DNA of 64,000 bases from Mya arenaria. Taxonomy: Eukaryota > Mollusca > Bivalvia > Myida > Myidae. A program made the position numbers and the translations under genes. Position 1 is the first letter of the stretch; the number at the start of each line of letters is the position of its first letter. Below are positions 1 to 64,000 of this stretch, piece by piece. The DNA lies in assembly GCF_026914265.1 (NCBI RefSeq), contig NC_069126.1, forward strand, positions 40,024,421-40,088,420, given 5' to 3'. Under the pieces are notes generated by a model, which saw only the letters and a list, made by a program, of their open reading frames with translations, was not told the DNA's origin and made no database searches.

Positions 1-243
1 CATATTTGATAGTAGTGATGCCAAAGTAACCATTAAATCGTTTAATAAAATGTAACTTCGTCGGTGCAAAGTAATCACGTTATATTTTTAGACGTTATTA
101 ATTCAAATGTACTAACTCGTTTTTATCTGGTGAAGACTAGGTAAAAGCGATCAATATTTAAAAATGAGGATTTGCCATTTTTTTATTTATAATCAGTTGT
201 TCATAATGTTAAATATAATTCCATTGTGTATGTTATCTTTCAG

Positions 244-369
244 GAACAGTTTTACTTCTGCTACGAGTGTGTTCTACATTCCGTGAACGCAATGGATAAC
301 GCTGTGTATTACAACTTGAGTGGGTATATCCAGAGGGAAATAAACGGGCTGACAAATTCGGAACAATGA
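244..369 (+). CDS. Receptor-type protein tyrosine phosphatase, last coding exon (partial gene)
   Basis: The exon follows a TTTCAG acceptor (AG at 242-243), reads 41 codons and ends with TGA at 367-369. It starts EQFYFCYECVLHSV, the pattern of the last helix of a classical protein tyrosine phosphatase domain (QYIFCY...L in the family). This helix closes the fold behind the catalytic loop. The catalytic CX5R loop, transmembrane segment and ectodomain would be in exons left of the window, so substrate and subtype cannot be given. The tail after the helix ends in NSEQ and lacks a PDZ ligand. Seen: acceptor, open frame, stop, helix motif. Inferred: receptor type, because this ending is common at the end of D1 or D2 domains of receptor phosphatases. 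A non-receptor PTP is possible. Confidence 0.6.
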   Translation, partial: EQFYFCYECVLHSVNAMDNAVYYNLSGYIQREINGLTNSEQ

Positions 370-1480
370 ACACGAAAACATTAACATTTACATTTGATAG
401 TAATGAAAAAATAAGCTATGCTATTATAAAGTGCAACCATGATGACAAGTATTTCAACGTAACTGTATTGCTATTCTGCTTCACTTTTATGACCTGATAA
501 ACTATAGTATTCCATCAGCCAAATAAACATAAATCTTTGTATTGTAAATAGCATTGCACTTATTTGCATATAGTTATGCTTTGATTTTTTTACCATACTG
601 CTGAGTATGTTTTCATGTTTTGATTTTTTTATGATTCTGATATTAAAACGTTTTCAATTGTGCGAGACTTTATGTGCAAGCTTTCAAGGTGAACATAGGA
701 ATTGATAAGTTACAACTCTATTTCAATATATGCACGCTACTAAGTTCATGGTAAACTTGTCTATATGTGACAGAAAACATATAACATTAAACACTCGTGA
801 GTGAAATTATCCAAAGCTTGTAATGCAAAATTTCAATCTAGTATTGAATTGTATATTACTATTATTATTATAATGCTGTTAACTATATATATAATTATAT
901 TCCAGTGTGTTTTGTATGGCCTACTTTCAACTTTGAATGCACATTATATTTGAAATATGTAGAAAATGTCATAACGATTTATTTTTTAATAATTTCTTTA
1001 ATTAATCGAGTATGATTGTTTGTGCTGTAAGCGTTTATAAGTAAAAGAGTATTCATTTTTAATCTTCGTTAGTGTTTTCTGTTCAATCTTAAAATGTGTT
1101 AATTATATGAGCAGATTTACACCTAATTGGGCATTTTATTGAACATGTACACCTGTGTATTTCTGGTGTGTAGTACTGTTCCTTTACACCTCATATTACT
1201 GTTTGTATAGTAGTTTGTTTCGTCTTTTTTGTAAGATATTATCCACCTGATATCCTTCGTTTTCTAAAAACTTGCATTAGCCCAAATCATGAACTAAAGA
1301 TGATTTCTATAATTAAGTAACCTATAAATAGACAGTCTCTCAGTGTTCAAGACAAATACATAACATATTGATTTCATTTCTCAAAATTATATTCACGTAT
1401 ATGCTTGATCAGCGGTCATAACGACATCATTAGAGCCTATTATTATTTGTATTTTAGTTCTCCCAATAAAAGTTCTCTTT
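370..1480 (+). other. Probable 3' UTR of the phosphatase gene and AT-rich flank
   Basis: No open frame of note. AATAAA hexamers at 522-527 and 1465-1470 are candidate poly(A) signals on the same strand as the phosphatase exon. Which one is used cannot be told from sequence. Confidence 0.4.
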
Positions 1481-4400
1481 CTGTGTTGTGTTTTTTAGTG
1501 GCATTGAAGGTTAAAATGTAAAGCATAGCATTATCTATGTTTAGGATGGATCACGAGTAGCCGTTTGATATGGAATTTATTAGCGAGCGTAGCGAGAAAG
1601 TGTATTGCTTGTTTCTTAGTCCGATACCATACATTTGTATGAGAAAAATGTCAGGAAAGCACAGGCAACAAACATTTCTGTAGTATTAAGAACGTCCTTG
1701 TAACATAAGTAGGTGCACGATTTGCATGAGATTTACCAGTTGAAATATCCGACAGAAAAACAGTTGTGTGTGAGATTTATCAAACACTTTTGCAGGCCTA
1801 TGATTGGCCGGCTGGAGGTATCTGTTGTCTAATGCGGGTTATCTTACATAATAATACCAACCCGACCTGAAGTTATGTGACTTGAGCTGTTTGCATAGCT
1901 TAATAATTAAGAAGTAGACCACAGACTATCAGTTCAATGTAATCAGTGGTGTTATGTTGCAATACAAAGCTTTCAGTGTATGTAATACACTCGTACTCGT
2001 CAGAGCACGAGCGGTGATAAGATCAAAGGCGCGTGGCTATTGTTTGTATCTAATTCGGTCAGTCGGATACCGTATGAGCCCATTTGATAGCCTGGATTTC
2101 GCTTAGGCTGGTACGAAAATACCATACGATCGAAAAAATAAAATTCAATAATCGTCGTCTGGGAATCTTAAAACAATGATCGAAATGTTTAAATTCACTA
2201 TAAATATGATAGTAGTAACGTACGAAAACAAGATACGTAAAATAAATCCATATCCGCGTTTACTTGTTTTTTATTAACCTACCTCCACTTGAAGGCCTAG
2301 TTTAAGGAGCTCACAGTTGACAAGAAAATCGGCGATTTTCCTCAAGCAAATAAAACATTTAGTTGACAATTGACTGTCTGGCTAGAAGATTATCACAGAT
2401 TTGTTGAAATTGAAATGCTGGATTTTCCTAAAAACCGATCACGACTTATAAACGAGTACTGTATTCAAAACATACCAGATTTCATGGGCAAAATTGGCGG
2501 GAAAAAACGGTAGTCGAAGGTAAGGAAATTATTTCAGACAGTAAACAATGCTGTTTTATCAGACGTTTTGTAAATAAGGAAGCACGTAGATATAACATAA
2601 TTGACCTGATGCAACAGAAAATTCCATGATATGGAAAGTGTAAAAAAAAAATAATCCCGACCTACCGACCCTATTTTTTGTCGCCATGTTACCGGAAACA
2701 CAGGTATTTTTTTTTTGGCCTTATTTATCAATGAAACCAGGAAGTTAAGTGTGACGTAGTAAACTGTTACGAATCACACATTTAACAAGAACAGGTTTTC
2801 AGAGTAATCATATTTCATTATGATCGTATTCTTAACATGATATTGCATTACTTCAAACATTTACGAATAAGTAAGCTGACAGTTAATAATTGTGAGTTTC
2901 TCATATTGAAAGGCAACTATATCAACATAGTATAATGCTTCTGTTACAGGCACTAGACAATAAATATTCAATTTAAATATGACAGCAAACAAGTTTCATA
3001 AAATGCCTAGTACTAGATGAAGTTTACTATGGATTCTATCAACGACAGTGTAATGGTTAATGACACAATAGGATGAATAATAGTTTATTATTATTTATTT
3101 TAAAAAGAGTAGTAATTTAATAGATATACGGCTCCAAAGCATGTTTTGTAACTATGGGTGAACGGCGGAAAACTGTCTATTATGTCAGAGAAAGAGCAGA
3201 CCGAGGCACGCACTGCCGAGGTTGTTTTAGCTGTCATAATCGAAAGCTTGAGACGTTTCACTTACTTAAAACATGTACACAACGAGGTCCAAATCATGAA
3301 CTTCATTTCGCTATTGTCAACTTATTGGACACTGCCACACCCATTTAAACTTAGCATGTGTATTTTTAAGGGAAATCAAAATAATTATGCGCTAGTGATA
3401 TATAAATTTTAAATGGTTATTTTTGTTATTATTTTAAGCAATCATCTTTAAAAATGAACTTCTTCGGGTATATAACAAGTGCAAAATGTGTTTTCATTGT
3501 GCATTATTCGCTTAATACGGAAACATTTTAATTTCATGTTTTGTTTTGTTTGTTTTCTTCTCCTTAAGGGACATTCAGCATATAGACAGTTTCCTTTTCC
3601 CCAACTGCTGCGCAAACCTCAGTCTCATCTTCATTTGGCATTGAGTTGTTACATTCTTAAAATCATAATTTTATAATAAAAAAACAGATTTGTGTTTAAA
3701 TATAATTTTTCATTCAAGATAAACTAGACTATAAAACTTTTTCTCTTCAAATAAATACATAGTTTTACACAATTGTGATTGCATTTGCAAGAAAAAAACA
3801 TGTTTGTCTTAATTCTACAGTACGTTGATCACGCCATACTACTATTTCTACTGACTGTCCATTATTTGAACATGATGTCCATTATTAATATATTTGAAAG
3901 TCCTTTCATCAAAAATTGGAAAGTAGAAAAAAATTACGGAACGCAGTCCAATAATCCATAAAGAGTAGTTAAAGAACAATGGGTGAGTCGAATATAAAGC
4001 GCACGTTTCAATATTAATTTCTTACAGCAAAACATTACTTTAATGTCAATCGTTTTTGAAGATCCCCCTCTCCCCCCAGATCAATGGCTCATAATTTAGG
4101 TAAAAACCCGTTAAGTATTGTTGTACTTTTTATGATACCATATTTCGGAAACTTGACTTCATATACTGGATAAGATTAAGCAGACAACTAGAAATATACT
4201 ATTTTATAAGTAACCATGATTTTTAAAGGAACTCGCTCATGTTTTGGCACCAAAAATGCATCTGAAAACACATATATTATGATTTTACTCTTTTATATAT
4301 AAATTACAATTAAAGTATAATAAAAACAACCTGTCGGGAAGCAAGCATACACATGTACAGTCAAGACAACATACGAAAACATGTACCAAACCACTCGCCC

Positions 4401-5080
4401 ATACTTAGCAATCATATATTCAAACTTATAGTTTAAACATTGGAAGCCTGATGTGATAATGTCAATCAACCAATGTCTCCACAGCCTTTTGTTGATAAAT
4501 TGACAATCTTTTTAATGTTATAGAATTATACTTAAAAGGTGCGTTTTACAATACATGAATGAGTCCTTTTAAGATTCCTATCAATTCAGAAATAAAAAAA
4601 TACATTCTTAGTTGTCACCGCCGGGCATGAAAGATTCAATGCCCTTCATGGTTTTAGAAATGTTTTAAGACACTGATGTGCTATTGTAATAATATTTCTA
4701 ACTCATGCTCTTGTTTGAATGCCAATTTGTTTGCATAATATTGTTATCATCGCTGTAAACTGGGACAAGCAGTAATGGCAGACCCGAATATTCTTTTACA
4801 AGGCGACCCTGAGATGATAAATAAACACACCAACACTTGAATAGCGATGGATGTAGTGATGGTCATATGTTAACAATGTATTTTAAAATCTCAACGTTGA
4901 AACTTTTCAACGAACATATCATAGCAAAGGAACGTAACTCATATTCAGTTTAATGACCAGCACATTGTACAATATAATGCGTAGGAGGCTGGTTTCAGAA
5001 CAGAATTGAAGGCATTTTAAAAAACTTGATATCCGTATCTACATCATAAATACTTAAATTAAATAAAAGTCTAAAACATT

Positions 5081-5165
<85 letters not shown>

Positions 5166-7235
5166 ATATTTTATTATTACTAATTAAACAGGATCAATAG
5201 ACTAAAGGGTAATATTTTCAAGAGTGCCCAAGTTATGTGACGGACACCTGTGTGTTAAACTATCTATAGACATTCCTCAAACTTCGCATTATTATAGAGA
5301 ACCTTCATCCATTCTATGGACTACGAGAACGAGGCTTGAAAAATGCCGCTCTAAATTTTAATATTCTAAGAAATTAGTCTATTTAGTTATGGACAATTAT
5401 AACCATCGATATTTTGGAATACTTTTCTGGATCTTTTGCAGAAAATCAAACTATGGTATCGTGTATTCTTGTTAAAATTGCGGAAATAAATGTATTTGAA
5501 TTTACCTGTTAATACATAAAAAAACTACTTAATGTTGTCTACTTTAGAGGTATGGTAAATAATAATAAGACAGTTTTCTTTATGTTATGATATTATATAT
5601 GGTTTTACCGAATATAAATATTTCGATGTTCTTTTTGCTACAAATGAATCGTTTTGCAAAACAAAGGACCATATTGCCAAACAGACATCAAAGGCAATGT
5701 GTTGTTGGCTTAAAAAGGCAAAATATTCACGAATCCTAAATTACTTATATACTTTGATCTATCCGTCTTGCCAATTTCAGTATATAATGTCATATTGGGT
5801 AAACTCCAGTTTCCTGCAAATACAAGATCTAATGACTTTAAATGGATTAATCGTGTTAAGAATATTTTGATACAATTTGGCCTTATTGATGTTGAGCAAA
5901 GTCACGAATTCCCAAAGAAAACCTGATTCCGAAAGAGTGTAAAGCAGAAACTCTCTGATTCGTTTTTGAACAAATGGTACACTTCAAGTAAATGTGTAAA
6001 TAATAGATTGTTCAAAGAATAAAAACGACAGGATTCGTTCTCTAAATGGGCAGAAAGTATTCGCGGTTGAATTTGCGGTGTATTATTTTAAATCTCCTAT
6101 ATACCTTGTATATATATATATATATATGCACAGTGTTTGGCATCTTACAAGAAGTCTTAACGCTTTATACTAAATGTATGGTTCTTGTTCGTTTTGTTAA
6201 TGTTCACTAATTTTACTTTGATATGTTTATGTCACCAATCTAATATCCTACATGGCTTATAATGAAGTTCATAATTTGTATAAGTAATAATGTTGTTGTT
6301 TTATCGAAGTTTGGGTTTGTTGTCGCCGATGTTCTCGTTGTACTTTGATGAATTGATACGCCGTTATCATCTCATAGTACTACTTCTCATTGTACTTTAA
6401 CTCTTGCTGCTTATTTTGTTAACGCCACTTAGTATGGAAAGTTGTTTGAGTCTATTTTTTTATTGTTATCATTACACCCTTTCCGTTTCCGTCAAATAGA
6501 CTGCTACTTTATTTTAATGATAAATCAACAAAGATGAACTAGTTGGCAATATTTTTTATTTCACATGTGGTTTTTCAATCAATACTAGCAGATTAATCCT
6601 GGCATTCACATCAACATATATTTCATGTGAGCATGCATGTTAATGAATACAACTACAAGAACAGATATTGAAATAAATGTTACTCGTTTAGTGAATGATT
6701 GCAGCGAAAATTTCATTTATAAGACAGTAAGAGCAACCACATAAAATACAAACAGCTATAGATTGCAAAAGATGTCAGACATGAGTAAAACATACCTAAT
6801 AAAACAAAGTGAAAAATCATACATCGAGTAAAAGGACATAACAAATAAATTGGAAAAATATTTTACTCCGTGTTATCTTTTCAGGACAACCGTACAGTGC
6901 AAATACAATAGAAAGGGAGATAACTGATGGCTTTCTTCTAAGAAAATATTATTGGAAAAAAAGAGCAAACATGATTTTATACAAACAAAAGGTGTTTTGT
7001 TAATATTCAAGGCAAATCATGTTATCAATTAATTGATATCAGACAAGGACATTAGCGCGTGAGTTTAAATACTGGTGCCATGCAGTTAAAACATTGAACA
7101 CAACAATGCAAGAAAAATATACTCAATGTCATCTTGTTGTTATATGATGGAAACGTTCAACAAAAACTATACAAACATATCCTTTAAAATGTATCAAAAC
7201 TAATATTTTAAAGATGGCATGTTTTTAACCTAGCA
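1481..7235. other. Intergenic AT-rich DNA, no gene recognised
   Basis: I see no exon with splice signals and family similarity here. Only short random ORFs occur (for example 3158-3412 and 2534-2731). Apart from TA repeats at 5084-5163 and about 6110-6127, the segment shows no clear internal structure. Confidence 0.5.
5084..5163. repeat. (TA)n microsatellite, about 40 copies
   Basis: Uninterrupted alternating TA over about 80 bp. Such tracts are prone to length change and to assembly error, so the copy number should be treated as approximate. A shorter TA run lies at about 6110-6127. Confidence 0.95.
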
Positions 7236-7239
7236 CTAA

Positions 7240-8110
7240 ATTTTATTTAAAGAAATACAGTGGCACCACTACTGTTGTTGTACACAGTTTATCAATGTTC
7301 TGGATGTTGTAAGAAATCATCCTCACCATGGCCTTGTTGAGCATGTGCAGCCCACTGATGAGTCCTAACGGTGTATATGAAATGGCATTTTTGGAGCCAT
7401 CCCATTCTTCTGTGGTCACATTAGGGTCCATTTGGAGGTTCTCGGCTAGGGAACTAATCTCATCGTTGTCGTAGAAGGTGTCAGTTTCATCAATATTGAA
7501 AACACAGTTTATCTATGTTATCTATTATAGTTGATTATTGAAGTCTGAATTAGATTGCCAATGGATTGCTTCTAACGTCCTGAACTGACTTCAACTGTTC
7601 TTCACTAGCTATCACACCAATGTCAGTTAACAGCTAACCACACTGTTCTTACTACTCTCACATTTTGTTTTCATGGAGGTAGACTCGGCATTGTTGAGTA
7701 TTTTTTGGCATTTTATGGCTTTATGATTAAGAGGTTAATGTAATTCTTCTCGACGACGAGTGACAGTGATATGAGTGGCATGAGGGCATCACGTAAGTAG
7801 TGCACAGTCTTCACTGTTGAAGTGTTCTTCAATTTCTTCAGAAGTCCACTGGCGCTAGGGTCACTCTCCTCCGCAATTTGTCTGTTCCTGGTGGAGTCGT
7901 ATTTTCTAAGTCAAGAAGGACAGTCTAATGACAATCTCGGAGGGACGTGACATCTACCTTATAGGAGCCACCGTGTTTGACCTGCCTGCTTGATGGTCTT
8001 TCCCTTCTATTCTCGTAGCATGGATTGGATCTTCTGAAGAGAAGCTATTCGGTTTGCTAGACGTGTTTCAGAAGGTCATCTGTGTTTCGCATCATATTGA
8101 TGGATTTAAA
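7240..8110 (-). pseudogene. Decayed hAT-like transposase (ZNF862/TTF-type family)
   Basis: Read on the minus strand with frameshifts and stops, about 7690-8060 gives TRWL, then RQIAEESDPSASGLLKKL, then TVKTVHYLRDALMPLISLSL and EKNYIN. This order (TRWLS-like motif, LLKKL, then a leucine-rich helix containing FL.D.LP or LRDALMP) is how hAT-derived transposases of the ZNF862/KIAA1586 type run. Further downstream, 7243-7500 keeps an open frame with DETDTFYDNDEISSLAENL and VTTEEWDGSKN, plausible as the C-terminal part. At least three stops or frameshifts lie between the blocks, so it is not functional. No terminal inverted repeats were found by eye. Family placement rests on motif order only. Confidence 0.45.
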
Positions 8111-8279
8111 ACTGCCAATCGGTGGTAATGACAATGGACAGTAATTAGTCCAGGTTAAATTGCCTTCAGTCTTGTGGCCAAGCCAGTATTTTTTCTAGGT
8201 ATTCATATCCAACAAAATTGTCCATTTCAATATTTATTACTACTTTCATGAACTATATACATGCATCACCAGTGTTGAT

Positions 8280-9125
8280 GTCAATATATTTCACGCAGAA
8301 GGCAATGGTTTATTGTTTGATACTTCCTTTGTTTTGTTCCGTATAATGGAATATCCCGGAATGTGTTTGACTCAATATATTCGATTTCTATAACCATTGA
8401 TACCATGAGCTCATCTGCGATAGTTAGACTAATGAAGGTTGTGTTTTCTTTCCTTGTGTGATGTGTTTTCGATTTGAATGTTGAAGTATGTGGTAGGTTG
8501 TGACTGATTAGGAAATGAAATATCTTAGTTGCAAATGTCAGTGCCTTAAACTCATTTTCACCCATTCAGGTTTTTCCTTCTGCTGGAAGGCATCGCCGAT
8601 GTACAGTTGGATCTCTGTTTCAATTCGTAGTGCACATCTATGCATTTCGTGATCAGCTTGCTCGTCAAGGCAAAGTATAGTGCAACCGTTTTAATTCCAA
8701 GGTGCATTTCCATTTCTCCCTCTAGTGTTGTGTTCTTGGCACAGTCAACAGTACAAACATCCACTGGCCCGATCTCTGTCTTATCTGTTGAGGTGAAAAA
8801 TCATGGTCTACCACCTGTCCATCAAACGCCACTTTGTTTTTAGCCGGCTGGCCGGATTTTGGAATTGATGCATATTTCGATGGTATTGGCGAGTATGTGG
8901 TCGTTATTGGTGCAAGATGCGAGTCTGTAGTTAGCGGTTGTATTGGACGAGAGTCTCTAGTCAGCGATGGTGTTGGACGCGAGTCTATAGTCAGCGATGT
9001 GTTTGACACGGGTCTGTTGTAAGCAGTAGTGTTGGACGCGATTATGTGGTCGGTGGTGGTTTTGGGCGTGATTTGGTAGTTGGTGGAGGTGGTCGGCGTT
9101 GCAGCTCAAGTGGTTATGCTGCAAA
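8280..9125 (-). pseudogene. Broken coding-like segment with 10-residue proline/serine repeats
   Basis: Three long but mutually frameshifted minus-strand frames follow one another. About 8860-9110 encodes a 10-residue repeat of the form LTxDSRPxPx (30 bp period, about five degenerate copies). 8558-8800 encodes VDVCTVDCAKNTTLEGEMEM and more, and 8281-8565 continues in another frame. Coherent codon use across frame breaks suggests a gene or transposon ORF that has decayed. It may be the N-terminal half of the transposase relic at 7240-8110, in which case both are one element. I do not recognise the family. Confidence 0.3.
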
Positions 9126-9719
9126 TGGAATACACGTGCTTATAGCTACTGCATGTAGTATCACATCCAAAACAATATATGTTTTTTGCTATTTTTTATA
9201 CATTCGGGGCCGTTTGTTCTATCATTCTTATCCTTGTCCATAGTCTAGACACGCCCCATTAATTCAATTCAAATTATTGGCCAGTCAGTTTTACAGTCCA
9301 ATTAAAACACTTGGATTATAATTTTAAAATTACGTAAAATTTAATGTAGTTTTTGAGTACAGTCCCTGAAACCCAATTTTTCGAAAATATCTCTAGTCAC
9401 TTATAACAGGGTCAAGCTTACAATGTTTGTCTTTGTTTAAACATGTTGGATATCCTAAATTTCGTTGTAGTTGTTTATCTCTTCAATTGCGAAAAATACG
9501 TTTTATTACGTTTTGTTTACGTGATTCATTTAAGAATGAAAGCAATTACAAACATTTGTGATAGCATAATTGTCCCTAAACGGTGCGAAAAAAACATGTG
9601 TACATCATATCGTGTAAAGACTTGAAAATTATTGCCGAAATTTGGGAGAGCATCACGAAAAGATTACGTTTAGTTTTACGGCACATTATTTTATAATGAA
9701 CAATATGTATTTTAAGGCA

Positions 9720-11250
9720 CAGACGGGTTTCAAATATGGGAACTGTTGACAACATTTAAGGTAAACGTGTACGTATATGTTTTTATAGATTACAAAAAGG
9801 CTTTTGATTATATTGTTAGAGAAAATCTTTGGTACAAACTCATAAAACTTTGAATTAGAGGATACATATTAAATATAGTTAAATTAATCTATGATACTGT
9901 CAAGTCTAAAGATTAACACAATACTTTGTTGGGTGAAGATTTTTCTAAATGTTAGATGTACGGAAAGGCGAAAGTTTGTCGCCCTTCCCGTTATGTTTTT
10001 TAATGATTTAAAAGATATTTTCATATACAAAGACTTAGACGGCATAGATGTTGATATGTTAAAATGTCTTATTTCATATGCTGATGATATAGTTATATTT
10101 CCAAATTCTGAAAATGAACTACAATTAAGTGTAGATACTTTGTTTGAATATTGTTATAGATGAAAGCTTAAAGTAAATACGAATAGAACTAAAATGATGA
10201 TATTTAATTAGGGTAGACGATTAAGGAGGGATATGAAGTTTTAATGCAGCAATGTTGAAATAGCAATTATCAACAAGTTTCCGTATCTTGGTGTTGTTAG
10301 TTTTTCATATAAATATTGTGTTTAGCAATAGAGGGTCGTTTTCTGGTGCCCAAACATCATGGGCTGGTCAAGCACTGAAAGCCATATTTCCAATGAAAAA
10401 AACGGAAATATTAAGTTATTTTTGTGTTAACAAAGATTAAAAAAGATTGTGTCATACAAGATTGGCAAAGTAGATTAGACATGTCCAGTAGGGCTAGATT
10501 TTACAAAAAAAAATGTCAGAATTTAGATTTCAACCATATCTCAACATACTTAAATACTACTTAATTTAGAATGTCGGTGTCCAAACTGCGGCTATATTCA
10601 CATTGATTAAGCATTGAAACGTGGCGATGGAATAGACTGCAATAGACGCCCTAAATGATCGTATATGCACTGATTGTACATTACTAGAAGATGAGTTCCA
10701 CTTTCTTCTAGAATGCACGTTGTATAATGAACTAAGAGTGAGATATGTATAAATGATTGGTGAGCAATAAAATATTTACCATGATAAACTTTCATATCAT
10801 AAGGTAGAAATACGGTGATTTCTGCACCATTCTTTCAAATTAAACACAGTATCCTTCATGAGACCATTGTTTTCGATATTTGTTCATATTTTTCGGTAAA
10901 TTAAAACATTTGTATTTATTGTGGAACATCTTATTTGGGAGTAAGAGTGCATCATTAAACTTTAACTCGATGTATAAAAACAGTCTGTCAGCAGGGTTTG
11001 TGTGCGTTAGCAAGCGCTTGTCTTACTGCGACGTCAGTCATTTGTATTGTTATAATAATGTTGTTTTTGTTATTGTTGGTATCCCTTCCTAAAAGTTAAA
11101 CATATTTATTGTATTGCAAGTTGCTCTCCTTTCACTGAATCTTACTGCATGTACATAATACTCATCGCCAACCATATGAATGTATTGTATATTGTACTCA
11201 TGGGCTAATGCCTATTGTATATGTTTTTTCCACAATAAACTTTTTTATAA
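9720..11250 (+). mobile_element. LINE retrotransposon fragment, inactive (reverse transcriptase and 3' end)
   Basis: Plus-strand translation gives reverse transcriptase motif A (FIDYKKAFD, about 9780-9807), then IRG..LN..KLIYDTVKSK, then the catalytic YADD box (ISYADDIVIF, about 10070-10100) and KLKVNTN.TKMMIF (about 10165-10205). GQALKAIF follows at about 10360. C..C.LLEDEFHFLLEC is read at about 10665-10715, like the cysteine-rich C-terminus of jockey/CR1-like LINEs common in bivalves. Several in-frame stops and frameshifts interrupt it. The element probably ends near 11242, just after the AATAAA-type sequence at 11232-11237. No endonuclease domain is visible, so it is 5'-truncated. Confidence 0.85.
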
Positions 11251-11259
11251 AGCGTATGT

Positions 11260-12200
11260 TGTCTGTAATGTATGAAATTGCATATATATATATATATAAA
11301 CAAGTTTTGTACTTGTTGCCATTGGTTTAATGTTCGAAACATGGGTCATAATCTTCTGGTAAATATGTGTTCTGTTTTTTTTCCTGTTACATATTCATTC
11401 ATTTTATCATAATATAACAAAAAATAGATTACTAAAAAGGTGAGTGAGCCGCTAAAAAAGGATGCCAGGGGCAAGACTTGCGTCTGACCTATGCTTTGTT
11501 TTTAGTTTTTTTTTCTTTTTGTGTTTAATTCATTATTGTATTCATTGTGTAATTGTTAAACTAAAAGGGAAAACTGTTTTAAATAAACTCAAATTGGTAC
11601 ACTGCAATTTTCTCACGCAGTTATAGTTTTAGACTGGTGAAATTTAGTAATTTCCATAAGTGTTCATTTCAAATGTATGATTAGAAACACCAACTCTCTC
11701 GTCGAATGACTGCCGCCATGTTATAAACGAATTAAAAAGAAACACCTCGTGTTCTATGAAAAGAAGCACATGTATAAGTGAAATAAAAGTTTAACTGATA
11801 CATGTATACGTACAGTATGCCATAAACAACAATACAAACACATGAGAAACGCTATGATTTGAGTAAGCTCGATAGAATTTGTTGTATCATTTTTGGTTAA
11901 AAAGTTCAAATATAGAATACCGAATTCTAAGAATTCGATGCCCTAAAAACCGCGTTACCAAATAATACCAGAAGTTATATTGTCTACAAAATGTTACATT
12001 CGTCGTCATTCCACTAAAGTGACTGGTGTTTTAAATTCTTATATTCTTCATTCGTATAAATTATAGTATATATCTGGTGGAGGCTTGTATTTCCAGCTTT
12101 CGGGTGGAATTTTATGGCGTCTTTGCAAAGGCTCGAACTATGTATTGCTTCACAAAGTGAAGTGGGATCTAAAAAGAAATCACGCGCGCCGTCACGTCCG
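11260..12200. other. Intergenic, no gene recognised
   Basis: A short TA run is at 11280-11298 and a minus-strand YY1-like motif (reverse complement of GCCGCCATGTT) at about 11711-11721. The 105-residue minus ORF at 12014-12331 partly overlaps repeat DNA and resembles no family I know. Confidence 0.4.
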
Positions 12201-12209
12201 TCCGTCCCG

Positions 12210-12680
12210 ATATTGTCCGTTCCAATTTTGTTCTCATTCATGGTCGAATTTTTAATTTTTTGGGCAGGAGTGACCACCATAGCATGAGGATGTGTCGAGC
12301 ACAAGACGCATGTCCCTACCTTCAAGTTCAAGGTTACAGCAACCTCCTGGACTAATGTTATGCTATATAAGCCTTAATAATAATAATAATAATCCTGATC
12401 TTTGCCATACAATAAAGTATTGAAAATTATATGGCAGAATTGAACACCATATAATAAGGACGTTTCACACACAAGACTTGTGTCTCTTAATGCAAGCTCA
12501 CGGCAAACATTCTGAACTTTGTTTTGCTTTATAAGTCTTACTGGTGATAGTTGTTGTCCATTCCATATCTTTGTCTTACATGGTCAGATTTTACATTTGT
12601 TTGGCATGCCGGCAATTGTGCGTGCGGGGTAATAATCCCATTCTGTGATAGCTCTAGTTTCTCTTTCAACTTATCATGTC
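12210..12680. repeat. Degenerate tandem repeat, about 170 bp period, three copies
   Basis: Blocks near 12222, 12392 and 12562 share the order: (T/C)TTTG..(A)TCATGGTCGGATTTT-like segment, then CACCAT.A..A.GG, then CACAAGACnNatGTC. The motif is a familiar one in bivalve intergenic DNA. A short (AAT)n stretch sits at 12376-12393 inside the array. Confidence 0.55.
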
Positions 12681-12699
12681 TCTTAATAAAATGGAAACA

Positions 12700-13530
12700 G
12701 TGCATGCACCTTTAACTTTAAAGATCGCAACAATCACATCTGCGTTCTCATTAATAAGCGGACCACTTTTTTAATTGACATTTGATTTGAAATACTTTCC
12801 CATATGATGCGATCTCTTTTTATTTAGATCGAGATCTCATAAAAAAAGATACAAATAAAGTGTACACAATTCCATTCGGGGTGTGAAAACGGCTTTAACT
12901 TAATACCGAACCGTTCCGTACACTTGCTAATTTGACGTTTATAACTGTTTTAAGTAATGTGTTTAATGTTCTGATGTGTTTATTTGATTATTAATAAATA
13001 CTAGTTTTAAATTTTCAAATGTGATTTGTATTTGCGTATACAAACTTGTATATGTCGGTAACGAAAATATAATCTGTTTTCAGTATAATACTTCTGGGTA
13101 AGAATAAGTGTGCGGGACGATGGAATGGCGGTCCTGGTTTTAGAAATTAACACATGCAGGTAATTTAAATATAATGCACATTTCTTTGATCAAAAACATC
13201 ATTTTGGAAATATAAATGTGCAATCAAGGCATCAATGTTTGCCAAGGAACACGCAGAATTTGAACGCCCATTTTACAAATACTTTCAACACATTTCAACT
13301 CATATTGGCAGCCTTTGTGAAATATCTTGTAGGTATTTATGACCGGTGATGTCATGACTATAAATAGCGACCAATCAGCATATTACATGCTATTATAATC
13401 ATGACTGTCATATAGTCAATCTCGTACACCAGAGTGAGGATGTTATGCGTAACACGTTAGATTTATTATTATCAAGCTTCTGATGAATTTAAATGCATAA
13501 AGCAGGAATAACAATAACATTTCAATATAA
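12700..13530. other. Intergenic, no gene recognised
   Basis: No open frame, splice structure or repeat stands out between the satellite and the probable end of the ETFB transcript. The two genes facing each other here (phosphatase and ETFB) are convergent. Confidence 0.4.
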
Positions 13531-13544
13531 ATTAATTCTTTATT

Positions 13545-13818
13545 TTGACCTAGACATACATACAACATAATGCCAATGTCTGACTACTGTATTAATGACA
13601 ATGTCTGACTACTGTATGAATCACAAACTTAAATGTGATTTATATTTTTATCTCGTTGAGTAAGGCAAGTTATATCTAATCATATTTTCATTTATGCACC
13701 AAACACTGAACAAATTAACTGTCATTGATCCTCACGATTTATATTTTAAGAACTTTTATAATGACACTGACAAAAACAATTACTTGATCACAGCTTGAAC
13801 AGATCCCTGGACGAACAC
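13545..13818 (-). other. ETFB: Probable ETFB 3' UTR exon behind an intron just past the stop codon
   Basis: The last ETFB coding exon continues only three bases past its TAA stop before a strong GTGAGT donor (14864-14869). A good acceptor (pyrimidine-rich TTTTTCAG) ends at 13819, so the 3' UTR would resume at 13818. On the same strand AATAAA lies at 13539-13544 (as TTTATT). The intron would be about 1.05 kb. A stop this close to the last junction would not be expected to trigger nonsense-mediated decay. This is inferred from splice signals only. Confidence 0.45.
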
Positions 13819-13921
13819 CTGAAAAATATAAAAGCAGTTGCAATTATAAATGTCAGTTATTTTGTATTTTTCTTAGAGAGCAGCAGCCAATAGTTAAAAA
13901 CTTTGTTAAGTTGTCCATATG

Positions 13922-14037
13922 TTATCTTTTGGCCAGTTGACTTATTTAAACTGCTTGATTGGTTAGTTGTCATTATTGGATAAATATTGAACAATCATTA
14001 ACATTTTGGATAACTTAGACCAAACCATACAACTGGC
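13922..14037. mobile_element. Small interspersed repeat (MITE-like), copy 1
   Basis: The segment begins TTATCTTTTGGC and ends near TTGGATAACTT...CCATACAACTGG, with TGATTGGTTA and TATTGAACAATCA between. A second copy with the same block order lies at 40701-40822. Partial self-complementarity of the ends (TTATC...GGATAA) suggests a foldback MITE. Confidence 0.5.
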
Positions 14038-14872
14038 TAAGTTTTTTATTTTAAATATGCCAGGGTGAAGAATCACGTGACTTCAAAGGAGTTCTCACAT
14101 GGGTCATCACAGGTCACAATAGAGTAAACAAACAAATAAAAAAACTATGCTATTTTCTGCTGCTAAAGATGTGAAATATTTTAAATTTGTTTGTGTTTAA
14201 TGATGCAATCCTTGGCCAAAATGGGACATGTTATGTATCTGCATATTGCCATAGTAATGATATGCATTTTAATGTTAATATCCTTAACAGTTTAAATGTC
14301 ATGGCCAACAGTACCGTTTTAATTTATAAATGTCAAGGTCACCTACAAAAAGATGGTCATAACGGTTTAAGCCATAAAACATTAATTTTCGAACGGAAAT
14401 ATTAAAATCTACGATCTGATTTTTTTTATCAGCAAACTAAAATCATTGTTTTGCAGATATGTATGCAAAAATTTGCTCTTTCCAAGACAAAAAATACAAA
14501 AAATGGTATATCTCTGAGAGTGTAGCTTTAAGTTATTGATCACACAACATATTGGATGCTGGACGCCTGCCCACCGCAGCATAAAAATGTTGAAGATTTA
14601 ATTTGAAAATATATGGACCTCCATCAAGTGTTATTTTGCGAGGAAGAATCAATGTTTTCATCATTAGGAACCATCTAGATCTAGGTCTTACACTTTCTCT
14701 GTTCAGGCAATGTGTATAGCATAACTGTTATTTTCTAGGATAACTGGTAATTCCAAAATTAATTTAAAACAATGCATTTACTCCATCAAAAAGACACTGA
14801 CCTCTTCCCAAAATGGTGAGAAAAAAAACCCTGTTTATATTTAATTTTATATCTAACTAATAAACTCACTTG

Positions 14873-17800
14873 TTACGACTTGACAAATCCACCTTCCTTC
14901 AGTTTACCGACGAGTTCCTCAACTGACTCCACTTTCTGTCCAGCCTCTCGTGTGGGTGGGTCCTCCACTGACAAGATCTGCTGGGTGGATTTGATCTCTA
15001 CTCCTAGATCCCCAGGCTTCTTCGTGGTCAGTGATTTCTTTTTGGCTTTCTGAAGTAGGATGGTACGTGTTAATTAGTTTAATCCGTTCTCCTACACAGT
15101 GACCTCCCTTAGTGAGCAGAGAACCCTGGCACCCACATGAAAATAGCTGGAGGTCAGCTGTATAAGTTTGGGTTTTAAATATTTTTTAAAAATATATTAT
15201 AGGCCGATTTTTCAAAACTTTGTTAAAGTGAACAACGATCTGCAGTATTCCTATCAAGAGTTGAGACAACTGTTTCAGCTGTACTTGATTTATTTAAATA
15301 TATAAAAATATCATCAAATATTTCACCTTTAAAAGTCGTTAATCCCATTGTTAACTTTAATAAAGTTCTGAACAATCGGGCCAATATGTTTCATTAAAGT
15401 TCTATGAAGCAATGTCATCAAGGTAAAAAAATAAAATAAAAAAATAAACAATTAAATCATTTATTTAATTGTATCTTTTAAGTAGAATATTCTATGGCAT
15501 GATTCAAGATAGATCATTAGGTGTCAATTAATAACTAGTTTGTTTAGGGTTTCCCAACTGACTCACAAAAATACCAACGACCCCAATGGTTTTTACATTC
15601 CCGGGTGAGCATATTTGTTTTCATTACAGAATTAAGAGGTTCAAATTAAGAGTTTAAAAACAAGTTCTTACTTAACTTTGATGGTCCATCATAAGTGAAT
15701 AGTGTTGTAAATTGTACATGTTTAGTTATGTATAGTGAAGTTTTATGTAATTACCTCTATAAAATATCAATTAATTATTTATGATATTAAAAGAGTATCA
15801 CATTTGTGGTTATTCAATACTTTAAATATTAAACAGGTTTACTAAAATTGATAAAACTCACTATGGTGTTTATCACTTATAGAGAACTAGTTTAATAAAT
15901 TCCATAATGAATGACCATTCACTCATGTAACATAATCTATAAGAAAAGATTAAGCGTATAATGAACATGGGACATAGTGGTATACCATAATGTTAGGGAG
16001 GGTGGCATATCGTGGCTCATTCAAGCGTAGATCAGTAGTTATAACAGCTGGCAGCGTAATGTTGATCGTCTCCAATCCCCCATCAATCTCGCGTGTCACA
16101 TCTAAAGTACCATCCTTCTTCTCAATCTTGGACGCAAATGTTCCCTGCAAATGGAATTTGTTGGTTATGTTATACTACATATTTTTTGCAAACAGTGAAT
16201 CAATTTGATATACCGTACATATTTATGGGTATATAGTTAAGTGGCAATAAAGAATAATCAATGTAGCTCCATACAAGCCCTTTCATTTAGGATGTAATTT
16301 AAAAATCAACAGATTTGGACAAAGGTAACAAATATGCCCTGACCGTAGCTATTTATCAAAATTACTTTTTTGAAAACCACCCTGACAACTCTCATTCTTT
16401 TTCAAAAGGTCATGTGTTTTTTACATAACTTCAGCTCCTTGTATTCAAGCAAAAGGTCACCCAGCATTTACTTCAGCTCCTTGTATTCAAGCAAAAGGTC
16501 ACCCAGCATTTACTTCAGCTCCTTGTATTCAAGCTTAAGTTCAACCAGCATTAGAACAGCTCCTTGTACTCAAGCAGAAATTCCCCTATCATTTACCCAG
16601 TACTTCAGCTGTTTGTATTCAAGTAGAAGTTTGCACGTCATTTTCTTCAGCTCCTTGTATTCAAGCAGAAGTTTACCCGCCAATTACTTCAGCTCCTTGT
16701 ATTCAAGCAGAAGTTTACCCGGCATTTACTTCAGCTGCTTGAATTCAAGCAGAAGTTCACCCAACATTTACTTCAGCTCCTTGTATTCGAACAGAAGTTC
16801 ACCTGGATTTACTTCAGCTCCTTGTAGTCAAGCAGAAGTTCACCCAGCATTTACTTAAACTTCTTGAAATCAAGCTGAAGTTTTTGCTTAGCATTTACGT
16901 AAGCTTCTTATATTCAAGCAGAAGTTCACCCAGCATTAACTTGCATAAAGAACTAAGAATGAGTACCTGAGACCAATCCAGCAGAGCTGACACCATCTGA
17001 CCTGTTTGGTTACAGTCGTCATCAATGGCCTAAAACATACACACAAGTTCATATAAAGAATACATTAGGTAAGTAACTAAATATAACACAACAATCATAA
17101 TAAAAGAAATTCACAATCCTAGTCTGTAACTTTGGTTTATTTCTAGCTTAGAGATTTTTATAAATATTTTCAGCAACCGCTTTTACCATGTCCTTATCAT
17201 GTTGTCAGTTTTCTTGTTCAATATTTAAAGTTCCATGTGAAATATTACAATATTTTATTTTTTTAAATAATAGCAACACATGGAAATGAGATTGCTGTCT
17301 TAAAAAAAAAAAATCATCCAAGTCATCAATAATTCCATCAGAAAAGGTTAAAGAAGTTTTAACTAATGTACTTTATATCTGAATTTGTTAACACAGTAAT
17401 ACATAATCACTGAGACCATCAAGCTTACCTGTTTCCCAAGAATGATGAGGTCAACTTTCTCATCTGTGGCTATTTTGGCTAACAACTTGGAGACATGTAT
17501 TGGCTGCATGTTGGTGTAGTCTTTAGGGTCTACCAAGACATGGATGGCCTTGTCTGCTCCCATTGCCAGTGCTGTCCGCAGTGTCTCCTGTTTTATGGTT
17601 TTAATAAGATCTATTAAAATGATTAAACACAAATATGTCGGTAATTTAATAAATTAGATGTTTGTTGGGCAATATAGGGGGGAGATGGCAAGGTGATTGA
17701 TATCAGACTCTATAAATCAGGTATTCCTAGGTTTAATCCCAGGATAGGTAAATGATTCTCAATTGATTGCATATTTTGTAACAATATAATTAAATGTCTG

Positions 17801-20800
17801 TTACCTTGACGCTTGTCTCAGTTCTTTAAGACGTACATGAAAAACAGACTCACCAAAGACCTGCTTGTAAAATTGTTAGGATTGCATCTAGTTTGTAAGA
17901 CATGACTTACCCATAGGGCAAGTCTTTCAAAATAAGAGAGGGTTTGTATAATAGGAAGTCAAAGTCACAATAGAGCAGACAAAGAAGTCACAATAGAGCA
18001 GACAAAGAAGTCACAATAGAGCAGACAAAGAAGTCACAATAGAGCAGACAAAGAAAAAAATGTAGTTGAAAATGGCTTTTGGTGTAGTTAAAGCATGCAG
18101 TCATTCACAATAAATGCAAAAGCACGCCTGAGTATGATCCTATTTGCTGTAAAAATGGAACATACAATGTAGTTAAACTTTTTAATTTAACTAAATACCT
18201 GACACTGTTGTGGGCCACAGGAGACGGCGAGAATTTCTGAGGCTACTTTCTTCTCTTTCATTCTTACAGCTTCTTCGACGGCAATCTCATCAAATGGGTT
18301 CATGCTGTGTTTGACCCCATCTGTAACTACGCCCATCTTGTCGGGCTTCACCCGAACCTACAGAATAAGGAGAAAATCAATGTAGTTTGGACATATAATC
18401 GATCATCAACAATGAAATGATAGAGTCAGTAAATCATTCATTATTAATAACAGCCTCCAGTCCATTATATATTATGAAATCAATTTAACATATCTATACT
18501 AGTTGACCTGTTAAAAGTTAAATAAAAAAATAGGGAATGTGAATTTGAAGTCCAAATTTTGTTAAAAAAAGTATATAGCAAATCAATTACACCTTAGGTT
18601 TGCAGTTAAGGCAAGCCAGTCAAGTTCATCCAATTTATAGGGTATTAAGCAGTCAACACATGAAAAACAAGAGCCGTCGTAAGACAGCGCGCTCGACTAC
18701 GCCGCTTTGACTTAGAACACAATAACGATGTAATAATACCAAGTTTGGTCTCTTTATGTCATACCTAACTAAAATTATTTGATACATAAGGTGACTTTGA
18801 TGCTGCCCTCCCACAAGCCCGCCCAACAATGACACAAGTCATTCAAATAACTTGATTTCCCATTATGAAAATGTAGTTAAGAATATACAAATATGCCTTT
18901 CAAAGGAAATTAAAAAAAACAGATCAAAAAATCAAGGGCCATAATAAACTGAGTTATGTTTCTTGTTGTAAGATGGTCATAAATAATTTTGAATTTTATT
19001 AAGTGCATTTAATGAACGGTAAGTTTTTTTTATTAAAATCCCAACTTGTCCTTAACTTTTACTTGCCTAAAACTTTAACCTAAGTCAATCAGGGGCCATA
19101 ACTTGTATTAAGGATATGGAGTTATGTAACCTCATTGGGTGATGGTCCTGAACAATTGTGTGAAGTATTAAGTCAATTGAATGAAGGGTATAGAAGTTAT
19201 TAAACAATATCCCAACCTGCCCTAAAACTTTAACCTAAGTCAATCAGGGGCCATAATTTGTATAAAAGATAATATGGAGTTATCTAACCTCATTATGTGA
19301 TGGCTCTGAACATCTGTGTGAAGTATTAAGTCAATTGAATGAATGGTATTGGAGTTTCAAGTGAAAATCCCAACTTGCCCTAAAACTTTAACCTGCCCTA
19401 AAACTTTTACCTAAGTCAATCAGGGGCCATAACTTGTATTTAAGATAACATGGAGTTATGTAACCTCATTGTGTGATGGTCCTGAACAACTGTGTGAAGT
19501 ATTAAGTCAATTGAACAAAGGATATAGAAGTTATTAATAAATATTCCAACTTGCCCTAAAACTTTAACCTAAGTTCCATAGTCAATCAGGGGCCATAATT
19601 TGTGTAAAGAATAATATGGAGTTATCTAACCTTATCATGTGATGGCCCTGAACAACTGTATGAAGTATTAAGTCAATTGAATGTAGGGTATTGGACTTAT
19701 AAGTGAAAATCCCAACTTGCCCTATAAATTTAACCGGACGCCGACGCTGGGGCAGTATTATAGCTCACCTATTCTTCGAATAGTCGAGCTAAAAAGGGGC
19801 ATAATACTGTCAAAATGCTTGATACAGTGACCTCCTCCTGAGTACAGGTTGGGGGCATGATGGTGAACAAGCGTGCAAAGTTTCAAAGCCAGATGTCAAT
19901 GGACTTTCAAAATATTTGAGGTTGTACGCAAACTTTTGAGGTGGTACGCAAACTTTAAAGTAAATTCAATGTAAATTCTAAGTAGAAAAAGGGGCATAAT
20001 TTTGTCAAAATGCTTGATAGAGTTACCTTCTCCTGTGTATGGGTTGGGGGCATGATGGTGAACAACTGTGCAAAGATTCAAAGCCTATGTCAATGGACTT
20101 TGAAAATATTTGAGGTGGTACGCAAACTTTAACGTAAATTCTAAGTAGAAAAAAGGGCATAATTTTGTCAAAATGCTTGATAGAGTTACCTCCTCCTGTG
20201 TATAGGTTGAGGGCATGCTGGTGAACAACTGTGCAAAGATTCAAAGCCTATGTCAATGGACTTTGAAAATATTTGAGGTGGTACGCAAACTTTAACGTAA
20301 ATTCTAAGTAGAAAAAAGGGCATAATTTTGTCAAAAAACTTGATAGAGTTACCTCTTCCTATGTACAGGTTGGGGGCATGATGGTGAACAAGTGTGCAAA
20401 GTTTCAAAGCCATATGTCAATGGACTTTGAAAATATCTGAGGTGGTAAGCAAACTTTAACATAAATGGTTACGCCAACGCTCGGGTGATTAGGATAGCTC
20501 TCCTTATTCTTCGAGTAGTCAAGCTAAAGTCAATCTTGCGTGACTCGATTACTAGAACTTGTTGATGGCTTATTCTTTTTGGGGGGTAGGAAGACTCATC
20601 AGATGCTGGCCGTGATATGTTCGGGGATTAGATATTCTTAGAAACAACAGATGACCGTTCACTAGCTTTATTCATGATAGTATATCTTCCGGAAGTCCCG
20701 GTATCATATTACATGCACATACATATAGAGTGGCTACTGAGGACACAACAGGCCGCTTGTTGATAACAAAGCTGTCCAATAATTTTACATTGTTCACTTT

Positions 20801-22153
20801 GAATATATACCCTTGCCATCAAGTAATACCCATTCGGCAAGCACGCTACAGATTTCATTAAGTCTAAAAGTATTAAAAACAGTAACATTATAAATTTAAA
20901 ATAAAGAATCTAGGGACCCCAAACGCAATCCCATGAAAGGTATCCATAAACTCTTCCTTTATACCTAGTTTGGTCAAGATATGTCGACCCTAACTAAAGA
21001 TATTCAGTTTGAACCATTTTTCTATTTTTAGTAACAGTGACCTTGACCCTAGGGACCCCAAATGCAATCCCATGAAAGGTATCCATAAACTCTTCCAATA
21101 GACCAAGTTTGGTCAAGATATGTGAACCCTAACTAAAGTTATTCAGTTTCAACTGTTTTTCTATTTTTAGTAACAGTGACCTTGACCCTAGGGACCCCAA
21201 ACGCAATCCCATGAACGGTATCTATAAACTCTTCCTGTACACCAAGTTTAGTTAAGATATGCCATCCCTAACTAAAGTTATGTAGTTTCAACCGTTTTTC
21301 TATTTTTAGTAACAGTGACCTTGACCTTGAACCTAGGGACCCCAATCGATGGGGTTTACTTATAGTGAGCAAAAACGCTAAATTTAGCCAATGACTGAGC
21401 TAGGTGATTACGTCATTTGTATTCACTATGCACGCCTCGGAGCATCCCGGAAAGATTTTAGATAAAACTCTGCCTTTTCCATATTTGTTCTATTTTTGAA
21501 AACTCACTAGAGCGTGACTCTGAACTTTCTTCTTTATACTGGTAGTGTAAATATACCACTTATAGGCTGTTTACACTCGACTCCGTAGCGGAATTAAGTT
21601 AATGTTTATTCTACTTTCCTTTTAACATTTTGTGGTCTAGAAAAAGCCACTCGCAGAATTTTGCGAGCTTGAATAAAAGTCACTCGCAATTTGCAAATGT
21701 CCCTCTCAATTTGTGTGTATGCGAGTCTAAATTCGAACCCTGCTAGTCATTCTAAAATGCTGTCCAGGCTTCTTTTTTTAAAGATGTTTAGTCTGGACCA
21801 GGAATGGGACGTTCTGACATAGATTTGATGATATGGTTCAGGAGAGATGCAAAATACTTTAAGAGATCGTTGATATTATCAGTGTAAATAAAATATTTTA
21901 GATAGCTTAATCCATAGAAGTTGTTGATCCGTTAGTCCTTGGGCGTAAGAAGAATCCATTTTTATCCAGTTGTTACGAAACATGAAAAATAAAATAAGCT
22001 GGCTTGTAAGTCGAAATATATACTTAAACCAAACATTCAATAAAGGGAAATGTATACTTATTGAAAATGCTGCAATTATGTAATGAGTGTATTTACTTTC
22101 ACGGCATAATCAATGACTCTCTTGACGCCAACCAAAATTCGAAGGCCCGACAT
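14873..22153 (-). CDS. ETFB: Electron transfer flavoprotein subunit beta, complete, six coding exons
   Basis: Exons in transcript order: 22097-22153, 18199-18357, 17429-17587, 16967-17029, 15986-16144, 14873-15049. All junctions are GT-AG and phase 0, giving 257 aa (human ETFB has 255). The protein is the beta half of the mitochondrial-matrix ETF heterodimer, which takes electrons from acyl-CoA and related dehydrogenases and passes them to ETF-QO. Beta holds the structural AMP. Visible landmarks: [19 protein letters not shown] at the N-terminus; [46 protein letters not shown]; the family signature [19 protein letters not shown]; and the partner-recognition loop [14 protein letters not shown] with leucine 195. 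Lys200 and Lys203 (MKAKKK) match the sites methylated by ETFBKMT in mammals. The start is chosen because exon 1 matches the family N-terminus exactly. Intron 1 (3.7 kb) is full of repeats. No defects are seen. Confidence 0.97.
15490..15980. other. ETFB intron 5 (part), no feature seen
   Basis: Plain AT-rich intron between the last two coding exons. I see no repeat or exon-like block. Confidence 0.4.
16428..16938. repeat. Minisatellite, 42 bp unit, about 12 copies, in ETFB intron 4
   Basis: The unit begins ACTTCAGCTCCTTGTATTCA and continues AGCAGAAGTTCACCCAGCATTT. The first three copies start at 16428, 16470 and 16512 and are nearly identical; later copies diverge and shrink by a few bases. 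Because 42 is a multiple of three, a 162-codon frame runs through it (16370-16858). This is an artefact of the period and not a gene. Confidence 0.9.
17680..17752 (+). mobile_element. tRNA-derived SINE head (degenerate)
   Basis: GATGGC.AGGTGATTGATATCAGACT is followed about 35 bp later by TTCCTAGGTTTAATCCCAGGA. This is the spacing of RNA polymerase III A and B boxes in a tRNA-like SINE head. The B box (GGTTTAATCCC) is close to the GGTTCRANYCC consensus. It lies in ETFB intron 2. Confidence 0.45.
17962..18053. repeat. Tandem repeat, 23 bp unit, four perfect copies
   Basis: The unit AAGTCACAATAGAGCAGACA plus AAG repeats four times without change in ETFB intron 2, which implies recent expansion or homogenisation. 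The core GTCACAATAGAG also occurs once at about 14113. Confidence 0.9.
18663..19796 (+). mobile_element. Non-autonomous pearl/Helentron-like element with five ~160 bp monomers
   Basis: The left end reads ACAAGAGCCGTCGTAAGACA then GCGCGCTCGACTACGCCGC. About five tandem monomers follow (GGGGCCATAA marks at about 18936, 19092, 19246, 19422 and 19591). The right end is CGGACGCCGACGCTGGGGCA and a hairpin: AGCTC, CTATTC, loop TTC, GAATAG, GAGCT, then AAAA. The left GCTCGACTA is the inverse of the right TAGTCGAGC. This layout (head, repeated core, tail hairpin, subterminal inverted repeats) is that of bivalve pearl elements, which are thought to be mobilised by Helentrons. Located in ETFB intron 1. 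Confidence 0.65.
19793..20528 (+). mobile_element. Second tandem-core element with related 3' tail
   Basis: Four monomers start with (A)AGGGGCATAA at about 19795, 19990, 20153 and 20316 (period 163 bp after a longer first unit). They end at 20458-20528 in ACGCCAACGCTCGGGTGATT and a hairpin-like TTATTCTTCGAGTAGTCAAGCT. The tail matches that of the element at 18663-19796 but the monomer is different. No separate left head is visible, so it may be a 5'-truncated or composite copy. Three minus-strand ORFs here repeat the same peptide and are by-products of the period. Confidence 0.55.
20905..21345. repeat. Tandem repeat, ~139 bp unit, three copies plus part
   Basis: CTAGGGACCCC marks occur at 20910, 21049, 21188 and 21332. 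Between marks each unit holds CAATCCCATGAA.GGTAT, TTTGGTCAAGATATG, CCCTAACTAAAG and TTTTTAGTAACAGTGACCTT. Copies differ at a few per cent. Located in ETFB intron 1. Confidence 0.85.
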
Positions 22154-22793
22154 TCTCCTTCGTGAACTCTACTGGGCGGATTGATTAACCTATTCTTCAA
22201 AATTGATAAATTCAATCTAGTTTCAAGATAATTTAGTTTTAAACATTATGTGTAAAAAGATACAAAAATTGGCATTTTTATACTTAAATACTCGAATATT
22301 TTACGTAAAATGGAAAATATTTATAATAGTTAATCGATTCATTTACCAATAAATCAAATATGTATTGGGGCCTAAGAAAATTATTGGACCGCAGTTAAAA
22401 TGTAGGAAAGGAACAAACAAAAGATGACACCTTGTGTACAAAACAAATAATTTAAAACCAGCGGTTAGTGCCTTAAGTTGTAATCAAGAATTTCAAACTA
22501 TTTTTTTTAATTGTTTTTCAAACAGCGTTTATCAATTGTTTTCACTGTTGGTGAAACTCTATCTAGTGAGTAGTATCCCAATGTATATATTTTTTGAGTA
22601 TTTGTTTTAAATGCATTGAACAACAAAAAAAAAACTACAAATAAATGAATCTTATCAAACTGCATGGTTCAAAAGATGAAATCGATTTTTTTTGTAAATT
22701 AAAATTGAACCTCCAGGTCTTATATCACTTTAGTCACTGGACCAGGCTAACCATCATTAAAGAAAAAGCCTGGACGGCATTTTAGAATGACTA
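21744..22793. repeat. Pair of inverted repeats enclosing ETFB exon 1
   Basis: Left arm 21744-21802 starts TAGTCATTCTAAAATGCTGT. Right arm about 22737-22793 ends GGCATTTTAGAATGACTA. Reverse-complementing one arm aligns them over about 57 bp with few mismatches. Both outer ends can be read as TA followed by GTCATTCTAAAATG, as in a TA-target transposon. The enclosed ~940 bp contains ETFB exon 1 (22097-22153) and its promoter. Confidence 0.7.
22154..22215 (-). promoter_or_regulatory. ETFB: Putative ETFB promoter region
   Basis: Directly upstream of the ETFB start (minus strand) lie an ATCAATCCGCCCAGTAG segment containing a GC-box-like CCGCCC (about 22174-22180) and an ATTGATT element. There is no TATA box close to the start. 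The call rests on position and the GC box only. Confidence 0.25.
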
Positions 22794-22839
22794 ATATCAC
22801 TTAAGCCCAAACCTAGGAGTTGTTAACTTTCATGTTAAT

Positions 22840-22925
22840 TTTGATGGCCGAGTGGTTAGCTTATCAGACTCAAGATTCTGAATCAGAAGGTCCTGGGTTT
22901 GATCCCCACTCTGAGTTATGGGTAA
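22840..22925 (+). mobile_element. tRNA-Leu-like SINE head
   Basis: GATGGCCGAGTGGTTAG (A box), CAGACTCAAGATTCTGAATC and GGTCCTGGGTTTGATCCCCA (B box) follow the plan of tRNA-Leu(CAA), with CAA in the anticodon position. The acceptor stem does not pair cleanly and a non-tRNA tail follows, so it is a SINE and not a working tRNA gene. Confidence 0.6.
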
Positions 22926-23437
22926 TGATAGTACTGGTTACCATAACTTAAAACAATGCAGCTTCGGCATTTTTAAGTGAGGCCATTGTTATGTTACATT
23001 TTCTTGATCATTGCAACTTTATAAAATATCTAAATCTAAATGCAGCGATTTTAAGCCGCGCTATTGGTCATAATATTTACAATACAATAAGCTTTTGATA
23101 ATCATATCAGACACTTTAATGACCCTTTGGCTAAATGTTATACGGTTTATTCAGCAAAAACCATTAAAATTATAATATCATTTGAGTTAATCCCTTCTAG
23201 TTTTGTTGTTTACTATCATGTGATCATGAAGACAATGAAGCCAGTGTTTCAAAAGGTCGGTATATATATTTCTTGGCATCCAATTTACTGTAGAGAGTGG
23301 TGTTTGAGTAAATGGAAAAATAAAAAATGTCCAGATGATAAACGTCCAAGAACGCCTGTCATTGTTGCGAAAAACATGAGTGCAGGTTCAATTTTTAAAC
23401 AAAAGTACATGTAACTATGCAGATGGAAATATAATAT

Positions 23438-24163
23438 CATACATGCCATATTTTCTGGAGACCATTCAGGGGGATTTGCTCAAAAGGCTGAAAATTCAGG
23501 GGGATTTTGGTTGTATTCAGGGGGATTTTTTTAGCAGGTCTAAGTTGGCGAAATTTTAAAGTATTTTTAAACGCAAGTACGAAAAAATGTATTCACATAT
23601 AGTTTGCTTTGAAAACCTCTTAACTTTTTCATTATACAGAATTATTTTATGTCATGATTTATCATATTCTTATGATACACTGTCATGTCATACTGTAATG
23701 CACTTGCAGAACAAAATATGTCATTGGAAAAATATGTTTTCGAGACAATTAAATTAAATTTACCTTCCTTCAAAGTCTTTTAAAAAAATGTGCTTAATTC
23801 TATCAGCTTGATGACTTTCAGACAATAAGAGAATAGAATAAATATTATAAATTTCTTCCTTCCAAAATAGTAATATTTCTTTGCCTTTGATAATTACTAC
23901 AAATTAATTGATCACTTGTTGTAAAAGTTTCCTTTTGGCATTTCACCCTTGTGGAGTTGTTTCTTAACATTCAGATTCAGTTTCACTCACATACAGTGGT
24001 TTTACTTACTTTGTCATTATTGCCTGATGTAAAATTTCTAAAAAAAAAAAATTTTTTTTTTTTTTTATAAATTCCGGGGGATTTTTATCTCCCGCCGGAA
24101 GACCGGGGGATGGATCAAAATTCCGGGGGATTTTTCCTCCCGCCAGGGGATATGGCATGTATG
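23438..24163. mobile_element. MITE with CATACATGCCATAT inverted ends and TAATAT target duplication
   Basis: The left end CATACATGCCATAT (23438) and right end ATATGGCATGTATG (to 24163) are perfect inverses over 14 bp. Both sides are flanked by TAATAT (23432-23437 and 24164-24169), a plausible 6 bp target-site duplication. Subterminal GGGGGATTT motifs are repeated three times on the left and three times on the right, the latter within CTCCCGCC-containing blocks. A long A-run/T-run palindrome sits at about 24043-24066. There is no coding capacity (726 bp). Confidence 0.75.
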
Positions 24164-24169
24164 TAATAT

Positions 24170-27100
24170 TAAACATGGACAGATTTCCTGTTTGAGCATT
24201 ACCCTTTGTAGTATAGACAATGAAGAAGTGTTAAAAAATTAAAACTATTGAATATTTTGAAACATACTGTTTTATAGGCTTTGTTTATTAAATGTCAATT
24301 ATATAACTATTTAAAGAGAATTGGTTACTGATATATATATAAAGCTTCAATATTACTATTAGAGAGTTGAGCATTACCTGGAAACATTTTTCTTTCCGAA
24401 TGATGAAAATGTTTATACTTCTAAATATGTCAAGTTTGTATGTATTTGTGATTATATTATAAGTTTTAATCAAATATATGGCAATCTTAAGCATTTCATT
24501 CTATGGAGACAGATGGTGCAAATGCTGGTCTCCGTGCAGGCAGAAGAGTGCTACCAAAAAAAGTATAGGGCATAACTCTTTAGTTTAAACCCATTCATAA
24601 CTCTTGAGTTAAAACCCTAAACATATAATCCATATATGCACTTACAAATCTAGGTTAGGTTTAGGGTCGATCCAGGCCGTCCTGCCTTTGTCTCTTGAAA
24701 TCATTAAATTGTATACGGACCATGATATGGGCTTGTGGTAATTCTATCTGCTCTGTATAGTCTGCAGTTTTGCATTAAAAAATGTTTTATTGGTCTGAGG
24801 TTAAATGTGAGTTTTACAATTGGGGTTGATAGATGGTCTAGTGATATCATGCTGGACAAGCATTTTAGGGTAACCAAGTTAAAAGATGGAACAAAAAAAA
24901 AGTTGACAAATATGAATATTATGTGACAAATGCATGATTTCTTTAACTACAAGCATGAAAGTCCCTGCTCAAGTGCCAAATGAAAGCTCCGATATTTCAT
25001 AGACATAGTGAAAAAGTATAGGCACTGAGCTCACTTTATATATTGCTGGTTATTAATACTCATTCTACTCACCTCCCCTCATTAATCTTTACGGGCAGTT
25101 CAGGCGCTCCACAAGCACCTGCTGGCCTCTTTTAAGTAAAAGTGCACCACTGTGGAGCTCAAATATACGTCCGCCGCAATTCTTCATGTAGCGTGATTGA
25201 CAAATTACTTCAAGTTTCTACTAATTTGATACACTCCATAAAATACTACCGTAATACTGTACATAATATTAATTGGAATTGATATATTTCCTTATATTGA
25301 ATTACCAATTTTACATTTGCCATATCTGTGCAAAAGTCAAGGCCACATACCAAATATCTCCATGATTAAAGGTATTTCTAGATTCGAAGGACTATTTGTT
25401 TTAGATAGTCTTGTGAACTTCATTTTTATCACAGAAATTTCATTATTCTTTGTGCAATTGTGTCTTTTTTGAACACATAATTGTTTCTTTGTAATTGTTT
25501 CAATTATATTTTCAGCAGGTGTAATTTTTATAAATCTATGACCTGTGTGTTTAATTTTTATGTTCTATACAGTGTACTGAAAATATTCTTTGGCAGACAT
25601 GGTGTTGAATAGATAGAACACTGTCATAAATTAGGACATCTTCAGAATGTATTCCAAACTTGTTTACCTTCTCTAGCAGCATTTATTTGTTGAATAAAAT
25701 AATTAGTATTTTTTTTATATTGTTCATTGTGTTGAAAAAGATGGATAAACACCATTATGGTATTGTGTATTTTTGTAATTTATTTCATTGCATTCATGCT
25801 TTATTTATAAACCAGGTAAATAAAATGCAAATTTAACTAATAATGATATTGCTCTATATATATGTGTAAGTGTTTGACTTTATTATTTCATTAATCTTGA
25901 TTTATTTATCAAATTAATATCAAGTTTCCTTCACTAAATAAAAGAGTATCTATGCAGTAAATATGACAACACAACAATTTAAAGATGCACTCTTACTCCC
26001 AAATAAGATTTACCAGAATTAATACAATTGTTTTAATATACTTTATACCATAAAGAATGAATAAATATCGAAAACAATGGTTTTTATGAAGGATACCAAG
26101 TTTAATTTGAAAGAAAGGTGCAAAAAACACACGGTATTTCTACCTTATGAGATGATAGTAGATCACAGTAAATCTTTTAGCACTCACCAATCATTTAATA
26201 TTTGTGCATTTTCAGCTATTAAATACACGGTTACAATGTTGTTGTCAGTAATTACTATTTTCCATAAATGCATTATTTAGTAAGAAGTTAAAGATTTATC
26301 ACTCAAAATTTATGTTCGTTTAACATGTGTATGTATTGATTCTGAATAAGAGTGTCATTTTAACAGAAGAAACTGATAAATCCGTAGATTTATATATATA
26401 TATGTGGTGCTTAATAACATGGAATGTAAATTTTTAAATGAAACTGATACTATATTAGGATGAATTTTCTTTTCTTTAATTATGCTCAGTATTAAAATGA
26501 ATCAAATGTACTTATGACAATATATATAAATGAACACATAAGCTTGCAAACATTAAACAGTGTCTTTGCATTAATAGTTATATCCAGCCACGCATAAATT
26601 ATCCCTAAGTTAGTAATATAACAAATACTTGTTTAATAAAGTTTTGTTAAACACTACTGAAGTATATGAATGAGCAATTAAAACATCCTGATATACCGTA
26701 TGGTGCCTGTAATACTGGTATATTTTGTGTCATTTCAATAAGCTATATGATAATGGGTAAATTACGGGATTTGACTTGACAGTAGCGCTGAAATTGCTAC
26801 TTGGTATTTAGATTGTATTTTCTCCCACCCCAGATAAGTAGATCCAAATATTTGGCCATGGTGGAAATCCTTATCCTGCCCAAGGGCAAAGATAAAACAG
26901 TACCCGTATGGAACTACTTTTTTATTGTCAAATTTGTCATCACGCATTTACCTTCGCTTTAAATGGCACCCCAAAAAAGTTTTCACAATGCATTCAAGAA
27001 ATAATGCTGTACTCTCCACAGAACTATTTAAAGAACGATGTGACTATTTACATAATTTGAATCAATGCACGAATATCTATGACAACCACAAAGTATCACA

Positions 27101-27180
27101 TACGTGAATTATTTTCACTATGCACAAATGAGAGTGAATTTTTTTAAACTTATTTTTGTGTAACTGAGGTGGGAGAAAAA
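24170..27180. other. Intergenic between ETFB and GGT, no gene recognised
   Basis: AT-rich DNA with only short random ORFs. I see no repeats longer than a few copies and no exon-like blocks. The divergent promoters of ETFB and GGT lie at its two sides but are too far apart (about 5 kb) to be one bidirectional promoter. Confidence 0.4.
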
Positions 27181-27386
27181 GCATCTAACATGGCGGCTTG
27201 TGTAAGATAGGTTCTTTTCAACCCTGGCGCAGGGTAAACCTCGTTTCTGCAAAACACTTAAGCTCGGGTTGGGGTGAACCTATATTTTACACTAGTGGCC
27301 ATGGAAGATACTTATAATCCTAGCATTACAGATAAAACAAATACCCGCAATCAATACTCTGGTTTATCCCTCTCTCAGGTACCATT
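27180..27386 (+). promoter_or_regulatory. Putative GGT promoter / 5' leader with YY1-like motif
   Basis: AACATGGCGGC at about 27188-27198 matches the YY1-type motif often found at the start of metazoan transcripts, about 190 bp before the GGT start codon. A CCCTCTCTCAG acceptor-like sequence ends at 27378, eight bases before the ATG, so the leader may be spliced. Both statements are inference. Confidence 0.3.
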
Positions 27387-30300
27387 ATGCGACGAGGGGA
27401 TGATGGAGATCTTAGACGTTCCCTGCTTGTGGAGGAGGGTGGGGCAGGCTACTGTAGCTATGATGATGATGAGTTACAGGCAGCTTCTCGCTTGAGACGA
27501 AAACGTCAGAGGTGAGTAATGGTTTTTCTAGTACACATACATTTTGGCTTTTTTAAATGATTTTTTGCTCTGACACTGAGGCAGTACTGAGGTGAGCTTT
27601 AGGATATTATACCTGTATTGTCAACTTATATTATATTAAAATAATATCGATGGACCTCTTTGTCCCATCCATTGTCATTTATTCTGACATAGTCAATCTT
27701 ATTTATCAACTTTGTTTATATACAGCCATTGATCAGTAAATGAAAGCACATGAGGAATTAAAGATTATTAAACGTAATTGTTAGAAACTCTTTGTAAGTC
27801 TTTTCAATTCTCTTTGTTTTATGATTGCTTGCTTTTATATGAATATGTATGATATACGGTAGTTCCCAGGTGAGCCATATAGGGCCCTCATGGCTCTCTT
27901 GTTATCATTTCTGATGTTATCATTTGTTGTACTTCTACCTATAATGTTATCAGGAAGACTGTACTTAGTTAAACAAAATGCTGATATGACTGTATTAAAC
28001 AGCAGTGTTGTATGCATTCAGTTTAAATATTCATCAATTGACATAAACAATTCTGGATTAGAGTTTTTAAGTCTCCATTTCTGAATTTAAATTTCCTGGA
28101 TAGAAATGATTCATATTTTGTTGGGATATTTTAGGAGCAAGAAAAGGTGTACATTTGTATTCTTTCCTTTCAATTGAAGCACAAACTTGTGCTAGTTACT
28201 AGTTAGCTAAAAAAACAATAAAAAATATATTTGACAGTAGTCAAGTTTTCTTGTATACATTTCGGTTAAATTAAACAATATTTATTTCAAAAACAATATT
28301 ATCAAATTCAATATATACAATTCATGAAAAGTAGTTAGACAAGAAATAAAAGCACATTACAACTGTTTGCAAATAAATTAAGTGAACCATGCTCGTCACA
28401 CAATATACTATAGCATGCAATTATTTGTACCAAAGAGACAGTCATTTTGTACTACCCAAACAGCAGCTTTGAATGATACTGCAATAGCAGTTGGCAGTAA
28501 AAAAAGAGTGTCAGCATGTTGCATTTCTTTATTCAAGTAAGTTTTTACTTACAATTTTTATTTCCACAATTATATCAACTCTGAACTGTATATACCAGAT
28601 TGCGAGCATGCTTATGGATGAGCTGTGGTGTGTTCCTAATTGCGATGGTTGGCGTTGCTGTGTTTTTTCTGACCAACTCCGCAGCAACCAAGGGGGGTAA
28701 GGGGGATAACCCCACACCAGAGATGGGCAAATACAGGCACGCTGCAGTGGCATCTGATGTGACACAATGTTCAGAAGTTGGAAGGTATGCTTAAATCATA
28801 ATCTTATGATCTTATAATGACATAAATATTTACCATACAGTTGACCCTGTTGGCTCCAATTCCCTTGGCTCGAAATCCTCGTTTGGTTGAACTGGATGTC
28901 AAGAACCGTTTTCTTTATACTGAATGTAAGCATTTGCTCGAATTTTACGAGGCTCGAGGTATTTTTGCCGGTCCCTGGGAATCGGAGCCAGCGAGGTTCA
29001 ACTGTATATAGAATATATATAGATAATGTTAACTTTTTAGATAAATCTGTATTGTCATAGTAAAAATACCAAAGTACATGCTATAGCATACTTTTTCTGT
29101 AGTGGTACACTGATATACCTGTGTGGTTATACTTGTGGAATTTACCATTTTCAGAGACATTCTAGAGAAGGCTGGAGGAAATGCTGTGGACGCTGCTGTT
29201 GCTGCCCTCTTGTGCATGGGGCTGGCTGACCCACAAAGCATGGGTATTGGAGGCGGCTTCTTTATGACCATATATAATAGGTACTACTATATATACTATA
29301 TCAGTTTTAGCTTGTCTATTATTTTTTAGCATGTCTAGTATTTTTTAGCTTGTATATTAACAATGGTTAGGTATTGTCAAAGACATGGTCATTGCCGGCA
29401 ACATGAAAAACTGACATGTTGAATATACTTGAAATTCTTTAGAGATATTAACCAAAAAATGATAAGGTTTATCATGTTCCAACTTAACAGCCAATTTCTA
29501 TTAACTCTTGATGATTCTATTTTTTCCAAGTATTTTTGCACTGACAGGAAAATTTCTTTCTAAAAGCATTTTGCAATATAACAGCATGATTAAAATCATA
29601 CTGCGATTAAATTTCTTCATCCTGTATACTGGTATTTATTTGTATACTGGTATATTGTGGCAGCCCTAATGGAGTTGTGCTGATGTTTTGTAAGTCCCCA
29701 ACTCTGTCTCTATAGTTATGTTCCTTGAAACAAACTGACTGCTGTTGGCATCCATTTGTGGTGCTCCTGTTATACTGTCACTCTGCCAGGTCTTATTATA
29801 AGGTCATTTAAATCAGAGATGTTCTCTACCCTCTAACTTAAGTTTCCATGGTAAAGAGTTGAAGGTCACTTTTGCTTAAAAGGCAATAGTTTGTTTAATC
29901 TCAGTTGATTGAAGGATCTATTTTCCAATTTTGTTATTTCCAGAACAACAGGTGAAAGCCACAGTATCGATGCCCGAGAGACTGCCCCCATACATGCCAC
30001 TGTAGACATGTACTACGGAAATGCCAGTTCCAGTAAAGGTGTGGAAATTGTATTGATATTATGTTTGTTATATGCATTTTATGGTCTTCTACACTTATTG
30101 ATAAACTGAATATTTTATTAACAGTGACTTAAACAGTTTTCATTTTGAGCTCATCTGTTTTCTGAAGAAACAAAGCATAGTGATAACCTTGGTGTTGTTC
30201 TTGTTGTTGTTATTGGCGTTTGCATAATTGTATAGGAAGAAGACTCTGGCTATAATTAATCGTTGAGTTATGCCCCTTGATTGACTGAAAAAAAGAAGAA

Positions 30301-31101
30301 ATGTTTACATTCATTCCGCGGCACACTTGTTAATTTTAATGTTGGATGTAAAGCAAAAAGGTTTAAAGTAAGTTACTTGAAGACATATCTATGGATGTGT
30401 TATTTGTAGGAGGGTTATCTATAGCAGTCCCAGGAGAAATAAAGGGCTACAAGCTTGCAATGGATAAGTTTGGGTCGTTGCCATGGAAACAGGTGTTCAC
30501 CCCAGCAGTTACCATGGCAACTGAAGGTTTCAAGGTGCCAAAATCCCTGGAAGATGCCCTCAATGACTTTAAAGCTTCACACAAAAAAGATCTTAATGAA
30601 ATTGTGAAAATGTTTCCACAGTTTGGGTGAGTTTAATTCCAAAGGCCAATATAGAACATAATTAATACATTTAATAAATAGTTGTGACTGATAAATTGTG
30701 TTGTGTTATAAATTTATATTGAAAATTAATAAGGATGTTCAGCCTAGTTGTTTTTAGTTACTGCAATATCATAGCCTTCTTGCCGTTATCTTGTTTATTG
30801 TCAGGTTTGTGAAAACCTTTTTTTTGGCGTACATTTTAAATATTAGTTTGGTGCATATCATTGTTAGGCTAAGATTTTCTACAACAACATTGTGGAACAA
30901 GTCACACACTGTTGTAAAATGGGTTTTTTAACATTAAAAAAGAAGTGTATCACATCTAAAACAAATTTGAAGTGATTCGATTCTGCTGCTGCATGCAGAG
31001 GTGTCTTTACCCGATGGCAAGGGTAAATAAGCTCAAACATGGGTTAACATTCTGCATTTAATACCAATAAAAAGTTTTTACATTGTTCTCCAAGTATCAT
31101 T

Positions 31102-31152
<51 letters not shown>

Positions 31153-34100
31153 CTGGCAAACAGTCTATGGAATACAAATGAGCGAACATTTCAATGATAC
31201 TCAATTCTCAATGGTCCAAAAGTAATTGCTCACACTAATTAACTGTAATTTCAGTAAGACTTTTGTAAACCTAGCAACGGGGGATACATACAAGCAAGGG
31301 GAGACAATTAAGATGCCAGAGCTGGGAAATACTCTTCGTGTGATATCCGAGGAGGGGCCAAAGGCATTTTATAATGGCAGTCTAACTGAAGACATTCTAC
31401 AAGAGTTTGCTGATGCAGGTTTGGAGCTTTTCAAAGTTTTGCTAGTATTTTCTGGCTTCTTAAGCACCATGACTATGAGTTTGTTTTGAAGATGAAACTT
31501 CTAAAATGTGTCTTTTGTTCAAAATTTCTTTTGAAGAAACTGCAAATATTTTACTCCTTATGAAGTTTTATGGTTAAAACAAACATTTATTTAGATTGGC
31601 TAGTTACATAACTTACATTTATTTAAAGTTGAAAGTCCGTAACAAAATAAAGCCACAGTATGTGTTTTTCTTTAAATACCCAATCCTCATACTGATCAAA
31701 AAATTCTTTTTCAGGAGCAATAATAACTAGTGAGGATTTGCTTGGTTACCAGCCCTTATTCTCGACAGCATACAACATGACACTGCGTAACAACAAGCAC
31801 ACGATCTTCACCCCACAGACACCCTCAAGTGGAGTTATCCTCATGTTTATCTTGGCTCTGCTAGATGGTGAGTGTTCTAAATTGACGCTAGAGGGTGAAA
31901 GTTCTATATTGACCTGCATGATGATGAGTGTTCTATATTGGCCTGCTAGAGGGTGAGTGTTCTATATTGGCCTGCTAGATGGTGAGTGTTCTATATTGGC
32001 CTGCTTGATGGTGAGTGTTCTATATTGGCCTGCTAGAGGGTGAGTGTTCTATATTGGCCTGCTAGAGGGTGAGTGTTCTATATTGGCCTGCTAGATGGTG
32101 AGTGTTCTATATTGGCCTGCTAGATGGTGAGTGTTCTATATTGGCTCTGCTAGATGGTGAGTGTTCTATATTGGCTCTGCTAGATGGTGAGTGTTCTATA
32201 TTGGCCTGCCAGATGGTGAGTGTTCTATATTGGCCTGCTAGATGGTGAGTGTTCTATGTTGGCTCTACTAGATGGTGAGTGTTCTATATTGGCTCTGCTA
32301 GATGGTGAGTGTTCTTTATTGGCCTGCTAGATGGAAAGTGTTCTTTATTGGCCCTGCTAGATGGTGAGTGTTCTATATTGACCTGCTAGATGGTGAGTGT
32401 TCTATATTGGCCTGCTAGAGGGTGAGTGTTCTATATTGGCCTGCTAGAGAGTGAGTGTTCTATATTGGCTCTGCTAGATGATGAGTGTTCTATATTGGTC
32501 CTGCTAGATGGTGAGTGTTCTATATTGACCTGCTAGATGATGAGTGTTCTATATTGGCCTGCTTGATGGTGAGTGTTCTATATTGGTCCTGCTAGATGGT
32601 GAGTGTTCTATATTGGCCTGCTAGATGGTGAGTGTTCTATATTGGCTCTGCTAGATGGTGAGTGTTCTATATTGGCCTGCTAGATGGTGAGTGTTCTATA
32701 TTGGCCTGCGAGAGGGTGAGTGTTCTATATTGGCCTGCTAGATGGTGAGTGTTCTATATTGGCCTGCTAGATGGTGAGTGTTCTATATTGGTCTGCTAGA
32801 TGATGAGTGTTCTATATTGGCCTGCTAGATGGTGAGTGTTCTATATTGGCTCTACTTGATGATGAGTGTTCTATATTGACGCTAGAGGGTGAGTGTTCTA
32901 TATTGGTCCTGCTAGATGGAAAGTGTTCTATATTGGCCTGCTAGATGGTGAGTGTTCTATATTGGCTCTGCTAGATGGTGAGTGTTCTATATTGGCTCTG
33001 CTAGATGGTGAGTGTTCTATATTGGCCTGCTTGATGGTGAGTGTTCTATATTGGCCTACTAGAGGGTGAGTGTTCTATATTGGCCTGCTAGATGGTGAGT
33101 GTTCTATATTGGCCTGCTAGATGGTGAGTGTTCTATATTGGCCTGCTAGAGGGTGAGTGTTCTATATTGGCCTGCTAGATGGTGAGTGTTCTATATTGGC
33201 CTGCTAGAGGGTGAGTGTTCTATATTGGCCTGCTAGATGGTGAGTGTTCTATATTGGCCTGCTAGATGGTGAGTGTTCTATATTGGCTCTGCTAGATGGT
33301 GAGTGTTCTATATTGGCTCTGCTAGATGGTGAGTGTTCTATATTGGCCTGCTAGATGGTGAGTGTTCTATGTTGGCTCTACTAGATGGTGAGTGTTCTAT
33401 ATTGGCTCTGCTAGATGGTGAGTGTTCTTTATTGGCCTGCTAGATGGAGAGTGTTCTTTATTGGCCCTGCTAGATGATGAGTGTTCTATATTGGCCTGCT
33501 AGATGGTGAGTGTTCTATATTGACCTGCTAGATGGTGAGTGTTCTATATTGGCCTGCTAGAGGGTGAGTGTTCTATATTGGCCTGCTAGAGGGTGAGTGT
33601 TCTATATTGGCTCTGCTAGATGATGAGTGTTCTATATTGGTCCTGCTAGATGGTGAGTGTTCTATATTGACCTGCTAGATGATGAGTGTTCTATATTGGC
33701 CTGCTTGATGGTGAGTGTTCTATATTGGTCCTGCTAGATGGTGAGTGTTCTATATTGGCCTGCTAGATGGTGAGTGTTCTATATTGGCTCTGCTAGATGG
33801 TGAGTGTTCTATATTGGCCTGCTAGATGGTGAGTGTTCTATATTGGCCTGCGAGTGGGTGAGTGTTCTATATTGGCCTGCTAGATGGTGAGTGTTCTATA
33901 TTGGCCTGCTAGATGGTGAGTGTTCTATATTGGTCTGCTAGATGATGAGTGTTCTATATTGGCTCTACTAGATGGTGAGTGTTCTATATTGGTCTGCTAG
34001 ATGATGAGTGTTCTATATTGGCTCTACTGGATGATGAGTGTTCTAGATATTAGGTTAAGAAATGACTGAAGTTGTTTCTTAGTACCAGCCCAGTAGTTTC

Positions 34101-37100
34101 AAACCTTAAAGAAAGTAAAGACATCACATCAACATTGTCACAAATGTTTAGAGTGTCAATATATAATATTATTTAGAACAAGTTCTATAACTCTTCCTGT
34201 ACAATTGACAGTGCCAATAAATGTATTTCAGTATACATGTGGAGCTAAAATGTTTGAATTTAATTAAGAATCTCTGATGGTATAATCAATGCACTTTAAG
34301 GTTATGACTTCAAGCCAGAAGATATCCAGACCACAAAAGGGAAGATTCTTACATACCATCGTATAATCGAGGCCTTCAAGTTTGCCTATGCGAAGAGGAC
34401 AGATCTCGCTGATGAAATGTTTGTGGATAGTGTTAAACAAGTAAGTCTTGCTCTTGATTGTTAGGTTATATGACAACTCTTATGTACATCGTTGTATATA
34501 CCTTACTATTGTAGAAATTGTCGTAACAGGTGAGGGTGGTCTAGTGGTATAGGTATATTCACTCAAGAGGTCGTTGGTTCATTTCCACCAGGGGTACATT
34601 CTCATGGCCAATTAAAATTGACCCCGGTACTTGTTTCTACTGAGGAAACTGTTAGATGGAAACTCCAGACAAGTACACTTTTGCTATATCAAATAAGACA
34701 CATTATGTTTATTTTTAACATTCCATTTAGTAAAAGCAATCAAGGTGAATGTGAATATAAAATGAGGTTTATGGTATGGCACATAATTTGTATCAGGTGT
34801 TACGATAAGTATCACTTCTCTTTAAAGTCTCCCCACTTCTCCCTAATTTTACTGAAGGGAGAAGTCACTTCTCTCTTTAGCCTAGTGATAGCCCTGAAAT
34901 GGTCTTGACAAAGATTCTATAAGCTTACATTAATCAGCTTTTGTCACAATCAAGCCAAAAGAAATTGTTATAAAGTAAATCATAAGAACTGGTGTTTTTT
35001 TTCTTAAAAATTACAATTGTTTGTATAAATTATATAGTTGTATATATTCATCATCAGATTTTAACCAAGAGAAGAATAACTCATTCTTCTGAGATACCAT
35101 TCAAATCATTTTGATGAAACTGAATTTTCTTTAAGAGATTTTTTATGGTTTTGTTAAAAAAATCGTTTAAATCATTCAGTGTTCTTTTCCTTATGTTATT
35201 TTTTGTTATGTTTTTTTAATCCAACGATTGTACAAGGAATTGTCTATATCTACACAAAGAATGTGCTTTTAAATTCCATACACTGTGTTATTCAATTTAC
35301 AGTTGGTAGCCAATCTGACATCTCCGGAGTACATTGACTCTATCCACAAGCAGATCTGGGACAATCAGACCCACCCGTTCATGTATTACGGGCCCACGTT
35401 TTACCACGACAACAAGACAAGCACAGCCCACCTGTCAATTATAGACCAATGTGGCAATGCTGTCTCTGTTACCAGCACAATTAATGCAAGGTAAAGCCAT
35501 GGCAAAGTGTTCAAAAGATGTGTGTAGAACTGGGGGCAATTTCTTAAAAGTATTTAAGTCTGTTATAACAAGATTAAAAACTAAGCTCACTCTTTTTGTT
35601 CTTCAATAAGTTGGGAAATATTTACTATTTTGAAAGTTTTTAATTGTTCATTGAATTTATCTGTCTGATAATCATGAAAAACTAAATTTTATGTATCAAA
35701 TGTAGGTTGAAGTAAGACATTTTGCTAAACAAAATAAGCTACTTAAGTCTGTTCAGCTTAAGAAGTTTCAAGAAAATAGGGTCAGGTGCGATATTCATAA
35801 AACATCTTAAGTCATTTCTTAACTTAAGTCAATTTGTCAAATTTTTCATTGTCAAATCAAAACAAAAGTATAAGGGTTTTTAAAATAAAAGTTTGTATAT
35901 TCAGTAAAATTATTGATGATTAAGAATTTCCGATATTATTTAGACATAACATGTACATCATATGATGAGTGAGGTACTTAAGTTAGGAAATGACTTAAGA
36001 TGTTAAATGAAAACTGGCCCTTGACTGTATCAGAAATTATTGCATTGTGCACGGATGTATACACAGATGTATAGACTGAGATTATCTACCGATTGGCCCA
36101 CTCTCAATGGTTGAAACATAAATCACTCTGAGTTTGAACATGAGTTATGATCTTAAACATGTTTTGTGGTGGGTGTTTTCAAACCTCACCAATGGTTATG
36201 AACAACCTTCGACACCTGTTTAGAAATTCAGACTCTGTATTATCACTGAGGAGTAAAGATCCTACGATCCCGGATTTCATTTTTTATTGATATTTTTTAT
36301 AATAATGATAGAATACTGTTTATTACGTTTTTCATGTTGTATCCTGATGAAACAGGTTTTATTCTACATCGTTACTAGAATTTACAAACTTGTCTGTATT
36401 TTGAAGAAAACAAAATGAGGTATTGTGATAGCATGCAAGGTGTCATTATCTGTGTTGGCATTATGAAATAACTTTAGCCATGGCCTTTATTCTATAACCA
36501 TTCAAGATATGCAATGAAAATTGGTATACATGTTGCGACAATACGCACGTGTACAGCAAGTCCCATTATTCTAGCTTTAATAATCATTGACATATGCCCC
36601 TTGTTTAGTCCAAATAATTGTACGTTGACTTTTCGATTTTTGATATGGCAAGAATCCCATATAACACGTCTATTATTTATATAGACTAGCCCCTTGTTAG
36701 ACTGTAATAACAACATAGGCCCAGGTTGGCATTCCTTCCACTCCCCTCTTGTTTGCTTCACATCAATTCATTTTCATGTTTAAAATATTTTTATTTCTAA
36801 GAAATTGTTTAGGTACTGACATTCATCCATTGCAGTCATTTAAAGGGATACTGAAACAGCATATTTGATATCATACCATTGCAATTTCAGGTTTGGATCA
36901 GAGGTATTTGGCAACAGAACTGGCATTATATGGAATGACGAAATGGACGACTTTGCGACATCTGACAAACCCAATGATTTTGGTCTCTATCCCTCCCCGG
37001 CGAATGAAATCACCCCAGGGAAGCGCCCTCTGTCTTCCATGTGTCCTGCTGTGTTGGTTGATTCTAATGGAGAGGTTTCGATGGTTGTCGGGGCAGCAGG

Positions 37101-38277
37101 AGGCTCCAGAATCACCACAGCAACAGCATGGGTAACTGTTATAAACATAAATATGCTTTTTAGGGCTGGTTAATAACTTTTGTTAGTTGATAACGCTTGC
37201 TGTATATAATTTTGTGTCCCCCTGCTTGGTCCAAAAACTTGCATGTGTATGTCATCAGCTATTTACTTTTCATGGGAACACATTCAGATAAATATTCAGT
37301 ACCAATTAGAAAAGTTCTGATTTTAATAGCTTCAATTGAAACCTATGTTTGGCTAATCCTTTGGCTATTTTGGTGTAATATGAATTGCTCCTTCTCGGAA
37401 TTATTTACCACTAAAGTCATCTTCAGTTGTGAATATTAAAAGGTTTCTTGCAGTTTGCAGCTAGAGTCTTGTGGGGTGGAAAATATATCAAACAAGCCAT
37501 AGACAGCCCCTGTATTAAACACGCTATAGACAGCCCCTGTAAACATGATCAGCTAGGGAAGATATTAACAAACTATTGACTGTTCCTGTATACATGATCA
37601 GCTAAGGAATAAATAAATAAGCTATGGACAACCTCTTCATACATGCTAAGCTAGGGAAGTTTACCACAAGCTAGATGGCCCCTGTATGAACATGATCAGC
37701 TGCAAGACAGCATGTCCCAAACTCTGTCAGAAATACAGTATTCCTTTCCTGATATCCCAATATTGACCATATTAATGGTGTTTTTGCAGGTTGCAACTCG
37801 AGTTTTATGGCTTGGAGAAAGTATAAAGCAATCTATAGACAGCCCTCGCATACATCATCAGCTGTTACCCCCAGAGTTTTCATATGAACCAGGCATAGAA
37901 AAGGTATGTGTGATGGAATGTTTTGAAACTTCTTTAGTGTCGACAGGTATAGATGCTGGGGCCGTGAACAGTCTCAAGTCTTAGTCTGAAAATTGGACTC
38001 AGTCTCAGCAGCTGAGTTTAAGTCCGGTTTCAGTAATGTTTCAGAATAATTTTGAGAATATGAGATTGTACTATAACGAGAAGTTAATACATTTTCAAAT
38101 CACTCCTTAAACTTTCTATCCTTCTTGCAGGCAGTTATCGACGGCTTAGTTGCACTGGGCCACAATGCCACACAAGTATCACCTGGAAAGTCCATAGTGC
38201 AGGGGGTTACACGAGGAGGAGACTTCCTGTACGCTTACAGTGATGCCCGTAAGGGTGGGACGCCTGCAGGGTTCTAA
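27387..38277 (+). CDS. Gamma-glutamyltransferase (GGT1/GGT5-like), complete, 12 coding exons
   Basis: Exons: 27387-27511, 28599-28784, 29155-29280, 29944-30038, 30410-30626, 31255-31418, 31715-31867, 34301-34440, 35303-35490, 36891-37131, 37790-37903, 38131-38277. All are GT-AG and in phase, giving 631 aa (human GGT1 569). The enzyme is an Ntn-hydrolase that cleaves or transfers the gamma-glutamyl group of glutathione at the cell surface. Visible: a ~48-residue cytoplasmic tail ending [10 protein letters not shown], one membrane segment about 49-67 (type II), [38 protein letters not shown] (substrate arginine 157), then the autocleavage/nucleophile threonine 443 in STAHLS, TSTIN, NDEMDDF (Glu482, Asp485), PLSSMCP (Ser513, Ser514), [23 protein letters not shown], and the C-terminal KGGTPAGF. 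The ATG at 27387 is the first after three in-frame stops. Orthology to GGT1 or GGT5 is not resolved. Intron 7 is a giant splice-site minisatellite. Confidence 0.97.
28838..29004. mobile_element. 167 bp TA-flanked MITE in GGT intron 2
   Basis: The left end CAGTTGACCCTGTTGGCTCC and the right end, reversed, CAGTTGAACCTCGCTGGCTC are inverted repeats, and each end is flanked by TA (28836-28837, 29005-29006). This fits a Tc1/mariner-type MITE. It is short and has no coding capacity. Confidence 0.75.
31106..31149. repeat. (TA)n microsatellite in GGT intron 5
   Basis: About 22 uninterrupted TA units, roughly 100 bp upstream of the exon 6 acceptor. Confidence 0.9.
31868..34045 (+). repeat. Splice-donor minisatellite filling GGT intron 7 (29-30 bp unit, ~70 copies)
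   Basis: The array starts at the exon 7 donor and fills about 2.2 kb of the 2.4 kb intron. The unit is TTGGCTCTGCTAGATG followed by GTGAGTGTTCTATA (30 bp), with a common 29 bp form having GGCCTG in place of GGCTCTG. The first 16 bases are the end of exon 7 and the next are its donor, so each full unit is a copy of the exon-intron junction. Most copies keep GGTGAGT; some have GATGAGT, which destroys the donor. A second-level duplication is visible: a TTCTTTATTGGCC.TGCTAG block at 32312 recurs at 33425, and TGCGAG at about 32707 recurs at about 33849. Confidence 0.95.
34530..34602 (+). mobile_element. tRNA-like SINE head in GGT intron 8
   Basis: GAGGGTGGTCTAGTGGTATA (A box) and GGTCGTTGGTTCATTTCCAC (B box) have tRNA-like spacing, resembling tRNA-Gly or tRNA-Val derived SINEs. 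The stem arms do not pair well. Confidence 0.5.
35532..35785. mobile_element. Palindromic MITE (CTTAAG family), degenerate copy
   Basis: The left end reads GGGGGCAATTTCTTAAAAGT and the right end AGCTTAAGAAGTTTCAAGAA then AATAGGGTC. The arms are imperfect inverses rich in CTTAAG-like motifs. It is related to the better preserved element at 53573-53823. Located in GGT intron 9. Confidence 0.5.
35786..36020. mobile_element. Palindromic MITE (TTCATAAAACATCTTAAGT family)
   Basis: Left arm: GCGATATTCATAAAACATCT, then TAAGTCATTTCTTAACTTAAG. The right arm is its near inverse (CTTAAGTTAGGAAATGACTT, then AAGATGTTAAATGAAAAC). It abuts the element at 35532-35785. Relatives lie at 52784-53022 and 57031-57289. 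Confidence 0.65.
37454..37715 (+). pseudogene. Decayed, internally amplified duplicate of GGT exon 11
   Basis: After a good acceptor (TTTCTTGCAG, ending 37453) the sequence reads [20 protein letters not shown], close to the true exon 11 ([20 protein letters not shown], 37790 on). It then degenerates: the IDSP-to-HDQL part is repeated about five times (near 37497, 37525, 37574, 37622 and 37671; marks CCCCTGTA and ACATGATCAGCT). In the phase left by exon 10 it stops at 37577-37579 after 41 codons, so inclusion would truncate the protein before its conserved C-terminus. Confidence 0.8.
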
Positions 38278-40700
38278 ATGACGTCTGTGATTCTTGAAAA
38301 ATCTTAAGCATGATATGCTAAAGTATCTTATTTCAATAAGCCAAATTACTTACTTCAATTTGATTTAACAAAACACGCAATTTATTTGGAGTATCCTCAA
38401 AATATTTTTGTTTTAAATTTTCAAACTCTCTACAAGCAAATAATAACACATATCATACCAAAACAACCAAAGAATATCTTGCTTGGCTAAATACTGTTAT
38501 AAGGTAGTCAATAATGTTCGAAAACTGTGGGCCCGTTTCTCAATGTGATATATGGGTGATGGTTAAAAATATTGCTTGTTTTTGTATGATTGTGTTTTCT
38601 AACACTTGCCATTTGTGTTGGTGACCATCTCACATTTGAAATCTGACAATTTCCATTAGTTTTTTTTCTACAGTATCTTGACCGAATTTACTTGAAATCC
38701 TACCAGAAATGATCTCCAGTACATATTTTGGAACCTGCTCAGCCACAGTGAGGATGTTCAAATAGTGTATTATCTGGTCTTGTCTGAATTCCATTTCATA
38801 ACCTTATATCAATGGTCTTCATTGCTTTTGACTCTCACTAGAATATGAAAATCCTAGTGAAAATTATTTAGATATACATAGCATATTTACTATGCAAGTG
38901 CAATTTACACTGTCAGACTTGTTATAACCCCTTTGTTTTGGGTTGTTTTTTTGGTTTGATTCAACAGAATCAACCTTCCAAATTAAACACAAGTGATGTC
39001 ATGTTGTTAATTTACAACATTTTGTTCAGATGAATGTGTATTGTGTTAAACTTTTACAAGCTTTTACTATATTCTTTACTTTCTACTGTATTTTTAACTC
39101 ATTATAGAACAAATGTATGATTGTTGTTGATATTCTATTCTATCTATTTATTTATTCCTTTCTCATTTATTACTCAGGGTTTATGTATCCACCTATTATG
39201 TCTTCGATGAATAGTTAAGATAATATGACTAAAACATAGTAACTGTTCTTTTCGGCTTATTCATGCATTCTATACGCTTTATATATACCGGAGTTTTTAC
39301 ATTTTGGCTCATACAGGCGTGTTCTTTTGGGTGTTTATAAGGGGTTTGTTTTGTATGATTTATTTCTTACATTAAGCTGTATGTTTGTTTATTAAAACTT
39401 CTTAAACACTGTATTGAATAAGTTTATATGATATTTATATTTTATGGATATTAAAGTGGAAATGTATGAGGGGAAATCTGTCAGTGTGACTAACTTTATA
39501 GTTAATTTACAATATTTTTTAGAGATAAGTATTGTCTATTATTAATGCCCTTAGAAATTAAATTGTTCTATTAATGATAAACTTCTATATGTCTAGGTCA
39601 ATACATATATGTACATGAATTTCAGAGGGCATTTATTACATCCAGTGATGATTTGTTTGTACACAATGATTTTTTATGGAACAATTTTCTTAAATTTATT
39701 CCCGATCAAAAAATTGTTAATTATCCCGATTATGTTTGACAGCTCAACACTGTGTAGGCGGTATTGCATAATATGTAAAGAGGAGTAAAAAATGCATATC
39801 AGAAACAAGTGTGGACATTTTTCCATACTTGGAACGCTCAGGCGGTGAAAAAATATTCAAGAAAAATCACTGGAATATCCATTATTAGTACCGGTATTAA
39901 TGCATTGTATGTTAGCTATTGTACATTGATTCTATTAATTCTAAGTATTAAATTATTCTACATTCCAAATAATTGATCATTCCGATATTGTTATATATTT
40001 TCATTGTTTGTCTGGTATATTTGTTGTTTTAAAGAAATCATGCATGTAAATATAAGATTAACAGCTTTCTTTATAGTTGTCTTTATCTCTTATAATATGG
40101 TTACAATTTATACAGGTACCATTTCATTATGCTCCCTTAAAATAAATAGGGATGTATTATAGAATCACCATCGGCTGCCAGGCTGGCATTGTCCAACCAA
40201 TGTATATGAAACCCGATTTGCAAGACTTGGCATAGTAGCTTGGCATTATGGCCTTTTAATTGTCAAAATTGGACTGAATTGACCTTCTTTGCATGGTTCA
40301 GCCTATGCCCTACTGAACTTCGTAACAGTGTTTATGGACCAGTTTGATAACCAACAAGAGCTTCAGTCAGTTTGGAGTTATTGCCCTTATATTGCCAGTT
40401 TCTTTAAAATGACCTTGATCACTTTGTACCTTGGCCTGTGATTACAAAACTCGGGGCAGTGCAATGGTAATATAATTATCTTAGTCAAGTTTAATATCAA
40501 GTCACATCTCGGTCAGCCTAGAGTTAAGGCAAAATTTGCCTTGCCTTCTCATTAACTTCAGCATTGTTAAGCCTATGATCACAAAACTTGCTGATTGGTC
40601 TAATATATCCTCACAAATTATACATAATCAAACGCATCATTCGAGAGCTAGAGCTATGCAGTCAATTGAATAATACATGTACCGGTACTTTGTCCACAGA
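38278..40700 (+). other. GGT 3' UTR and flank
   Basis: There is no coding exon after the TAA at 38275-38277. A possible poly(A) hexamer is at 40141-40146, but closer variants such as ATTAAA are also present, so the transcript end is unknown. The stretch from about 40190 to 40600 has repeat-like phrases (GTCAGCCTA/GTTCAGCCTA, TTATTGCCCTTATA) but no clean period. Confidence 0.35.
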
Positions 40701-40822
40701 TTATCTTTTGGCTAGATGTCTTTCTAAAACAATATGATTGGTTCATATTATAACTGGATCAATATTAACCAATCAATAAACATATTGGATAACTTTGCAC
40801 AAAGCAAAACATAACCAGTTTT
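40701..40822. mobile_element. Small interspersed repeat (MITE-like), copy 2
   Basis: This is the second copy of the repeat at 13922-14037. It shares TTATCTTTTGGCTAG, TGATTGGTT, ACTGGATCAATATTAACCAA, ATTGGATAACTTTG and CATAACCAGTT in the same order. Confidence 0.5.
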
Positions 40823-41099
40823 ATACAATTGACTGCTGGACCAAATTGACTGTCCAATTTCTTCTGGAAGTTTATCAAGAGGTTAAAGCAGTAAGGTTTT
40901 AAGTAACATAAAATGAGGAAGCCTTTAGAATATTTTAGCTTTCACTCCTTGATACGCTCCTGTTACATCTGCAATAAGAAACAAAATCATGGTTTTCCAC
41001 TTTTATTTTTTTGAGCCAGTCAAAATATGTTAAAACAAAACAACTATCACACTTTTAAGACATTACCAGGCTTAGAATTATCAAGAGCACCTTGGTAAC

Positions 41100-41432
41100 A
41101 GGTAAAACAGGTCACATGACATTGGCATCACATGATATCAGCAAAATAATGATATCCATGTTACATGATATTTCCTCCATGTGATATCCATATTGCATGA
41201 TATCTATATAACCTGAACTCGGTGTAACATGATATCAGCGTAACATGATATTTACTTTCTAAGCAATCTTTGTAACATGATATATACATAAATATCTATA
41301 TAACATGATATCCATGTAACATGATATTTAATTCCCATGCTATTCATATAGCATGATATTAATGTAAAGTGATATCTAAAATATCACTTGATATTATCCG
41401 TGTAACATGATAATCATGTCACATGATATATA
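41100..41432. repeat. Irregular repeat of a TAACATGATAT motif
   Basis: About 15 occurrences of (G)TAACATGATAT(C) or close variants in 330 bp, spaced irregularly at 15-35 bp. GATATC is self-complementary, so the tract has many short palindromes. No fixed period was found. Confidence 0.7.
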
Positions 41433-41535
41433 ATATTGTAATACATAGAAAATTATACATAATAAAATCAAAACTTTGTAATGATAGAATTTTTTTGATG
41501 ACAAGCTGTAATGGCGACAACACAGAAGTGGATAA

Positions 41536-41690
41536 CAAGAGTACCACAAGGGGGTGTCAACGCTCGTCCATTTTTCTCACTTGGTCGAGGGATATAACTC
41601 AACAATGATTCAAGTCAGAGTAACGCACCGTGCTACACATATGCGTATTGTCAATGGTAACATGTGAATTCGGTTTCATGTGAATGTCTT
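41536..41690. repeat. Interspersed repeat with AACAAGAG end
   Basis: AACAAGAGTACCACAAGGGG followed by GTCAACGCTCG resembles the AACAAGAG-type ends of dispersed repeats in bivalves. Related ends occur at 18661, 27850-27900 (reverse, ...GGCTCTCTTGTT) and about 55990. Its 3' limit is uncertain. Confidence 0.35.
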
Positions 41691-41699
41691 TTTTGTGAA

Positions 41700-43580
41700 A
41701 GACTTATAGTGAAAGATTTGTGAGTTACGTCTTAAGTTACAAGTTTGGGAGACGCAGCAACTGCTAACAACGTCACCAATGCTATGACAATACTTAACCT
41801 TGACTATTTGTCTTTGATAAAAACAGCAGCCAAGCTAATTACATGAGATAGCGAAGTCAATAAATAGGAATAAATGCATACAAGGGGTAAATACTGTCTG
41901 GATCAGCAATTTCAGTTTTTCCATATACAAAGCAAATTTAAAAATCAAAAACATGACAACCATTGTGTGTCTTCAAGATGTGATGATATCTCATACTAGG
42001 AGTAATAGAGTAACCCTTAAAGCGGATGAATATTACAAAAAACAACAAAAACTTATTGTTGTTTTTTCAAACGAGTCAACTTTAAACTCTCAAGACCAGG
42101 CTAGTTTTATCTGCTTGACATATCTCTCATATGAATTCTCACTTAGAATATCCTAAATTATATGCATCTACCGGTATATTCATTTTAATGCCTTTTTAAA
42201 ATGCAATTTGTATTATAGAAATTTATAAAAAAAACTTATTGTTACAAAAATGTCTACTAAATAAAGCCATGTTGTCTTATAACTCTGATACAGTTAAGAC
42301 TATTTCAACAAATTTTAATTAAAAAAACTATGAAAACTCACAATTTGTATCTATCACAATTTATGAATTTGATGAATTTTGACAACACACTGGTATCAAG
42401 TTAAGAAATCCCTTAAGAAATATTAGTTTTGGATAAATGAGATACAGCAAAATTGTTCATTCACTACCCAGAGAAATGGCCATTAAAAAGGGCCGGAAAA
42501 CTGTTAACTAGATACAGTATATATTCAACATGAAAATTCTGTGAACTAAAAAACAGATTTATAAGACGTAAAAATTATATCAGTTAAAATTAGTTGTATC
42601 AGGAAAAAAATGAATATCACAATAATTTCTTTTTTCTCAAAGAAGATGTTTACAATCTGTGAGTTATGTTTGCCTATATTGAAAAAAAATGCAACAAATT
42701 GGTCAAGTTTGATCAATCACTATAGTAACATTGATTTATGCTCTAATGCAGACGAGTATAACAATGTACTGGCAACCTCCATGCAGCAGTTATTTCCCTT
42801 TGCTATACAGTTATCACGCATATCATGTGATGATTATAAGAGTCACATGACCTTGTTTAAAATCTTGAAATGTTTTTATTTCAAATATATTTCTACATCT
42901 AGTTTAAGATATTAAACATCAAATCTCAAAGTTTTAAACAAAACAATATGGTTATAAATTTCTAATTGAAATCTATAGATGAAATTCAGCTTTTTCCATA
43001 TATGGTGGCCGAGATTGTCTCTGTCCATCAAAGGAGACAACTGCACTGGAGAGTGACGTACTGGTTCAATGGGTAGACTCTTATAAAATGAAGGAGAGAA
43101 AGTGTTCAAAATATCAAATGTTGCTTGACAAGCTAAAATCCTTGGTCAAATCATAGTTCATATTTCGAACACCTCTGTACAACTTTCACTCCTCCACATG
43201 AGAAGAGCTGTTCAGATCAACCATTAGATCAACCATTTGATTTTAAGAATGGTTTATTTTTAGTCCTTGTGAGATATATTTTGAAACAAATAGTGAGACT
43301 GAAAATGTTAAACAAGGTTTATCGGAATAAGGTAAAAATCTTAATTCAATTTCTGAATTTTCAATTTATGGTAGAATATAACCATTTTTTTATAATCTTG
43401 CATTATTTAGTTGTACCCTCTTTGATAAGGTGACCCCCATCCCCAGTCCATAATTTAAACTCAACAGAGGTTTGTCATTGTTACCAAATCGTAAACGACC
43501 AAACTTAACCATCGACAATTTCAGACAGCAAATAAGCACCAAAATTCAAATGCAGTATTAACTATGAAATATCCTCTAGT
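41700..43580. other. Intergenic between convergent GGT and SIK3, no gene recognised
   Basis: An ORF of 101 codons at 42610-42915 has no recognisable motif, no splice context and AT-driven composition. I do not call it a gene. Nothing else stands out. Confidence 0.4.
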
Positions 43581-43588
43581 GACTCTAT

Positions 43589-43705
43589 TGCAAAATGCCC
43601 TAATGATGTCAGAAATAAGTGTGCATTACAGAGAACTTCCAGTTGATAACAAAATGCCCTAATAGTGCCAGCAATAAGTGTGCATTCCAAAGTCCTTTTC
43701 AGTCG
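43589..43705. repeat. Tandem duplication, 59-60 bp unit, two copies
   Basis: AAAATGCCCTAATGATGTCA... at 43590 recurs as AAAATGCCCTAATAGTGCCA... at about 43650, each followed by AATAAGTGTGCATT. Copies differ at about one base in eight. Confidence 0.8.
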
Positions 43706-44849
43706 AAAACAAGCAAAACAGACAGACTTAACATTGATTATAGTTAAATAATTTAAAAAGTAACTACTTAACATGTGACTAGTGAAAGTTGATTGTAAAG
43801 TATGTAATTATACAAGCTGACTATTGACTACTGACAAAATGTTATGCAAAAATGTGTTTTAAAGCTGTAGGGGCCTGAAACATGATTCAAAATGTATGAG
43901 GCCATAAAATCAAGGAAGCTGCAAACTGAAATATTTAGACATTTGTGAACAACCACATAATTTATTTAAAATATGTACAAAAGCATTTATTGTTTCTAAG
44001 AAAATAAACCAACACTTTTTCATTAAATGAAAATTATATTAAATTAGTTTAGCTAGTAGATTACCAGGGTATTTAGAAGATAGCACAAGGGCAATGGTAA
44101 CAAATAGAAAATTGTTGCTTCTTCACAAAACAATTAAGTTGGCAGCCATGCTTTGACAGATTAATGCTGAATTAACAATTTAGTGAAGCAAAGTAAACAC
44201 CAATTATCATATAGCTATCAAATTCAGGCTGTTTTATAGTTTCAAAAAAAAATTAATACCAGGTTTATTCAAAGACAATTTTTTTCCCCCACTACATCTT
44301 TTACATAAACCAAGTCATCAGATCTCACCTGTTTTTAACCAGAATAATCTTTAAAACATTATCCAAACGACTACTTCAAACTTAATAATTCATGCATAGT
44401 ATAAATTTTGATCAAGTTAAATGTTTTGCAAACAAAACCAAGAAAAGTTATTAAGCATTCTTAACTAAAGTTCAAAATTCTAAAAAAGCTAAGTATTTTC
44501 TATAAAAAAAAATAAGCAATAAGTTCAATTTGATTTTTCATTCCATTACATATGCGATATACATGGTTAAAAGAGAAAAGTGAATGACATCACTTAGTTC
44601 CAGGAAGTTTTAAATTCTGGTAAAATCTTGAGTAAAATGGCACTTATTTTAAGATAACAAATGTTCATGACATTAAGGCAAAACATTTTATACAAATTTT
44701 GATACCTAACATGCTTTGTTTTAAAAGCAAAAATTCAAAATGATGATTTGCTATCGAGGAAATACATTAATATATGAAAATCAAAGTGTTGACTTTCTTT
44801 TGTATCAAATATCTGTTCAAAGGCAGATCTACTAACATACAGAAAACAA

Positions 44850-45498
44850 GGCCCAAATTTCTCAAACAATCTTACGACCCTAATTACAGGATTAAAGGGA
44901 CTTGACACCAGATGATATCATTGCAAGAAAAAAGAAAATAATCAAAAACTTGCATAAAATTGATATAGTTGTGTATAACACATTGAATCTTACTTACTGA
45001 TGTATCACATCGCGAACGACACAAGTATCTTTCGTGTAGTTTTTGCGTATGTTTCCAATTCAAAGTTTACTGGGTCAGTCTACCACATAAATCACGTGAC
45101 TTTCACATGCTAAATATACACACCAAAAACTGGTAAACGATTATGCCCTATTTTTAAACAGGTAAACTCAGCTAAGACAGCAACAAAACATTCTTATAAT
45201 TATGTGAAATGATGTATTATTGGCATCATACTTGCTCAAATTGACAATTCTAAGCTTGTTGTGAGGAAATATTGTATTTGCTGATTTTGGGACCACCTGG
45301 TGTCTTATCCCTCTAAGCTCTGTACATTATTTTTTGTTCAAGTATGAATAGTCGCGCAGCATTGCTCTTGATTAAGAGATTTTTTCCTTAATTACAATAA
45401 AAAAATCTAGTTTGGTTTTAAGTCAGAAAACTTGCTAATTAAAATAAGATACGTAAGTGTGTTAGGCTTAAGATTACTATTGAGAAATTGGGGCCAGT
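44850..45498. mobile_element. Palindromic MITE (GGCCCAAATTTCTC family) carrying a nested MITE
   Basis: The left end is AAGGCCCAAATTTCTCAAAC (44850 on) and the right end TATTGAGAAATTGGGGCCAG (to about 45496); these are inverses. The middle is occupied by a second element (44897-45317). The family matches the intact copy at 53573-53823. Confidence 0.65.
44897..45317. mobile_element. Nested MITE with GGGA..TGACACCAG ends and TAA target
   Basis: The left end AGGGACTTGACACCAGATG and the right end, reversed, GAGGGATAAGACACCAGGTG are inverted repeats. TAA lies directly outside each end, matching the 3 bp TWA target of PIF/Harbinger elements. It has no coding capacity. Confidence 0.6.
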
Positions 45499-45893
45499 TT
45501 TTCCAGGAGATCAGATCCATAATTTCAGGACATATTCATATTTACTTTGGTCATTTCATTATGGCTAACATATAAATGAGATTCATAGAAAATGGATCCT
45601 GAACATACCAAACTAACACATGTCTTAAAACCACAAAACCCAAGTGGAATGGACATGTATAATGAATTCTAACATATGTTAGTTCATAATAATTCAGTCG
45701 TTTAGTAACATGAATTTTTTTATTTTAATACATGTAATATTATTGCTTGCGTGTAAAGGGACGATATTCGAGCCATATGATACAGAATTGACTCGACTGT
45801 TCACAACTTTGTAACAGTTAACATCGTGATTAACAACATCTTTGTTAACTTTCAAATCTTTACTGCTCTGGAAATTAAATGGATACACCTGTG

Positions 45894-46145
45894 ATTTACA
45901 GTACTCTTATCTACAGTACTCTTATCTGCAGAACTCTTATCTGCAGTACTCTTATCTGTTATCTGCAGTACTCTTATCTGCAGTACTCTTATCTGCAGTA
46001 CTCTTATCTGCAGTACTCTTATCTGTTATCTGCAGTACTCTTATCTGCAGTACTCTTATCTGCAGTACTCTTATCTGCAGTACTCTTATCTGTTATCTGC
46101 AGTACTCTTATCTGCAGTACTCTTATCTGCAGTACTCTTAACTGT
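45894..46145. repeat. Minisatellite, 15 bp unit CAGTACTCTTATCTG, about 16 copies
   Basis: Units are nearly perfect. An extra TTATCTG (giving CTTATCTGTTATCTGCAG) breaks the register at about 45956, 46022 and 46090, and the blocks between the breaks are 66-68 bp, so there is a second-level period. The ~90-codon frames that run through it are artefacts of a 15 bp unit. Confidence 0.92.
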
Positions 46146-46149
46146 TTCA

Positions 46150-47190
46150 GCTAAATTTGTTTTGTTCAAATATATCAACAAATCATGAAATAGTTTGTGT
46201 TTAAAAGTTAACAACAATGTCGTTAAACACGTTGTTAACTTTAGCTAAGTTCTGAACAATCAGATAATTGTTTTTGAAAGAAGAATGAAGTTTCCCTATT
46301 ATGGCTATTAGTTCTTAAAGCTGCAAAAAAAATTCATCCTTATGAGTCATACATTCTTATATTTAAAAGTAGAATTGCACGCGTTAAAAAAAATCCACCT
46401 TGATTAAATCGCTTCATTTGAACCTGCAAGCATTCAATTTTTGAACAATGGTATAAACTGAGACAGAAATTCACAAACAACTAGAAACCAACAAAACTAA
46501 TTTGCACAACAATAAATACAAATTTGCCAGGTGACAAATACTTAAAACAAAACTTGACGATAAAAAAAAAACTTAACTGCAATTCAAACTTCAGCAAAAT
46601 ATAAAAAATTATAGATATAAATATTTCTAATAAAATATCATTTTTGACAATTAACAATGATAAATAAAACAAATTATAATCAATTTAAAATTCAAGCCAA
46701 ATTCAATACTCCACAGTTGTGAAATGCCATTCAACATGTACAGGTAACAGACCCAGGCTTTAGCAGATGTCATATCCAACACAATTTTAGAATCAGCAAT
46801 GCTCGTTTGTTGCTTCTCAGCCTTGTTTTCAACTTTTTAAAACAATTTACTGAAGGCAAATAAGCTGCCAGTCACTGCCTTATATGCTTGCATGATGTAT
46901 GTGTTCCTTGAAAATAAATTGAGAAATCCAACCCACAAATAAGCTGATCGCTTCTTTAATGGTAATATTAAATTTTGATTCCTTGTGACCCCATATAACA
47001 TCCGTTTCATTTTACTTTTGCTTGCTGATAACAAATATGATTAATACATGTTCAAATCTACATTATACATGAGAATTACCTTTATAGCAATTTTTTGAGT
47101 TGAAACATGACATTTGATAAAAGTTTTACTTAAGGGTGGCATACATCAGTGGTTGTTTTTGATAAAAATGGCCACAGAGTTCCGAATGCG
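46150..47190. other. Intergenic / possible distal SIK3 3' UTR
   Basis: AT-rich DNA without recognisable coding or repeat structure. It could be part of a long SIK3 3' UTR, since TTTATT (AATAAA on the minus strand) occurs on the way. Confidence 0.3.
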
Positions 47191-47199
47191 AGTCCTTTT

Positions 47200-47262
47200 G
47201 TCCCTCAGCACCCTGTACCTTTTCTGCAGCACCCTGTACCTTTTCTGCAGCACCCTGTCCAT
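47200..47262. repeat. Tandem repeat, 21 bp unit, two to three copies
   Basis: AGCACCCTGTACCTTTTCTG repeats with a 21 bp period. The short open frame through it encodes a QHPVPFL repeat and is not supported as a gene. Confidence 0.75.
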
Positions 47263-47817
47263 TTAAAAACCTGGCTAAAACCCTATACTTATTCTTTATT
47301 TACCCCAAAAAATATTTCAAATGATACAGACATAATATGGGGTCACCATGCATACCAAGTTCACACATTTATGTATCCGATACCTGAATGGAAAGATTAA
47401 AAATATCCTTCTAAAATTTCGTTACAAAAAAGCGATTCTCAAGACAGTCAAAATCTGTAGCACTTTATCAAAATGATAGCAAATTTGTACATGAGGCAGA
47501 TGAAAGGTAAAAAGTTAGATATCGATATCAGAACCTTGACAAAATATGGAAAGAATTGCAAAAAAGCCATATAACTGCGCATAACACTGGTGGCAGACAA
47601 CAGGTATTGGTAGCATACACACTGAGATTTTAAATCTTTGTCAATAAAACTAATTATTCACATAATGGCTATTTCAAAATCCAAAATGACAAATGCCAAA
47701 CTGTACCAACGCCTGTTAAACATCAAACCAGCATTCTCATATTCATATTTTTCAATTATTTTTTTCGACTAAAATGATCAAGCACAGGAGATTCAAAATC
47801 TGTAGCACCACTCAATA

Positions 47818-47823
47818 TTTATT
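47818..47823 (-). terminator. SIK3: Candidate SIK3 poly(A) signal
   Basis: TTTATT on the plus strand is AATAAA on the minus strand, about 265 nt after the SIK3 stop codon. A second candidate is at about 47294-47299. Which one is used cannot be told. Confidence 0.3.
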
Positions 47824-48086
47824 CGAGTTTAACTTCTTTAGCTGAAACACAAGCTGCTAAAATCATTGACCACAAATCATCAGAAGTTATCCTCTTTTGA
47901 TTGATGGCAAGAAATAAATCCTATGAAAATAAATGTGGTCAATATTAATTAAATCATTTAACTCAGTTCAGCGTTGTGCCGTGGAAAGTTAGCTTCATCT
48001 ATCATAGCACTCACAGCATTATATTGTACCAATGACCAAATCTCATCAAAATAACTTTGTTTTCCATTTTGACCAAGCTTAAAGCC

Positions 48087-51000
48087 TCATATATTAATGC
48101 CAGCCAAGAGTTCTTGACACATCTGTTGATAAGTGCCTTTATCTCCAGATATTCGCCGCACTTGAAGGCGACTTGCGTCCACTCCTTCACAAACCTCAAC
48201 CTCCATTGCAACGTCTGAGTTTGCTAACCGAAAACAATTGTCTGAGCACTTGTACGCTATTTGAGGCCCGCTCTGTTCGAGAATTTTACGAATCTCATTA
48301 AGAATATCTTCCACTGATCTTTTTGAAGAAACATTCACATAAGATCCAACTTTCGTCAATTCATAACCCCCACCAACACCAAGAGATTGAGAATGGCCAC
48401 TGCTGTCATCTGATTGGCTACTTGCTCGATACAATCCCACAATGCCTTCATTGCTAATCTCCCAACTTCCTGGTGAAGATGAGATAGCAGATTGAGCGTT
48501 ATAATTGGTTAATGACCTATTATCAGTAGAGTCATGTAAACCATGTAGTTTTTGCAAATAAGCTTCTTCTGGGTTGTACCAGTTCTTATTTGAAGTTTGA
48601 TAATAACTTTGTGGACAGACGGTAACTTTTGTTTCCGTTGGAATGTTTGCAATATTTGAATGCATATACGTACCGTATTGAGGAGCAAAATTATAATTGA
48701 AAGCTACACTACTGCTCAGTGGCAATGAGATGGGGGAACTCGGAGAAACCATTGCACTGTTAGAGTTATCCCCCTTCTCTGACTCAGAGTCACCGTCAGA
48801 GGTCACAGCAGTCACATGACCTTGAGTGTCTGTGATGCTAATCTGCGGCTTTTTCCCAAACGCCGGCTGCTGAGTTGCATTGGCGGGGAGTTTATTATCA
48901 CCAATATCCTGCACAACCATTTCTTCCTCGCTGTCCGATTGTGAACTTTTATCGAGGTCGAGAGAGTCCTCTTTGATCATCTGAAGATTCTGGAAGTTGG
49001 GTGGCGGGCTCGATCGCTGATGACCTTGACCCATATTTTGCAGAATGTTAGGAAATGACTGAGGCGTGTTCTCCGAGGACGATAACTGGGCGAGATTTGG
49101 AGGGCTACTTCGGCGGAATGTCGGGGAGCCCGCTCGTCGAATCTGCTGCGTAAGCTGAAGTCGCTGTAGATGTTGGTAGAGTTGCCCGCTCCCTCCGTCT
49201 GGGCTTGCGGGGCTCCGCTGTTGGAACACTGGGGACCCGGGTGCCCCAAACGGGGATACTGCCGCCCCAAACGGGGAGACGGGCGCCCCGAACGGAGAAA
49301 CTGGGGGCGAGGGGATCCTCGTTGCTGACATGCTCACAGGACGGTTCTGCCCAAGCCGATGTAATGTGTGGTGATCCAGACTCCCCCCACTTACTTGTTT
49401 CTGTAAGGAAAAATAATACAAGGTTCATATATCATCACCGTTTATTATTTTCTCGAGAGATAAAAAGGAAAATAATGAGAAAGTGAATCATCAGAATGTT
49501 GGAACATATGTGTAATGATTTTTAACATTTTTTTAAAGCAAATGAAAATCCATCTGGATTCTGTACTTGCAAAAATGAATTAAAGAATAAACTTTAAAAA
49601 GATAAATATCATATATAATATACTTTAATATTAAAAAAAAATGAGCAAATAACCTTTACTAGAACATATTTGCATTAAAATATTGAACAGATTAACACAT
49701 GAAATATGTTTAGATCAACAGGTTTAATTACAAATTTGTACTTTAACCATCAGATTTTCTGTTTATGAAGGCATCTCTATAAAATATAATCATAATCTGA
49801 CTATTGGATGAGAGATGAATACAATAGGAGAGGAATTTTAAGGTAAGATTTTCTGTGAATAATGAAGACTCTGGATTATCAGAAACAAGAAATAATCTGT
49901 ACATATTTTTCCATGCTAAGTACATGCAGCTAAGTCCTAATTTCTGTGTCATGCCCTTTTACTCTTTAGAAATAAAGTAAAAGTTAAAGCCGGAACCATG
50001 TTTTTAAATCTATGAACATGTTACGTGAATGTGGTTACCAGTTGTCAAAGAAGTCCCAAAAAACTTGGCTTTTGAAAGATGCTGCAAGAAATCAAATAAT
50101 GTCTTTACATTTAAAAACCATCAGGAACATGTAGAATTTTGATCTGATTTATAGCAATCAAAACTAGAGTGATCACAGGATTGATGAATACCCCAAGACT
50201 TTGTCTAAAAATTTCATAAATCACTGTTTAAGGTATAAAACTTGAGGGATCACAGGATTGATGGATACCCCAAGACCTTGCCTAGACACAAGAATTTAAA
50301 CATTTCAACAATCAATGTTAAAGGTATCAAGTGTTGTTGTTTTTTTATTTTTGCAGAGGTACATTACCTGTCAAAAACAGTTAAGTCAGCAATTTGCAAA
50401 CATTTCATCAAACCTCATGTCTGACATTTTCCTCATGTGAAAGCTTACCTTAAACAATCTTTGTTCAAGATATTGTAATCAAATTTAACAAGCTAATGTA
50501 GTTTATTTCAGATCTCCTCAAGGGGAATAATTCCAGATATAGTTCAATCATCATGATGTGACTGCATGCCAGCAATGGCCTGTCTAACATGAACCTATAT
50601 GTTAAGTTTGATAAACATAATAAGTAGGAAATTCAATGACAAGTTAGGCAGTTCAGACAGGATCTTTCTCTTTTTATTTCAAGAAGGGGAATAACTCTTG
50701 ATATACTTGAGTCAGAATGATGCGTTAGCATCTTTTTTTCTCACATGTACCTGTGAATGTGTAAAGTTTCATGAAATTTCAACCATCCTTCAAGATATTC
50801 CATTATGATGAAAATGTGGAAATTGACAGGAGAGAATGGAATGTGACATGCCTAGCTCCTACACAGCCCCCTAGATATTCATCTTTGGGGCTTTAATAAA
50901 TCTGAATACATCTTTAAAAATCCAGTCACTATCATATTGATATGCCTTAACATAAACAATCATTTCATTTTAAGATAGCAAGAGCCATTTTGGATGGCAT

Positions 51001-54000
51001 TTTTGACAATACATGGTCTGAATCATTCACTTGACCAAAATTAATGAAAAGTTTAGTTTTAGAATAATTAACATGCATACTCAGTAATGTATTTGTAAAA
51101 TCATAGAATTCTTTGCTCTCCTAGGTATTCAAAAACTTCCTCCATTACAAATATCTAGGTCAAGGTCATTTAGACAATTTTTGACTGCAAGATAAAATTC
51201 TACTCAATCAAATATTATGAACCTCATTACTTCCAAAAATATGCAATTAAACTACTTTTAAAATCTCAATACAGCTACCCCATGTGCATGACTCTACCTT
51301 TAAAATGTCAATACAGCTAATTCACTGGCATCACACTACCTTAAGATGTCTGCAACATTGTCTTTAGGAACAAGTGTTGTCAAAAACAACAAACAGTAAA
51401 ACCAAGATTATTTTTAAATCATTTGCAATAGGACAAGTCCCACAAATAAAAATAACGTGCACAATTTCATCAATCCTTTCCATCCCAGAACAAAGATGCA
51501 TGCAGAAGGCATAGTAGGAGGATTTTCAAATATATCTTTTTATGTATAAATATCAGGCATTCAATAGGATCGAAACATCCGCTACCCCCAACTGTGCCTT
51601 ATTTACCAAGAATGTGTTAACTTAAACCTGCTATATAATGAGGTTTAACTTAATAATATATATTTTACTGTTTAAATGTACTTTGCGTATCTTTCCTGAA
51701 ACTGTTGGTGTCTAAATAAGAAAATGATAGCAACTATAAATACAAGTTGTATAGAAAGGTTAAGGTATATTGCTAGTTGCAATTAATATATAAACGAGTC
51801 AATGATAGAATGATAGAATGATAGTAGCACTTGGAATGACAGGTGAAAAAATGATATACTTACAAAGTGGGCCTGACAAAAACATAGACTTATTTTTTTG
51901 TCTTTTTCAAAACTATGATCATATTCTTTTAAGTATTTGAGCCATTGATCTATATATATATATATTTATTTATATATAATGCACATCAGATAGATGTTAT
52001 TTTTTACCAACATTTCAACAGCTTAAATACAGTTATATCATCATATCATTTAGAAAGACTAAAAGTATCTTCGTTTAAACATGGAGGTATGTTTGAATAT
52101 AATAATATAACACATTTGTCCCAATAGACACCCCCCTACAAGTGCCGTTTTTAAAACTTTTATCAATAAAAAATCTTCTCCACATTTGTATATAATTATG
52201 GATGGTGGGTCATCTTTCTATGTTTTCAATATCTGAATCAGGATGAGCATAACGAAAGGCAAAAAATGCTCTGAAATACCGCTTGTTTTTCTATTTGGGG
52301 ATGGGCATCTACAGGGACAAATACGGTTAGCTGAGTTAATGTGAAAAGTTCCTTTTTAAAGTATGATATAGTGGTTATACTATCAGTATCCTTTTTACAA
52401 AATGATAACTATTATTAGTCTCTCTGTTGTGGAATATGAACCATTGTCCCGGATGACTGTGTCGCCACAGCTCTGGGGAATAAGTATGGAAATGATATTA
52501 ATGTATTCAGAAGAAGAAAACTCGCTATATTATATAATCGAGGAAAACAACATGTTACAAATGGGTGAAAGTTCTACTCTATAAGGTACACAACGAGGTT
52601 CTACGACAATTTAAGATAACCGGTGTACAATTAGGTGAATGTCGGATGCCTCATGACTTCATATATTTTTGGTTTCATTCAAAAGGGTTAAGTTTAGTTT
52701 ACACTTCTTTATTTAAGGTTGATCGGGACCAAAGCTGATAGCTTATGAAATCAATCTCAAGTCTGTTTTCTGGTTAGAAACCTGGGGCGTTATTCATAAA
52801 ACTTCCTTTATTAACTCTATTTTTTAAAATGTTCACAAAGTCAAATGAAAAGAAATGCTTAAGTGTTTTTAACATTAAAGTATCTATTTTTCAATAAGGT
52901 CAATAGAAATAATGTATTTTGGAAATTCTTTGTTTTTTATTTTATATGACTAAAGAGATAATAAAACTAGGCAAGTGACTTCAGTTGGGAAATGACTTCA
53001 GAAGTTTTATGAAAACCACCCCTGTTGTACTGAGAAAGTACCAGTGGTGGGTTTGACAAGTTTTGATACGTAGAGAAAGAATATGTCAGAATTGTATCAA
53101 AACAAGCAAATTCGGCCTTGAAATACTGCAAAATCATTCATTTCACATCCGATATCAGTCAAAATAAAACATAAACTGCAATAATTTCATGTTAAGTGTA
53201 TTTTCTACCATTTACTTCACTTCTTTTAACCAGCAAGCAACTCCTTCTAAATTCAGTGGACGAAATTAACACAAGCCCGCAAGCCCTGCACTGGTAAAAT
53301 GTCTTCCAGGCTTGCTCAAATTCTGAATTTTATAGAGCAGGGCTTGTGAACAAATTTGATGCCAAGCAATAGTACAAGAATTCGGGCTTCTTCATCCAAA
53401 AGTCTAATTTTGATGACTGCTTCTTGAATGATGCCAAAATTATATGGGTTCATCAGGCTTTCAAATTTAGCATCATTGCAAATGTGCAAATGGCTCAATG
53501 AATTACAAGCTTATTTGTACAACGGATACCTATACACACTGTGAAAAGTAACAAAAAACTAATATAGTATCAGGCCCCAATTTCTCGAAACTTCTTAAGC
53601 TTAACAGGCTTAAGTCGCTTATTTCAATTAGCCGAAATACATACTTAAAATTAGATTTTGGTAAATAAAAATGGTTTATTGTGATTATCATACAAATTAT
53701 TCCTATAAAATTTCGAAAAACTCTTAAAGAAGATAACATAACGCATATTCTCGAACAACAAAAATAGTGAGCTTAGCTTAATCCTGTTATAAGGGACTTA
53801 AGACGTTTTGAGAAATTGGGGCCAGGTGAATAAATATACAGATCACAAAATCAACTCAGAACGACTATAAATCTTCCGACATTCTGTTTAAATTTTAAAA
53901 GAGATGGTATCAAGTACCAAAAACACATGTTTTTGAAATGGAACTAAGGTTACTTAATTCATTTTTAAATACTTTCCAAAACATTCAGCTATAAATTTGC

Positions 54001-57000
54001 ATCATTAACAAAGTAGGTGTCAGAAGACCAGCTCCGAGTCAAATGATATTGCAACCCTAAACAGGTTCCTTACAAAATTGTATACAGAAGATCCTAACAA
54101 ATCAACAGTTATTATTCCAAAAAATTACTACGCCAGAAAAATTCAAAGTAAAAAAGTAAAAATTAATAAAACGACCCTTGTTACCTGAAGTTCGTGGCAT
54201 TCATGTTGTAGCTGACGTAAGCTATGTGACGATGAGTGTCGACCAGCCTGTTGTGACGTTAATGTCTGGTTATACAGACGCTCAAGGTGTGAGAGTTGAT
54301 GCTTGCTGACGCCAGCCAGGCCTTCACTCGCTCGTCGTACTGGGGAAAACCGCTCATTCGAAAGATGGAGCATATTGTCTTCTTTGTATGAGTAGGGTGC
54401 TGTGTATGGAGATGAAAGTTATGAAATAATGGAGATAAGCATGAACGGTAAAACTTTCTTAACACCATGGACAACAACGCCATAAAACGGAAAACATTGA
54501 TGTTTTTTTCTTGAATTTTGTAAACATCAAAATTTTCTTGATTTTAAGTTTCATTCACTAAGACTCTATCCAACATATATTTGAATACTGGTGAAAACGA
54601 TATTTCATGGCTATGTTTTAGTACATTAACATTTATCTTCCATAAGAAGGAGCGAACAAATCTCACATATTCCCCGATCTGAAGACCGTCTGGTGGCTCG
54701 GATAGGAGTCTGTATATGGTTGAGTCGCAGTTCGTCATGAACCTCGATGGAGTTGGACACGGCCAGCGTATGTCTCTTACCACAACCTCGACTAGACAAA
54801 TACCTTCGTTAGGTAAGGGAACAAAAATACTTTTTAGCATTTTGTACGCTTACCATAATTATTTAACTAGGAGATATGGAGCTATCTCCTACTAATAAAA
54901 TATTGAAAATTAAAGATCTTTTATACCACTAGTTGCATTTCAATAAGCACAAATTTTTCACTTATCTTGTGTAGAGTTCCCTCCCACTACATTTTTTCGC
55001 AATACCACCCATAGTCATATATTCCAGCGTATTACGTTTCCCAGAATATCATCTATCCTACCATATTATCTATTCTGGTGTATTATATATCACAGCATAT
55101 TATGTTTCCCAGAATATTATCTATCCTAGTGTATAATATATCCCAGCGTATTATGGTTCCCAGAATATTATATAACCCAGCGTATTATCTTTCCCAGAAT
55201 ATTATTTATCCTAACATATTATTTACACTAGCATATTACCTATCCTAGTGTATTTTATATCCTGGTGTATCATCTATCCAAGCGTATTATCTATCCCAGT
55301 GTAATATCATTCCCAAAATATTATCTATCCTAGCATATTATCAACACTAGCGTATTATCTATCCTAGCATATTATCAACACTAGCGTATTATCTATCCTA
55401 GCATATTATCTATCCCAAAATATTATCTATCCTAGCATATTATCAACACTAGCGTATTATCAATCATAGCATATTATCAACACTAGCGTATCATATATCC
55501 TAGCATATTATCAACACTAGCGTATTATCTATCCTAGCATATTATCAACACTAGCGTATTATCTATCCTAGCATATTATCAACACTAGCGTATCATATAT
55601 CCCAGTATATTATCTATCCTAGTATATTATCTACAGTAGAATTTGGTTCACTGTTTACAAATAAACAGTAAGCATTGCAAGGTACACAAATATTTGATAA
55701 AGAAGACATTTACTTCTGTACAGCCTCCTGATCCGGCTCCTGGTCTGAATGACTATCATCCTTTTCATCTTTAGGCAGGGCCAAAGCCAGAGGGGACAGG
55801 GGGCTCTGGATAAAAACAAACAGAAAGTGGGTGATTACAGTGATTTGGCTGGTTATCAAACTTGTCTAACACATTTGCACATGCACATTCTGACCAAATT
55901 TGTTAATGGACAAAGGCTTTTTAAGTTATTGAGTGGTCAAGACCAATTTAAAGTAATTTCTATAACTAAAGGGTGATAACTCTCAAATAACAAGAGCGAT
56001 ATGGCTGATTATTAAACTTGTCCTAGATTTTATGACCATTCACCTGACTAAATTGTTTATAAAGAAAAGGATTTGAATTTTTTTTTTTTTTAAATCAAGA
56101 CTATAAACCAAGTCACATGACTTTGATCATCATCACATGATCGACATGACAGCAGTGATTATTGTCCAAAATAGGGTAGTAACTGTGACGCTGAGTCGCT
56201 TAACTGTGACGCTGAGTCGCTGAGTCGCTGAGTTTGCACTCACCTCTGCAACTATTTAACAAAAATATTTTGGAATGTAGATCTTTTGAGAGCACAAATG
56301 AAATTACATCCAAAAGTGAATGAAAATATTATTCTTGGTTTAGATCAGACTGTTTATTGATTATTGACTGCTATGTAAAGTGCAACACTGCCCCTCTTAC
56401 AAATTGACAGCTTTAGTATATGAACCTCAGCTACAAGGCATGAAACAAAGGCACAGAGCTTTCAGGATGTATGTGTTAATGTACACTAATGTACATCTCA
56501 CTCTGAAGAAATCATGTACACACAGAACTAGTTACCAAATAACAGTCACCTATTAGCATCTTTCTGACGTTCAAGCAGATGTGATAATCATGATACTTAA
56601 GCTGGTCAACACTGACCATAGAATTATTGATATTTCTATAAACATCAGAATATTCTTGTTATTTTTTAATATTCTTGAACTACTTACAAATACTAGTATC
56701 AGAATAATAACTAGAATGTAGATTGTTATTATGTGCCAAAACCCATCCATGTTGTTGTTGTACTGTTTTCCTTTGATACAAGACCCTAGAGGGGTACTTG
56801 GAAGAACAAGTCTCCCTAAACTTTTCCATACTTTGAGCTGTAAAAGTCGACTTAATTAAAGGAGATTACTCCCTAGAATAAATATCTTATGTTACTCAAA
56901 TCAGTTATCAGCTTTTAAATCAACAAAGTATCAGATCAAATCAGTGATTTTTTTGAGTGACAGAGACCAAACATACCCATCAATTTAGCAATAAGGTTAA

Positions 57001-60000
57001 GTGGACATGCTTTATAACCTTATGCTCCCTGGGGCCGTATTCAATAAGCATCTTAGTGAATATTTTCAACTTAGTGAGAATTTCGTAATTTTTGACAACG
57101 ATTATTTTAAATACCCGCTACTTTTCATCAGATTTATTCATATGCATATATTGTTTAGACCATTTTCTTGCTTATTTTCATATTTTTGGTGTACAAACAT
57201 TGTTCGTTTTCTTAAAATTCAAATTAGAAAAATGGCAATTTTTCACTAAGTTGAAAATTATTACTAAGATGCTTATTGAATACGGCCCCTTAAAAACACT
57301 TTGTTAGAAACTTCTAATGATTGCATGAAATAATTTAAAGTAAAAAAAAATGTCTGAGACCTTGAAGCAGACCATTAACAAGAATTCAGCAGGAATTAGA
57401 CATGCTGCCTGGTATGAAAGGCACAATTCCAAATCTCTATGTCCAATTTTCTTTAAAAGGGGCATGATTAACAATTTTGGAAACATATGGATAAGTGGTA
57501 AAAGATGAGACAAATTGCACACAACTTACAGAGACAGTCTCCCTGCTTCCCTCTCCACTTGAGCCCGGCAATGTGGCCCGCAGGTACCCATGGATATTTG
57601 CCCCTCCATCTGACGCCCGTCTGATCAAGTTTACACTGCCATCTGAAACATTTGAGAGATTTAATGACCGTACTGCAATTAACTGCAGTTTTAATGACCG
57701 TACTGCAATTGGCTGCAGAATTCTGAAACAGGAAGTGAACATTTTAAAATAGGTAGCCATAGATGTCCATCTGAAGCAAGTCTGATTAAGCATTTACAGT
57801 GCTGTCCGAAACAATGTAAACTGCAAAAAGCCAGGGGTGCGTTTCAGAGACGATCGTTAAGGCGATCGTTAGCTGATTTTGGTAGTACGACCAAAATTAC
57901 CGATCGGCACCGTTTCAGAGACGCAACGTGCACCTGCTTTATCGTTAATTTTGCTCGTAAACCTACGACCGGTAAGAGGCACTCGTTAACTTAACGATCA
58001 AGATGGCGGATGAAGATTTTCTCCATATCAAAGTATACTTTTACTTTTTATCAACATTTGAGAGTTTAATAATTCGTGTAGCATGTTCGCTGGTGTGGAA
58101 TTTTCCAACTATGTCTAAAAATAGCTGAAAACAGTACGAAAATGTTCTATTTCCGCCGTTCTGTCAAAAAAGGATTTTAACTGTAGAAGATGTAAGCTTT
58201 TTGTTATATTTAGTTAATGTGCTGGTATTGTGTACATCTAAAACATGGAATATGATGTAGAATTTAATTATGTCATGTAAAACATTTTCTTGAAATTCTT
58301 CTATTTCGGATGGTTTTTAATTCGGATAAATAAATGCCTGTACATATTTTGTGGTAATATTCCGGTCTTTGTGGCATGTAGTCAGTGAATTATTAAACCG
58401 TGTTACCATTTTATCATGTAACATAATATAACATAATTATTTTTCTTATTTTTATACATCTAAAACTGATGCTAAATATATAAATATACTGTACAGTAAT
58501 GTAAACAACACTGTCACAACAAATAAGTTGATTATTGGCTACTTTAATACCATGGACACTATCAGGTGACAATGTAATCATTTTGTTTCACCTTTACTTG
58601 TAATTGAAACTTGTTTTAGTAAGGTATCATATGGTTTATGTAGAACTTTGTAGTATTTGTGCATATGTGAGTTTTCAACTGACAAAGGTTAAATCTTGTC
58701 TTTTTCAGTCATACCATTTGATGCCAAGTGTACAATAAAAACTGAAATGAAAATTGACAACAGAAGTGTCATGGTCTTGGTGGAAAATGCTGTGTTCTTC
58801 ATTGACCTCTGGTTTAATAATGGTATGAAAAGGGAATTAAATTATAATATTGTTTTTATGAATAATAATGGAGGTATATTCAACATATGAACACATTGTC
58901 ATAAGGACTAATGTAGAAACTAAACTGCAAAACCATATTATGTATGTACCTGCAGTAAATGCACAGGCTATGTACAGATGCTTATTCATATTCTCTGTTT
59001 TCATTTTTTTAGTGTTTTTGCTTGTGAAATATTTGTTTTAGTTAATTATTTCAGGCTGGTGATCAGGAATGCTCTAAGCTGGCAATGGAGGGAAATGTAA
59101 AAGTAGGTAGGAACTGATAAAATGCAATAGGATATAAACCAATTTTATGAATAATACAATAAGATGAATTTTTATATTGATACAATGTTGGGCATCTTAC
59201 TTTGAGCAGTTAACTTGTATAACATAATTGTTATTTAACTTATATGAACATTAAACAAGAAATAAAATGTGACCAGAATGGTGTTTTTCATGTTTTCTTA
59301 CCCTCTTAAATACCCTACTTATTTTTTTTTAAAAGACAATAATTTTCATAAAATATGCAAACTATTTCAGTTGAAAAATGGGAATGTAAATTATGTGTTA
59401 CTTGTAGTTTAACCATTAAAAGGCATGTTCATAAATGTATTATATTGCGCTGTATTAAACAATATTTTATAACTTTTTGTCTTTTCAAACACTGAGAAAT
59501 CACAAGGTTTCAAACATCTAGAATATGCTCACAGTCAGTATTCAAGATACGCACCTTAATGGTTCCAGTGTGTTTTAGGAGACTGTGTCAGAACAGTACT
59601 TTATACCTGCATACACTGGAGAAACCAGACCCAGCAGATAACTACAGATATATTGACAGAGAAAATGAAATTCATTGCATATCCAAACACAACATAAGAC
59701 TTTAAACTGTTAAATAGGCAGTGAGGCATTTGTGTGTAACCTTCATTATTTGAAATGAAATTTCTTATATTTATTTAAATTTGACTTTGCATTTAAAAGC
59801 CATTACAGTAGCATTAGATTTTCCAAATATATATATATATATTTTTATACAGTTTCATCTGTGATGTATATATATCCAGTTGTACATGTTTCCGCTAAAG
59901 ATTTAAACACTTTTGAATTATATAGGAACATTTAAATTATACATCTATTCAAACTTATGATAACATAAAAAACACACACTACCATGGTTGATCATGTAAA

Positions 60001-63000
60001 CCTTCATACTATCTTTTTATAGAAATTAAGTGAATCTTTTGGTATTTCTGAATACATTTATTTTTACTTTGACTGGCTCATGTTTAAACACTGAATGCTA
60101 CATAAAGTGTATACTCCAGTGTATACCGTAACATGATTGAAATAGATAATAGATAATATTTGCAAGAAACTCTGAACACTTAACCACTATGGCAATCTGC
60201 ACCAGTTAAGATGCTTCTTGTTAAATAATGTGTTTTGATGAGACGAGCTTGTAAAATAGCTGTATTTCTTTTAGTCATTTTGTGTATTTGAAGCATGTCT
60301 GCAAATGTAGATTTTATCGTGTATTTTGAATGGATCTGAAATACTGTTTATTTAACTGTTATTACAACGATTGACACAATAAAGATGGATTTATGATTTG
60401 TCTTCATACAAAAATCCAACCAGTCAAAATTGTATTTTCGAACTGTTTCCCAATACAATAACTCTCAGTCACAGTTTTGGTACATAAACGTATGAACTTT
60501 ACTTGTTATCTGAACTAAGGCCGGTTGTTGATGATTGTAATCAGTCATCATCATCACCCTCATCATCATCATCCACCACACCCACCACCACCACCACCAA
60601 CTTCACCACCTTCATCATCATCCACATCAGCAACATCTACGCATCATCATCTCGTCATGATCATTGTCGTCATCGTCACATCATAATTAGTATCATCTTC
60701 TTAGTCGTCGTCGTCGCATTATCATTATAATAATCATAATATTTGTCTTCGTCGTCGCCGCATTATCACTATCGTCGTCATCGCATCATCATTATAGTTT
60801 CGTTGTCGCATTATTATTATTAAATCATCATTGTCGTTGTCGTCGCATCATCGTGACCATCATCATCAGCACAACGCTGCACGTTTGCTTTTACTTTACA
60901 GAACATTCATAATACGCATACTATAATATTTCACTTATCAAAGACGAATTAAAATAAAATCACCAGCCTGAAAAAACAACGTATTTTGTCGTTGTCCAAT
61001 TTTCATTATAATTACACAAATTTTAAAGGGAGCGTCGGAACCCGCCACTGCCTCCATCACAAAAAAAACCCGGATGATGATGTACTTAAGATACAATTGT
61101 AACATAAATAGCAGATGGTTAATCAGAATAGAGACCACGAGTTTGTATCATTTGTGTCAATTATTATAAAAAGGAAAAATTAATTGATAACCTTCAAGAG
61201 ATTATCAGTATTATTATTATTATTATTATTATTATAATTATCATTAGTAAAAAAGACAGGTGCGCTCATCAAATTAATATGACGCAACATCATTTCACTT
61301 CAGACTGGGTCACTCGCTTTAACGCTGTGCTTTATCTTTATTTTTTACGTACGACCGGAGAGTTTATGAGACGTTTCTGAAACGCCTTTATGATTATCGT
61401 TAAGTTGGTCGTTATTATGATCGTAGATTTATGATAATGGCAGATCGTAAAATCTATCTGAAACGCACCCCAGATGTTTGCCCCTTTGTCTAAAGTTTGT
61501 TTGCTCAATTGCTACCTTACCATCTCAAACAGGTTATTGCCATATGAGTACTTAACCTTCATGAAGCTGAAATATTTGACCCTCCTTCTTACCAAAGATG
61601 ACACATGCCTACTAATAAGATATCGTTCAGCTTTGCCTAACTCTACAAAGTCATATAAACAGAGCCACGTACTATTTTAAGTATTTAGAAAAACTACCGT
61701 ATTTTCTCGACTATAAGGCGATTCGCTTATAAGACGGCCCCCTAACTTTGCCCATGAAATCTGGTGCTTTTTGTTTCGACTCGCTTATAAGACGGGGTCA
61801 ATTTTTAAGCAAATCTAAAATGCTAAAATTCTTCCTAATGTGTAAAAATGTTCAAGCTCAACGGACAATTATTGACTTTCGCGGTAACTGTTTTTGTTTT
61901 ACCCAAAGAAAATGGCGGTCAACTGTGAGCTCTCTATTTGGAGGTAGGTTAAAAATGAGTACATAAGTTTGCAGGACAGGTCGTTACTTATCGGAATTGT
62001 AATAATTCATCAATAACAACATATGTATGTTTTAGTTTTTTTTTATTGAAGACACCAATGAAGTTCTTCGGCAAAATAAATGGCTTCAATAACATAACTG
62101 CGAAAAGCCGAGGCATGAATAGGTGTTTGTTTAGCAATAATGCTTTAGGCAATATTGTCCCTTGATTGGCGACGAACATAAAGGATTCATATTCACATTG
62201 CCATTTGTTTGCTTAATCAAATTGACAGTTAGGTACCTACATCATATTAAGATTCCAATTTATTGATTTGATATATCTGTCAAACTAATTATACTGACAC
62301 GCGCCATGAGAAAAAATGCAGATATAACGGTACACTGTGTGACGTCAGAGCACGCGCGGTGAAGAGATTTTGTGTTGTTGTTTACTTAATTGCCCCATAC
62401 TTGTATCAGCAGACGATATACTGGATAGACGAATACCATTGGTAAAATTTTACTGATTTTGACTTGAATCTTTTTTAATATTTTATCGACCCGCTTATAA
62501 GACGGGTCCCCTACTTTGGGGGTAAAAATCGGGACCCAATTTCCCCGTCTTATAGTCGAGAAAATACGGTATCAAAAAATGCATACATGTTTACTGACCA
62601 TGCTTTAACAGTATAGTATTATAAGCCCTTCATATCGTATTCCTACCTGGTCCGACCATAGGCGGTAACTGCAGCAGATACTGGTCAGCAGGGCAATGCT
62701 GAGTGGGCGCGGTCCACGGCTGTTTAACCCCCGCTGGCAAGTTTGCGTTCAGCAGGAGGGGGTTGAAACCGTACGGGGAGAAAAATGCAGGCTGTGGCAT
62801 GGCAATGATCGGCTGGTGCTGGGCTAGTTTTACTCGGACATCTTCCGGGGCCTCATGTCGACTGTCACCCACACCCACCGTGTGACGTCGCATCGCAAGG
62901 TATCGCGCCAGGGCCTCTGGAGATGGCTCTTCGTCGCTGTCTGATAGATTTGTGTCTTCTCTCTGTTTTGTATTTGTTTCATTAAAATATACATGTTTAA

Positions 63001-63387
63001 CAAATTTTAATCATTTGCCAAATTTTACATAATGATATTAGATAAATGAGCAATTGGGATACTTGCTACATTACACTCAGTTAACAACTGATATTTGTCT
63101 ATAACTTTATATCAGAAAGTAAGGAAACTTTCTTTAATCACATTATATTTTAATAATAAGTGAGCTCCAAGTATCCAGGCATTATCTATAAGCAATCTGC
63201 AAAACACTAACAAAAGCCTGTGTTTGAATTCCATCACATTGGACATTATTGCGCATACTTACGTCTGCAGTGAGCATGCTGCTGTCTGTGAAGTATGAGG
63301 GTAGGTGCGCAGGTAGATGGGTGGGGTGGAGAGGGGGTGGGGACGGGCTACGTCTGACCTCCTCAACGGGCACCTCCACACGCTCAA
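48087..63387 (-). CDS. SIK3: Salt-inducible kinase, SIK3-like, C-terminal part (seven exons)
   Basis: Exons in transcript order: 63263-63387, 62647-62962, 57530-57642, 55714-55805, 54667-54803, 54185-54399, 48087-49400. All GT-AG junctions join in phase and give the last 769 aa, ending at TGA 48087-48089. SIKs are LKB1-activated AMPK-family kinases that phosphorylate CRTCs and class IIa HDACs and are switched off by PKA through 14-3-3 binding. The kinase and UBA domains would be right of the window. SIK3 landmarks in order: EEPSPEALARYLAMRRHTVG (PKA site), RRASDGGANI (PKA site), EPDQEAVQKYL...KRHTLA, YKEDNMLHL..ERFSPVRRAS (PKA site), LQHECHELQK. The last, 1.3 kb exon is low-complexity (SPFGA repeats, Ser/Pro-rich) but ends in a conserved block, RSVEDILNEIRKILEQ to GTYQQMCQELLAGINI. 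Vertebrate SIK2 is less likely because the KYL..KRHTLA segment is SIK3-type. Confidence 0.93.
49440..50160. other. SIK3 last intron, left part, no feature seen
   Basis: AT-rich intron between 49401 and 54184. No exon-like block recognised here. Confidence 0.35.
50165..50335. repeat. Tandem duplication, about 80 bp unit, two copies
   Basis: GATCACAGGATTGATGAATA with CCCCAAGACTTTG at about 50171 recurs at about 50250 as GATCACAGGATTGATGGATA with CCCCAAGACCTTG. Located in the SIK3 last intron. Confidence 0.75.
50517..50850. repeat. Satellite-like repeat, ~165 bp period, two copies
   Basis: AAGGGGAATAATTCCAGATAT at about 50519 and AAGGGGAATAACTCTTGATAT at about 50684 start two diverged monomers that share the following order of phrases. 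The AAGGGGAATAACTC phrase is typical of bivalve dispersed monomers. Confidence 0.55.
50860..52780. other. SIK3 last intron, middle part, no gene seen
   Basis: AT-rich, with a short TA run at about 51950-51963 and three GAATGATAGAATGATA-type repeats at about 51800-51825. No exon-like block. Confidence 0.4.
52784..53022. mobile_element. Palindromic MITE (TTCATAAAACTTC family)
   Basis: Left arm GGGGCGTTATTCATAAAACT, right arm GAAGTTTTATGAAAACCACCC: imperfect inverses about 240 bp apart. Same family as 35786-36020. Confidence 0.6.
53573..53823. mobile_element. Palindromic MITE (GGCCCCAATTTCTCGAAAC family), best-preserved copy
   Basis: Left end GGCCCCAATTTCTCGAAACT then TCTTAAG; right end, reversed, GGCCCCAATTTCTCAAAACG then TCTTAAG. 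CAG overlaps both outer ends and could be a 3 bp target duplication. About 250 bp, no coding capacity. Confidence 0.8.
55015..55635. repeat. Minisatellite in SIK3 intron, 17/34 bp period
   Basis: The basic 17 bp phrase is (C)TAGCATATTATCTATC with variants. On the right (55340-55600) a 34 bp dimer, TATTATCTATCCTAGCATAT plus TATCAACACTAGCG, is homogenised over about seven copies, while the left part is more diverged. It lies between the exons at 54803 and 55714. Confidence 0.9.
56175..56235. repeat. Short tandem repeat with ACTGTGACGCTGAGTCGCT unit
   Basis: The 22-23 bp phrase AACTGTGACGCTGAGTCGCT occurs twice, followed by extra GAGTCGCT octamers. It is unusually GC-rich for this neighbourhood. 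Confidence 0.7.
57031..57289. mobile_element. Palindromic MITE, GGGGCCGTATTCAATAAGCA ends
   Basis: The left arm GGGGCCGTATTCAATAAGCA then TCTTAGTGAATATTTTCAAC is matched by an almost perfect inverse at the right end (57245-57289). 259 bp. It is the youngest-looking member of the TTCA(A/T)AA..ATCTTA family in this window, judged by arm identity. Confidence 0.85.
57662..57720. repeat. 30 bp tandem duplication next to a SIK3 acceptor
   Basis: TAATGACCGTACTGCAATT..CTGCAG at 57662 is repeated at 57692, about 20 bp upstream (minus strand) of the acceptor of exon 57530-57642. Confidence 0.85.
57751..57816 (-). pseudogene. Relic copy of SIK3 exon 57530-57642 (acceptor side)
   Basis: 57751-57816 aligns to 57582-57654, i.e. 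to the 5' part of the exon plus its acceptor, 169 bp away and in the same orientation. The copy has lost about 8 bp and gained 1 bp, so the frame is broken, and the acceptor AG has changed (GTTTCGGA for GTTTCAGA). It cannot act as an exon. Confidence 0.7.
57835..61470. mobile_element. 3.6 kb TIR element, Harbinger-like, with CAG target duplication
   Basis: The left end GGGTGCGTTTCAGAGACGAT and the right end, reversed, GGGTGCGTTTCAGATAGATT share 14 bp of perfect inverted repeat. CAG flanks both sides (57832-57834, 61471-61473). A second CGTTTCAGAGACG-like block is subterminal on each side. Inside: a YY1-like AAGATGGCGGATG with a 41-codon frame (58003-58128, MADEDFLHIK...), an acceptor-like TTTTTCAG at about 58708 followed by an open segment, an AATAAA at 60378-60383, and a CAT/CGT-rich tract. 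No transposase was recognised. Located in the SIK3 intron 57643-62646. Confidence 0.65.
60530..60870. repeat. Compound trinucleotide repeat (CAT/CAC/CGT)
   Basis: Long runs of ATC/CAT with CAC and CGT interruptions inside the 3.6 kb element. The short frames through it (60503-60730) encode poly-Ser/Thr and are not genes. A separate (ATT)n tract is at about 61211-61238. Confidence 0.85.
61695..62571. mobile_element. 877 bp TIR element with TACCGTATTTTCTCGACTAT ends
   Basis: Both ends read TACCGTATTTTCTCGACTAT then AAG inward and are perfect inverses over about 23 bp. Subterminal CGCTTATAAGACGG motifs are repeated twice on the left and once on the right. TA is the only visible shared flank. 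Ends of this CCGTATTTTCTCGACTATAAG type are widespread in animal and plant DNA transposons. No transposase is visible inside, so it is non-autonomous. It sits about 75 bp downstream (minus strand) of the donor of SIK3 exon 62647-62962. Confidence 0.85.
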
Positions 63388-63399
63388 CTGAGACACAAA

Positions 63400-64000
63400 T
63401 ACATCATTATGAGATATGCATTATTTACCATGAAATCTTTTGCCTCAAAAGTTAAAGCACATCACTGCAGTTATTTAGAAGATATTACATGATAGGTCAT
63501 TCAATGTGGTATTTATTAAACAAGTTTTCTAGTCTTGACAAATTTTTATCAATTTTAATAAACCAGATCCATGAAGTCTATATTAATTGACAACAAATTA
63601 GATATATCAGAAATTCTATTTATATCAGAAATACAAATTTGGTGATTTGTAGAGAAAAGAACATAAAAAGTTGCTATTTACAATGTTTTTCTTGTATGAT
63701 GTTACATCGAGAGTAGCGTTATTTTATGATCACAGCGTTATTTATGATATAAATGAATATGTATCATGTTTCAAGGTGTTTACTTTCTTTTCATCTATAC
63801 ATTTACCCCCATATCAGAATGGTACCAAGAAGGCAAGCTTAAAAGTTCAATAACTAGCATGTGAATAAATTGTAACGCTATTCACTTATACTGCACCCTA
63901 GTAATTTAACGCATCTTTGCTATAGAACACATCCTACTTACTGAACGATGGTACAAAACAGTTAAGTCACCCACTACCCTCATTTGTTGAAATAGTATAC
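63400..64000. other. SIK3 intron at right edge, no exon recognised
   Basis: The exon that precedes 63263-63387 must end one base into a codon. No segment here fits that with an open frame and a donor, so it is probably beyond the window. Confidence 0.4.

What the first reader, a model, noticed from the sequence alone, without database searches (positions are those of the whole stretch)
31852..34045. A 5' splice site amplified about 70-fold inside its own intron
The minisatellite unit is the exon 7/intron 7 junction of GGT: TTGGCTCTGCTAGATG (the last 16 coding bases, encoding the conserved LALLDG) followed by GTGAGTGTTCTATA. Since the exon end is fixed by protein conservation (LILALLDGYDF in the family), the direction is clear: the junction seeded the array. 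Most units keep a full GGTGAGT donor, so the pre-mRNA offers dozens of equal 5' splice sites in a row. That poses a choice problem for U1 and might serve as a U1-binding platform (for example, protection from early polyadenylation) or be a splicing hazard that is tolerated because the real acceptor lies far downstream. Function is inference; the repeat and its origin are visible.
Basis: partly seen in the sequence, partly recalled or inferred. Interest (0 to 1): 0.88.

Follow-up and report, generated by a model that had tools for sequence, protein, structure and literature searches.

The report
Splice-donor minisatellite in a clam gene
In a soft-shell clam enzyme gene, the short stretch where an exon meets its intron has been copied about 74 times inside that intron, leaving dozens of extra splice signals; the same kind of thing is known from amphioxus and a few human genes, and it looks like tolerated repeat growth rather than a device.

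Summary
The gene is gamma-glutamyltransferase 1 of Mya arenaria; a 12-exon model translates exactly to the public protein. From the exon 7 donor at 31868 a 29/30-bp minisatellite of 75 units (real junction plus 74 copies) fills 89.5% of intron 7; 61 of 75 units keep GT, 59 of 75 an exact GGTGAGT. The junction seeded it: one 25-mer search of the 1.2-Gb genome hit only this array (22 of 22), and in the 6 of 8 paralogue stretches where exon 7 was found the exon ends at the same place without an array. A U1 platform is not supported: donor columns are no more conserved than the rest. Joined to exon 8, 59 of 61 GT donors give a stop. The two Mya protein models seen use the first donor. The kind is known: amphioxus 'mirage' minisatellites, said not to disturb regular splicing, and human ABCA7, CBS and IFI6. 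Best reading: a recently expanded, nearly neutral mirage-type array with the exon-proximal donor dominant. No RNA reads were available.

The parts
27387..38277 (+). GGT1 coding region, 12 exons (27387-27511, 28599-28784, 29155-29280, 29944-30038, 30410-30626, 31255-31418, 31715-31867, 34301-34440, 35303-35490, 36891-37131, 37790-37903, 38131-38277)
   Evidence: Spliced translation equals P0001 letter for letter; Pfam PF01019 on exons 7-8
31715..31867 (+). Exon 7, ending TTGGCTCTGCTAGATG (LALLDG)
   Evidence: homology to human GGT1
31868..31873 (+). Real 5' splice site GTGAGT of intron 7 (unit 0)
   Evidence: the two Mya protein models seen join here
31868..34045 (+). Minisatellite of 29/30-bp junction copies, 74 after the real junction, 89.5% of intron 7
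31895..31900 (+). First copy donor, GTGAAA; if used it adds nine codons in frame (ECSKLTLEG) without a stop
31953..31958 (+). First full decoy donor (GGTGAGT), 85 nt past the real one
31959..32808 (+). Block A (units 4-32) of a recent block duplication
   Evidence: 842 matches, 7 mismatches, 31 gap columns to block B
33072..33950 (+). Block B (units 42-71)
34216..34221 (+). Only AATAAA/ATTAAA in intron 7, 171 nt past the array
34301..34440 (+). Exon 8 (140 nt; skipping it shifts the frame, stop at residue 367)

Best explanation
This is a mirage-type minisatellite. A 30-bp segment straddling the exon 7/intron 7 junction of clam GGT1 (16 exon bases plus 14 intron bases) was tandemly duplicated. 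The 30-bp unit is a multiple of three and open in the exon frame ([10 protein letters not shown]), so early steps did little harm whichever donor was used (inference). A one-base-shorter 29-bp form then became the commonest, the array grew by slippage or unequal exchange, and a block of about 30 units doubled recently. In the pre-mRNA the array is intron: the first donor, which bounds exon 7, is used in most transcripts, and the copies are decoys of about equal U1 match. When a decoy is used, a stop codon nearly always enters and the transcript should be destroyed by nonsense-mediated decay. The array is therefore tolerated, not selected for its donors. Shown: gene, array, origin, lack of donor constraint, coding outcome of each donor. 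Inferred: which donor the cell uses, decay of misspliced RNA, neutrality.
For: Array structure. The 25-mer of the 30-bp form confined to this array in 1.216 Gb: 22 of 22 matches. Family-wide conserved exon end. In 6 of 8 paralogue stretches fetched exon 7 was found; by alignment it ends at the same place with GT, no array starts there, and no GGTRAGT lies in the next 400 nt (three of the six are near-identical copies). P0001 and P0002 join LALLDG directly to YDF. 59 of 61 GT donors give a stop when joined to exon 8. Donor columns mean minor-base fraction 0.037 against 0.032 for the other 20 columns, p 0.44; 0.087 against 0.074 among 23 distinct types, p 0.37. Block duplication: 842 of 849 aligned bases identical, 31 gap columns; unit-order score 59.8 against at most 13.9 in 40 shuffles. 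[quoted passage not shown]
Against: No RNA reads were available, so first-donor use rests on gene models that may have been shaped by protein homology; P0002 lacks several exon stretches, and two of the three sequences in the P0001 cluster were not seen. Nothing I computed favours the first donor: its U1 duplex is matched or beaten by 58 of 74 copies, and it is not more accessible in predicted RNA folds (0.0001 against an array median of 0.0004). A recalled in-vitro rule (duplicated donors, both bound by U1, favour the intron-proximal one; Eperon 1993, seen only as a reference) predicts the opposite. In ABCA7 longer arrays go with lower expression and more skipping of the next exon, and in 90% of one brain area's cases the alternative transcripts together exceeded the canonical one, so neither neutrality nor first-donor dominance is assured.
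Confidence: 0.72

Rival explanations
1. Length-dependent rheostat, as proposed by analogy with human ABCA7: the longer the array, the more exon 8 skipping or other loss, so array length sets GGT1 expression and varies between clams.
For: Same anatomy as the ABCA7 VNTR, where length goes with exon 19 skipping and lower expression (PMC5954066, passages). Decoy use and exon 8 skipping both break the reading of the protein here. The recent block duplication suggests an unstable length.
Against: No expression or population data. In ABCA7 one-unit retention did not change with length and no length effect on decay was seen. Donor columns show no constraint. Amphioxus mirages are said not to disturb regular splicing.
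Confidence: 0.15
2. U1-binding platform: dozens of U1 snRNPs on the array block premature cleavage and polyadenylation in the gene.
For: 58 of 74 copies pair with U1 at least as well as the real donor; one AATAAA lies 171 nt past the array.
Against: Donor columns no more conserved than the rest, +1 G changed in 11 of 74 copies. Intron 7 has one poly(A) signal word, intron 1 has eight and no array. The six paralogue exon 7 ends seen have no array.
Confidence: 0.05
3. The array is an ordinary minisatellite that arose or landed beside the exon and overwrote its end, rather than being seeded by it.
For: Tandem GGTGAGT triples are common genome-wide: 4555 matches against 3535 for the reversed control pattern. 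The two residues under the shared 16 bases, A352 and L353, are rare in the family (1 of 117 and 2 of 117).
Against: The 30-bp form is not found elsewhere (the search for the 29-bp form did not complete); exon phase, DG-Y and intron position are family features. Dreissena also departs at 352 (G), so that change may predate the array.
Confidence: 0.05
4. The block duplication, or part of the array length, is an assembly artefact (two haplotypes joined).
For: Blocks differ at 7 of 849 aligned bases plus 31 gap columns, a difference that could be allelic; the genome paper speaks of high heterozygosity in bivalves (PMC10663159, passages).
Against: Assembled from PacBio reads with a diploid-aware pipeline. 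Even with one block removed more than 40 units remain (75 less 30).
Confidence: 0.12

Closest known systems
Mirage minisatellites of amphioxus (Adh3; globin genes BflGb6 and BflGb9)
   Same: Minisatellite-like tandem duplications spanning an exon-intron boundary; Adh3 units 10-72 bp; many copies keep splice signals; length-unstable, homogenised inside, divergent at the edges; data suggest regular splicing is not disturbed (PMC3087553, passages). Closest in kind.
   Different: BflGb6 repeats an acceptor side (intron end plus exon 2 start) in 150-160 bp units, 3 or 6 copies; here a donor side, 29/30 bp, 74 extra copies. The Adh3 papers themselves were not read.
CBS 31-bp VNTR c.1444_1467+7 (human)
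   Same: By its HGVS name the unit spans the last 24 bases of an exon and the first 7 of the intron, so each unit carries exon end plus donor; 16-21 units (PMC2630376, passages).
   Different: Fewer units; split 24+7 instead of 16+14. Splice use of the copies was not read here (Lievers 2001 seen only as a reference).
ABCA7 intron 18 VNTR (human)
   Same: Tandem repeat starting at the exon donor, each 25-bp unit opening with the GT; one-unit retention gives a frameshift (PMC5954066, passages).
   Different: Unit starts at the GT, so no exon bases; C-rich; 12 to about 427 units; disease and expression data exist. Alternative transcripts can outnumber the canonical one in brain.
IFI6 (6-16, G1P3) minisatellite (human)
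   Same: Minisatellite that provides multiple splice donors; two downstream repeat units are used, giving three mRNAs (PMC4526556, passages, citing Turri 1995). Turri 1995 itself not held.
   Different: About 12-bp units (recalled); downstream donors make isoforms, whereas here 59 of 61 GT donors give a stop.
Intron gain or junction change by internal tandem repeats (PMC2812944; PMC4974935)
   Same: Tandem duplication at exon-intron boundaries alters gene structure (PMC2812944 passages; PMC4974935 seen only in the listing).
   Different: No new intron here: intron 7 is old and only lengthened.

Membership tests
Mirage / junction-spanning minisatellite (amphioxus, CBS, ABCA7, IFI6) | Tandem array spans a real exon-intron junction | tested here: met
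   Array begins in exon 7 and continues from 31868; gene model equals P0001
Mirage / junction-spanning minisatellite (amphioxus, CBS, ABCA7, IFI6) | Copies carry the splice signal | tested here: met
   61 of 75 GT, 59 of 75 GGTGAGT
Mirage / junction-spanning minisatellite (amphioxus, CBS, ABCA7, IFI6) | Copies carry exon bases (mirage and CBS forms) | tested here: met
   Exact 16 exon bases 12 times in the array
Mirage / junction-spanning minisatellite (amphioxus, CBS, ABCA7, IFI6) | Inside homogenised, edges divergent | tested here: met
   Units 1, 2 and 71, 73, 74 lack GTGAGT (chance 0.039 and 0.025); block copy
Mirage / junction-spanning minisatellite (amphioxus, CBS, ABCA7, IFI6) | Regular splicing kept, or copies used as alternative donors | not testable with these tools
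   No RNA reads; the two protein models seen use the first donor
Mirage / junction-spanning minisatellite (amphioxus, CBS, ABCA7, IFI6) | Length polymorphism | not testable with these tools
   One assembly only
U1 platform (telescripting) | Donor motif conserved above the rest of the unit | tested here: not met
   0.037 against 0.032 mean minor fraction, p 0.44
U1 platform (telescripting) | Protects downstream poly(A) signals | not testable with these tools
   One AATAAA at 34216
Introner-like mobile intron | Copies dispersed in the genome | tested here: not met
   22 of 22 matches of the 30-bp form in this array
Recursive (ratchet) splice sites | AG immediately followed by GT | tested here: not met
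   Typical units read TAG-ATG-GTGAGT: three bases lie between AG and GT

The most novel reading that the evidence does not exclude
The array is a splicing rheostat: its copy number, which can change by whole blocks, sets how often splicing goes astray and hence how much full-length GGT1 a clam makes, giving natural variation in glutathione metabolism. The array may also feed back on the exon by gene conversion (two rare residues, A352 and L353, lie exactly under the shared 16 bases).
Probability: 0.12. Interest if true: 0.65.

Novelty: new member of a known kind. Interest (0 to 1): 0.35.

Why it matters
It is a natural construct for an old question: when one exon is followed by dozens of donors of about equal U1 match, which is chosen, and by what rule? 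RNA from six tissues of the reference clam has been sequenced (PMC10663159), so the answer can be read directly. It also suggests how a junction can become a minisatellite: an in-frame open unit first, a frameshifted unit later.

Tried and rejected
Secondary structure hiding the decoys: rejected. Unpaired probability is tiny for the real donor and the copies alike; the consensus unit repeated ten times is not unusually stable (29 of 150 shuffled units fold at least as well), although 301 nt at the array start fold with z -2.5.

Weak acceptor of intron 7: not supported. Its pyrimidine fraction 0.59 is shared by five of the other ten acceptors computed; only its AAG (the others CAG or TAG) is unusual.

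Selection against near decoys: the first two copies are defective (chance 0.039), but so are three of the last four (0.025), so ordinary edge decay suffices.

Array written back into the exon: weak; see rivals. RNA families: no Rfam match in the window. BLAST self-comparison of the array was uninformative and was replaced by unit-level alignment. Paper searches: of the non-human papers listed I looked at passages of four: amphioxus globins (the closest precedent), earthworm metallothionein (intron minisatellite, donor overlap not stated in the passages), schistosome mucins and seabream myostatin. I make no claim that bivalve cases are unpublished. Genome-wide counts of AGGTAAGT triples and of the 29-bp unit at 3 mismatches were asked but did not complete.

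Full report
What is there. The window is part of a 1.216-Gb genome in 18 contigs, and the gene's public protein is Mya arenaria glutathione hydrolase 1 proenzyme-like isoform X2 (P0001). Size and contig number fit the published reference of 1.22 Gb and 17 chromosomes (PMC10663159, passages). A 12-exon model, 27387-38277, translates to P0001 exactly. Exon 7 (31715-31867) ends ...ATC TTG GCT CTG CTA GAT G and exon 8 begins at 34301. Pfam PF01019 and human GGT1 structures match across this junction.

The array. TRF reports 31844-34045, period 29, 75.2 copies. Cutting at the GTTCT word gives 75 units, unit 0 being the real junction; 48 spacings are 29 bp, 24 are 30, two are 27, so no unit was missed by the cut. 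GT at +1/+2 is kept in 61 of 75, exact GGTGAGT in 59 of 75. The array is 89.5% of the 2433-nt intron; outside it the + strand of the window has six GGTRAGT words. The pattern is far beyond chance (74 matches, 0.04 expected).

Origin. Three lines agree that the junction seeded the array. First, the exon end is a family feature: in 118 homologues the positions read mostly F/L-I-L-N-I-L-D-G-Y. Second, the 25-mer TTGGCTCTGCTAGATGGTGAGTGTT with up to two mismatches has 22 matches in the genome, all in this array and none reversed. That search sees the 30-bp form; the one for the 29-bp form did not complete, and the tool's counts are lower bounds. Third, of eight paralogue stretches fetched, exon 7 was found in six; placed by alignment, it ends at the same codon position followed by GT (donors GTGAGT three times, GTCAGT, GTTAGT, GTAAGT), with no array starting there and no GGTRAGT in the next 400 nt. 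Three of the six (L022, L023, L026) are near-identical copies, so these are about four independent cases. An exon 8-like motif lies 227 nt past the donor in those three and 305 nt in L021, against 2486 in the window gene; it was not found in L024 and L025. TRF finds no repeat in L021; the others hold repeats, but away from this junction. The 3' edge of the array runs from GTGAGTGTTCTA into unique intron, which fits a seed of 16 exon plus 14 intron bases (read; inference).

How it grew. The 30-bp form is in frame and open (...[24 protein letters not shown]... in the ORFs), so either donor would have been tolerable at first (inference). The commonest unit is now a 29-bp form (21 of 74), and with it come stops. 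Units 4-32 and 42-71 are a recent block copy: 842 matches, 7 mismatches, 31 gap columns; unit-order alignment scores 59.8 against a maximum of 13.9 in 40 shuffles.

What it does to splicing. By U1 pairing the copies equal the real donor: 58 of 74 have duplex energy at or below -11.1 kcal/mol, and the real donor is the strongest of the nine donors of the gene that were computed, of 11. Folding does not separate real donor from copies. If a GT donor is joined to exon 8, 59 of 61 bring a stop within exons 7-8 as joined; the exceptions are the real donor and 31895, a poor GTGAAA that would insert nine residues. Skipping exon 8 (140 nt) stops at residue 367. The two Mya models seen, P0001 and the GGT1-like P0002, join LALLDG to YDF with no array residues; P0002 lacks several exon stretches, so it is weak evidence. 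The genome paper annotated with MAKER using RNA-seq; I take P0002 to come from that set (inference). No junction reads were seen.

Selection. Over the 27 columns aligned without gaps (the C/T indel columns left out), the seven donor columns have mean minor-base fraction 0.037 and the other 20 have 0.032 (p 0.44); among 23 distinct types 0.087 and 0.074 (p 0.37). The +1 G (0.15) is second only to the -2 position (0.19). That speaks against a maintained U1 platform. The two copies next to the real donor are defective, but so are three of the last four, so edge decay is enough.

Results against the reading. Nothing in the sequence singles out the first donor by strength or accessibility. Tandem GGTGAGT triples are common in this genome: 2307 + 2248 matches, against 1976 + 1559 for the reversed control; the listing shows only the first places on one contig, but it suggests that arrays with donor words are mostly ordinary minisatellites here, and what is special is the exon origin. 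Residues 352-353 (AL) are rare in the family (1 of 117 and 2 of 117 others), which could hint that the array has altered the exon, but P0001 departs at 14 of 156 conserved positions, Dreissena also at 14, and Dreissena also departs at 352. In human ABCA7 the alternative transcripts together exceeded the canonical one in 90% of cases of one brain area.

Comparison with the known. The closest kind is the 'mirage' of amphioxus: minisatellite-like tandem duplications of exon-intron boundaries in Adh3 (units 10-72 bp) and globin genes, length-unstable, with cluster edges escaping homogenisation, and with data suggesting that regular splicing goes on although many copies hold splice signals (PMC3087553, passages). 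In human CBS a 31-bp VNTR named c.1444_1467+7 spans exon end and donor, 16-21 units (PMC2630376, passages). In human ABCA7 a 25-bp VNTR begins with the exon 18 donor, ranges from 12 to about 427 units, and its length goes with exon 19 skipping and lower expression; one-unit retention is one of three alternative events and did not change with length (PMC5954066, passages). In human IFI6 a minisatellite provides several used donors (PMC4526556, passages; Turri 1995 is not held). The clam array is the same kind of object, with more copies than the CBS alleles, the ABCA7 reference allele or the amphioxus globin cases.

Verdict. Its value is as a ready natural test of donor choice.

Noticed in passing
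37433-37576 and 37650-37763: Between exons 10 and 11 lie what look like decayed copies of exon 11 (frames with ...[19 protein letters not shown]... and ...[19 protein letters not shown]...), with a 27-bp repeat at 37486-37541.
   Followed up: no
L022:545-2193, L023:564-1897, L026:505-1466: Three GGT paralogue stretches on contig C2 carry an unrelated 34-35 bp minisatellite; in L022 it lies downstream of the exon 8-like frame, its gene-strand unit contains GTAAGA, and it does not start at the exon end.
   Followed up: partly
L025:3884-8087: Another GGT paralogue on C15 has a 25-bp array of 168 copies about 440 bp past its exon 7 donor.
   Followed up: no
31852-31867: The two codons GCT CTG (A352, L353) under the array-shared 16 bases are rare in the GGT family (1 of 117 and 2 of 117), whereas the six Mya paralogue stretches with exon 7 have N-I there.
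   Followed up: partly
16428-16942: A 42-bp minisatellite whose + strand translation ([12 protein letters not shown]...) appears in the N-terminus of the GGT1-like model P0002, probably an annotation error.
   Followed up: no
48087-49424: Long minus-strand open frame of 445 aa, serine/proline-rich, whose C-terminus resembles a kinase-associated KA1 domain (recalled, not tested).
   Followed up: no
L029-L048 (genome contig C1): Tandem arrays with GGTGAGT in units of about 12-41 bp appear repeatedly on contig C1 of the Mya genome; whether any others start at an exon end was not tested.
   Followed up: no
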